Source: Calditrichota bacterium
GTDB lineage: Bacteria > Electryoneota > AABM5-125-24 > Hatepunaeales > Hatepunaeaceae
Length of the DNA stretch: 36,296 nt
Assembly (NCBI GenBank): GCA_016867855.1
Contig: VGIO01000007.1
Span: 1 to 36,296 of the forward strand
Reading direction: 5' to 3'
Shown here: piece by piece, positions 1-36,296 of the stretch
Layout of the letters: every line of letters begins with the position of its first letter
How positions within the stretch are numbered: position 1 is the stretch's first letter
The notes under the pieces: model-generated
The model's input: the letters and a program-made list of their open reading frames with translations, nothing else
Databases searched by the model: none
What the model was told of the DNA's origin: nothing
Translations under genes and position numbers: made by a program

Positions 1-884
1 TGGGTTTTAAAATCCTGCAGATGCCGGTGCGGGTCGTTGCGCGGGTCGCGGGCGTTCAGCGCCGACGCCACGCCGAGCGACAGCAGTTCGTCTGACATCG
101 CATAGATCCAGCCGCCGCCATATAGGTTATATCCCAATGGATAGCCGAGCGTATGCCAGACCGTCCCGGCGGCAATCCTCCCTTTAGGAATCTCCCATAA
201 CTCCTTGACGCCGGTTATGTATGACTGCAGATTGCAGCCTTTGCACAAGTCCAGTTTGCTCACCGCTTCCTTTGTAAGCGAGCCGCGCGGTCCTTCACCC
301 AAGATAGTCATCTTGGCTCGCAACTCCATTCCCGGCTCGCAGTTGGGCTTAGGATTGCCGTCCTTGTCAAGCCCCTTGTCGTCGGTGATGACTCCTTGGA
401 ATTTGCCGTCTTCGATGATGACCGACGCGCCGGCTGTGCCGGGCATAATCTGGATGCCTTTATCTTCGGCGATTTTACCGAGCCATTTGACGAACTGATT
501 GAGCGAGACCAGCGGCAGACCGTGGTTGCTCATCGACGCCGGCAGGAAAGGCGCTTTGATTTTCCCGGTCTTGGTGAGCCAAAACATTGCATCGTTTTCG
601 ACCACCGGCCCAATGGGCGCGTTGAGTTCCTTCCAGTTGGGCAGTAGTTCGTCAAGTCCGATGGGGTCGAGCACTGCGCCGGAGAGCATATGGTCGCCGA
701 CTTCAGCCGACTTCTCGATGACCATAAGCATAAACTCGGCTGACTTTGCCGTGCCTTTAAGTTCGCCGCGGCTGCGGGCTTTTTCGATGAGGTCGGTCAG
801 ATGGATGGCGAAAGCCAATCCCGCCGGTCCAGCGCCGACCACCAGGACATCCAAGTCCATTGATTCGCGTTGAAGGTTGGGCAT
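1..884 (-). CDS. Electron transfer flavoprotein-ubiquinone oxidoreductase (ETF-QO), N-terminal part, cut by window edge
   Basis: Reverse-strand translation from the ATG at 884 gives 294 residues open to the left edge. It starts MPNLQRESMDLDVLVVGAGPAG; the FAD dinucleotide-binding motif GAGPAG is at residues 17-22. It continues with ETF-QO-type segments: EKSAEVGDHMLSGAVLDP, a LGEGPRGSLTK motif near residue 195-205, GVKELWEIPKGR, and HTLGYPLGYNLYGGGWIYAM. The family transfers electrons from reduced electron transfer flavoprotein to the membrane quinone pool through FAD and a C-terminal 4Fe-4S cluster; that C-terminal part lies outside the window. An internal ATG at 860 (MDLDVLV) is an alternative start. 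No Shine-Dalgarno sequence is visible; a GAT/ATC trinucleotide tract sits directly upstream. The family call is secure; the exact start is not. Confidence 0.93.
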   Translation of the reverse strand, partial: MPNLQRESMDLDVLVVGAGPAGLAFAIHLTDLIEKARSRGELKGTAKSAEFMLMVIEKSAEVGDHMLSGAVLDPIGLDELLPNWKELNAPIGPVVENDAMFWLTKTGKIKAPFLPASMSNHGLPLVSLNQFVKWLGKIAEDKGIQIMPGTAGASVIIEDGKFQGVITDDKGLDKDGNPKPNCEPGMELRAKMTILGEGPRGSLTKEAVSKLDLCKGCNLQSYITGVKELWEIPKGRIAAGTVWHTLGYPLGYNLYGGGWIYAMSDELLSLGVASALNARDPRNDPHRHLQDFKT

Positions 885-885
885 T

Positions 886-912
886 TTGATGATGATGATA
901 ATGATGATGATG
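886..912. repeat. Trinucleotide (GAT/ATG)n tract upstream of the ETF-QO start
   Basis: A short simple repeat of GAT/ATG triplets with one interruption lies immediately upstream of the ETF-QO start codon, where a ribosome binding site would be expected. Similar tracts occur at 23304-23328 and 23371-23391 inside the S8 protease gene. Confidence 0.7.
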
Positions 913-997
913 AAAATCGCGCCGTAGGCGCGTCATTCCCGCGCAGAGTTTATCCCCGCGAAGGCAGGGACGGGAATCCAGATTCAATCTTTAGTGG

Positions 998-1018
998 GGC
1001 AGGCGGTCCCCGCCTGCC
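998..1018. repeat. Short hairpin module (GGCAGGC arms)
   Basis: Inverted repeat with 7-bp arms GGCAGGC/GCCTGCC and a 7-nt loop GGTCCCC (alternatively a 9-bp stem with a 3-nt loop). It belongs to the same type as the hairpins at 1077, 2608 and 14698. Confidence 0.65.
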
Positions 1019-1022
1019 AAGA

Positions 1023-1066
1023 GGCTTTAGGCTTTGGGCTTTAGGCTTTGGATTTTGGGCTTTAGT
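1023..1066. repeat. Heptamer tandem repeat (GGCTTTA/GGCTTTG)n
   Basis: About six imperfect copies of a 7-base unit, GGCTTTA or GGCTTTG, lie in tandem between two hairpin modules. Another heptamer tandem, based on GCATTCT, lies inside the glycosyltransferase gene at about 18640-18680. Confidence 0.75.
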
Positions 1067-1076
1067 TGAACGGTAG

Positions 1077-1096
1077 GGCGGGCGTCCCTGCCCGCC
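1077..1096. repeat. Short hairpin module (GGCGGGC arms, 6-nt loop)
   Basis: Perfect 7-bp arms GGCGGGC/GCCCGCC with the 6-nt loop GTCCCT, preceded by GTAG. The copy at 14698-14717 has the same arms but lies inside a coding region. Confidence 0.7.
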
Positions 1097-1381
1097 ACCT
1101 TAAGTTGCGTCGGGTCTTAGCTCGCTGCAAGCGAGCGTGACCAGACGCTTCTTTCCAGCAGTTCAGTGCTAAGTGCAAGACCTGCCGTTAGGCAATTTTC
1201 ATATTTGATTGAACCTTGCAATGGGATTATGACCTAAATTCTGTATTAAATCCTGTGGAGACCCTGTTTGACGCGATTCATCGCATCTTTTAAGGCTGCG
1301 ATAAATCGCAGCAAACGAACTATAAGGTGAATTGAATATGCAGTTAACACAGAATCCGGGTATGATTGCTCATAATCCTTG

Positions 1382-1774
1382 TTAAAACGGTTTCTGCCTG
1401 GCCATTAATTTCTTCTTGAAATCCTTTAGGTCAAAACCGATTTCATCCATTTTCTGCTGCAATTCCTGTCGGCTAAGACCTAATCGTTTGGCGGCTTCCG
1501 AGAGGCTGAAGTCGGTCATCGCAATCGCGCTGGCAATGGACACTTTTATGACATCCTTCAGAGGTAGAATATTATTTGGATTGAATAATTCTTTCTGCTC
1601 TGTATCTTCGTCGTAGAACATCAACACCGACCAGAATGGCGGTTGGGCATTCACGACATTGCAATGAATTTCTTCGTAAACATATTGCGATAGAAATTCG
1701 TTTAATTGTTCGACTTCTGTTTCAGATTCAGAGGTCGAAATGGGGATGTTGATCATCCGGCATTTTTGAGACAA
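1382..1774 (-). CDS. Small protein with C-terminal Fis-type helix-turn-helix
   Basis: 130 residues. The last third (about residues 88-118, SEAAKRLGLSRQELQQKMDEIGF) has the form of the Fis-family helix-turn-helix found at the C terminus of NtrC-type activators: AA-x-LG-(I/L)-SR followed by a recognition helix. The first 60 residues (LNEFLSQYVYEEIHCNVVNAQ..PPFWSVLMFYDED) resemble the N-terminal part of small HRDC-domain proteins often seen in candidate phyla; that similarity is from memory and weak. The start is TTG at 1774, chosen because GAGGT sits five bases upstream; an ATG at 1756 (MINIPIS) is the alternative but has no such site. It has no AAA+ or receiver domain, so it may be a stand-alone DNA-binding regulator. 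Target unknown. Hairpin-rich DNA lies downstream and def lies upstream in the same orientation. Confidence 0.7.
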   Translation of the reverse strand: MSQKCRMINIPISTSESETEVEQLNEFLSQYVYEEIHCNVVNAQPPFWSVLMFYDEDTEQKELFNPNNILPLKDVIKVSIASAIAMTDFSLSEAAKRLGLSRQELQQKMDEIGFDLKDFKKKLMARQKPF

Positions 1775-1872
1775 GATAACCTCAATTTTTGATAGAGTTT
1801 ATGATATTTGTTTTTTAAGAATTTGGAACTCCAGCCAGTAATTTACACGCTAAAACGTTGAACTCAAACTTT

Positions 1873-2439
1873 TTAAATCGCCCCATTCTTTTCCTTTACC
1901 ATCGTCTCCGGTTTGTCCGGGTCGAAGGGGACGACCCTGCCGTCCAGAATGGCTTGCAGCGCGGGTTTCAAGCCCTTGCGCACATCAGCGGTTACCCGGT
2001 CGATGAGCAGCACGCCCTGCAGATGGTCGAACTCGTGCTGGAGAACGCGTGCCGGCAGGTCTTTCAGTGTCTCCTCGACGACTTCACCTTCGACCGTCGT
2101 GTAACGCACCTTAACCTTGTCCGGCCGGGTGACTTTGGCGAAGATTTTCGGCAGCGATAGACAGCCCTCCTCTTTGCTGACATTCGCGCCGCCGAGTTCG
2201 AGGATTTCAGGATTGAGATAAGCCTTCATCGATTCATCTTTGACGATAGCGTCCCAGTCGATAATGAGTAGTTGTTTCGACACGCCCACCTGCGGCGCCG
2301 ACAGCCCGATGCCGTGGGTGGCTTTCAAGGTGTCAAACATATCGGCGATGAGGCGCAGGATGGTCTCATCCACAACATCTATGCGTTCAGATTGCCGGCG
2401 CAATAAGGGATCGCCGTAAGGTGTTACTTTAAGAAGCAT
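1873..2439 (-). CDS. def: Peptide deformylase
   Basis: 188 residues, the usual length. All three family motifs are present: GIGLSAPQ at residues 43-50, EGCLSLP at 91-97 (metal ligand C93), and QHEFDHLQG at 134-142 (metal ligands H135 and H139, catalytic E136). It removes the formyl group from the N-terminal methionine of new proteins in the cytoplasm, using a bound Fe2+ or similar ion. ATG start at 2439 with no clear Shine-Dalgarno site. It is not next to fmt, its common partner elsewhere; its upstream neighbour is the trehalose synthase fusion, about 200 bases away across a hairpin-rich spacer. Intact in every motif. Confidence 0.97.
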   Translation of the reverse strand: MLLKVTPYGDPLLRRQSERIDVVDETILRLIADMFDTLKATHGIGLSAPQVGVSKQLLIIDWDAIVKDESMKAYLNPEILELGGANVSKEEGCLSLPKIFAKVTRPDKVKVRYTTVEGEVVEETLKDLPARVLQHEFDHLQGVLLIDRVTADVRKGLKPALQAILDGRVVPFDPDKPETMVKEKNGAI

Positions 2440-2639
2440 TTATTCTGGTAGAGATTTAGATTATAAATTTTATAGGGCTGGTGGTCTCGGTCTGCCGATT
2501 CAACCCCCGGCTTCAGGAAGCCGGGCTACATTTGCTGCTGACTACGGCGAATCGGCAGCGGTTTGGCATCGCTGTCAACCGCGGAGGATTGACAGCGACA
2601 GTGGTGTGGCGGGCAAGAGACGCCTGCCCTACCTTCTTC
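2440..2639. repeat. Cluster of short hairpin modules between treS and def
   Basis: Four hairpins are strung together: 2506-2525 (arms CCCGGCTT/AAGCCGGG, loop CAGG), 2534-2559 (10-bp imperfect arms around ACGGCG), 2571-2596 (arms GCTGTCAACC/GATTGACAGC, one mismatch, loop GCGGAG) and 2608-2628 (arms GGCGGGC/GCCTGCC). The same hairpin types occur inside the radical SAM and glycosyltransferase genes. They could act as transcript-end structures for the fusion gene, but no run of T follows, so a classical terminator is not supported. Confidence 0.75.
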
Positions 2640-5600
2640 CTATGCCTCCAGCGCTTGCAGTGTTCCCCTGAGCGGGATTTCGACCCAATTGGAGCGCGTG
2701 TTCAACTCATAGCCGATTTCATAGAGCGCGCGTTCCAAAATAAGCGCATTCAGCAGCAGTTCCAATTCCTTGCGGTCGGCAGGCAGGAATTCGCCGGCGG
2801 CAGCGACGGCTAAATACTCCTTCAAGAACTCCGCCGACACCCACATTTGCCAGAATCTACCCCAATCGGCGACTTTAGCGCGGCCTTGAGGCGTAGCAGC
2901 GGCAGGTTCGACTAACTGCCGCGCGGCGAGCTCCCATACGTAATGAAACGAGCGAAGCATCCCGGCGACATCCTTTAAGGGCGAGCGTTTGATGCGGCGC
3001 TCGCCGATGGAGCGCAGCGGTTCGCCTTCGAAGTCGATGATGATGAAATCGGCGCCTTTGCACAACACCTGCCCTAAATGATAGTCGCCATGCGTGCGCA
3101 GCCGCATCGCGTGGATACGGCGCTCGCGAATGCGCTTGAAGCGCTCCTCTATGACCTCCCGATAATCGACTAATTTGCGCGCCAGTTCGGCTGTTCCAGT
3201 GGACAAATTATCGATTTTGCTTTCCAGCGCGCCCAAGGCCTGGTCGGCCAGACCAAGCAAGCCGTGCGACAAGGCTCTTTGGTATAGTTCGCCGAAAGGT
3301 TCAGGGCTGAACGCCGGATCTTCCGGGTCAGAAGCCAAAACGAGGTGCAGCTCAGCAGTGCGGCGACCCATAACACGCGCTGACTCCAAATAAGCCCCGA
3401 TAACCTCGCGCGCCAGCGGCGGCGGCTCAATTTTAGCCAAATCCAAGAGAGCGCGCGACTCGACCGGGGGAGGCGTCCGGCCGGCTTCGCTTAAGACCGC
3501 TTCGAAGTAATGTTTTAAGCAGTCGATGGTCCATTTAGCGGCATCGCCTTCGTTGGGGATATATTCCAGCAGAACGCCTAAAGTCGCGGGCTTCTCTTTC
3601 GGTTCGCAATACTCTAATACGCCGAGCAGTTTAGGCGTGTTGGCAAAAGTGTGTTTTTCAGTTAAGAACCGCCCCATCTCATATTCGGGATTAGCCCCGC
3701 GTTCGACGCGGCGAAAAAGTTTCAGCATCGCTTTATCGCCAAACGATATGGACGAGTTCGATTGTTCGGCGCCCATCAAACGGGATTTGATGGGCTTATT
3801 ATTAAATATCCAGGCCAGTTTCGGGGCATCGAGCGGCGCAGCGTTGATTTCTCCCTTTTGGCCGCGATATTGGCGGCGGCGGCGAATGGTTTCGAGCAGC
3901 GATCCGGCAAATCGTGGATCATCGACGGCTTCGACCAGCCAGCCTTCGAATGCACTGCCCGCTGCCGGCTGTGGAGGATTGACGACCGAAGTGATTAGTT
4001 TGGCGATAACTCGGTTTGACTGCGTATGATGTAATTTCTCTTTCCTGGTCATATAATGCACCGGAACTTGATAGACTTCCGGCTCGCCTTCGGTGTATTC
4101 GACTTGCAGCAGAAGCAAACGGAAGTCGGCATAACCGGCGGCTGAGGCTCTGCGGTCGACGGTATATTGCTGCGTCAAGCGTTCAGTAACTGATGTAATT
4201 TTATCCTCTGTCGAGCGCGGAGGATTGGCAGTCGGAATCAGGATGACATCCACAATCTGCACTCGCTGCACGACCTTGTTTTTGCCGATGAACCATCTGC
4301 ATTTCGGCAGCCATTTAGCGAGGGCGGCTTCCAGACGTTCTTTAGCCGGCTTTTTAAAGACTTCCTGCCAGTTATCCTCGACCGGAATTTCAGCAATCAA
4401 CCGCGGCGGGACGACCGCTGAGATTTCGACCTTTAGCCGCTCAAGGTCGAACCAGTAGAACGAATGGGGTCCCAACGTCAGGAGATAAGGCTCATCGTTC
4501 ACGAGGGGGAAGCGTGTCTGCCCGAATAGTTCGATGGGGGTCGCGGCTTTAAAGCCGTTGAGATTTAATTTGACCGGCTGAACATAGCGCGAGAGGTTGG
4601 CGACGACCAGCATCGCGGCATTATTATAACGGCGGATGAACGCCAATACTTTGCGATTCTCAGGAAATAGGAATTCAGTCGAGCCTAATCCGAAGACTGG
4701 ATATCTTTTTCGCAGCGCGATGAGCCGCTTCATCCACCACAACACCGAATTAAGATTTGCCATCTGCGTTTCGACATTTACGGTTTGGTAGTGGTATGCC
4801 GAGTCGGTGATGATGGGGAGATAGAGTTTCTGGGGATTGGCGCGGCTGAAGCCGGCGTTGCGGTCGCCGGACCATTGCATCGGTGTTCGCACGCCGTTGC
4901 GGTCGCCGAGGTAGATGTTGTCGCCCATTCCGATTTCGTCGCCGTAGTAGATGATGGGCGCGCCGGGCAGGCTGAAGAGTAGTCCGTTCATCAGTTCAAT
5001 TTTACGGCGGTTATTGCTTAGCAGCGGCGCAAGTCTCCGTCGGATGCCGAGGTTGATGCGCGCTTGCGAATCAGCGGCATAGACGCGATACATATAGTCG
5101 CGCTCCTCGTCAGTGACCATCTCCAGCGTCATTTCGTCGTGGTTGCGCAGGAACAGCGCCCACTGGCAGGACTGCGGAATGACCGGCGTCTGTTCGAGGA
5201 TTTCGATAATGGGGAAGCGGTCTTCCATTCGAACAGCCATAAACAGCCGCGGCATCAGCGGGAAGTGAAACGCCATCTGGCACTCGTCGCCGAGTCCGAA
5301 GTAGGCGATGGCGTCGTCTGGCCATTGATTGGCTTCAGCCAGCAGCATCCGGTCAGCGTAGCGCTCATCGATATACTTGCGCAGAGTTCGCAGGTAGTTG
5401 TGAGTTTCAGGCAGGTTTTCGCAGTTTGTGCCTTCCCGCTCGTAAAGATACGGCACAGCGTCCAGCCGCAAGCCGTCCACACCCATTCCGAGCCAAAAAT
5501 TAAGCACATCGAGCAGCGCCCGCCGCACGCCGATATTATCGAAGTTCAAATCCGGCTGGTGGCTATAGAAGCGATGCCAGTAATACTGCTCGGCGACCGG

Positions 5601-6062
5601 GTCCCAAGTCCAATTCGACGGTTCGAAATCTTGAAAGATGACGCGCGTCTCTTTATATTTTTCCGGTGTATCACTCCAGACATAGAAATCCCGCCAGCGG
5701 CTGTTGCGCGGTGAGCGGCGAGCCCGCTGGAACCAGGGATGCTGGTCGGATGTGTGATTCAACACCAACTCGGTGATGACCCGCAAACCGCGCCGATGCG
5801 CTTCGCGCAGAAAAGCCTTAAAATCTCGCAGCGTTCCGTAGTTCGGATGAACATTAGTGTAATCGGCGATGTCATAGCCGTCATCGCGCAGCGGCGAAGG
5901 GTAGAATGGCAGCAGCCACAACGCCGTTATACCCAAATCCTGCAGATATTCAAGTTTCTGCGTCAAGCCGCGCAAATCGCCGATGCCGTCGCCATCCGAA
6001 TCGTAAAACGCCCGGATATGCGTCTCATAGATTATGGCTTCTTTATACCACTGAGAATTCAT
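2640..6062 (-). CDS. treS: Trehalose synthase (maltose alpha-D-glucosyltransferase) fused to maltokinase
   Basis: 1140 residues in two parts. Residues 1 to about 550 are a GH13 enzyme of TreS type that interconverts maltose and trehalose: LNHTSDQHPWF (101-111), GLRLDAVPYL with nucleophile D201, LLAEANQWP with acid/base E243, and FLRNHDEMTLE with D309. Residues about 590-1140 are a maltokinase, which makes maltose 1-phosphate: WFIGKNKVVQRV near the domain start, LKLFRRVERGANPEYE in the middle, and the kinase residues HGDYHLGQ (991-998) and DFEGEP (1010-1015). Such fusions feed the GlgE route from trehalose to alpha-glucan; glgE and glgB are not in the window. ATG start at 6062, no Shine-Dalgarno site. 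The kinase part carries loops (around residues 611-645 and 690-705) whose DNA resembles the hairpin repeats of this genome. Confidence 0.96.
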   Translation of the reverse strand: MNSQWYKEAIIYETHIRAFYDSDGDGIGDLRGLTQKLEYLQDLGITALWLLPFYPSPLRDDGYDIADYTNVHPNYGTLRDFKAFLREAHRRGLRVITELVLNHTSDQHPWFQRARRSPRNSRWRDFYVWSDTPEKYKETRVIFQDFEPSNWTWDPVAEQYYWHRFYSHQPDLNFDNIGVRRALLDVLNFWLGMGVDGLRLDAVPYLYEREGTNCENLPETHNYLRTLRKYIDERYADRMLLAEANQWPDDAIAYFGLGDECQMAFHFPLMPRLFMAVRMEDRFPIIEILEQTPVIPQSCQWALFLRNHDEMTLEMVTDEERDYMYRVYAADSQARINLGIRRRLAPLLSNNRRKIELMNGLLFSLPGAPIIYYGDEIGMGDNIYLGDRNGVRTPMQWSGDRNAGFSRANPQKLYLPIITDSAYHYQTVNVETQMANLNSVLWWMKRLIALRKRYPVFGLGSTEFLFPENRKVLAFIRRYNNAAMLVVANLSRYVQPVKLNLNGFKAATPIELFGQTRFPLVNDEPYLLTLGPHSFYWFDLERLKVEISAVVPPRLIAEIPVEDNWQEVFKKPAKERLEAALAKWLPKCRWFIGKNKVVQRVQIVDVILIPTANPPRSTEDKITSVTERLTQQYTVDRRASAAGYADFRLLLLQVEYTEGEPEVYQVPVHYMTRKEKLHHTQSNRVIAKLITSVVNPPQPAAGSAFEGWLVEAVDDPRFAGSLLETIRRRRQYRGQKGEINAAPLDAPKLAWIFNNKPIKSRLMGAEQSNSSISFGDKAMLKLFRRVERGANPEYEMGRFLTEKHTFANTPKLLGVLEYCEPKEKPATLGVLLEYIPNEGDAAKWTIDCLKHYFEAVLSEAGRTPPPVESRALLDLAKIEPPPLAREVIGAYLESARVMGRRTAELHLVLASDPEDPAFSPEPFGELYQRALSHGLLGLADQALGALESKIDNLSTGTAELARKLVDYREVIEERFKRIRERRIHAMRLRTHGDYHLGQVLCKGADFIIIDFEGEPLRSIGERRIKRSPLKDVAGMLRSFHYVWELAARQLVEPAAATPQGRAKVADWGRFWQMWVSAEFLKEYLAVAAAGEFLPADRKELELLLNALILERALYEIGYELNTRSNWVEIPLRGTLQALEA
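4207..4232 (-). repeat. Probable decayed hairpin module inside the maltokinase domain
   Basis: The 26 bases match the intergenic module at 2571-2596 at about 21 of 26 positions, including the run CGCGGAGGATTG. On the coding strand they are read in frame as TANPPRST, within a loop that looks extra relative to other maltokinases as I remember them. A weaker match lies near 3963-3988 (NPPQPAAG). Counts were made by eye. Confidence 0.45.
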
Positions 6063-6134
6063 TTATTTTTATTAGTATTTGATATCTATCGGTAGTGTCT
6101 TTTTATAATTACGTCATCGTTGAAACTGGCGTTT

Positions 6135-6593
6135 TCAGTTTATCTGTGTTTGCAGCGCTTGCTTAAGCGCTTCTTCCAGGCGCTGCGGCTCGTCGCTGCC
6201 GATGCGGAAAACGCCGCCCTTCTTCAAGCGCAATTCGACCGCATCCAAGCCCGATATATTATACATCCAGCCTCCCGGAATGGCGCGTATTCCCCAGCCC
6301 CACCACCACTGATTGCGCGCGGTAGCCGCCGATTCGATATCTTTAAGCGCGATCCGGCGTTTGAGCAACCCCGGACCGAAAGCGACCTTAACCGATCGGT
6401 CGTCCACTATGACCAGCAAGCTGCTGAACAACCACCCGGCGAGCCATAACAGCGCTGCGATGCCTATCAGGTAGTAGAATATTTTCTCATCGGCTCGAGG
6501 GGTGAGAAAAGCCATTCCGATTACGAAGCAGCCGGCGAGTATCATAGCAGCCAGTATCAAGCCGCCTGATTGACGGTGACGATAGAACTCCAC
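6135..6593 (-). CDS. Small membrane protein with two N-terminal membrane segments and a PH-like tail
   Basis: 152 residues. Two hydrophobic segments lie at about residues 9-30 and 39-64 (GGLILAAMILAGCFVIGMAF and YYLIGIAALLWLAGWLFSSL). They are followed by a soluble tail of mostly beta character: VIVDDRSVKVAFGPGLLKRRIALKDIESAA, a Trp-rich WWWGWGIR, GGWMYNISGLDAVELRLKKG, and a closing helix rich in Glu, Arg and Gln. This order matches bacterial PH-like (bPH) membrane proteins, in which the tail is a small beta-barrel-like domain on the cytoplasmic face. No enzyme motif is visible and the function is unknown. It lies 72 bases upstream of treS in the same orientation. Confidence 0.75.
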   Translation of the reverse strand: MEFYRHRQSGGLILAAMILAGCFVIGMAFLTPRADEKIFYYLIGIAALLWLAGWLFSSLLVIVDDRSVKVAFGPGLLKRRIALKDIESAATARNQWWWGWGIRAIPGGWMYNISGLDAVELRLKKGGVFRIGSDEPQRLEEALKQALQTQIN

Positions 6594-6704
6594 TGTTAAA
6601 TCCTATGTTTAATGTATTTGACTGGTAATACTAAGAGTTCATATAATTTTCCAAAACCGACGCTATAGCGCACAGATTGAAATCCGCTGAAAAAGGGCTG
6701 ATAA

Positions 6705-7166
6705 CTATCCGAAGTCTTCCGACCAATTTTCTTCTTTTTGACAGCGGTCGATGAATTCTTCCAGCGACATTTTGCCGGCGAGATGCTCTTTTAAGTCCAT
6801 TGTCGTAGAACGCCATTTCATAGTGATATCCGGGTTGGTATCGAGGCGGATATGAAATAGCAGGCTGTCGTTGCCGAAGTCGGAGATGGCATTCTCTTGG
6901 GCATAGGCGATGAAATGCTCAATGAGTGTTCGTTCGGCGTCGCGGGCGCCATTGAGGGTCGTAACCGGTAGTTTTAAAATGACCGCCGTGCGAAAAGAAG
7001 TTGTTACTTGAACGTTATATTGCGGCGTGCCTAAGGCCTTGGCGATGTATTTCGCGCATTCGAGCGGCGCTAATTTATTGCCGCCGCAACCCGCGACAGC
7101 GGCGCAAAGCGCGGCTGCCGCGAATATATATATGATGAAACACTGAAACGATGTCGAACGTTTCAT
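6705..7166 (-). CDS. Predicted lipoprotein of unknown function
   Basis: 153 residues. The N terminus has the form of a lipoprotein signal peptide: a basic start (MKRS), a hydrophobic stretch to residue 25, and a lipobox AVAGC at residues 23-27, so Cys27 should be lipidated. The mature part is about 125 residues, mixed alpha/beta, with no motif I recognise, and an acidic C terminus (EENWSEDFG). The length and open frame with an intact signal make it a real gene. It is separated from the downstream membrane protein by about 110 bases. Confidence 0.75.
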   Translation of the reverse strand: MKRSTSFQCFIIYIFAAAALCAAVAGCGGNKLAPLECAKYIAKALGTPQYNVQVTTSFRTAVILKLPVTTLNGARDAERTLIEHFIAYAQENAISDFGNDSLLFHIRLDTNPDITMKWRSTTMDLKEHLAGKMSLEEFIDRCQKEENWSEDFG

Positions 7167-7358
7167 TTATATATCTCCAGTATTTTTTAATAGATTATTT
7201 TATAATGTATTAGACTTTAGTTGGACCGGATAAAACCCGCTGTGGAAAACTTTGCGATGGCACAGTTAGACACTGCAAATGCAAACATTCAATATAACAC
7301 TCTAATTCAATAGAATAAAGTCCACAGCGCTGGTCGGATACGGCACATCCAAATACGG

Positions 7359-8717
7359 CTACCTTCCGGCATCCATTCCCGACCTCTGCGCATAGTTCTT
7401 ATACCAATCCACATCATTAACTTCGCCGGGCAGGGTCGAATGCACTAAAACATAGTCGTCAAATCCGCTGCGGTCAACGAAGACGAAGACGGCGCCGCCT
7501 TGCAGTTTGTGGTAGTTCCAGATTTCGTATGGTTTGGCGTGGATGTCGAGAGGATGGGTTTCGCGCTCGTCCGGCTCACCGTAAAGTGCATAAATTCTTC
7601 CCCGGTCGGTCTTATGTCCGGCGGTGCGGGAGTTATTCCAGCGCTTATCGGCTTCGGTTACGCGCTCGCGAAAAAAGCGCCGCGCCGGCACATCCGACGT
7701 GGCGGTATCATCGTCATAGCGCCGCCAGAAGGCTTCGAGAAACTGCGCCTTTTCGCCGACGCTCATATTTCGCGCCGCGGTCATTTTCGCCTTGGAGAGT
7801 AAAAACTCGACTTCTTTGAATTCGCTCTCGATTTTGGCGCTGTCAACTTCTACAGTCGGCTGTGCCGACGCTGCTATAGGTGGCTTTTCAGATTGGAATA
7901 TATAGAAGCGCTGGCTGCGAAAGGCGGTTTTGCCGCTCCCGGCCTGCTTGACTTCTATGTTTAATATCCAACTGCCGGTCGCCAAGGCATCGAGATGGAC
8001 GCTGTCGATATCAGCGAAGGCTTCCGGACCGGCGGTGAGTTGAGACAGCGGTAAGGTTAAAACCGTCTCGCCTAATCCGTTGGTAATCCAGCGGCGGATG
8101 AAATACTCGGCCGGCAGGCTGTCCGCCGCCGGTGGATAGACTTCGAAATATGAAATAAAATAAGGCTGCGTCAAGCCGAATAAACGGCGCGGATTGGGGA
8201 TGATGGCGCAATCGCCGCGGTCGAAACGGGGATGCTGACCGGCCGGCAGCAGATAACTGGAAAGTTCAATATCGGACAGCGTCAAATCGGCATCCTCGAA
8301 CAGATCCACGACCAAGGTTATCTGCCGGCGCCATTTATGGTTCGACAGGCTGTCGCGGGCTTCGGCGATCAAGCCATAGAGTCCCGTTTCGACGGCATAG
8401 ACCCGGCCGTCGATGATGCGCTGGGCTAATGTTATTTGAGACGGATCGGATATTATATCTTCGATAATCCAACTGTCGGAAGCCAGCAGGGAAGTGTCTT
8501 GGACAATGTCAACCTTGAGATGCAGAGCGCCATACCACCCGCCGGGCGTCTGATAGTGCGTTAAAGCCGCGCGCGGCAGGTCGAGATAGAGCTCGACATA
8601 AGCGCGTCCCTGTTCACCCTTGAAGCGGCAGACATCGACGCTCAATTCAGCCGCGGCTTCAGGAAGGTATATAATCGTCCCTAAGACTAACAATCTTAAT
8701 ATATTCGATGTTATCAT
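7359..8717 (-). CDS. GWxTD-domain secreted protein
   Basis: 452 residues. A hydrophobic signal segment spans residues 3-23 (probable cleavage near EAAAE). The C-terminal 130 residues follow the GWxTD family: KAQFLEAFWRRYDDD, RFFRERVTEADKRWNNS, then TDRGRIYALYGEPDERETHP, PYEIWNY, a FVFVDRSGFDDYVLVHST strand pair, and a final DVDWYKNY. The name-giving motif is altered to GHKTD, with His where Trp is usual, though the TDRGR-IYALYGEPDE core is intact. The N-terminal part matches the beta-rich region normal in this family. Members are common in Gemmatimonadetes, KSB1 and related phyla; the function is unknown. The gene starts 8 bases after the smc stop codon and is probably co-transcribed with it. 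Confidence 0.9.
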   Translation of the reverse strand: MITSNILRLLVLGTIIYLPEAAAELSVDVCRFKGEQGRAYVELYLDLPRAALTHYQTPGGWYGALHLKVDIVQDTSLLASDSWIIEDIISDPSQITLAQRIIDGRVYAVETGLYGLIAEARDSLSNHKWRRQITLVVDLFEDADLTLSDIELSSYLLPAGQHPRFDRGDCAIIPNPRRLFGLTQPYFISYFEVYPPAADSLPAEYFIRRWITNGLGETVLTLPLSQLTAGPEAFADIDSVHLDALATGSWILNIEVKQAGSGKTAFRSQRFYIFQSEKPPIAASAQPTVEVDSAKIESEFKEVEFLLSKAKMTAARNMSVGEKAQFLEAFWRRYDDDTATSDVPARRFFRERVTEADKRWNNSRTAGHKTDRGRIYALYGEPDERETHPLDIHAKPYEIWNYHKLQGGAVFVFVDRSGFDDYVLVHSTLPGEVNDVDWYKNYAQRSGMDAGR

Positions 8718-8725
8718 AAGATTAC

Positions 8726-11700
8726 TTAAACCGCCAAATTAGACTCAAGTTTGACCGAGACCAACTGCGAAATTCCGTTCTCGTCGAGCGTAACGCCGAA
8801 CAAGCAGTCGGCGGCTTCCATTGTGCGTTTATTGTGGGTTACTATCAAGAATTGGGTTTCCTTAGTGAAACTGCGAATCATATTGTTGAAGCGGACGATA
8901 TTGGCGTCGTCTAAAGGCGCATCCACCTCGTCCAATATGCAGAAAGGACTGGGACGGACTTGATAGATTGCAAAGAGCAGGGCGATGGCTGTGAGGGCTT
9001 TTTCGCCGCCGGAGAGCATCGATAGATTCTGCAGTTTTTTACCTGTTGGCGTGGCATAGATACGGATGTCGGCATCCAGCGGGTCAGCGCCGTCGAGTGT
9101 CAACCGCGCTTCGCCGCCTTCAAATAACGCACGAAAAAGATTTTGAAAGTTGACATTCACCTTGTCGAAGGTCTCGCGTAGACGGCGCCTGGCCTCGACA
9201 TCGATGCGGTCGATAGTCTCGGTCAGTAGTTCGACGCCGCTTTCGAGGTCTTTTTTCTGGTCGGTTAGAAAATGGTAGCGTTCATCCGCTGCTTTTAACT
9301 CCTCCAGCGCCAGCATATTGACCGGACCTAAGGCTTGCAGCCGGATTTTCATCTGTTCAGTCGATACATCGCTCAACGCAAGAGCCTTTAATTCGTTTTG
9401 GGCTTCCTCGACCGTCTCTGCATCGAGCGTCGAAATGACAATTCCAGCATCTTCGGTCAAGCGGCGGTCTATATCGCGCAGCCGTTCGCGTGAAGCCGCT
9501 AATTCGAGTTCGCCGGCATTGCGTTCCTGAAGGGTTGACTTCTGGAGTTCCTGCAATCTTTTAAGTTCGGCGGTAGAGCGTTCACGGTCGGCGCGCACGA
9601 CGCTGCGCTCGCTCTTGGCGTCATCTAAATTCTTCGCTATGTCGTCTTTTTCCTTACTAAGTAAAAGGCATTGACCTCCAAGCCCATCCAGGGCAAGTTC
9701 AGCGCGTTTGATATCGGACAGCGCCGAGGCTTTTTGCGCGGCGGCCGCGGACAGCGAACTATGCGCTTTATCCTTCTCCTTTTGGATCTTCTCCAGCGCT
9801 TGATGCAAAACATTGAGCCTCTCATCCAGCCCGGCTAATTCGGATAAGTAAGCCGACTTGGAGGCGAAAGCCTCATTTCGCGCCGACTCGGCCAGCCGGA
9901 TATCTTCTTCCGCTCGTTCCTTTTCCTGTTGGAGTCTATGCAGGAGAGACTCGCTGGCGTCAGGCACAGTTTCAGCCTCGGATTCGTTGTCTAATGCAGC
10001 AAGATGGCTTTTAATTCGCGCTTCTTCAGCATTCCAGGCGTCTAAGTGGAGCTGAAGCGCGGCTAAATCCGAGTTGAGGTTTGCCAGGCTGCGTTCAGTA
10101 GAGGCGACTTGGGCTTCGCAGTTGTGGCAGTTTTGACGGGTGGTGAAACAAGTCTTTTCCATCGCGAGCAGTTGTTGGCGGGCTTCGACGGCAGCGGATT
10201 CAGCGCGTATATTCTCTGCCTCTGCGGCTTCAGTATCGCTCTCCAACTGTCGCAAGCGGGCGCTCCAGCTGAGTTGATAGGCCTCCGGGTCGATGTCGCC
10301 GGCGAATAGAAGGCCGTCCGGATCTAGTCTCCAACCAGCCGGCGTCAATAGGCGGACATTGTGTATAGAAGCCCACCGGCACAATTCAGCGACAATGTTA
10401 TTATGAGGAACGCATAAGACGTTAGACAACCGTTTGCGTAAAAATTCACCCAATTCATCCGCGTTGTCGATAAGTTTATCGCACCAGAAGCAGGTTTCGG
10501 CGCCGGCCGGCAGACTAGGCTTGGCAAACTGCGGCGTTTTCACATTTACGGCGCGTAAAATCGTTTGTTCGCCTTTACCGAGGTGGGCAGCCAATTCCAA
10601 GGCGTCGGCGAGGCTATTCACATCGACAGCAGTCAAGGCGTCGCGCAGTGCAGCGGCGATTAGGTTGCGATATATTTCCGGGCATTCGACGCGTTCAGCC
10701 AGCGAAAGCAGGCGATGTTTGCGGACATAATTCCGAATGACTTGCGGCAGTGATGTCTGTGCTTCGCTGCGATTAAGATGCGCCTTTAAGGCGGCGCGCA
10801 CGGTTTCGAGCCGGGCGGCTGCTTCAGCCGCCCGACGATTTAATTTAGTTGATTCGACCTGGGCTTTCTCGAGAGCCTGTTCGGATTGAGAATACTCTAT
10901 TTCAGAGGCTTTAGATTGACGGCGATATTCATCCAACTTGGATTTGAGGGCGGCGATTTCGGTCGTCAACCGCTCCGATTGGAACTGCCCTTCTTGCAGC
11001 CGCGAAGATATGTTTTGGAGTTCAGTCAGGAGGCTGCTACGGCGCTCGGTAGCGGCGCGGGCGGCTTCGCGCGCGCGCCTAATATTGCGTTCGACATCGG
11101 CAAGCCGGTAGTTCAACTCGGTATAACGTTGGCGCGCGGCGGCGATTTCCTGTTCGCAGCGAGTGTCGGCTTCGCATTGCCTAAGGTTTAATTCTTCTAA
11201 TTGCGTCTTACGGACTTTGAGTTTGGCGATATCGTCGTTTGTTTGAACGATTATTCCATCGGTCTGTTTGAGTTCGGCTTCCAATTCAATTCGCTGTGCT
11301 TCGCTGCGTTTCAGTTCGGCTTTGAGATATTCGACGCGCTGGCGCGCCAGCGCGGCTTCGCCGTTTAACTCCGCTTCCCGCCTTTCATAACGTTTCAAAG
11401 ATTCCATCGTCCGACCGATGCGATCGTTGAGGGCTAACTCGCGCGCCTCCAACGCCAGAAGATTGGCGGTCGCCGCGGCTAAATTGAACTCCAAATTCTG
11501 ATTAATCTCTTCGAGCCGACTCATTTCAGCCGTTAAATGCAGGCTGCGCGCTTGCAGGCGGAGCCTTTCGCAGCCTAATTCGGCGACGATACGGAGTTGG
11601 AGGGCGCGCTGCAAGTTTTGCGCGCGTTTAGCGCGAGCGGCTTGACGCTTAAGTGAGTGATAGGTCTTTTCGACTTCGTTATAGACATCGTTCAGTCTAA

Positions 11701-12265
11701 GCAGCGCTTCGCGGGTGGATTCCAGCCTGCGTTCGGCGGCTGTGCGCCGCGATTTGAAATGCGCCACACCGGCGGCTTCCTCGATTAAGACGCGCCGTGC
11801 TGTCGAAGGGCCGTTGATTATCCCGTCGACCATCGCCAGTTCTATTATGGAGTAAGCGCCGACACCGAAACCGGTATCCATAAATAAATCCATAATATCG
11901 CGCAGGCGAGAGGGATGGCGGTTGATGAGATATTCGCTTTCGCCGGAACGAAACAGACGCCGCGTCAACTCGATTTCGGTGTAATGAGTCGGCAGCTGGC
12001 CATTGTTGTTTTCGATAGTTAGGGTGACCTCGGCCATTCCGAGCGGTTTGCGTTTGGCAGTGCCGTTGAAGATGACCGACTCCATTCGCTCGGCGCGCAG
12101 CAGGCTGGTGCGCTGCTCGCCCAAAACCCAGCGCACTGCATCGACAATGTTGGTTTTACCGCAGCCGTTGGGGCCAACTACCGCCATAATGCCCGGTCGA
12201 AATTCGAGGCTGGTCTTGGCGGCAAACGACTTAAAGCCGACCATTTCCAGACGGGTTATGAACAT
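8726..12265 (-). CDS. smc: Chromosome segregation protein SMC
   Basis: 1179 residues, the normal SMC length. Residues 1-160 hold the N-terminal ATPase half with Walker A GPNGCGKTN (31-39) and the FKSFA motif. Two long coiled coils, rich in Glu, Arg, Ala and Leu, run from about 165-505 and 680-1020. They flank a hinge at about residues 510-680. The C-terminal half has the ABC signature LSGGEKALTAIALLF (from 1084), Walker B CILDEVDAPLDD (about 1109-1120) and a D-loop. SMC with ScpA/ScpB compacts and separates the newly copied chromosome; scpA and scpB are not in the window. ATG start at 12265 without a clear Shine-Dalgarno site. It is followed after 8 bases by the GWxTD gene. Confidence 0.98.
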   Translation of the reverse strand: MFITRLEMVGFKSFAAKTSLEFRPGIMAVVGPNGCGKTNIVDAVRWVLGEQRTSLLRAERMESVIFNGTAKRKPLGMAEVTLTIENNNGQLPTHYTEIELTRRLFRSGESEYLINRHPSRLRDIMDLFMDTGFGVGAYSIIELAMVDGIINGPSTARRVLIEEAAGVAHFKSRRTAAERRLESTREALLRLNDVYNEVEKTYHSLKRQAARAKRAQNLQRALQLRIVAELGCERLRLQARSLHLTAEMSRLEEINQNLEFNLAAATANLLALEARELALNDRIGRTMESLKRYERREAELNGEAALARQRVEYLKAELKRSEAQRIELEAELKQTDGIIVQTNDDIAKLKVRKTQLEELNLRQCEADTRCEQEIAAARQRYTELNYRLADVERNIRRAREAARAATERRSSLLTELQNISSRLQEGQFQSERLTTEIAALKSKLDEYRRQSKASEIEYSQSEQALEKAQVESTKLNRRAAEAAARLETVRAALKAHLNRSEAQTSLPQVIRNYVRKHRLLSLAERVECPEIYRNLIAAALRDALTAVDVNSLADALELAAHLGKGEQTILRAVNVKTPQFAKPSLPAGAETCFWCDKLIDNADELGEFLRKRLSNVLCVPHNNIVAELCRWASIHNVRLLTPAGWRLDPDGLLFAGDIDPEAYQLSWSARLRQLESDTEAAEAENIRAESAAVEARQQLLAMEKTCFTTRQNCHNCEAQVASTERSLANLNSDLAALQLHLDAWNAEEARIKSHLAALDNESEAETVPDASESLLHRLQQEKERAEEDIRLAESARNEAFASKSAYLSELAGLDERLNVLHQALEKIQKEKDKAHSSLSAAAAQKASALSDIKRAELALDGLGGQCLLLSKEKDDIAKNLDDAKSERSVVRADRERSTAELKRLQELQKSTLQERNAGELELAASRERLRDIDRRLTEDAGIVISTLDAETVEEAQNELKALALSDVSTEQMKIRLQALGPVNMLALEELKAADERYHFLTDQKKDLESGVELLTETIDRIDVEARRRLRETFDKVNVNFQNLFRALFEGGEARLTLDGADPLDADIRIYATPTGKKLQNLSMLSGGEKALTAIALLFAIYQVRPSPFCILDEVDAPLDDANIVRFNNMIRSFTKETQFLIVTHNKRTMEAADCLFGVTLDENGISQLVSVKLESNLAV

Positions 12266-12554
12266 TTAAATATGGATGAGGGCATTTGTGCAGGTGTTAT
12301 TCCCGACGCTTATGTATATGTTTGTTAAGCGAGTGGGAGTGTCCTGATTCGAAGATTTTATATAAACCGGCATTGAGCGCGCCACCTAATCGCCGCCCAG
12401 GATAGAGGCGAACAGGCGCGCGGCTTGGCGCTAATTAGGGTCTGCTGAAAAATCCGAGAAAATGCCTTGCCATCTACTAACGAATCTAACACTTTTGTAA
12501 TTACCTCAATAAATAAAGTCTTATAGTAAGACAGATATTCGGCTTGTTGCGAGA
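12266..12554. other. Intergenic region with a partial or hybrid MITE-like repeat
   Basis: About 290 bases between smc and the HD-GYP regulator, with no gene seen. Positions 12433-12506 hold a repeat fragment, described separately. The rest is unremarkable apart from a G+C-rich patch at about 12375-12430. The smc promoter must lie here, but I cannot place it. Confidence 0.6.
12433..12506. repeat. Hybrid or deleted MITE-like element
   Basis: The left end (AATTAGGGTCTGCTGAAAAA, then GAGAAAATGCCTTG) matches the left end of the element at 35665-35793. The right end (GCCTTGCCATC, AACACTTTTG, TAATTACCT) matches the right end of the 149-bp elements at 26296 and 28363. It lacks the central palindrome. 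It looks like an internally deleted or recombinant copy. Confidence 0.6.
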
Positions 12555-13631
12555 CTATTTATCACCGGCTTTGTCAACGATGTTATTGAGCGAAGTCAAC
12601 ACATCCACTAACAGCGGGTCGAAATGCTCACCTTTGTCTTTATCTAACTGTCGAAACGCTTCCTCAATCGACACCGCCGCCTTATAACAACGTTGGCTAA
12701 CCAGCGCGTCGAACACATCCGCCACGGCGCATATTCGTCCGAGTAGAGGTATATCATCGCCTGCTAATCCGCTTGGATAGCCGCTGCCGTTCCACTTTTC
12801 GTGGTGCGTCAGGGCAATTTTTTCACCGGTCTGGAGCAGGTCGGAAGTCGAGTTAGTGAGAATGTTGCCGCCGATTGCTGGATGGCGGCGCATAATCTCC
12901 CATTCTTCGTCGTTCAATCGTCCGGGTTTGAGGAGTATGTTTGGATCAACGCCGATTTTGCCGACATCGTGCATAGGGCTGGCGTAGCGCAGCCGTTCGA
13001 GGTCGCTGGGCGGCAGGTTCAAAGCCTTGCCGATATTTTCGCACAGTCGGCTGATGCGCTTCAAGTGCGCGGCGGTGGTCGGGTCTTTATATTCCGCGAT
13101 AATAGCCAGGCGGTGGATGGTGTCGATTTCTGACTCGCGCAATTTGCGTTGCGCTGCCGCCATACTGTCCAGCGCCAGTCTCAAGGCGGCCGAGCGCTTT
13201 TCGACCATTCGTTCGAGTCCGTCGCGGGATTGCTTAATTTCGTCCTGCGCCGATTTCATCTTCAAGAGCGACGACAGGCGCAGTTTGAGTTCGATGGTAT
13301 CGACCGGTTTGGTGATGAAATCGTTGGCGCCAACTTCGAAGGCGCGCAGCCGCCCTTCGCGGGTGATAACTCCGGTGACCATCACAACCGGCAGGTCCTT
13401 AAAATCGGTTGTATCGCGGATGCGTTCAGCGACATCGTAGCCGTCCAACCCCGGCAAGTCAACATCCAACAGCACCAAATCTATGTCCAGGTGCAGTTTC
13501 GCCAGCGCTTCGTAGCCATCCACCGCACTCTCCACGACGAAACCGAACGCTAATATTAAATTTGAGAGACTCTGCCGGATAGTCTCATCGTCATCGACGA
13601 CTAAAATGCGTTTTGAATAAAGTTCGGGCAT
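12555..13631 (-). CDS. Response regulator with HD-GYP domain (probable cyclic-di-GMP phosphodiesterase)
   Basis: 358 residues from the ATG at 13631 (MPELYSKRILVVDDD). An upstream in-frame extension to 13838 overlaps the methyltransferase gene and has no family character, so I reject it. Residues 8-125 are a CheY-like receiver: acidic pair in VVDDDE, phospho-acceptor D56 in LLDVDLPG, and K108 in TKPVD. A short coiled coil (about 125-170) leads into an HD-GYP domain: HDVGKIG at 221-227, HHEKW and GSGYPSGL at 276-289, then ADVFDAL and the RCYK loop. HD-GYP proteins hydrolyse cyclic di-GMP. All key residues are present, so activity is expected. The start overlaps the end of the methyltransferase gene by 41 bases, which suggests co-transcription. 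No partner kinase is nearby. Confidence 0.94.
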   Translation of the reverse strand: MPELYSKRILVVDDDETIRQSLSNLILAFGFVVESAVDGYEALAKLHLDIDLVLLDVDLPGLDGYDVAERIRDTTDFKDLPVVMVTGVITREGRLRAFEVGANDFITKPVDTIELKLRLSSLLKMKSAQDEIKQSRDGLERMVEKRSAALRLALDSMAAAQRKLRESEIDTIHRLAIIAEYKDPTTAAHLKRISRLCENIGKALNLPPSDLERLRYASPMHDVGKIGVDPNILLKPGRLNDEEWEIMRRHPAIGGNILTNSTSDLLQTGEKIALTHHEKWNGSGYPSGLAGDDIPLLGRICAVADVFDALVSQRCYKAAVSIEEAFRQLDKDKGEHFDPLLVDVLTSLNNIVDKAGDK

Positions 13632-14412
13632 TTTTCTGTACGAGCCAAATTTGTTCACCGCCGTGTTTGAACGGTCCGTGTTTAAAATCACCAAACAACG
13701 CTTCGACTTTAAATCCACACAATTGCAGCAGATGCTCCATTTCCCAGCGATAAATCCAGCGCAGGTGCAGCGGGACAGCCGTTCGGTTGACGCTCCGGCC
13801 CAAGTCGTCGAATTCCTCGTGGATGCGTAACTCTTCAATGCGCTGCTCGACTAGGTCGATGGCGCGGCATTCCCACTCGATAACCTTATTGCCGCTGATT
13901 GGATGCTTGAATTCGTGCATTTTCTTCAACGCGCCGCTTAGAGAAGAAGTATGTTCGACCAGAATCCTCAAATTAGGGTCGAAGACATTAAAGATGAACA
14001 TTCCATTGTCAGTCAGCAGGTTATGCACAGATTTCAGCGTCGCGGTCTGGTCTTCGACGGTCAGGTTGTGCAGAAACGCGCGGAATGGGCAGATAATCAG
14101 GCGGAACTTGCCATCCAACAGCAGATTGCGCATATCGCCCTGGGTGAAGCGCACTTTAGCGCGAACCTCCGGCGCGAGCCGGGCGGCTTTCGCTTCGGCG
14201 ATTCGAAGCATATCCGGGCTGAGGTCGCTGCCAGTGATTTCAACGCCGGCTTCAGCAATCGGCAGCGTGATGCGCCCTGTCCCGCAGCCCAGTTCCAGCG
14301 CCGGTCCGCCTATCCGGACGGCTTCCGCGACATAGAACTCAAGGTCGCCGTCGAAACTCGCTCCAACCGCCGAGTCATAAAACAGCGCGTCGAGGGATTG
14401 GTATTGGTCCAT
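13591..14412 (-). CDS. Class I SAM-dependent methyltransferase
   Basis: 273 residues. SAM-binding motif I is ALELGCGTGR (38-47), followed by the acidic end of strand 2 in ITGSDLSPDML and by GDMRNLLLDGKF as motif II; LIICPFRAFLHN sits where the post-II loop is expected. This is the Methyltransf_25-type fold, acting on an unknown small molecule or lipid. The C-terminal section (EEFDDLGRSVNRTAVPLHLRW, then WEMEHLLQLCGFKVEALFGDF) is typical for this group. ATG start at 14412, 42 bases after the radical SAM stop; its last codons overlap the start of the HD-GYP regulator. The neighbouring radical SAM protein and glycosyltransferase hint at a shared modification role, but this is inference. Confidence 0.9.
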   Translation of the reverse strand: MDQYQSLDALFYDSAVGASFDGDLEFYVAEAVRIGGPALELGCGTGRITLPIAEAGVEITGSDLSPDMLRIAEAKAARLAPEVRAKVRFTQGDMRNLLLDGKFRLIICPFRAFLHNLTVEDQTATLKSVHNLLTDNGMFIFNVFDPNLRILVEHTSSLSGALKKMHEFKHPISGNKVIEWECRAIDLVEQRIEELRIHEEFDDLGRSVNRTAVPLHLRWIYRWEMEHLLQLCGFKVEALFGDFKHGPFKHGGEQIWLVQKNARTLFKTHFSRR

Positions 14413-14454
14413 TCAGTTATTGCAAGGTGTTAATTATTGACTGTTTTTCAGCTG

Positions 14455-15540
14455 TCACAGTTTCACATAAAGTTGTTTCAAGCCTTCGGTGCAGTTGCGG
14501 CACATCGGGATGCCGTTCCGCCCGCCGGAGTTGACGATGCGCCGGAACTCGCGCAAGGGACCGCCGGCGATATCGCGCCAGGATTGGGCGCCACCCTTTA
14601 CCGTCGACTCGCCGAAGTCGACGGCTCTGTTTGCCGCAGAGTGTCCCCACTCTGCGGTTTCATCGCTGCAGGATGGGGACATTCTGCAGCAATTTTCGGC
14701 GGGCAGAGACGCCCGCCCTACCGCTGCCGACTGTGGCGAGTCGGCAGCGGGCAATCCCAATATATTCCCCAAACCAAACTTCTTCGTCCAAAAGCAGCAG
14801 GGGAAGACCTCGCCGTTATAGGCAATTACGGCCGAATAAGCCAGCCGCCGGCAATAGTCGCGTGTGCGACGCATTTGCAAGCGCCCATCGACGAGGTCGT
14901 AGCGCCACAGGCGCCGGTCGTCCGGCAGGTCGTTCGGCGCTGAATTCACATCTTCCAAACTCGATACCCGGTAGGTCTTGAACTTCACCTTGTCCGCACC
15001 GCACGCATTAGCCAACCGCTTGACCGCCTGCAGTTGGTCGATGGTTTGCCGGCGGATGAGGCATTCGACGATGATTTTCGGAAGATGCACACCAGCCCGT
15101 TTGCGCTCTACCCGCAGTATCGCAATCCCTTCCAATATATCCGCCAGTTTCCCGCCTACGCGATACTGCTGGTAAGTGGCTTCGTCGGCGCCATCGATTG
15201 CCAGTGTGATGCGTTTCAGGCCGGCTTGAACTAATCGGCGCGCCAAATCGCCTTTGCAGAGGAGCGTGCCGTTGGAGTAGGTCTGCGTCCAGAGTCGGCG
15301 GCGGGTGGCGGACGTCGCCATCTCCGGGAACTCCGGCGCGCAGAGCGGCTCGCCGCGGTGCCACAGATTCAAGAACCGCACCGTGCGGGGTATCCGCTCA
15401 AGGACGCGCTCAAAATCTGCCAGCCGCATAATCCCTTCGCCGCGTCCGACCGCCGTCGGGCAGCCGGGGCAGGACAGGTTGCAGACGGCGGATGGTTCGA
15501 TGTGAAGCAGAAAATAGATTTTAGTTAAATAAAGGACAAT
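14455..15540 (-). CDS. Radical SAM protein with SPASM-like C terminus, carrying an in-frame hairpin-repeat insertion and no standard start codon
   Basis: The first in-frame ATG (15429) lies downstream of the radical SAM cluster motif CNLSCPGC (CX3CX2C), encoded at about 15460-15483, so the gene must start earlier. The frame is open back to the UnbV stop codon at 15604-15606 but contains no ATG, GTG or TTG; ATT at 15540 or CTG at 15510 are possible starts, and I give 15540. The core follows radical SAM order: RFLNLWHRGEPLC, SNGTLL, KRITLAIDGADEATYQQYR, KVKFKTYRV. The C terminus has Cys groups (CRRLAYSAV, FPCCFWTKK, MCRNCTEG) typical of SPASM-type auxiliary clusters. Between LGNI and GGAQSWRDIAGG about 53 residues are encoded by five short palindromes (14598-14755). 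The product is probably a maturase or tailoring enzyme; substrate unknown. Confidence 0.82.
   Translation of the reverse strand: MVLYLTKIYFLLHIEPSAVCNLSCPGCPTAVGRGEGIMRLADFERVLERIPRTVRFLNLWHRGEPLCAPEFPEMATSATRRRLWTQTYSNGTLLCKGDLARRLVQAGLKRITLAIDGADEATYQQYRVGGKLADILEGIAILRVERKRAGVHLPKIIVECLIRRQTIDQLQAVKRLANACGADKVKFKTYRVSSLEDVNSAPNDLPDDRRLWRYDLVDGRLQMRRTRDYCRRLAYSAVIAYNGEVFPCCFWTKKFGLGNILGLPAADSPQSAAVGRASLPAENCCRMSPSCSDETAEWGHSAANRAVDFGESTVKGGAQSWRDIAGGPLREFRRIVNSGGRNGIPMCRNCTEGLKQLYVKL
14598..14755 (-). repeat. Five consecutive short palindromes inserted in frame in the radical SAM gene
   Basis: Five hairpins in a row: 14601-14624 (arms CCGTCGACT/AGTCGACGG, loop CGCCGA), 14634-14657 (CCGCAGAGT/ACTCTGCGG, loop GTCCCC), 14665-14690 (GCTGCAGGAT/ATTCTGCAGC, one mismatch, loop GGGGAC), 14698-14717 (GGCGGGC/GCCCGCC, loop AGAGAC) and 14723-14748 (GCTGCCGACT/AGTCGGCAGC, loop GTGGCG). 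Every loop is 6 nt. On the coding strand the block has no stop codon and is read as a Ser/Ala-rich linker containing AADSPQSAAVGRASLPAE and EWGHSA. Confidence 0.9.
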
Positions 15541-15590
15541 ATGGACATAATGGACATAGTTGACAAAATGGACATAGTAGATGCAATGGT
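15541..15590. repeat. Tandem repeat at the 5' end of the radical SAM gene (ATGGACATA-like units)
   Basis: Imperfect direct copies of ATGGACATA, spaced by GTTGACAAA and GTAGATGCA, lie between the UnbV stop and the radical SAM motif. On the coding strand they supply three ATG codons, all in the wrong frame for the radical SAM gene; that frame ends at a TAA after about 17 codons. Expansion of this repeat may have replaced or shifted the original start codon. Confidence 0.65.
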
Positions 15591-15603
15591 CAAAGATTAT
15601 TTT

Positions 15604-17889
15604 TTATTTCACCAGCGTCGATGTCCGGCTCGCGATTCCCTGCGGGTGGGACACCTGCACCAGATATGTTCCCGATGGCTGCCCGGCAGGGGACCAGACC
15701 AGCCGTGTCGAACCTGCCGGGGCTTGGGCATCCAGCAGACGGGAAATCAACCTGCCGTCCAAGCCGAAGATATCCACCCGCACATTACCCGGTTTGGTAA
15801 GCATGAAGTCGATAATCAACTCCCCGTTGAAGGGATTGGGATAAGGCTGGCTTAGCTTGAATTCCGACGGTTGCGGTTCAGCCGGATTTTCCGGCGTCGA
15901 TAATATCAGACCTTCGCCTTCGATTGCGACATATCGATGCCCTTGATTTAAACCCTGCCCGTAGAAATATCTATCTACCTGCCCGCTTGTCCAATTGATA
16001 ACCAAGTCATTCAGCGCCGATCCCCGTCGCGGCGGACCGAGACCGAAATGTTGGGTCAGGCTGTTCTGACAGCCGCCTGTGCCAGTGCCGCCTTCGATCT
16101 GACGAACTTGAGTTCTATAAGCATCGCCGTTCACGGTTATACGGCTGCCGATGCCGAACTTGTTGCTGCGCGTGCCGCGCAAGGTTAATTGAAGCCACCA
16201 GTTGACATTCTGGCTTTCGTTACGGAACAATCCCCCGTGCGGTCCGCCGATGGCTACATCTAAATCGCCGTCCTGGTCATAGTCGCACCAGGCGACACCC
16301 CATGAATTATAACATTTCTGATGAAATCCTGCTTCATAATTGACATTTTCGAATGTCCCATCACCGCAGTTGCGATAGAGATACGGCTGCCTGCCTTCAT
16401 AGACCGAGGTTACGAACAGGTCGAGCCAGCCGTCATTATCATAATCACCCCAGGCCGGACTGGAAGCGGTTTCGTCGTATTTGACGCCGGCGGCTTCGCG
16501 CACATCGGTGAAGTCCCAGTTGGGCGCGCCGTTATTGCGGTAGAGCATACATTTATCGCTGAACCACAAGAAGCGCGGGTGCGCCAGGTTGCCGACGAAC
16601 AGGTCGAAGTCGCCGTCGTTGTCGTAGTCGCCCCAGGTCGAGCCGATCGTATGCCCGAAGTAGCCTTGCACCGCCACGCCTTGCACGTTGCGTGCAAAGG
16701 CTTCGTCGCGAAAACGCAGGCTGCCTTGATTGACCAGCAGGAAATTCGGATGCAGACGGTAATTGGAGATATAGATATCCTGGTCGCCGTCGAAGTCGAA
16801 ATCGCACCAGGCGACGCCGCGCCCATATAGCCGGCGGTCGGCGATGCCGGTCTGCGCGGTTATATCGACAAAAATGCCGAATTCAGCGGCATAATAATAG
16901 AGTCGGTCAGGCCAATACTCCTGATGATTGTCGTCGATCCAGCGTTCGGAGTTCGCTACATACAATTCGAGGCTGCCATCGTTGTCAGCATCGCCCCAGC
17001 CGGATGCTTCGGTCGGATTGCGTCCGTTGCGAATGTCGAATTGCTCGTTGACAAAAGAGAATGTTCCGTCGCCGTTATTACGATAAAGACGGTCTTCGCC
17101 GTTTAAATCGTGATTAGTGGAGTAAAAATCGAGCCAGCCATCGTTATCGAAGTCGCCCCAGACGCCGCCGCCGCCAGGATTATTGGCGACAATGCCGGCG
17201 CGTTCGGAAACATCCTCGAAGAACTGCCCTTCACGGTTGCGCAATAGAAACCGTCCATCACAGAGCAAATCATCCCAGCTGTCGTTGTCGTAGTCGCCCC
17301 AAGCGCATTTGCTGAAAGTGCGGCAATGGGCTTCCTGATTGACATTGACAAAAGTGAACTCGTCGCGCACATTATAATAACTCACCGTGGCGCGCAGGAG
17401 ATAATTTCCCGAGCCTTCCCCGGTGATATACCAGGTGTTGCTGATGCGGATAGAACTGCGGTCTTCGGTGTTGCGGCCGCCGTCAACATACAAGTCTGGT
17501 TCAGCGCCTAATTTGACATAGCCGATGTGAAAATGCTGCGGGACATCGAAATGCAAGCCAGCGTCGGCTAAGTTAACCGTAACCCAATTGCGGGGATTCT
17601 GCACTTCGACCCGGCGCGGCTCGATGAGGTCGCGTTCAGTGTCCGGCATATTGCCGCCGTTATCATCCCAGATATGCCACTCCATCGCACCGCTGTTCAC
17701 GGCGTAGAATCGGAACGAGAGCAGGGTGCAGGGATGCGCCGGCGTGAAGCGCACGGCTTCGATGTCGCCAGCCGCGGCTTGGTCGAAATGCCCGGCGCGA
17801 TTACCCGAGTCGTAAGCCAATTCTACCGGCTCAGCGTTAACTTGCGTGATTAAAAGCGCCGAAGCGAGTAAAATAAAGATAGATTTCAT
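15604..17889 (-). CDS. Secreted FG-GAP (VCBS) repeat / ASPIC-UnbV protein with C-terminal sorting domain
   Basis: 761 residues from the ATG at 17889, chosen over a GTG at 17898 because GGAG lies 8 bases upstream of the ATG. A signal peptide spans residues 1-19 (MKSIFILLASALLITQVNA). About seven FG-GAP/VCBS blades follow from residue 190 to 540, each with the Ca-loop type pattern GDYDNDG(S/D/W)xDL. Then comes the ASPIC/UnbV domain (NWWLQLTLRGTRSNKFGIGSRITV, then TQHFGLGPPRRGS, VINWTSGQVDRY) and a PYPNPFNGELIIDF-type C-terminal sorting domain ending in VK. Such proteins are exported, bind Ca2+ through the blade loops, and are held at the surface or released by a type IX-like system. Cargo or ligand unknown. 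The radical SAM gene follows in the same frame and orientation. Confidence 0.93.
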   Translation of the reverse strand: MKSIFILLASALLITQVNAEPVELAYDSGNRAGHFDQAAAGDIEAVRFTPAHPCTLLSFRFYAVNSGAMEWHIWDDNGGNMPDTERDLIEPRRVEVQNPRNWVTVNLADAGLHFDVPQHFHIGYVKLGAEPDLYVDGGRNTEDRSSIRISNTWYITGEGSGNYLLRATVSYYNVRDEFTFVNVNQEAHCRTFSKCAWGDYDNDSWDDLLCDGRFLLRNREGQFFEDVSERAGIVANNPGGGGVWGDFDNDGWLDFYSTNHDLNGEDRLYRNNGDGTFSFVNEQFDIRNGRNPTEASGWGDADNDGSLELYVANSERWIDDNHQEYWPDRLYYYAAEFGIFVDITAQTGIADRRLYGRGVAWCDFDFDGDQDIYISNYRLHPNFLLVNQGSLRFRDEAFARNVQGVAVQGYFGHTIGSTWGDYDNDGDFDLFVGNLAHPRFLWFSDKCMLYRNNGAPNWDFTDVREAAGVKYDETASSPAWGDYDNDGWLDLFVTSVYEGRQPYLYRNCGDGTFENVNYEAGFHQKCYNSWGVAWCDYDQDGDLDVAIGGPHGGLFRNESQNVNWWLQLTLRGTRSNKFGIGSRITVNGDAYRTQVRQIEGGTGTGGCQNSLTQHFGLGPPRRGSALNDLVINWTSGQVDRYFYGQGLNQGHRYVAIEGEGLILSTPENPAEPQPSEFKLSQPYPNPFNGELIIDFMLTKPGNVRVDIFGLDGRLISRLLDAQAPAGSTRLVWSPAGQPSGTYLVQVSHPQGIASRTSTLVK

Positions 17890-17907
17890 AAGCCACACTC
17901 CAGATGA

Positions 17908-17968
17908 GTTAGAAAGTTAGAAAGTAAAAAAGTTAGTATTGTCATTAGCATCAGCATCAGCATCATTT
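17908..17968. repeat. Simple tandem repeats between the glycosyltransferase and UnbV genes
   Basis: Two low-complexity runs in the 70-base gap: GTTAGAAA-type octamers (17908-17938) followed by AGCATC hexamers running into the end of the glycosyltransferase gene (17945-17968). A related stretch, in inverse orientation, lies at about 24707-24730 next to the membrane-protein gene. Confidence 0.65.
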
Positions 17969-19243
17969 CTTTAATATCCGCCCTTTCCAGTGGACTTTGC
18001 CGACGAGCGCAAATGGAACCAGCATTGTGAATAGAATAGGACTGATTAATTCAGCGGCGAGCCAGGAAACGAACCATCGTGGCTCGGTTAGTATTGCTGC
18101 GCCGCGCTTAATCGTCCAACCGTCGATGAGGATTTTGACAGCCCAGAGCAGGCTTAAGTTAAGCCATCCTAAATATCCGATGAGGCTTAAAATAAAGCAG
18201 ATTGTGAGTCCGAGGTTGAAACTATAGAGCAGCGTGGAAACCACTATCATTTCAGAGCTGTAGCGTCGGCCGGCGGAGAGGTGGCGACGCTTCATCCGCC
18301 ACCAGGCGGTCAGCGACGACGGAGCGGCTGCCGGGACAAAGGTCGCCGGGTCGGTCGAAAATAGGATTTTCCCTGTGTATATGGCCAGCCGCTGTAAAAG
18401 CAGGTCGTCGTCCCCCGACGCTCCAGCGCCGCTCGCACCGAAACCCTGAACCGTGAGGAAACTCTTGCGACGGTAAGCGAAATTGCGCCCGGCGGCGGTG
18501 GTCGGAACGCCCAAACCTATCGTCCCGGCGGCTATTATTCCATTTACGAATGCATCGAAATGAGCCGTGGTTGATGTGAGATTTGCAAACATTCGAGCCA
18601 AAAATGACCTCTGCTCTAAGTCCTTATCATCCTGCACCCCGCATTCCGCATTCTGCATTCTACATTCTACATTCTGCATAATCGGAGAATAGCCTACGAC
18701 GGCTGCGACTTCAGGCTCAAATTGTCGGGCGATGCGCCTCACCCAGCCGTGCGGAGGGACGCAATCAGCATCGGTAGCGAGGATGATTTCACTTTGGCTG
18801 AATGCAATGCCGGTGAGAAGGGCGCGTTTTTTCGGCGCGAGATATAAGTCTGCCGTCAACCTTCCCTGGTTGACAGCGCCTTCTGGTTCGGCAGTTATAC
18901 CTCTGCGGTTGACAGCGATATCGGCGGCTGCGCCGGATTTAAGCAGCCGGATGTTTGGATGCTGGGCTGAAAAAGAAAGAACAATCTCCGTTGTGCGGTC
19001 GGTCGAATCGTCGTCGATGACGATAATTTCCAATAATTCCAGTGGATAATTCTGTTTGCTAAGCGCATCCAGGCAGCGCCCAATGTCCTTCTCTTCGTTG
19101 CGCGCAGCGACCAGGACGCTGACAGATGGGCTGGATGCGCCCTCTGCTGGTTTCAATCGCTGCAGACCGACCGCCAGACCGATGACGAATAAACACCAGA
19201 CGACGCCGAAGGATGCGGTCAGGATAAATACTAATTCCGGCAA
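17963..19243 (-). CDS. Membrane-bound family 2 glycosyltransferase with two repeat-derived insertions
   Basis: 426 residues. An N-terminal membrane segment (3-26) precedes a GT2 domain: VSVLVAARNEEKDIGRCLDAL (41-61), IDDDST (76-81), the DXD-type ATDADCVPP (156-164), GDDDLLLQR, and an acceptor-site MKRRHLSAGRRY that stands for the usual QxxRW-like motif. Three to four membrane helices follow (SFNLGLTICFILSLIGYLGW, LLWAVKILIDGW, LAAELISPILFTMLVPFALV). It probably transfers sugar to a lipid or polysaccharide at the cytoplasmic membrane. The TTG start at 19243 directly follows the TAA of the upstream gene, which indicates coupling. Residues about 105-134 (AVNRRGITAEP, AVNQGRLTAD) come from hairpin repeats, and residues 189-206 (MQNVECRMQNAECGVQ) from a heptamer repeat. 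Both keep the frame. Confidence 0.9.
   Translation of the reverse strand: MPELVFILTASFGVVWCLFVIGLAVGLQRLKPAEGASSPSVSVLVAARNEEKDIGRCLDALSKQNYPLELLEIIVIDDDSTDRTTEIVLSFSAQHPNIRLLKSGAAADIAVNRRGITAEPEGAVNQGRLTADLYLAPKKRALLTGIAFSQSEIILATDADCVPPHGWVRRIARQFEPEVAAVVGYSPIMQNVECRMQNAECGVQDDKDLEQRSFLARMFANLTSTTAHFDAFVNGIIAAGTIGLGVPTTAAGRNFAYRRKSFLTVQGFGASGAGASGDDDLLLQRLAIYTGKILFSTDPATFVPAAAPSSLTAWWRMKRRHLSAGRRYSSEMIVVSTLLYSFNLGLTICFILSLIGYLGWLNLSLLWAVKILIDGWTIKRGAAILTEPRWFVSWLAAELISPILFTMLVPFALVGKVHWKGRILKK
18636..18680 (-). repeat. Heptamer tandem repeat inside the glycosyltransferase gene
   Basis: Five to six copies of a 7-base unit (GCATTCC, GCATTCT, ACATTCT on the plus strand) are read in frame on the minus strand as MQNVECRMQNAECGVQ. 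The tract lies just after the GYSPI segment that follows the DXD-type motif. Coordinates are good to a few bases. Confidence 0.8.
18852..18916 (-). repeat. Two to three hairpin modules inside the glycosyltransferase gene
   Basis: The module at 18852-18877 has arms GCCGTCAACC/GGTTGACAGC (one mismatch) and the 6-nt loop TTCCCT. A second, decayed module at about 18891-18916 keeps GCGGTTGACAGC. Both match the intergenic module at 2571-2596. The block is read in frame as AVNRRGITAEP and AVNQGRLTAD. Confidence 0.8.
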
Positions 19244-19861
19244 TTACGGTTTGGCTTCAGCCTTGGGAAAAATTTCTTTCAGAACATCCACTAAAGCGAT
19301 CTGCTTATCGACGCTTCTATAGGCGGCTTTGCGTTCGGCGGCGATTTTCTTGAACATTCCGTCGTCGTCGCCGCCTTTGATGACGATGATAAGTTCGCCG
19401 GCGTCGGCAGCGAGTTTGTTGAACGGGTCGGACAGCGCGCCGCGGCGCGCTTCGCCGCCGATATGAAAGACCAGCACCGGCAGTTTGGCTTTTTCAGCCG
19501 CTTTGACTAATTTCTTGATGCGGCTTTCTTCGTCCTTGACATCGATTTTAGCTGCGCCCAAGCCTTTTGACGACCCGCCGGCGACCAAAATTACAGCCTT
19601 GACATCGTTTAAACTGTCCGCGGTCGCGTTAGGCCGATATTTTATATCCAATCCCGCCCGCAGAGCCAAGCCGCGTAAAATCATCACATCAGCCGCCTGC
19701 CCAGCGGAAGTCAACAGAACGGGTTGTAAATATGTTTTGACTCTTACGCTGTCTTCTGAAAATCCATACGCAGGACTTAACAACAGCCCAATCGCTGTGC
19801 AGAAAAGGATTATCGACAATTGCAGGCTTGATGAGCCGATTGAGTACTTAGTGTAGTTCAT
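19244..19861 (-). CDS. Secreted DUF6305-like protein
   Basis: 205 residues. A signal peptide or anchor spans about residues 14-33 (LQLSIILFCTAIGLLLSPAYG). The mature part begins QPVLLTSAGQAADVMILRGLALRAGL, then VKAVILVAGGSSKGLGAAKID, KAKLPVLVFHIGGEARRG and SDPFNKLAADAGELIIVIKGGDDDGMF. This pattern (LLTSAGQSADV, G-x-SSKGLGAA, then a Lys-rich tail) matches my memory of DUF6305 proteins, whose function is unknown. The ATG overlaps the stop of the upstream HEAT gene by 4 bases (ATGA), and the downstream glycosyltransferase begins directly after its stop, so three genes appear translationally coupled. Confidence 0.8.
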   Translation of the reverse strand: MNYTKYSIGSSSLQLSIILFCTAIGLLLSPAYGFSEDSVRVKTYLQPVLLTSAGQAADVMILRGLALRAGLDIKYRPNATADSLNDVKAVILVAGGSSKGLGAAKIDVKDEESRIKKLVKAAEKAKLPVLVFHIGGEARRGALSDPFNKLAADAGELIIVIKGGDDDGMFKKIAAERKAAYRSVDKQIALVDVLKEIFPKAEAKP

Positions 19862-20790
19862 TTGCGGCGATTCTTTTTTCGACTTTGTTTTTGCTGTTTT
19901 CTTTGACGTTTTTTACGGTTGCGCTCGGACGCATTGATGAAAGGCTTAGTTTTAGCCGTTGTAGGTAATTGAGCCAGAGCGCTTGGTAATTTGTATGGTC
20001 CGGTGTCCTCGGCCAATCCCAGTCCTGGCACGCCTAATTCACGACGCACTATACCCCATTTGCCGCAAATTAATGTATCGACCTTACCGGCGGCATAAGC
20101 ACGCTCGATTAGCTCGGCTGCTTCGACGGCTTTTAAACCGACTAAATCGCCAATTAGAAAACCGTTTAAATCCTCATCATTATGGTCGTAATTCTTTAGA
20201 AGTTCGATTATTATTTGCTTACATCGACCAGCCGAATTTGGATTCAGTTTAGCAATTTTCTCTAAGCAACTGGACGCGCAAAAGCGTGGATAAGGCCGGT
20301 TAGCGGGATTATGTAAAAATTTCCCCAACGGCTCGACAGCCGATTCGCCGATGAATGCAAAGACATCCGGATATTCTTCCAAGTGCCAATCTGTATTGGC
20401 ATTATCTAAAGCGTTTAATATGCCTAAGAGCGGCTCGATCGCGGCTTCAGCGCGCATCAGCCCTAATATTCGCCAGGCATGAACTGAAGCGTAAAAATAC
20501 CGTTCGTCCTCATTATCAAAAACTTCCGGGTTGACCGCCGATTCAGCTAATTTTATCAAGGCCGGCAGATGTTCGTTCGTTATTTGCAGTCGCTCTAAAT
20601 AGTTGATGACGCGGTTGCCTAACTTATACTTTCGCAGATAGTCCGGATTAATTTCCAGCAAACGGTCTAATGGCGGCGGAAACAACGGACGTAGATTTTC
20701 AGGTATGTTTTTTATTTTGACTTGAACGTTTAGGTTAAATATATGTAAGTGATTATACCAAGTCGCAATCAATCGGATGATAAATATCAA
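19858..20790 (-). CDS. HEAT-like / DUF1186-type repeat protein with basic C-terminal tail; N terminus encoded by a MITE
   Basis: 310 residues from a TTG at 20790. Alpha-helical repeats occupy about residues 60-250 (DERYFYASVHAWRILGLMRAEAAIEPLLGIL, DVFAFIGESAVEPLGKFLHNP, ending in AGKVDTLICGKWGIVRRELG), typical of DUF1186/PBS-lyase HEAT-type scaffolds that bind other proteins. The last 25 residues are almost all Lys, Arg, Gln and Asn, suggesting contact with nucleic acid or acidic surfaces. The first 11-12 codons lie inside a MITE-like element (20756-20919), and no ATG exists in the N-terminal region. A TTG at 20685 (LFPPPLDRLLEINPDY) is a credible alternative start that leaves the whole conserved region. 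The stop overlaps the DUF6305 start by 4 bases. Confidence 0.82.
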   Translation of the reverse strand: MIFIIRLIATWYNHLHIFNLNVQVKIKNIPENLRPLFPPPLDRLLEINPDYLRKYKLGNRVINYLERLQITNEHLPALIKLAESAVNPEVFDNEDERYFYASVHAWRILGLMRAEAAIEPLLGILNALDNANTDWHLEEYPDVFAFIGESAVEPLGKFLHNPANRPYPRFCASSCLEKIAKLNPNSAGRCKQIIIELLKNYDHNDEDLNGFLIGDLVGLKAVEAAELIERAYAAGKVDTLICGKWGIVRRELGVPGLGLAEDTGPYKLPSALAQLPTTAKTKPFINASERNRKKRQRKQQKQSRKKNRRK

Positions 20791-20919
20791 AACAAATTCA
20801 CAACAGATTAAACGGATGAAACGGATAATCCTGTAAAGCCGCTAGGTTAATCCGTTCTATCCGTTTAATCCGTTGTTAATTTTGCATCCCTTTATTATTC
20901 ATTTAAATGCAAATTGGTA
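20756..20919. repeat. MITE-like element B, uninterrupted copy
   Basis: 164-bp palindromic element. Its outer ends are TACCAAGTCGCAATC and, in reverse complement, TACCAATTTGCATTT; inner arms read CAGATTAAACGGATGAAACG and, inverted, CGGATTAAACGGATAGAACG. Each end is flanked by TTA, a possible 3-bp target duplication. The copy at 28225-28542 lies in opposite orientation and is split by another element. It carries no transposase gene. Its left end forms the first codons of the HEAT-protein ORF. Confidence 0.8.
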
Positions 20920-20939
20920 TTATTAAGTAATTAGTATGC

Positions 20940-22103
20940 TCATTGCAGCCAAAATCCGACGCCTTTCTCGATAACTGCCTGATAGTCCGGCACATTTTTA
21001 AACAATACGGCTTTGGCTGGCTCGGCGTCGCTCAGCGATTTGCAGATGAGCGTTACCGCTTCGAGATGTCGTCCGACGCGCACTTCGAGCGGAATGCCTT
21101 CGGGCGGGAACGGAACTTGAAGTTTGCCCAGCCGGGCGGCTTGGGTATAAAAAGGATCCTTAGATTTTATGACAAGGTTTTCGTTAGTAGCACCGCGAAG
21201 GCGGCCTTGCAGCGCGCCGGCTGACTCCAGCAGCATCGCCTGCGCGCCGGTGAAATCACCTAACTCGCGGTGGATGAGACCGTGAAAATTAGGCGGCGAA
21301 GGTTCGAGGCGAAAGTCGAGTCCGACCATTTGCAGGTCAACGATAGCCATCGCCGCGATGTTCATAGCCCGTTCGTGAGCGACCAGCGCATCGATGACGG
21401 GATACTCCGGCGCGGCTTCGTGCAAATCGATGACTAAATCGACTTTTTCGCGTCTGACGATTTCGGCGATAGCATAGGCCGTGCGTTCGGTCAATGTGCC
21501 GTCCGCTCGTCCCGGATAGGCGCGGTTCAGGTTGCGCGTCTCGTTGCCGGATAGAATCTGCCCGGAGGGATGATGCCGATAGACAATTGGGTCAGGCCAG
21601 CCATCGAGGAGGTTGGTGAAGCGCGAGCCGATGCGGAAGAGGCGCGGTTTGCCGCGCCGACCGGTTAAAGTGAAGACCGCGGGGAAAGCCTCCTGCGGCT
21701 CGGTCGCGGTGAAAGCCGAGGCATTGGCGCGCGGAATTACGATAATTCGTCCCTGTTCTACGGCTAAATTCTCAACTAAGACCACGGCGGATATATATCC
21801 TGCTGGCTCGTTAGGATGCGTGCCGCCAAGGATGAGCGCGGTTCCGCCCGGCTGGCGGCCGTTGAAAATATAGATATCCGTGTCGCAGTGTGTGTTGCGC
21901 AGCGAAGATAGATAATCGCTCAAATGCCGTGTTTGCGATAAACTGAACGATGGGAAAAGCGGTTCGACGCGGCGCTGTTCGACAAAATCCGCGCCGGCGG
22001 CGAAAACCGCGATGCCAATAAACAGAGAATACAGCGCTGACCGGCGCAGGGCTTTGACATCGACAGTCGAGGTTTTGTGTATTTGAGAGGTCTTGGTCGT
22101 CAT
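20940..22103 (-). CDS. Membrane-anchored zinc hydrolase of the succinylglutamate desuccinylase/aspartoacylase family
   Basis: 387 residues. A hydrophobic segment at about 23-38 probably anchors it, or serves as an uncleaved signal. The catalytic part has the M14-type zinc site: GGTHPNEPAG with H96 and E99, and VIDLHEAAPEYP with H228. A substrate-carboxylate region (SGNETRNLNRAYPGR, 185-199) and a LLESAGALQGRLRG segment follow. The family removes acyl groups from N-acyl amino acids or trims small peptides; the exact substrate is not evident. The ATG overlaps the stop of the S8 protease gene by 4 bases, so the two are coupled; together with the cyclophilin lipoprotein they look like an envelope protein-processing operon. 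Confidence 0.87.
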   Translation of the reverse strand: MTTKTSQIHKTSTVDVKALRRSALYSLFIGIAVFAAGADFVEQRRVEPLFPSFSLSQTRHLSDYLSSLRNTHCDTDIYIFNGRQPGGTALILGGTHPNEPAGYISAVVLVENLAVEQGRIIVIPRANASAFTATEPQEAFPAVFTLTGRRGKPRLFRIGSRFTNLLDGWPDPIVYRHHPSGQILSGNETRNLNRAYPGRADGTLTERTAYAIAEIVRREKVDLVIDLHEAAPEYPVIDALVAHERAMNIAAMAIVDLQMVGLDFRLEPSPPNFHGLIHRELGDFTGAQAMLLESAGALQGRLRGATNENLVIKSKDPFYTQAARLGKLQVPFPPEGIPLEVRVGRHLEAVTLICKSLSDAEPAKAVLFKNVPDYQAVIEKGVGFWLQ

Positions 22104-23791
22104 TTCATCAATACAGCCTGCCGGACGAAGTGTTGGTTATATCGAAACCAGTAGCGTCCTGCCGGCAGACCGGCAAAATCGAATTGATAAATATTCGGCG
22201 AAATGGCTTTTATTTCCGGCTTTACACATCGTCCGAGCAGATCACGAACGACAATTTGGCCGGCGCCAATAGGCGCGTTAGAGGTTATAGTTAATACGCC
22301 GTTAAACGGATTTGGGTAGAGTGTAAAATGTGCTTCAACCGGCAGCAGTGTTGTTCGGGTTACACTTCGTCTTGCCATTCGGATGGCAGCGAGGACATCG
22401 GGAACACCCCAGCCGATGAGTGTGTCGGGCTGACGGGCGCTGTGGGCAGTTCGGCGCAGGATGTCGAGCGTCTGCCGTGAAGTCAATTCGGGATTGGCTT
22501 GCAATACTAATGCTGCCGCGCCGGCGACCAGTGGGCAGGCGAAGGATGTGCCATTGCTGTAAAAATACGATGTGTCGTCGAAACTCGAGGCAACCGAGAC
22601 GGTTTCCGACAACGCTGCCAAGTCGGGTTTGATGCGCCCGTCGTAAGTAGGTCCTTGGGAAGATGCCGCCCAATAGGTCGAGTCGCGGTTCACGCCGCCG
22701 ACGCCGATAACAAATCGACCGTCGGCTGGCGCGCCCATTTTAGTATAAGGATAGCCAGCGCCGCCGGTGTTGCCCATTGAATTGACGACCACCATTCCCG
22801 CGGCGGCCGCTGAATCCGCGGCGCGGGTAGTTACCGCTGTGCGGCCGTCCATATCGGCATAGCCATACCATTCGCGATAGGAGACTGAACTGGACAGCAC
22901 ATCGACGCCGAGCGAATCGTGAAACCATAGCCCGGCGACCCAATAATCTTCTTCGATACGCGTCTCGCCGGCGCTGTTTTCGGTTTTAGTCAGCACATAT
23001 TGCGCTTGCGGGGCGATGCCGATGAAGCGTCCGGGGTCATAACCGGCTAGAACCGACAGGGTTCTGGTGCCGTGCCGTCCGCTGCCGAGGTCGCCTTGGT
23101 CGCCGACATTCGGGTCGTTGTTGAGAAAGTCCCAAGCCGCGGCAATCTCCAAACTGCTGAAACAATAGTGATTTAAATTGTCGAAGCCGGTATCCTGCAC
23201 GCCGATGAGAATCCCCTGTCCGCGTAAGCCGTCCGAATGCGCGGCTGGAACATTCAGCATCGCGCACTGCAGCCAGGTCCGCCCATAATCCGCCGGGTCA
23301 TCTCGATAATGATGATGATGGTGACGATAGTAGGTATTGGAGTCTTTTCCCATAGTTGAGTAGTTACAGCCATAATCATCATCATCGATTATATAAGTTA
23401 GCGCCGGACGGGAATCTGTTACGAACGGCAACTGTGCCGCGCTTGTGAGCGCCTGCGGCGGGCCGGTTATTGAGAGGGCGTTGATATAGCGCGCGACGAC
23501 CATAATCCGGCAGCCGGTTGCTTCGACTGCCTTTAGCCGCTCGTCGGACGGCGGTAAGTCGCAGCGCCGCACCGGCGGCGTTAAAGGTATGTTTCTAGCT
23601 CGACGTTGCAGCGAGCGCGGGGTGAGCCGTGCCGCGGTTTCGTTTAAGCGGCGGTTTAGTTCGGATGGAGGCAGGCTCTCTTCATCCAGAAAAAGCCAAA
23701 TTCGTGCGGTTTGAAGCGGTTTGGCAGCGGGAGGCTGCAACGGCGCTGCAAACATTAGTGCGACGAGCGCGGCTGCGCCGAGAGTGGTCAT
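22100..23791 (-). CDS. Secreted subtilisin-like (S8) serine protease with C-terminal sorting domain
   Basis: 563 residues. Signal segment at residues 4-18, then a region with inhibitor-like features (about 28-125). The catalytic domain holds D200 in GVQDTGF, H240 in GRHGTRTLSVLAG and S416 in NGTSFACPLVAGAAALV; the oxyanion region is VVNSMGNTGG. The last 85 residues form a sorting domain (FTLYPNPFNGVLTITSNAP, ending in RQAVLMK). It should therefore be exported and then attached or released by a type IX-like route. Unusual are two low-complexity stretches between the prodomain and the catalytic core: DDDD at 136-139 and five His at 157-161, both coded by trinucleotide repeats. The start ATG shares one base with the cyclophilin stop codon. 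Confidence 0.95.
   Translation of the reverse strand: MTTLGAAALVALMFAAPLQPPAAKPLQTARIWLFLDEESLPPSELNRRLNETAARLTPRSLQRRARNIPLTPPVRRCDLPPSDERLKAVEATGCRIMVVARYINALSITGPPQALTSAAQLPFVTDSRPALTYIIDDDDYGCNYSTMGKDSNTYYRHHHHHYRDDPADYGRTWLQCAMLNVPAAHSDGLRGQGILIGVQDTGFDNLNHYCFSSLEIAAAWDFLNNDPNVGDQGDLGSGRHGTRTLSVLAGYDPGRFIGIAPQAQYVLTKTENSAGETRIEEDYWVAGLWFHDSLGVDVLSSSVSYREWYGYADMDGRTAVTTRAADSAAAAGMVVVNSMGNTGGAGYPYTKMGAPADGRFVIGVGGVNRDSTYWAASSQGPTYDGRIKPDLAALSETVSVASSFDDTSYFYSNGTSFACPLVAGAAALVLQANPELTSRQTLDILRRTAHSARQPDTLIGWGVPDVLAAIRMARRSVTRTTLLPVEAHFTLYPNPFNGVLTITSNAPIGAGQIVVRDLLGRCVKPEIKAISPNIYQFDFAGLPAGRYWFRYNQHFVRQAVLMK
23304..23391 (-). repeat. Two in-frame trinucleotide tracts in the S8 protease gene
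   Basis: ATG/CAT-type triplet tracts at about 23304-23328 and 23371-23391 encode the poly-His (157-161) and poly-Asp (136-139) runs of the protease. They resemble the GAT tract found upstream of the ETF-QO start at 886-912. Confidence 0.75.
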
Positions 23792-24513
23792 TATTTGCCG
23801 GCCGGCGGCAACGCCGCGCTGTGGATGATTTGCACTTTGGTCATAATGACGGCCGGCAGCATACGGTCGTGCGGCGACATAGGATCGCGCTTATTTTCAC
23901 CGATTTTTTCGACGACATCCAGCCCGCGAATGACGCGCCCAAAGACGGTATATTTATTATCCAGATGCGCCGCCCGGCCAAGACAGATGAAGAATTGGCT
24001 GCCGGCGGAGTTGAAGTCCGGGCTGCGCGCCATCGAAAGAATGCCCTTTTCGTGCGGGACATCGTTGAATTCAGCGTTGACCTTCCAGGGTGGGCCGCCA
24101 GAGCCGTCGTTTTCGGGATTGGCATCCTTGCTGTTGGGGTCGCCGCCTTGAATGACGAAGCCGGGCAGCACGCGGTGAAAAGTCGTGCCGTCGTAAAAGC
24201 CATAGCGGGCTAATTTCTTAAAGTTGGCAATATGCATCGGCGCTTTATCGGCGAAAAATTCGACGACGATGTCGCCTTTAGTGGTCGTAATAACCGCGAC
24301 TTCGCTTAAATCGCCCACATCTGCCAGAGTCGGGGGCGTCAATTCGTTGGACACAGACTCCTTTTCGGATGTAAAACCGGTATCGGCCGGGAGTTGCCCG
24401 GACGACGCGGCAGTTTTAGGTTTTTGAGAAACCGTCTCGCGGCTGGGCTGGGGATTCCTGCCGCAGCCGGTTAAAATTAGAAATAGTAATGAGAATACTA
24501 AAATACGCTTCAT
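23791..24513 (-). CDS. Cyclophilin-type peptidyl-prolyl isomerase, lipoprotein
   Basis: 240 residues from the ATG at 24513 (MKRILVFSLLFLILTGCG). This start has AGAGGAGAA directly upstream and yields a lipoprotein signal with lipobox LTGC (Cys17); the longer frame to 24573 would bury the signal. The cyclophilin domain covers about residues 70-230: GDIVVEFFADKAPMHIANF, FYDGTTFHRVLPGFVIQGGDP with the catalytic Arg in FHRV, SAGSQFFICLG and YTVFGRVIRGLDVVEKIG. It speeds cis-trans isomerisation of proline bonds in exported proteins and sits lipid-anchored in the envelope. It is the first gene of an operon with the S8 protease and the zinc hydrolase, which suggests folding and turnover of exported proteins. 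Confidence 0.95.
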   Translation of the reverse strand: MKRILVFSLLFLILTGCGRNPQPSRETVSQKPKTAASSGQLPADTGFTSEKESVSNELTPPTLADVGDLSEVAVITTTKGDIVVEFFADKAPMHIANFKKLARYGFYDGTTFHRVLPGFVIQGGDPNSKDANPENDGSGGPPWKVNAEFNDVPHEKGILSMARSPDFNSAGSQFFICLGRAAHLDNKYTVFGRVIRGLDVVEKIGENKRDPMSPHDRMLPAVIMTKVQIIHSAALPPAGK

Positions 24514-24550
24514 TTCTCCTCTGATGAGTAATTCTAATACCGCTACGCGG

Positions 24551-24645
24551 TATAATGTAAGGTGAAAGGACACCCCCCTTCATCCCCCCGCACGCGGGGG
24601 GAGAAGCAAGCAACAGCCGCAAGCGGGGGGAGAAGGCGAGCCTAT
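24551..24645. repeat. G/C-tract palindromic repeat
   Basis: Runs of C followed by runs of G (CACCCCCCTTCATCCCCCCG, then CGCGGGGGGAGAAG and again GCGGGGGGAGAAG) form a strong potential stem. A longer version of the same kind of sequence lies at 35905-36060. It may act as a structured transcript end for the membrane protein gene at 24729, but it lacks a T-run. Confidence 0.55.
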
Positions 24646-24728
24646 TATTGAGAAAATAACGGATAAGTATAAAAATGAACGCTGAAACTAAAAGTCAGTT
24701 CACTTTCCAACTTTCTTACTTTTTTACT

Positions 24729-25382
24729 TCATATCACTTTCAGCCAATCCGACATTAAGAAGTAGAACCGGTCGATGAGTAAGGCAAATCTGGTCATAAC
24801 CGTATAGCCGTAGCCTGCGCCGAAGCCGACCATCAGCAGCCCGGTGCCGACTTTGGCGAAAGCGCCGGCTGTGCCTTTATGTTCAAGCGAGAAGAAGAAG
24901 TAGAGCAGGATGCAAATCAAACCGAAGACGATAATGGGGCTGGCCAGGGCGTTCAGCAGCGGCAGGAAGCCTGGGGCGGCGATGAAGGCTTTTACTGCCG
25001 GGGTTGAAATTGGCGGGATGAGCGAAGCCTCGATCTGCCGCATCAGGTCGCCTTCGGTGAAACCGATGACGGCCATTCCGCTGTAGATGCCGACCATATA
25101 CGCCAGCGGCCAGCGCGAAATCCACGACCATTTCTCGGTGAAGCGGGTGAACATCAATAGTCCCAGCGCCAGGGGGAACAACAGCCACCAGTCGCGCCCG
25201 GCGAGCAGCGGATCCTGCAGGTTCGGCTTGAACACATTAAAGTATTCGACGGCCAGACCGTAGCCTGCCGCTACGCCGATGAATAGATGCTCGGCAATTT
25301 TATAGGCTGGATTGTCCTTGTAGAGGAACGACAGGATCATCAGCGTCAACGCTGCGGCGACCCAAGTCCAAAGAGTGTCCAT
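24729..25382 (-). CDS. Integral membrane protein of unknown function
   Basis: 217 residues with about five membrane segments: 7-20 (TLWTWVAAALTLMILSFLY region), 32-50 (HLFIGVAAGYGLAVEYFN), 66-80 (WWLLFPLALGLLMF), 91-110, 142-167 (LLNALASPIIVFGLICILLY) and 175-200 (VGTGLLMVGFGAGYGYTVMT). Conserved-looking features are the charged loops YKDNPAYKIAEH and FTEKWSWISRW. I do not recognise the family. It ends about 290 bases before the divergent plus-strand gene. Real by length, composition and regular membrane topology. Confidence 0.78.
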   Translation of the reverse strand: MDTLWTWVAAALTLMILSFLYKDNPAYKIAEHLFIGVAAGYGLAVEYFNVFKPNLQDPLLAGRDWWLLFPLALGLLMFTRFTEKWSWISRWPLAYMVGIYSGMAVIGFTEGDLMRQIEASLIPPISTPAVKAFIAAPGFLPLLNALASPIIVFGLICILLYFFFSLEHKGTAGAFAKVGTGLLMVGFGAGYGYTVMTRFALLIDRFYFLMSDWLKVI

Positions 25383-25677
25383 CAGCCTTGCTTCGGGTTA
25401 AGTTCAAATTGACTATCGCTGAATTAGATATACAATATACAATATTTTGGTTTAAGTTAAAATAACACATCACTCATTAATGTAATTTAAAATGGTTTTA
25501 TTATCGTGCGATGGCGGTATGATGTTTGATGCCTCGTCGTTGAAATAGCCATAGACTATAAAATTTATAGGTTGATGAACAATTTCATTTTATGCTTTCA
25601 AATTTTACGTTTTTATGGCATATTAATTTAATCTTAATCCAAATTGCGCGGGGATTTACGCGCTATGAGCATTTCTG
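25383..25677. promoter_or_regulatory. Divergent A+T-rich intergenic region
   Basis: About 295 bases between a minus-strand gene and a plus-strand gene, so it must contain promoters for both. It is markedly A+T-rich, with several TATAAA- or TATAAT-like hexamers, but I could not pair any with a well-spaced -35 box. No hairpin module or MITE is present. Confidence 0.4.
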
Positions 25678-26235
25678 ATGCCAAATTCCGCTAAAGACGG
25701 GTTCGAAAGTTCCCAAAGCGGCATTGAACGGAAGGAATCTGGGAATCGGTCTTCGGATTCGTCGGTAGAACCGCACGCGGCTGAATCACCAATGGCGCCG
25801 GTTTATACGCCTGAATCGGCAGAAGAGCGTCGGTTTCAAGATTTTTTGCGCCGCTCAGACCTGCCGCCGAACGATTCCGGCCACCGCCGGACGAGCATTC
25901 TGCCTGAAGAATTGAAAGGCTTGAACTGGGGCGCGGCGATTTTGAATGTCATCTGGGGCTATTCAATGAAGATGCCATTTGGGATGCTCGTCGGCTGGCT
26001 GATTTTATTCTCAATTCCCTTCGTAAATTTCGTCTGCCCGTTGATTTGGCTGTTCAAAGGCAACGAATGGGCTTGGCGCTATCGCAGGTGGGAAGCGGTC
26101 GAGGATTTTAGGCAAGTTCAGAAAAAATGGGCGGTCGGCAGCATTATCGCGCTGGTAATTATTATTATATTGATTTGTCTTAGTTACAAGTGGTATTTGA
26201 ATTTACTGGCGAGGATTGGACGGGCGGGATTTTAA
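25678..26235 (+). CDS. Small membrane protein of the NWGA-type family, with a disordered N terminus
   Basis: 185 residues. The first 75 are polar, rich in Ser, Glu and Pro, and probably unstructured. Then comes PEELKGLNWGAAILNVIWGYSM, a hydrophobic stretch (100-125, FGMLVGWLILFSIPFVNFVCPLIW), the motif FKGNEWAWRYRRWEAVEDFRQVQKKWAVG, and a final membrane helix (SIIALVIIIILICLSY). The NWGA...IWG and GNEWAW..RRW signatures recur in small membrane proteins of unknown function that I recall from Firmicutes and other phyla, often with an N-terminal zinc ribbon instead of the acidic segment seen here. The ATG at 25678 follows a weak purine stretch. Function unknown. Confidence 0.72.
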   Translation: MPNSAKDGFESSQSGIERKESGNRSSDSSVEPHAAESPMAPVYTPESAEERRFQDFLRRSDLPPNDSGHRRTSILPEELKGLNWGAAILNVIWGYSMKMPFGMLVGWLILFSIPFVNFVCPLIWLFKGNEWAWRYRRWEAVEDFRQVQKKWAVGSIIALVIIIILICLSYKWYLNLLARIGRAGF

Positions 26236-26584
26236 ATAATGCCAATGTCAATGCCAATGCTAATGAAGATGATGACTAAATCAACTTATTAGGAGAGCTA
26301 ATTGCAAAAGTGATTATTAATCCAGAAAACTCGGACTATAGCAAGGCAGACGCCCTCGTCCGCCAAAAACCAAGCCTAGAATGCAGCAGACGAGGGCGTC
26401 CGCCTTGCCATCAGTTAACAAATCCAACACTTTTGCTATTAGGTAGTGTCACAATATAGTTGTTAGATATAGTAATGACGCGCCATAGTGCGTTTCTTCA
26501 TATTTCACAATTATATTACGACATTATGGCATTTGCATTAACGTTTAATATAGTCCAATAATATTAATCAATTAACATTATAAG
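26236..26584. other. Intergenic region upstream of nuoN, mostly a MITE
   Basis: About 350 bases. A short low-complexity run of ATGCCA/ATGTCA hexamers (26240-26270) is followed by a 149-bp MITE-like element (26296-26444) and about 140 bases of A+T-rich sequence that must hold the nuoN promoter, unless transcription continues from upstream. Confidence 0.6.
26296..26444. repeat. MITE-like element A, copy 1
   Basis: 149 bp. The left end is AGCTAATTGCAAAAGTG and the inverted right end is close to ACCTAATAGCAAAAGTG. The centre is a long palindrome with arms GCAAGGCAGACGCCCTCG... and its complement, separated by the spacer AAAAACCAAGCCTAGAATGC. It matches copy 2 (28363-28511) along its whole length with scattered differences. 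No clear target duplication. Confidence 0.85.
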
Positions 26585-28180
26585 ATGGCCTTTAGTTATT
26601 CCGACCTATTTGTCATTGCGCCGGAGATAATTCTGACAGCGCTGGCGCTGGTCGTAATTTTCGTCGAATTGGCTTGGCCGCGGTGCGAGGCGGCGCTGCA
26701 GGCAATTTGCGCCGTGGGGATTTTGCTCGCCGGGGCGGCGGCGGCGATCAGCCTTGGTGTGCAGACGACCGCCGGTTTCGGCAGCGCTTCGTTTTTAAAC
26801 GGAATGGTGGCTGCCGACGGCTTTAGTGTTTTCTTAAAAGTCATTCTGGCGACGATTGCGCTGCTAATTGTCTTGATTTCGCGCTCGTATTTTTCCAACG
26901 CCCCCAATCAACCGACCGAAAACATCGGTGAACAAAAATCGGCTTCGCTAGTTAGCCGCCTCAGGCACAGCGATTATTACAGTTTGATTCTGCTGACGAC
27001 CGTCGGTATGATGGTCTTGGCGTCAGCAACCGATTTGGTGGCTTTGTTCATCGGTCTGGAGACGATGTCGGTGGGGCTTTACTGTCTGGCTGGCATTCGG
27101 TTTGAGCGGGTGCGGTCGAGCGAGTCGGCGCTGAAATATCTACTCTTGGGCGCGTTTGCCTCGGCATTCTTGCTGTTCGGCATCGCGCTCATCTATGGCG
27201 CGACTAACGGTGCGACGAATTTTAAGGCTATCGTCGATGCCCTGCAAGGCTCGTTCAGTTCCGGTATCAGCCTATTGGAGCCGGCGCCGGCAATGAAAGG
27301 CACGCCGCTGCTGTTGGCAGGAATTGGATTTCTATTAATAGGCTTGCTGTTCAAGATTGCAGCGGTGCCGTTTCATTTCTGGTCGCCGGATGTCTATCAA
27401 GGCGCGCCGACGCCGGTAACGGCTTTTATGTCGGCAGGACCGAAAGCCGCGGCGCTGGCGGTCTTCATCCGCCTCTTCGGCTGGGTTTTGCCCGGACTAT
27501 CAACGGTTTGGGCGCCGATGTTGTGGCTCATTGCCGCGCTGACGATGACTGTCGGCAATATCATCGCCCTAGCGCAAACCGATGTGAAACGGATGCTGGC
27601 TTATTCTTCCATCGCCCATGCCGGGTATCTGTTATTAGCGATTTTAGCCGCCGGCAATCCTCAGGTCCGCGAAGCCGCCGCCGCAGGTATGCTATTTTAT
27701 CTGACGATTTACTATCTGATGAATATCGGCGCCTTTGCGGTTGTTTATATTATCAACCGCGCCCGGGAAAATTCCGATTATCAAATAGGTGATTACTATG
27801 GTTTAGCCGCCAAGCAGCCCTGGGTAGCGGGGGTTTTAGCGTTGTGCCTAATTTCACTCGCCGGCATACCTCCGACGGCCGGATTCTTCAGCAAACTATA
27901 TGTTTTCTCAGCCGCAGTCAAAGCCGGTTATATCGGTTTAGTGGTGATTGCGGTTCTAAACAGTGTAGTTTCGGTGTATTACTATTTACGTCTAGTGGTC
28001 TATATGTATATGCGCCCGCTGGAGAAGCCTTTGGCGGCGCGGCTCACGCCGACGACGGCAGTGGCGCTGATGATTTGCACTATCGGTATATTAGGATTAG
28101 GTTTGTTGCCGGGCGGGTTGATGAAGCAGGCTCAGACCGGTGCAGCGCAAATAGAGTTGCCGGTGCCGACGGTCGAGTGA
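26585..28180 (+). CDS. nuoN: NADH-quinone oxidoreductase subunit N
   Basis: 531 residues with about 14 membrane helices. The conserved proton-channel region is intact: SATDLVALFIGLETMSVGLYCLAG, a Lys in SALKYLLLGAFASAFLLFG, and GLLFKIAAVPFHFWSPDVYQGAPTPVTAF followed by MSAGPKAAALAVFIRLF. NuoN is one of the antiporter-like subunits that pump protons in respiratory complex I. No other nuo gene is in the window: the neighbours are an unknown membrane protein and an antiporter-like transporter, and a MITE lies on each side. A hydrophilic insert near residues 104-126 (PNQPTENIGEQKSASLV) is longer than I expect. ATG start, no strong Shine-Dalgarno site. Complete, so it may be a detached subunit. 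Confidence 0.95.
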   Translation: MAFSYSDLFVIAPEIILTALALVVIFVELAWPRCEAALQAICAVGILLAGAAAAISLGVQTTAGFGSASFLNGMVAADGFSVFLKVILATIALLIVLISRSYFSNAPNQPTENIGEQKSASLVSRLRHSDYYSLILLTTVGMMVLASATDLVALFIGLETMSVGLYCLAGIRFERVRSSESALKYLLLGAFASAFLLFGIALIYGATNGATNFKAIVDALQGSFSSGISLLEPAPAMKGTPLLLAGIGFLLIGLLFKIAAVPFHFWSPDVYQGAPTPVTAFMSAGPKAAALAVFIRLFGWVLPGLSTVWAPMLWLIAALTMTVGNIIALAQTDVKRMLAYSSIAHAGYLLLAILAAGNPQVREAAAAGMLFYLTIYYLMNIGAFAVVYIINRARENSDYQIGDYYGLAAKQPWVAGVLALCLISLAGIPPTAGFFSKLYVFSAAVKAGYIGLVVIAVLNSVVSVYYYLRLVVYMYMRPLEKPLAARLTPTTAVALMICTIGILGLGLLPGGLMKQAQTGAAQIELPVPTVE

Positions 28181-28224
28181 TTTTTTGCACTCGATGTCTT
28201 AGTGAATGCATATATAAAGATTGA

Positions 28225-28542
28225 TACTAAATTGCATTCAAATGAATAACAAAGGGATTTAAAATTCACAACGGATTAAACGGATAGAACGGATTACATA
28301 GCGGCTTTGCAGGATTATCCGTTTCATCCGTTTAATCTGTTGTTAATTTGTTTTGACATTTAGGCTAATTGCAAAAGTGATGATTAATCTAGAAAACTCA
28401 GACCATGGCAAGGCGGACGCCCTCGTCCGCCGAAAACCAAGCCTAGAATGCGGCGGACGAGGGCGTCCGCCTTGCCATCAGTTAATAAATCCAACACTTT
28501 TGCAATTACCTCATTTATCGTCTGATTGATTGCGACTAGGTA
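28225..28542. repeat. MITE-like element B, copy 2, split by element A
   Basis: The two parts (28225-28362 and 28518-28542) together make about 163 bp and match the uninterrupted copy at 20756-20919 in reverse complement. Ends are TACTAAATTGCATTC and, inverted, TACCTAGTCGCAATC. Element A plus a 6-bp duplication is inserted near the right end. Confidence 0.8.
28363..28511. repeat. MITE-like element A, copy 2, with CATTTA target duplication
   Basis: 149 bp. Terminal inverted repeats are GGCTAATTGCAAAAGTG and AGGTAATTGCAAAAGTG. A perfect 25-bp inverted repeat (28407-28431 against 28452-28476) surrounds a 20-nt spacer. CATTTA occurs directly on both sides (28357-28362 and 28512-28517), while the empty copy of element B has a single TATTTA there. 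No coding capacity. Confidence 0.88.
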
Positions 28543-28653
28543 TAATTATCAATATAGTTGGCTTTAACTACTGGATTTTAACACGCCCCTATAAAATGCA
28601 CAATATCTATCTCTAAACCTTAAAACCATAATCCTAAAATATCAGAGCGATCT

Positions 28654-30210
28654 ATGCTCGGAATGAACATACTCTCACCCGGTCAGAAGTGGTTGTTCGC
28701 AGGAATTTTAACCATTCTGACCGCATTTATTTGGACTTCTTCAGCTGAGGCTCAAGCCACAGTAACGCCGCCGTCTCAGAGCGCTGCAGTGACGCATACG
28801 ACAAGTCCTTCCAGCCATTCCAGCGCTATCGAGATGGAGGCTGAAGAGGAAGCCAAGCATCTGCCGTTGTATGCGGCGCTGCCGTTCGTCGGCATCCTGC
28901 TTTCCGTTGCTTTGTTCCCGTTGCTTTTCCCACACTTTTGGCATCATCACTATCCGAAGGTCGCGGCATTTTGGGCGCTGGTCTTCGCCGTGCCGTTTCT
29001 CATTCATAATTTTCACCTAGCGCTCTATGAAATACTGCATATAGTTCTCATCGACTACATTCCTTTCATCATTCTATTATGGGGCTTGTTCACGGTATCG
29101 GGGGGAATTTTGCTGCGCGGGACTTTGGTCGGCACGCCGGCATTAAATGTTCAGATGCTGGCTATTGGCACCCTGCTTGCCTCCTGGATGGGAACGACCG
29201 GCGCCTCGATGCTGCTCATCCGTCCGGTTTTGCGTGCAAATGCCGAGCGTAAGAGCAAGGCGCATGTAATTATATTTTTTATCTTTCTCGTATCGAATAT
29301 CGGCGGGGCTTTAACGCCGCTCGGCGACCCGCCGTTGTTCCTCGGTTTCCTGCATGGTGTGCCGTTCTTCTGGACGCTGCACATTACGCCGCATTTCTTA
29401 GTCGCCTCGGTGCTGACGCTGTTGTTGTTCTTCCTCATCGACAGCATCATCTATAAAAAAGAGGACAGCGCGCCAAAAGAGAAAATCGAACTGGCGCAAA
29501 AATACCCGCTGCGACTGGAAGGTATGCACAATTTCCTATTTTTGGGCGGAATACTAATCTCGGTTTTAATGTCCGGCGCCTGGCGTCCAGGCGTTGCCTT
29601 CAACTTGCTTGGCATCCACCTCGAATTGCAGAATCTGTGCCGTGATGCAGGCATTCTTTTGATGTGTTTCTTTTCTTGGAAGACAACGCACATTAAAGTG
29701 CGGCAGGATAATCAGTTCACTTGGGGGCCTATTAAGGAGGTCGCATACCTTTTTATTGGCATATTTATCACCATCATTCCGCTGCTGATGATGCTGCGCG
29801 CCGGCGAATCAGGCTCGATGGGCTTTATCATCCGCGCGGTTAAAGAACCGGCGCATTATTTCTGGATTACCGGTATTTTATCCTCGTTCCTCGACAACGC
29901 GCCGACCTATCTTACCTTTTTCAATACCGCGCTCGGACGGCTGGGGATGACGGAAGGCGAGATGGCGTATATGCTGCGGGGCGTGGTCGAACATCCCGAA
30001 CATCAGGTCTTCATCGAGTATCTGAAAGGAATTTCAGCCGGGGCGGTCTTCTTCGGGGCGAACACTTACATTGGCAATGCGCCGAATTTTATGGTGCGCT
30101 CCATCGCCGAGGAAGCCGGCGTCAAGATGCCCTCCTTTTTCGGTTATATGCTCTGGTCGGTCGGAATTTTAGTTCCGATTTTCGTCGTCATAACCTTGAT
30201 ATTCTTTTAA
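28654..30210 (+). CDS. Sodium:proton antiporter-like transporter (CitMHS_2 / NhaD-type ion transporter superfamily)
   Basis: 518 residues. An N-terminal hydrophobic segment (about 12-32) resembles a signal or extra helix and is followed by a Ser/Thr/Glu/His-rich stretch (35-68). About eleven membrane helices then follow with family signatures: LAIGTLLASWMGTTGASMLLIRPVLRAN, SNIGGALTPLGDPPLFLGFLHGVPF, GILSSFLDNAPTYLTFFNTAL and GANTYIGNAPNFMVRSIAEEAG. The paired GTTGAS and DNAPTY motifs mark the two halves of the ion-transporter fold. It probably exchanges Na+ for H+ at the cytoplasmic membrane, though the family also holds anion carriers. An ATG at 28663 (MNILSPG) is a second possible start. 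The adjacent nuoN suggests an energy or ion-balance link, but a MITE separates the two genes. Confidence 0.87.
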   Translation: MLGMNILSPGQKWLFAGILTILTAFIWTSSAEAQATVTPPSQSAAVTHTTSPSSHSSAIEMEAEEEAKHLPLYAALPFVGILLSVALFPLLFPHFWHHHYPKVAAFWALVFAVPFLIHNFHLALYEILHIVLIDYIPFIILLWGLFTVSGGILLRGTLVGTPALNVQMLAIGTLLASWMGTTGASMLLIRPVLRANAERKSKAHVIIFFIFLVSNIGGALTPLGDPPLFLGFLHGVPFFWTLHITPHFLVASVLTLLLFFLIDSIIYKKEDSAPKEKIELAQKYPLRLEGMHNFLFLGGILISVLMSGAWRPGVAFNLLGIHLELQNLCRDAGILLMCFFSWKTTHIKVRQDNQFTWGPIKEVAYLFIGIFITIIPLLMMLRAGESGSMGFIIRAVKEPAHYFWITGILSSFLDNAPTYLTFFNTALGRLGMTEGEMAYMLRGVVEHPEHQVFIEYLKGISAGAVFFGANTYIGNAPNFMVRSIAEEAGVKMPSFFGYMLWSVGILVPIFVVITLIFF

Positions 30211-30358
30211 CCTTCTTAAAATCCTCTTCAGGCGATAATGTCAAATAGTTCGCCTAAGTGGGTGTCATTCCAATCTTGCCAGGCGGGCGAGGTGTTATAT
30301 TCCTGCAGATGCAGGGCAAGAATGCCGGCTGACTTAGGCGCCTTATTCGTTGTTCATT

Positions 30359-31306
30359 TTATCTTACCGGCAGGACGACGCGGAAGCCGACGAAATAGAA
30401 GGGATAATCCGGCGGCATAAAGGTGCGGTTGGTGGCGCGCAGATTAAAAGCGTCGCTGCCCCAGCAGCCGCCGCGCGGGATGTGCCATTCGCCTGTAGCC
30501 GGGCCGGTCGGGTCAACGGCTATAGTATCGGCGTAAGCGCCATACCAGTCATTGTGCCATTCGAACAGGTTGCCGATTATGTCGTAGAGTCCGAAGCCGT
30601 TGGGTGATTTAGAGGCGACAGGATGAGTTCCGAAGTCGGAGGCGCCGGAGCCTAATTCCCAGGAGTTTTCAGCCCATACGGCATATCGGTTGATTTCGGC
30701 GGTGTCAGCCGGGGTAGATGGATATGGGTCGCAGTTTTTTCCCCAGAAGAAATCGGTGTTTGAGCCGGCTCGGCAGGCGAATTCCCACTCGGCTTCAGTC
30801 GGCAGGCGGTAGCCGTTTTTAGAATAGTCGATGCGGACGCTGTCCAAGGTGCAGCCGTAGCCAGGCGCGCCGTTTATCGCAGTGTAAGTATAGACGGTGT
30901 CAAAACCGTCGCGGCGGCTGCGAGCATTGCAGTAGAGAGCTGCATCCCCCCAGGTGATTTCATAAGCCGGATAGCGGCTGCCGACGCCGTAATGGCTGCG
31001 CCAGTTGGGGGTCGAATACCCGCTGTAATAAAGGCGCATCAGGGCGTCGTAGTCCCCTTGCGTAACTTCGGTGGTGTCCATCCAAAAGTTGTGCGTAAAG
31101 CGCACGGTATGCACCGGCATCTCGTCTAAAGCGCCTCGGTCCGAACCCATCTGAAAACTGGCGTCTTTAGCCGGAATAACAACCATCCCACGCGGCGTGA
31201 AAGTTCCATTTCCATTGCCGGTGGGATTTTTATTTTCGCTACAGGAGAGCAGTAGAAGCGGTATAATGACCGCGAGACGGATGAAAATAGCGATACGGCT
31301 GCGCAT
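30359..31306 (-). CDS. Formylglycine-generating-enzyme (SUMF1)-like lipoprotein
   Basis: 315 residues. Lipoprotein signal with lipobox LLLSC (Cys22). The FGE-sulfatase fold runs from about residue 38 to the end: MVVIPAKDASFQMGSDRGALDEMPVHTV, FWMDTTEVTQGDYDALM, YPAYEITWGDAALYCNARSRRDG, YRLPTEAEWEFACRAGSNTDFFWG, GLYDIIGNLFEWHNDWYG, IPRGGCWGS and the closing FVGFRVVLPVR. The catalytic Cys pair of true formylglycine-generating enzymes is not present in the usual spacing after RGG, so it is probably not a sulfatase activator, like most secreted members of this fold. Role unknown. It lies upstream of no recognised sulfatase; the arylsulfotransferase-like gene precedes it in the same orientation. 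Confidence 0.92.
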   Translation of the reverse strand: MRSRIAIFIRLAVIIPLLLLSCSENKNPTGNGNGTFTPRGMVVIPAKDASFQMGSDRGALDEMPVHTVRFTHNFWMDTTEVTQGDYDALMRLYYSGYSTPNWRSHYGVGSRYPAYEITWGDAALYCNARSRRDGFDTVYTYTAINGAPGYGCTLDSVRIDYSKNGYRLPTEAEWEFACRAGSNTDFFWGKNCDPYPSTPADTAEINRYAVWAENSWELGSGASDFGTHPVASKSPNGFGLYDIIGNLFEWHNDWYGAYADTIAVDPTGPATGEWHIPRGGCWGSDAFNLRATNRTFMPPDYPFYFVGFRVVLPVR

Positions 31307-31390
31307 ATCTGCCTCCGATATAATTGCACCTTAATCCAGCGTAATTCGCATTAGTTGATGCTGGACATAGATAAGCATTTCTTTTTTACC

Positions 31391-31420
31391 AGACGAACCC
31401 TTCACTTCGTTCAGGGTGAC
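31391..31420. repeat. Dispersed repeat (CTTCACTTCGTTCAGG type), single arm
   Basis: One copy of the repeat whose full palindromic form lies at 35432-35513. This copy reads ACCCTTCACTTCGTTCAGGG followed by TGAC. Confidence 0.8.
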
Positions 31421-31486
31421 CTGGCGCGAGTCTTAGCGCCGATTAAGGTTTTGGATTTGATTGAAATCTATATTGGATATTTTCGA

Positions 31487-34363
31487 TTATCGAAGCAGGA
31501 CAATTTTTTGCGCGTCAAAATTGCCGCGTGAAATTAGGACACAGTAATATAGTCCGGCGCATAGACTATTGCCGTTCATATCTGTTCCATTCCAATCTAC
31601 TTTATGGCGGCCGGCAGCAAACATTCCCGAGACCGGGACAATTATGCATTGCCCAAGGGTGTTATAGACATCGATGCGGACTTCGGCGGCGGCTGGTAGT
31701 TGGAAACTTATCGTCGTCGTCGAATTGAAAGGATTGGGGTGGATATCCGTTAATTTCATTTCGCAAGGAATATTCCAGTTCGGCGGCGGCAGGTCATTGA
31801 TGCCGTCGCCGTTCGGGGCGGCGAAGGTCGGCGTCATCCGGATGAATTCGCCGCTGCCGTTGGGATAGCGGCCGTAACTGATATCGGCAGTCTGCGCAGG
31901 ATAAACGACTTCGTCGATGACCGAGCGGTCTGAGGCAATGAGTTGCAATCTCCCGCCGGCGCCGGACAATTGGAAATCGGCGTGCAGCCCGCTCTGGCCA
32001 ACATCTTCGTCCAGCCAAACAATCATATAACCGCGTCCGGGTATAGTTATATCCGGGAAAGCCCATTTCATAGGGTTGGCAGGTTCGTCGGTTAAATAAA
32101 CCCGCGTCAACGGCATAGAATTTTCGCTATTGTTGAACAATTCGACCCAGGGGTCGAATTCGTTATTTTGGTCAACAGCGGTAGTTACATTGACGGCGAG
32201 CAGTTCGTTAAGGACAATTTGGTAATCGGGCGGAATTATGCGGTCGTTGTTTGGCGCCGCGAAGGACGGCGTCATAAAAATCATATCGCTTGCCCCATCA
32301 GGATAGCGCCCATAACTGATATCCGCGCTTTGTCTTTCATAAGCCGCGCTGTCGATGATATCCTGATTGGGAGCGACGAGTAGGACTAAACCTCCATCGA
32401 TGGAGAGTTGGAAATTAGTATGCAGACCGCTTTGTCCGAGGTCTTCATCGAGCCAGATAATCAGGTATTCCCGTCCAGCGATGGCGGTATCCGGGAATGC
32501 CCATTTGGTCGGATTTTCACGGTCATTAGTCAGGAATAATCCATTTAAGGGGATTCGTTCCTGGCTATTGTTGAAGAGTTCGAGCCAGTGTTCGTATTCG
32601 CCATCTTGGTCGCCGGCGATGGTGGCGTTGTCGGCGAGTAATTCGTTTATAGCCAGAGAGCTATAATTTGGCCCTATAATTCCCTCATGATTAGCCTCGC
32701 CAAAGGAAGGAGTCATCGCCCGGAATTGGCCGGAGCCGTTGGGGAAGCGTCCCCAACTTATGTTTTCGGTTTGTTGGTTGTATTGGACATTATTCAGGAC
32801 TGTTCCGTCAGGAGCAGAGAACACGATGCGCCCGCCTTGGGCTGCGGGTTCGAAGTTAGTATGTAGTCCGGCTTGGGTTGAGTCGCCATCGAGCCAGACG
32901 ATAAGATAGTTGCGGGCCGGGATGGAGGCGGTGTTTGGAAAGCGCCAGCGCGTAGGGTTGTTGGCATCGTTGCTGAGATAGAAACCCCATAGCGCGCGCG
33001 CGGTATTACCGTTATTGTAAAACTCGATCCAGGGGTCGAATTCGTTGTCTTGATCGGCGGCAGTATGGCTGTTGACGACTAAAAGCTCATTGACGACGAT
33101 GACGCCGGCGGCGACCGGATTCAAGCCATAGACGCCGGGGTAATCCAACGGATAGCGCAGGGCGCGGACAACTTCGCCGCCCGGGGTGAAGTTCCATTGG
33201 ACGGCGCCTTGATTGTTGACCTCAAAGATGCGTCCGCTGGTGGATTGGGCGATGAGGGTGTTGCCATTGGGGAGGCGCTGGTTGCCGCCGAGGTGGTTGG
33301 AATAGAAGCCGTTGGCGGTGTAGGTCCAGACCGGATTGGCGGGTCCGTAGGCGCCGTTGACATTGCGCAGATATACGCCTCGCTCGTCGCGCGGCGGGAC
33401 TAATTCGACGATCATAGAGGTGCCTTGTCCCTGGCGGTTGTTGAACGCCATAAGATTACCGCCGCCGGGCAGTCCGGCGGGTATCCAGACGCTGCAATGC
33501 ACGACATAGAAGACTTGGGCGCCTTGGGCGCGGTAGTTGGCGGGTTTGCCCCAGCGGTAGAGGAAGTCGCCGCCCCTGCCCCAGCGTCCACCCTGATGGC
33601 TGGCGGCTTGAGCGGTGGTAGTGCTGTGGTCTATGACCCAGATTTCGTTCAAATTATGGGAACTGAATACGATTTGGTCGAGTTCGGGATTATAACTTAT
33701 GCCGTTAACATGCATCCAGTCGCCGCCTTGAGGACCGCCGCCGCCGCCGGAGACGTTGATGTCCAGAAGTTCGGGGTGGTCGCCGACAACGCCGTAGTTG
33801 GCGCGGTTTTGATTATAATCTTGAATTAAGTGGTCCCAAGCGTGCCACTCCCAGACAATTTCGCCGGCATAAAGGCCGGTCTGGCGCACTTCGATGATGT
33901 GGTCGGGCCAGAGCGCTACATTACGGCTTAGACCGGCGGCTTGCGCTTCAGCGGCGGTCTTGACTTCCCAGGCGATCATCAGCACATTACCGTTGGGCAG
34001 CGGTTCGATATCGTGGTGGGCTTGGACGGTCGCGCTGCTGTAAGTATATTCCCAGACCAGGTTGCCGTTCCAGTCGTATTTATTGACGATGCCTTGCGCG
34101 CCGCCGCCGTTGATTCGAATATTGGGCGCATTTGTGGTTCGCAATAAATGGCCGCTTTCCAGTAAATAATAGGTGTAGCCGCCGTTTCGGGCGTGATTCC
34201 ATTGTTTAACGATATTATTGTTAAGGTCACGCAGGTAGGTCACCCGGCCGTTACTGGGACCATAGAGGGTATAGCCCGGAAACGGCTCGGCTTGCAAATC
34301 TGGCGGCAAAAAAGATGTCGCGGACAGAAATGAAGCGATGAGTAGAATTTGGAGCGGTCTCAT
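31487..34363 (-). CDS. Secreted arylsulfotransferase-like protein with three lamin-tail domains and a C-terminal sorting domain
   Basis: 958 residues. A signal peptide occupies residues 1-25. Residues 28-411 follow the arylsulfotransferase (ASST) beta-propeller pattern: HHDIEPLPNGNVLMI (116-130), GDWMHVNGISYN (214-225), and NHLGGNQRLPNGNTLIAQSTSGRIFEV (356 on), with candidate active His at 116/117, 218 and 357. Three lamin-tail (LTD) domains follow at about 421-555, 565-700 and 710-850, each with a NELL motif, a W(I/L/V)E(L/F) strand, IVWLDxD and GRFPNG/GRYPxG. The last 85 residues are a sorting domain (PNPFNSTTTISFQLPAAAEV, ending in KIVLLR). The protein should be exported and displayed or released. 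Assignment as a true sulfotransferase is inferred from fold-level motifs only. Confidence 0.88.
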   Translation of the reverse strand: MRPLQILLIASFLSATSFLPPDLQAEPFPGYTLYGPSNGRVTYLRDLNNNIVKQWNHARNGGYTYYLLESGHLLRTTNAPNIRINGGGAQGIVNKYDWNGNLVWEYTYSSATVQAHHDIEPLPNGNVLMIAWEVKTAAEAQAAGLSRNVALWPDHIIEVRQTGLYAGEIVWEWHAWDHLIQDYNQNRANYGVVGDHPELLDINVSGGGGGPQGGDWMHVNGISYNPELDQIVFSSHNLNEIWVIDHSTTTAQAASHQGGRWGRGGDFLYRWGKPANYRAQGAQVFYVVHCSVWIPAGLPGGGNLMAFNNRQGQGTSMIVELVPPRDERGVYLRNVNGAYGPANPVWTYTANGFYSNHLGGNQRLPNGNTLIAQSTSGRIFEVNNQGAVQWNFTPGGEVVRALRYPLDYPGVYGLNPVAAGVIVVNELLVVNSHTAADQDNEFDPWIEFYNNGNTARALWGFYLSNDANNPTRWRFPNTASIPARNYLIVWLDGDSTQAGLHTNFEPAAQGGRIVFSAPDGTVLNNVQYNQQTENISWGRFPNGSGQFRAMTPSFGEANHEGIIGPNYSSLAINELLADNATIAGDQDGEYEHWLELFNNSQERIPLNGLFLTNDRENPTKWAFPDTAIAGREYLIIWLDEDLGQSGLHTNFQLSIDGGLVLLVAPNQDIIDSAAYERQSADISYGRYPDGASDMIFMTPSFAAPNNDRIIPPDYQIVLNELLAVNVTTAVDQNNEFDPWVELFNNSENSMPLTRVYLTDEPANPMKWAFPDITIPGRGYMIVWLDEDVGQSGLHADFQLSGAGGRLQLIASDRSVIDEVVYPAQTADISYGRYPNGSGEFIRMTPTFAAPNGDGINDLPPPNWNIPCEMKLTDIHPNPFNSTTTISFQLPAAAEVRIDVYNTLGQCIIVPVSGMFAAGRHKVDWNGTDMNGNSLCAGLYYCVLISRGNFDAQKIVLLR

Positions 34364-34589
34364 AGTTTTGCTCAGGGTTAGGAGTGGGAATATTTCTCAG
34401 GATTAAGTGAAAATGGATATTGTTGATAAAGTTGACACTAATGTTATATCAAAGTAATAATGAGATGTGTTATGCTGCCCCCTGCGCAGGCAGGGGGAAG
34501 CATCTCATCTGGATAAACGGAGACGAGATTCTTCACTTCGTTCAGGATGACGACATTTTACTGTGATATAATACTAAAAAGAATTTATC
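34364..34589. other. Intergenic region with a strong hairpin and a dispersed repeat
   Basis: Contains the hairpin 34478-34497 (arms CCCCCTGC/GCAGGGGG, loop GCAG) and, at 34507-34560, one arm of the dispersed CTTCACTTCGTTCAGG repeat with its flanking GGATAAA and CGACATTTTA. The hairpin lies about 90 bases beyond the VTC gene stop and could end its transcript, but no T-run follows. Confidence 0.6.
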
Positions 34590-35336
34590 TTATATCTTCC
34601 AGCCTCTGCGGCCGTGTTTCAGCGAGAGCCATTCTTCGAGGCCTTTGCAATACTTGGAAATCGATTGGCGATGTAGGTCGTAATCCGACACGATGCGCTG
34701 GACCCAGAAGGGCATCCATTCGTCGAATTTAATCTCCAATATGAAGCAGTTATCGTTTATGGCGTTCAAATCGTCTTCTCTGAAGAGGTCTTGCCATTCA
34801 GGATAAGCATAACTGCGCGTATTCAGGTCGAAGGTAACCCGCAGGCGTTGGTCATCGAGACCTTGCAACGCCTCCCGCTCATAAGTTACTAAAACTTTCG
34901 GCTCTAATATCAGTTTGTCGAACAGAAGAAAGAATTTATTTAAAATTGTTCTGTCTGCTGCCGGCAGTTCGGTAATTTTCAGTGCTTCGCCGTCTTCCAA
35001 GAGCGCCGGCGCATCATCAAGCGGGACCTTCATTCGTTCTTTATAGATGACATTGCCGAACTTGTGCTTGATTTCAAAGAACGCCGGCGAGTCAGCCGCG
35101 GGCTGGTTATAAGTCCGGATGCGCAGTTTCTTACGGTTTTTAACGCTCTGTAGTTTCTCGTGATAAAAGCGGAAGTTAGGCGTGTCATAATAGATGCTGC
35201 GCACGGTGTAGCGCGACGCTGTCATCCGGCGGGAGAAGTCGTCGTGCTGCATACCGGCGAGGAAGCGCCGCCTTAAAGCGTCCAAACGCTCATACGGGAC
35301 AAAATACTTATATTCCAGCCGTTTTATAATTTGCAC
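34590..35336 (-). CDS. VTC-domain protein (polyphosphate polymerase family)
   Basis: 248 residues, all one VTC (CYTH-like tunnel) domain. Motifs in order: RLEYKYFVP (6-14), RSIYYDTPNF, KLRIRTYNQP, FFEIKHKFGNVIYKERMKVPL, VTYEREALQG, LRVTFDLNTR, FILEIKFDEWMP and the closing SISKYCKGLEEW. The basic and acidic residues of the tunnel (the EYK, RIR, EIK, YKER and EIKFDE groups) are present, as needed for polymerising ATP phosphate into polyphosphate at the membrane; some bacterial members have unknown roles. The usual partners (a DUF4956 membrane protein, CotH) are not visible here. ATG start at 35336. Confidence 0.93.
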   Translation of the reverse strand: MQIIKRLEYKYFVPYERLDALRRRFLAGMQHDDFSRRMTASRYTVRSIYYDTPNFRFYHEKLQSVKNRKKLRIRTYNQPAADSPAFFEIKHKFGNVIYKERMKVPLDDAPALLEDGEALKITELPAADRTILNKFFLLFDKLILEPKVLVTYEREALQGLDDQRLRVTFDLNTRSYAYPEWQDLFREDDLNAINDNCFILEIKFDEWMPFWVQRIVSDYDLHRQSISKYCKGLEEWLSLKHGRRGWKI

Positions 35337-35431
35337 TGCTGCTTAGATCCTGTGCGAGAAGCGGTGATTATAATAGATTTTGGGATTAGATAAAAAAACA
35401 GAGTAGTTTATGTTAATTGTGTAATGTCGCA

Positions 35432-35513
35432 TGTCATCCTGAACGAAGTGAAGGATCTCGTCTGGATAAATAAGTCTTTAGGACGAGATCCTTCACTTCG
35501 TTCAGGATGACGA
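35432..35513. repeat. Palindromic dispersed repeat, two-armed copy
   Basis: Left arm TCATCCTGAACGAAGTGAAG followed by GATCTCGTC at 35432-35463, and its inverted complement at 35481-35513, around a 17-base A+T-rich spacer. Single arms occur at 31391 and 34521. This sequence is familiar from many bacterial draft genomes and translates as HPERSEGS. Confidence 0.88.
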
Positions 35514-35664
35514 CATTTTACGCTTGACATAGCAGTAGTATCTTTATTTCGAGCGTTAATATCTGAATGGTTATCAGCAATTAGGTGCGGTGTGTGAATT
35601 CCACTTCGAAATGATACGAACAATATACGCACCTATAATCAGCAGGTCAATAGTTTCTTTCATT

Positions 35665-35793
35665 AATTAGGATATGCTGAACAATTCTAGAAAATGCCTT
35701 GACTGGCAAGGCGCACGCCCCCGTGCGCAGACAATATGCCTCGACAATCTGGTCCGCCTTGACGCAAAGTGAATTATCCAATAGACCCTAATT
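35665..35793. repeat. MITE-like element C
   Basis: 129 bp with terminal inverted repeats AATTAGGATATGCTGAACAA and, inverted, AATTAGGGTCTATTGGATAA. The centre contains GGCAAGGCGCACGCCC and GTCCGCCTTG, similar to the core of element A. Its left end matches the hybrid fragment at 12433. Confidence 0.65.
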
Positions 35794-35934
35794 GATACTA
35801 TTTGATTAAGATGTTTTGTGATTTATAATTTTTTCTAGTTTTGATAGACATTAAAGCAAATTGAATGCCAGCCTCCGACGCAGCGCAATATCTACATCCC
35901 TCATCCCTCAAAAGCCCCCCTTTAGTTCCCCCCC

Positions 35935-36030
35935 GCGGAGCGGGGGGGAGAGAAATCAGGCGTCCCACGGAGCGGGGGGGAGAGAAATCAGGCGTCCCGC
36001 GGAGCGGAGGGGAGAGAAAAATATTGTGCC
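35935..36030. repeat. Three tandem 32-bp units with G-runs
   Basis: Units at 35935-35966, 35967-35998 and 35999-36030. Each begins (G/A)CGGAGCGG, continues with a run of G and GAGAGAAATC, and ends GGCGTCCC; the third unit diverges at its end. Preceded by C-runs (from 35905), so the block can pair back on itself. Confidence 0.85.
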
Positions 36031-36092
36031 GCAACACGCGGGGGGAAGGGTTTACGCTTCACCGAGAGCAGTTGGAAGAGCATTAGACAGGA

Positions 36093-36296
36093 CTATTTAA
36101 TTAAATTAGCAGGGCGCTCGGTGCGATGACTCGCCTGGGAAGAGCCTTTAAGCCCGGTTTCGAGGCGGAGTATATAGACTCCGGCCGGCCGGCTTGAAGC
36201 ATTCCATAAAAATTTGTGCCGGCCAGGCTGGATGTCGGGCCAGTCTTGTTTAAGAACGAAGCGGCCGGCGGCGTCGAATATTGACAGCCGCGCCCA
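36093..36296 (-). CDS. C-terminal sorting domain of a secreted protein, cut by the right window edge
   Basis: The reverse strand is open from the right edge to a TAG at 36093-36095 and gives 67 residues: ARLSIFDAAGRFVLKQDW, PGRHKFLWNASSRPAGVYILRLE, then a tail ending LIK. This is the immunoglobulin-like C-terminal sorting domain seen in the other secreted proteins of this window (V-x-IFD-x-x-GR, W-x-x-x-x-x-PAGVY-x-(L/V)). The body of the protein lies outside the window. The domain call is firm; nothing can be said about the function of the whole protein. Confidence 0.85.
   Translation of the reverse strand, partial: WARLSIFDAAGRFVLKQDWPDIQPGRHKFLWNASSRPAGVYILRLETGLKGSSQASHRTERPANLIK

Follow-up and report, generated by a model that had tools for sequence, protein, structure and literature searches.

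How did five successive hairpins come to lie within the coding sequence of a radical SAM gene, and has the gene remained intact around them? We addressed this for a 36,296 nt stretch of DNA (referred to as “the window”), which corresponds to contig C7 in a metagenome-assembled genome (MAG) of 3.10 Mb and 294 contigs. The features discussed are located in Table 1.

Table 1. Coordinates of the palindromic element, its modules and the genes that carry insertions in the window
Feature	Position	Strand	Evidence or description
Radical SAM/SPASM gene with insert	14455-15504	-	Pfam profiles, homologue alignment, start context
Mosaic palindromic element F-G-G′-B-F, in frame	14598-14755		Absent in aligned homologues; order repeated at C42, C44, C5 and partly C155
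Module 1, family F palindrome	14601-14624		9-bp arms, 6-nt loop
Module 2, family G palindrome	14634-14657		10-bp arms, 4-nt loop
Module 3, family G′ palindrome, inverted partner of module 2	14665-14690		10-bp arms with one G.T
Module 4, family B, putative GTAG-type REP	14698-14717	-	7-bp arms, 6-nt loop
GTAG tetranucleotide, foot of module 4	14718-14721	-	Exact match to GTAGGGCGGGCGTCTCTGCCCGCC at 14698-14721, minus strand
Module 5, family F palindrome	14721-14750		12-bp arms, 6-nt loop
Glycosyltransferase gene (17963-19243) with two F modules (18854-18875 and ~18890-18916)	18854-18916	-	In-frame insertion, same window

An insertion in a radical SAM gene

The product of the host gene matches the Pfam profiles Radical_SAM (44.9 bits) and SPASM (30.3 bits), and is probably a radical SAM/SPASM protein. 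As the first-pass annotation had described, five hairpins follow one another between conserved segments of this protein, with no stop codon in the frame of the gene. Alignment to homologues from sister genera and other phyla revealed matches that end at about residue 251 and restart at about residue 309, with residues 252-308 missing from the homologues. By the alignment, the gene has gained a net 56 residues (168 nt) over its relatives; the initial estimate was about 53. The insert is missing from every aligned homologue, including those of sister genera, the closest relatives compared, a distance at which neither an exact empty site nor a target duplication is defined. Conservation past the insert is about equal to that before it (e.g., 62% vs. 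55% in the genome G008), indicating that the reading frame runs on past the insert. In a structure model, insert residues 258-301 have pLDDT values <50 and the rest of the enzyme is mostly well predicted; the insert is thus predicted to be disordered. Based on the sequence, tryptic peptides encoded by the insert include MSPSCSDETAEWGHSAANR and AVDFGESTVK.

The start of the gene is non-canonical. We placed it at a CTG (15504), where aligned relatives have their ATG, since starting at the first ATG (15429) would exclude the CxxxCxxC motif, and no ATG, GTG or TTG occurs in frame upstream of this motif. The gene could therefore be read as a decaying pseudogene: loss of the ATG and the insertion would be signs of inactivation, and the frame would be open by accident. 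However, all the cysteine motifs are intact, neither a frameshift nor a stop codon was detected, conservation of the C-terminal region matches that of the N-terminal region, and comparable inserts occur in genes expected to be essential (see below). We consider decay of the gene unlikely, and it would in any case be compatible with the origin of the insert proposed below. Use of CTG in place of a canonical start could conceivably have weakened the function of the protein. A ATGGACAT-type repeat is located directly upstream of the CTG (window 15504-15600).

Modules are copies of dispersed palindrome families

By sequence, the modules represent copies from three palindrome families dispersed in the genome: F (modules 1 and 5), G/G′ (modules 2 and 3) and B (module 4). 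Modules 4 and 5 especially have close copies elsewhere in the genome. It had been suggested at first that all loops are 6 nt, that the arms are unrelated and that structure rather than sequence is shared. Instead, module 2 best fits a 10-bp stem closed by a 4-nt loop, modules 1 and 5 share a family, modules 2 and 3 form an inverted doublet able to fold into a single long hairpin, and each module falls in a sequence family whose stems vary in a compensated way.

Hairpins with a 6-nt loop and arms of at least 10 bp were found 45 times in 1.76 Mb of the genome, compared with 2.3 expected from shuffled sequences. Family counts cover about 2.15 Mb of the 3.10 Mb (about 2.34 Mb for F copies in genes). 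By the calls of a home-made gene caller, about 90% of 524 matches to eight palindrome families are intergenic, against 83% coding DNA.

Family B had 138 matches in 2.15 Mb, 116 of them intergenic, with 29 inverted pairs. We estimate the family at about 100 copies that are GTAG/GGAG-tagged and frequently paired in inverted orientation. The foot reads CTCCT in 73 of 108 copies and CTACC in 10, which correspond to GGAG and GTAG on the opposite strand. Module 4 is a short palindrome with a stem in the 5-13 bp range of REPs and a GTAG-like end tetranucleotide, and its family has the high copy number, mostly extragenic location and inverted dimers of REPs. Module 4 thus appears to be a REP on all features open to testing. 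Within the phylum, its pattern was detected in just two genomes, this one and one more.

The GTAG/GGAG foot was not found in the listed copies of F and G (modules 1, 2, 3 and 5), so we did not file these families as GTAG REPs. We also considered family F as a CGTC REP, defined by a CGTC (or TGTC/CCTC) tail, an 8-9 bp stem starting with AT, a loop of 4-5 nt and a CCA tail, and rejected this given its 6-nt loop and symmetric GCTGTCAACC/GGTTGACAGC arms. Stem pairs 1, 4 and 6 of family F are Watson-Crick in 95-99% of 91 copies vs. about 50% expected from column composition, a difference somewhat inflated by the choice of copies by pairing. In family B, whose copies were also chosen by pairing, compensated variation is seen at pair 4 and more weakly at pair 6. 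Such stems could arise if palindromes are corrected in the course of replication, and likewise if an enzyme recognizes the hairpin. Family F is present in 10 of 39 genomes of the phylum, spanning several families, with zero control matches. Only one of 70 F copies is in a divergent intergenic region, though 15% of intergenic bases are in such regions.

The array recurs in the genome and includes a RAYT-associated REP

When used as a query, the block had 65 matches in its own genome. Composite copies are located on C42 (87% identity), C44 (80%) and C5 (80%), with a partial copy on C155 (range 78-87%). The order F-G-G′-B-(F) is repeated at these loci, in part at C155, from which we infer that the array most likely spread as a pre-formed mosaic that moved as a unit.

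Chance formation of the hairpins is already refuted, as is an assembly artefact, which a MAG of 294 contigs might have led one to suspect. The 158 bases of the block hold four disjoint perfect hairpins with arms of at least 7 bp, and three or more occurred in none of 3,000 dinucleotide shuffles. Moreover, copies of the block are on many contigs, and the recurrence of family F across the phylum, without control matches, does not fit with either cause.

A gene for a RAYT (REP-associated tyrosine transposase) was identified on C242 (NCBIfam NF047646, 81.8 bits; cut-off 80). Eight family B palindromes surround this gene, on both sides, the published arrangement of REPs and RAYTs (PMC3733652, PMC2817692). 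Their arms are of the GGACAGGC subtype, not the exact arms of module 4. RAYT genes of sister genera have no flanking family B repeats beyond isolated matches, so it is on the C242 locus that the link between REP and RAYT depends. All nine genomes of the family encode Y1-type transposases. Families F and G could not be linked to any transposase, and nothing ties either to the C242 RAYT.

Taken together, we consider it very probable that a mobile palindrome array of composite, BIME-like makeup was copied whole into the SPASM region of the radical SAM gene, where it forms the block and is tolerated. Module 4 belongs to the GTAG REPs, which are proposed to be mobilized in single-stranded form by RAYTs, one of which the genome encodes. 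The F and G modules come from two further palindrome families, presumably also mobile. The array, probably inserted in one event, may have survived because its length is a multiple of three, it has no stops in that frame, and it lies in a loop that would tolerate a disordered insert; the peptide itself probably has no useful role. The first-pass annotation proposed a mobile or self-propagating family under selection for an open frame. The dispersed, mobile-looking palindromes agree with the first part of this proposal but not with the second, as four of the six frames of the block are free of stops and the copy on C42 is blocked in all six. The open frame is explained if only those few insertions that preserve it survive, and selection for coding ability is thus unnecessary.

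In-frame insertions in other genes

The home-made gene calls place about 14 of the 91 F copies within genes, together with about a dozen of family B. The insertions in the glycosyltransferase, CTP synthase, arginyl-tRNA synthetase and HypF were confirmed against known structures or relatives. In-gene matches to loose B and F patterns at, for example, C26, C39, C76, C11, C77 and C83 were dropped by eye as chance.

In the glycosyltransferase encoded in the window, the two F modules account for 25 amino acids, and an additional 29-residue insert (MQNVECRMQNAECG...) is missing in sister genera. The CTP synthase (L046:662-2452) has an insert of about 47 extra residues from three family B modules. 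The arginyl-tRNA synthetase (ArgS; L243:7514-9394) has F modules and a separate second repeat-derived insert. One ArgS insert holds an apparent CGTC-type palindrome (CGTCATTCCCGCGCAGGCGGGAATCCAG), and we judged a ubiquitin match inside ArgS to be a coincidence in translated repeat DNA. An in-frame palindrome insertion was also confirmed in HypF. In RarA (L174:367-1605), an F module occupies a loop that has apparent other palindromes in two sister genera; the different palindromes point to a tolerant insertion site. The repeat-derived peptides of this loop (PPLAGGARGG type) differ by genus between L174 and the homologues L225 and L226. Palindromic repeats are thus in frame in many unrelated genes, as is the case for Rickettsia palindromic elements (RPEs).

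The codon register of in-gene F modules is near constant in a first set (13 of 14, with either strand coding) and weaker in a second (4 of 6 distinct new cases). The 15 F loci retrieved from the genome G006 are all intergenic. We regard the register preference as an unexplained trend. It is conceivable, if doubtful, that family F is a new phylum-wide mobile element outside Rickettsia, tolerated in coding sequence and served by its own mover, which has repeatedly extended housekeeping enzymes by short in-frame peptides with a preference for one codon register. Its traits would then include the constant 6-nt loop, the strongly compensated stems, the lack of a GTAG/CGTC tag and the avoidance of divergent promoter regions.

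The insertions also bear on whether the palindromes were retained for a function, with the peptide or a stable mRNA hairpin array regulating or diversifying the host protein, as proposed for the Rickettsia elements. Inserts in many genes, CTP synthase and ArgS included, and the prevailing codon register of F would be in line with this, as would the strong RNA fold of the block (z = -7.75). On the other hand, the radical SAM insert is missing in all the relatives aligned and is predicted to be disordered, the block is open in most frames anyway and other copies are blocked, and the RarA loop, with different palindromes per sister genus, fits tolerance better than conserved function. We therefore find retention for function quite improbable, and favor tolerated insertion of a mobile array. 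An Rfam scan of the window had no match, indicating no known RNA family. A role of the hairpins at the RNA level, as initially raised, is possible, and no evidence requires one.

Relationship to known palindromic elements

The first-pass annotation considered tandem strings of diverse hairpins with a constant loop length to be unusual, which holds in part. Intragenic REPs and RPEs are a precedent for palindromes in genes, and both GTAG and CGTC REPs are described within genes of several bacteria, some of them in clusters that encode 43-82 residues (PMC3733652). What is new here is the lineage, the three-family mosaic in one coding insert, and the broad non-GTAG family F across the phylum.

The closest counterparts of family B are the GTAG REP/RAYT “REPtrons” (Di Nocera et al., 2013, PMC3733652; Nunvar et al., 2010, PMC2817692), with which it shares a palindrome with a GTAG/GGAG foot, high copy number, inverted pairs, a mostly intergenic location, a flanked RAYT and some copies in genes. 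In contrast to REPtrons, the REP here is one module in a mosaic with F and G, both without the GTAG foot, and MAGs are the only source here for the host lineage. The intragenic REP clusters of O. terrae, Thauera and R. conorii (PMC3733652) are likewise REP arrays in ORFs, with clusters of 43-82 amino acids and hosts that include tRNA synthetases and repair genes. The present insert differs in sequence, in combining three families and in being collinear with copies elsewhere. BIMEs are similarly composite palindrome arrays with alternating orientation, but are REP arrays that are typically extragenic (PMC2817692), whereas REP and non-REP families are combined here within a gene.

RPEs also lie in frame in many protein genes and are apparently tolerated. 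However, they belong to Rickettsia, and the present array is a mosaic of small hairpins with a RAYT-linked REP; the likeness claimed is in the way of working. In that sense the array works like the in-gene palindromes of Rickettsia and REP-rich bacteria. Rickettsia and a few REP-rich bacteria are the best-known cases of in-frame palindrome insertion, which is new to this deep uncultured lineage; here, a single genome unites a RAYT, its REP and a heavy decoration of genes, housekeeping genes among them. Such insertions amount to many natural and independent tests of which protein loops accept added residues and of whether the elements ever turn into useful protein sequence.

Two further repeats were noted in the window. 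A GTAG REP of the module 4 family, GTAGGGCGGGCGTCCCTGCCCGCC, is located at 1073-1096. Positions 28412-28471 hold an inverted pair of another palindrome family (GGCGGACG...CGTCCGCC), which ranks among the genome's two most abundant families and is nearly absent from genes.
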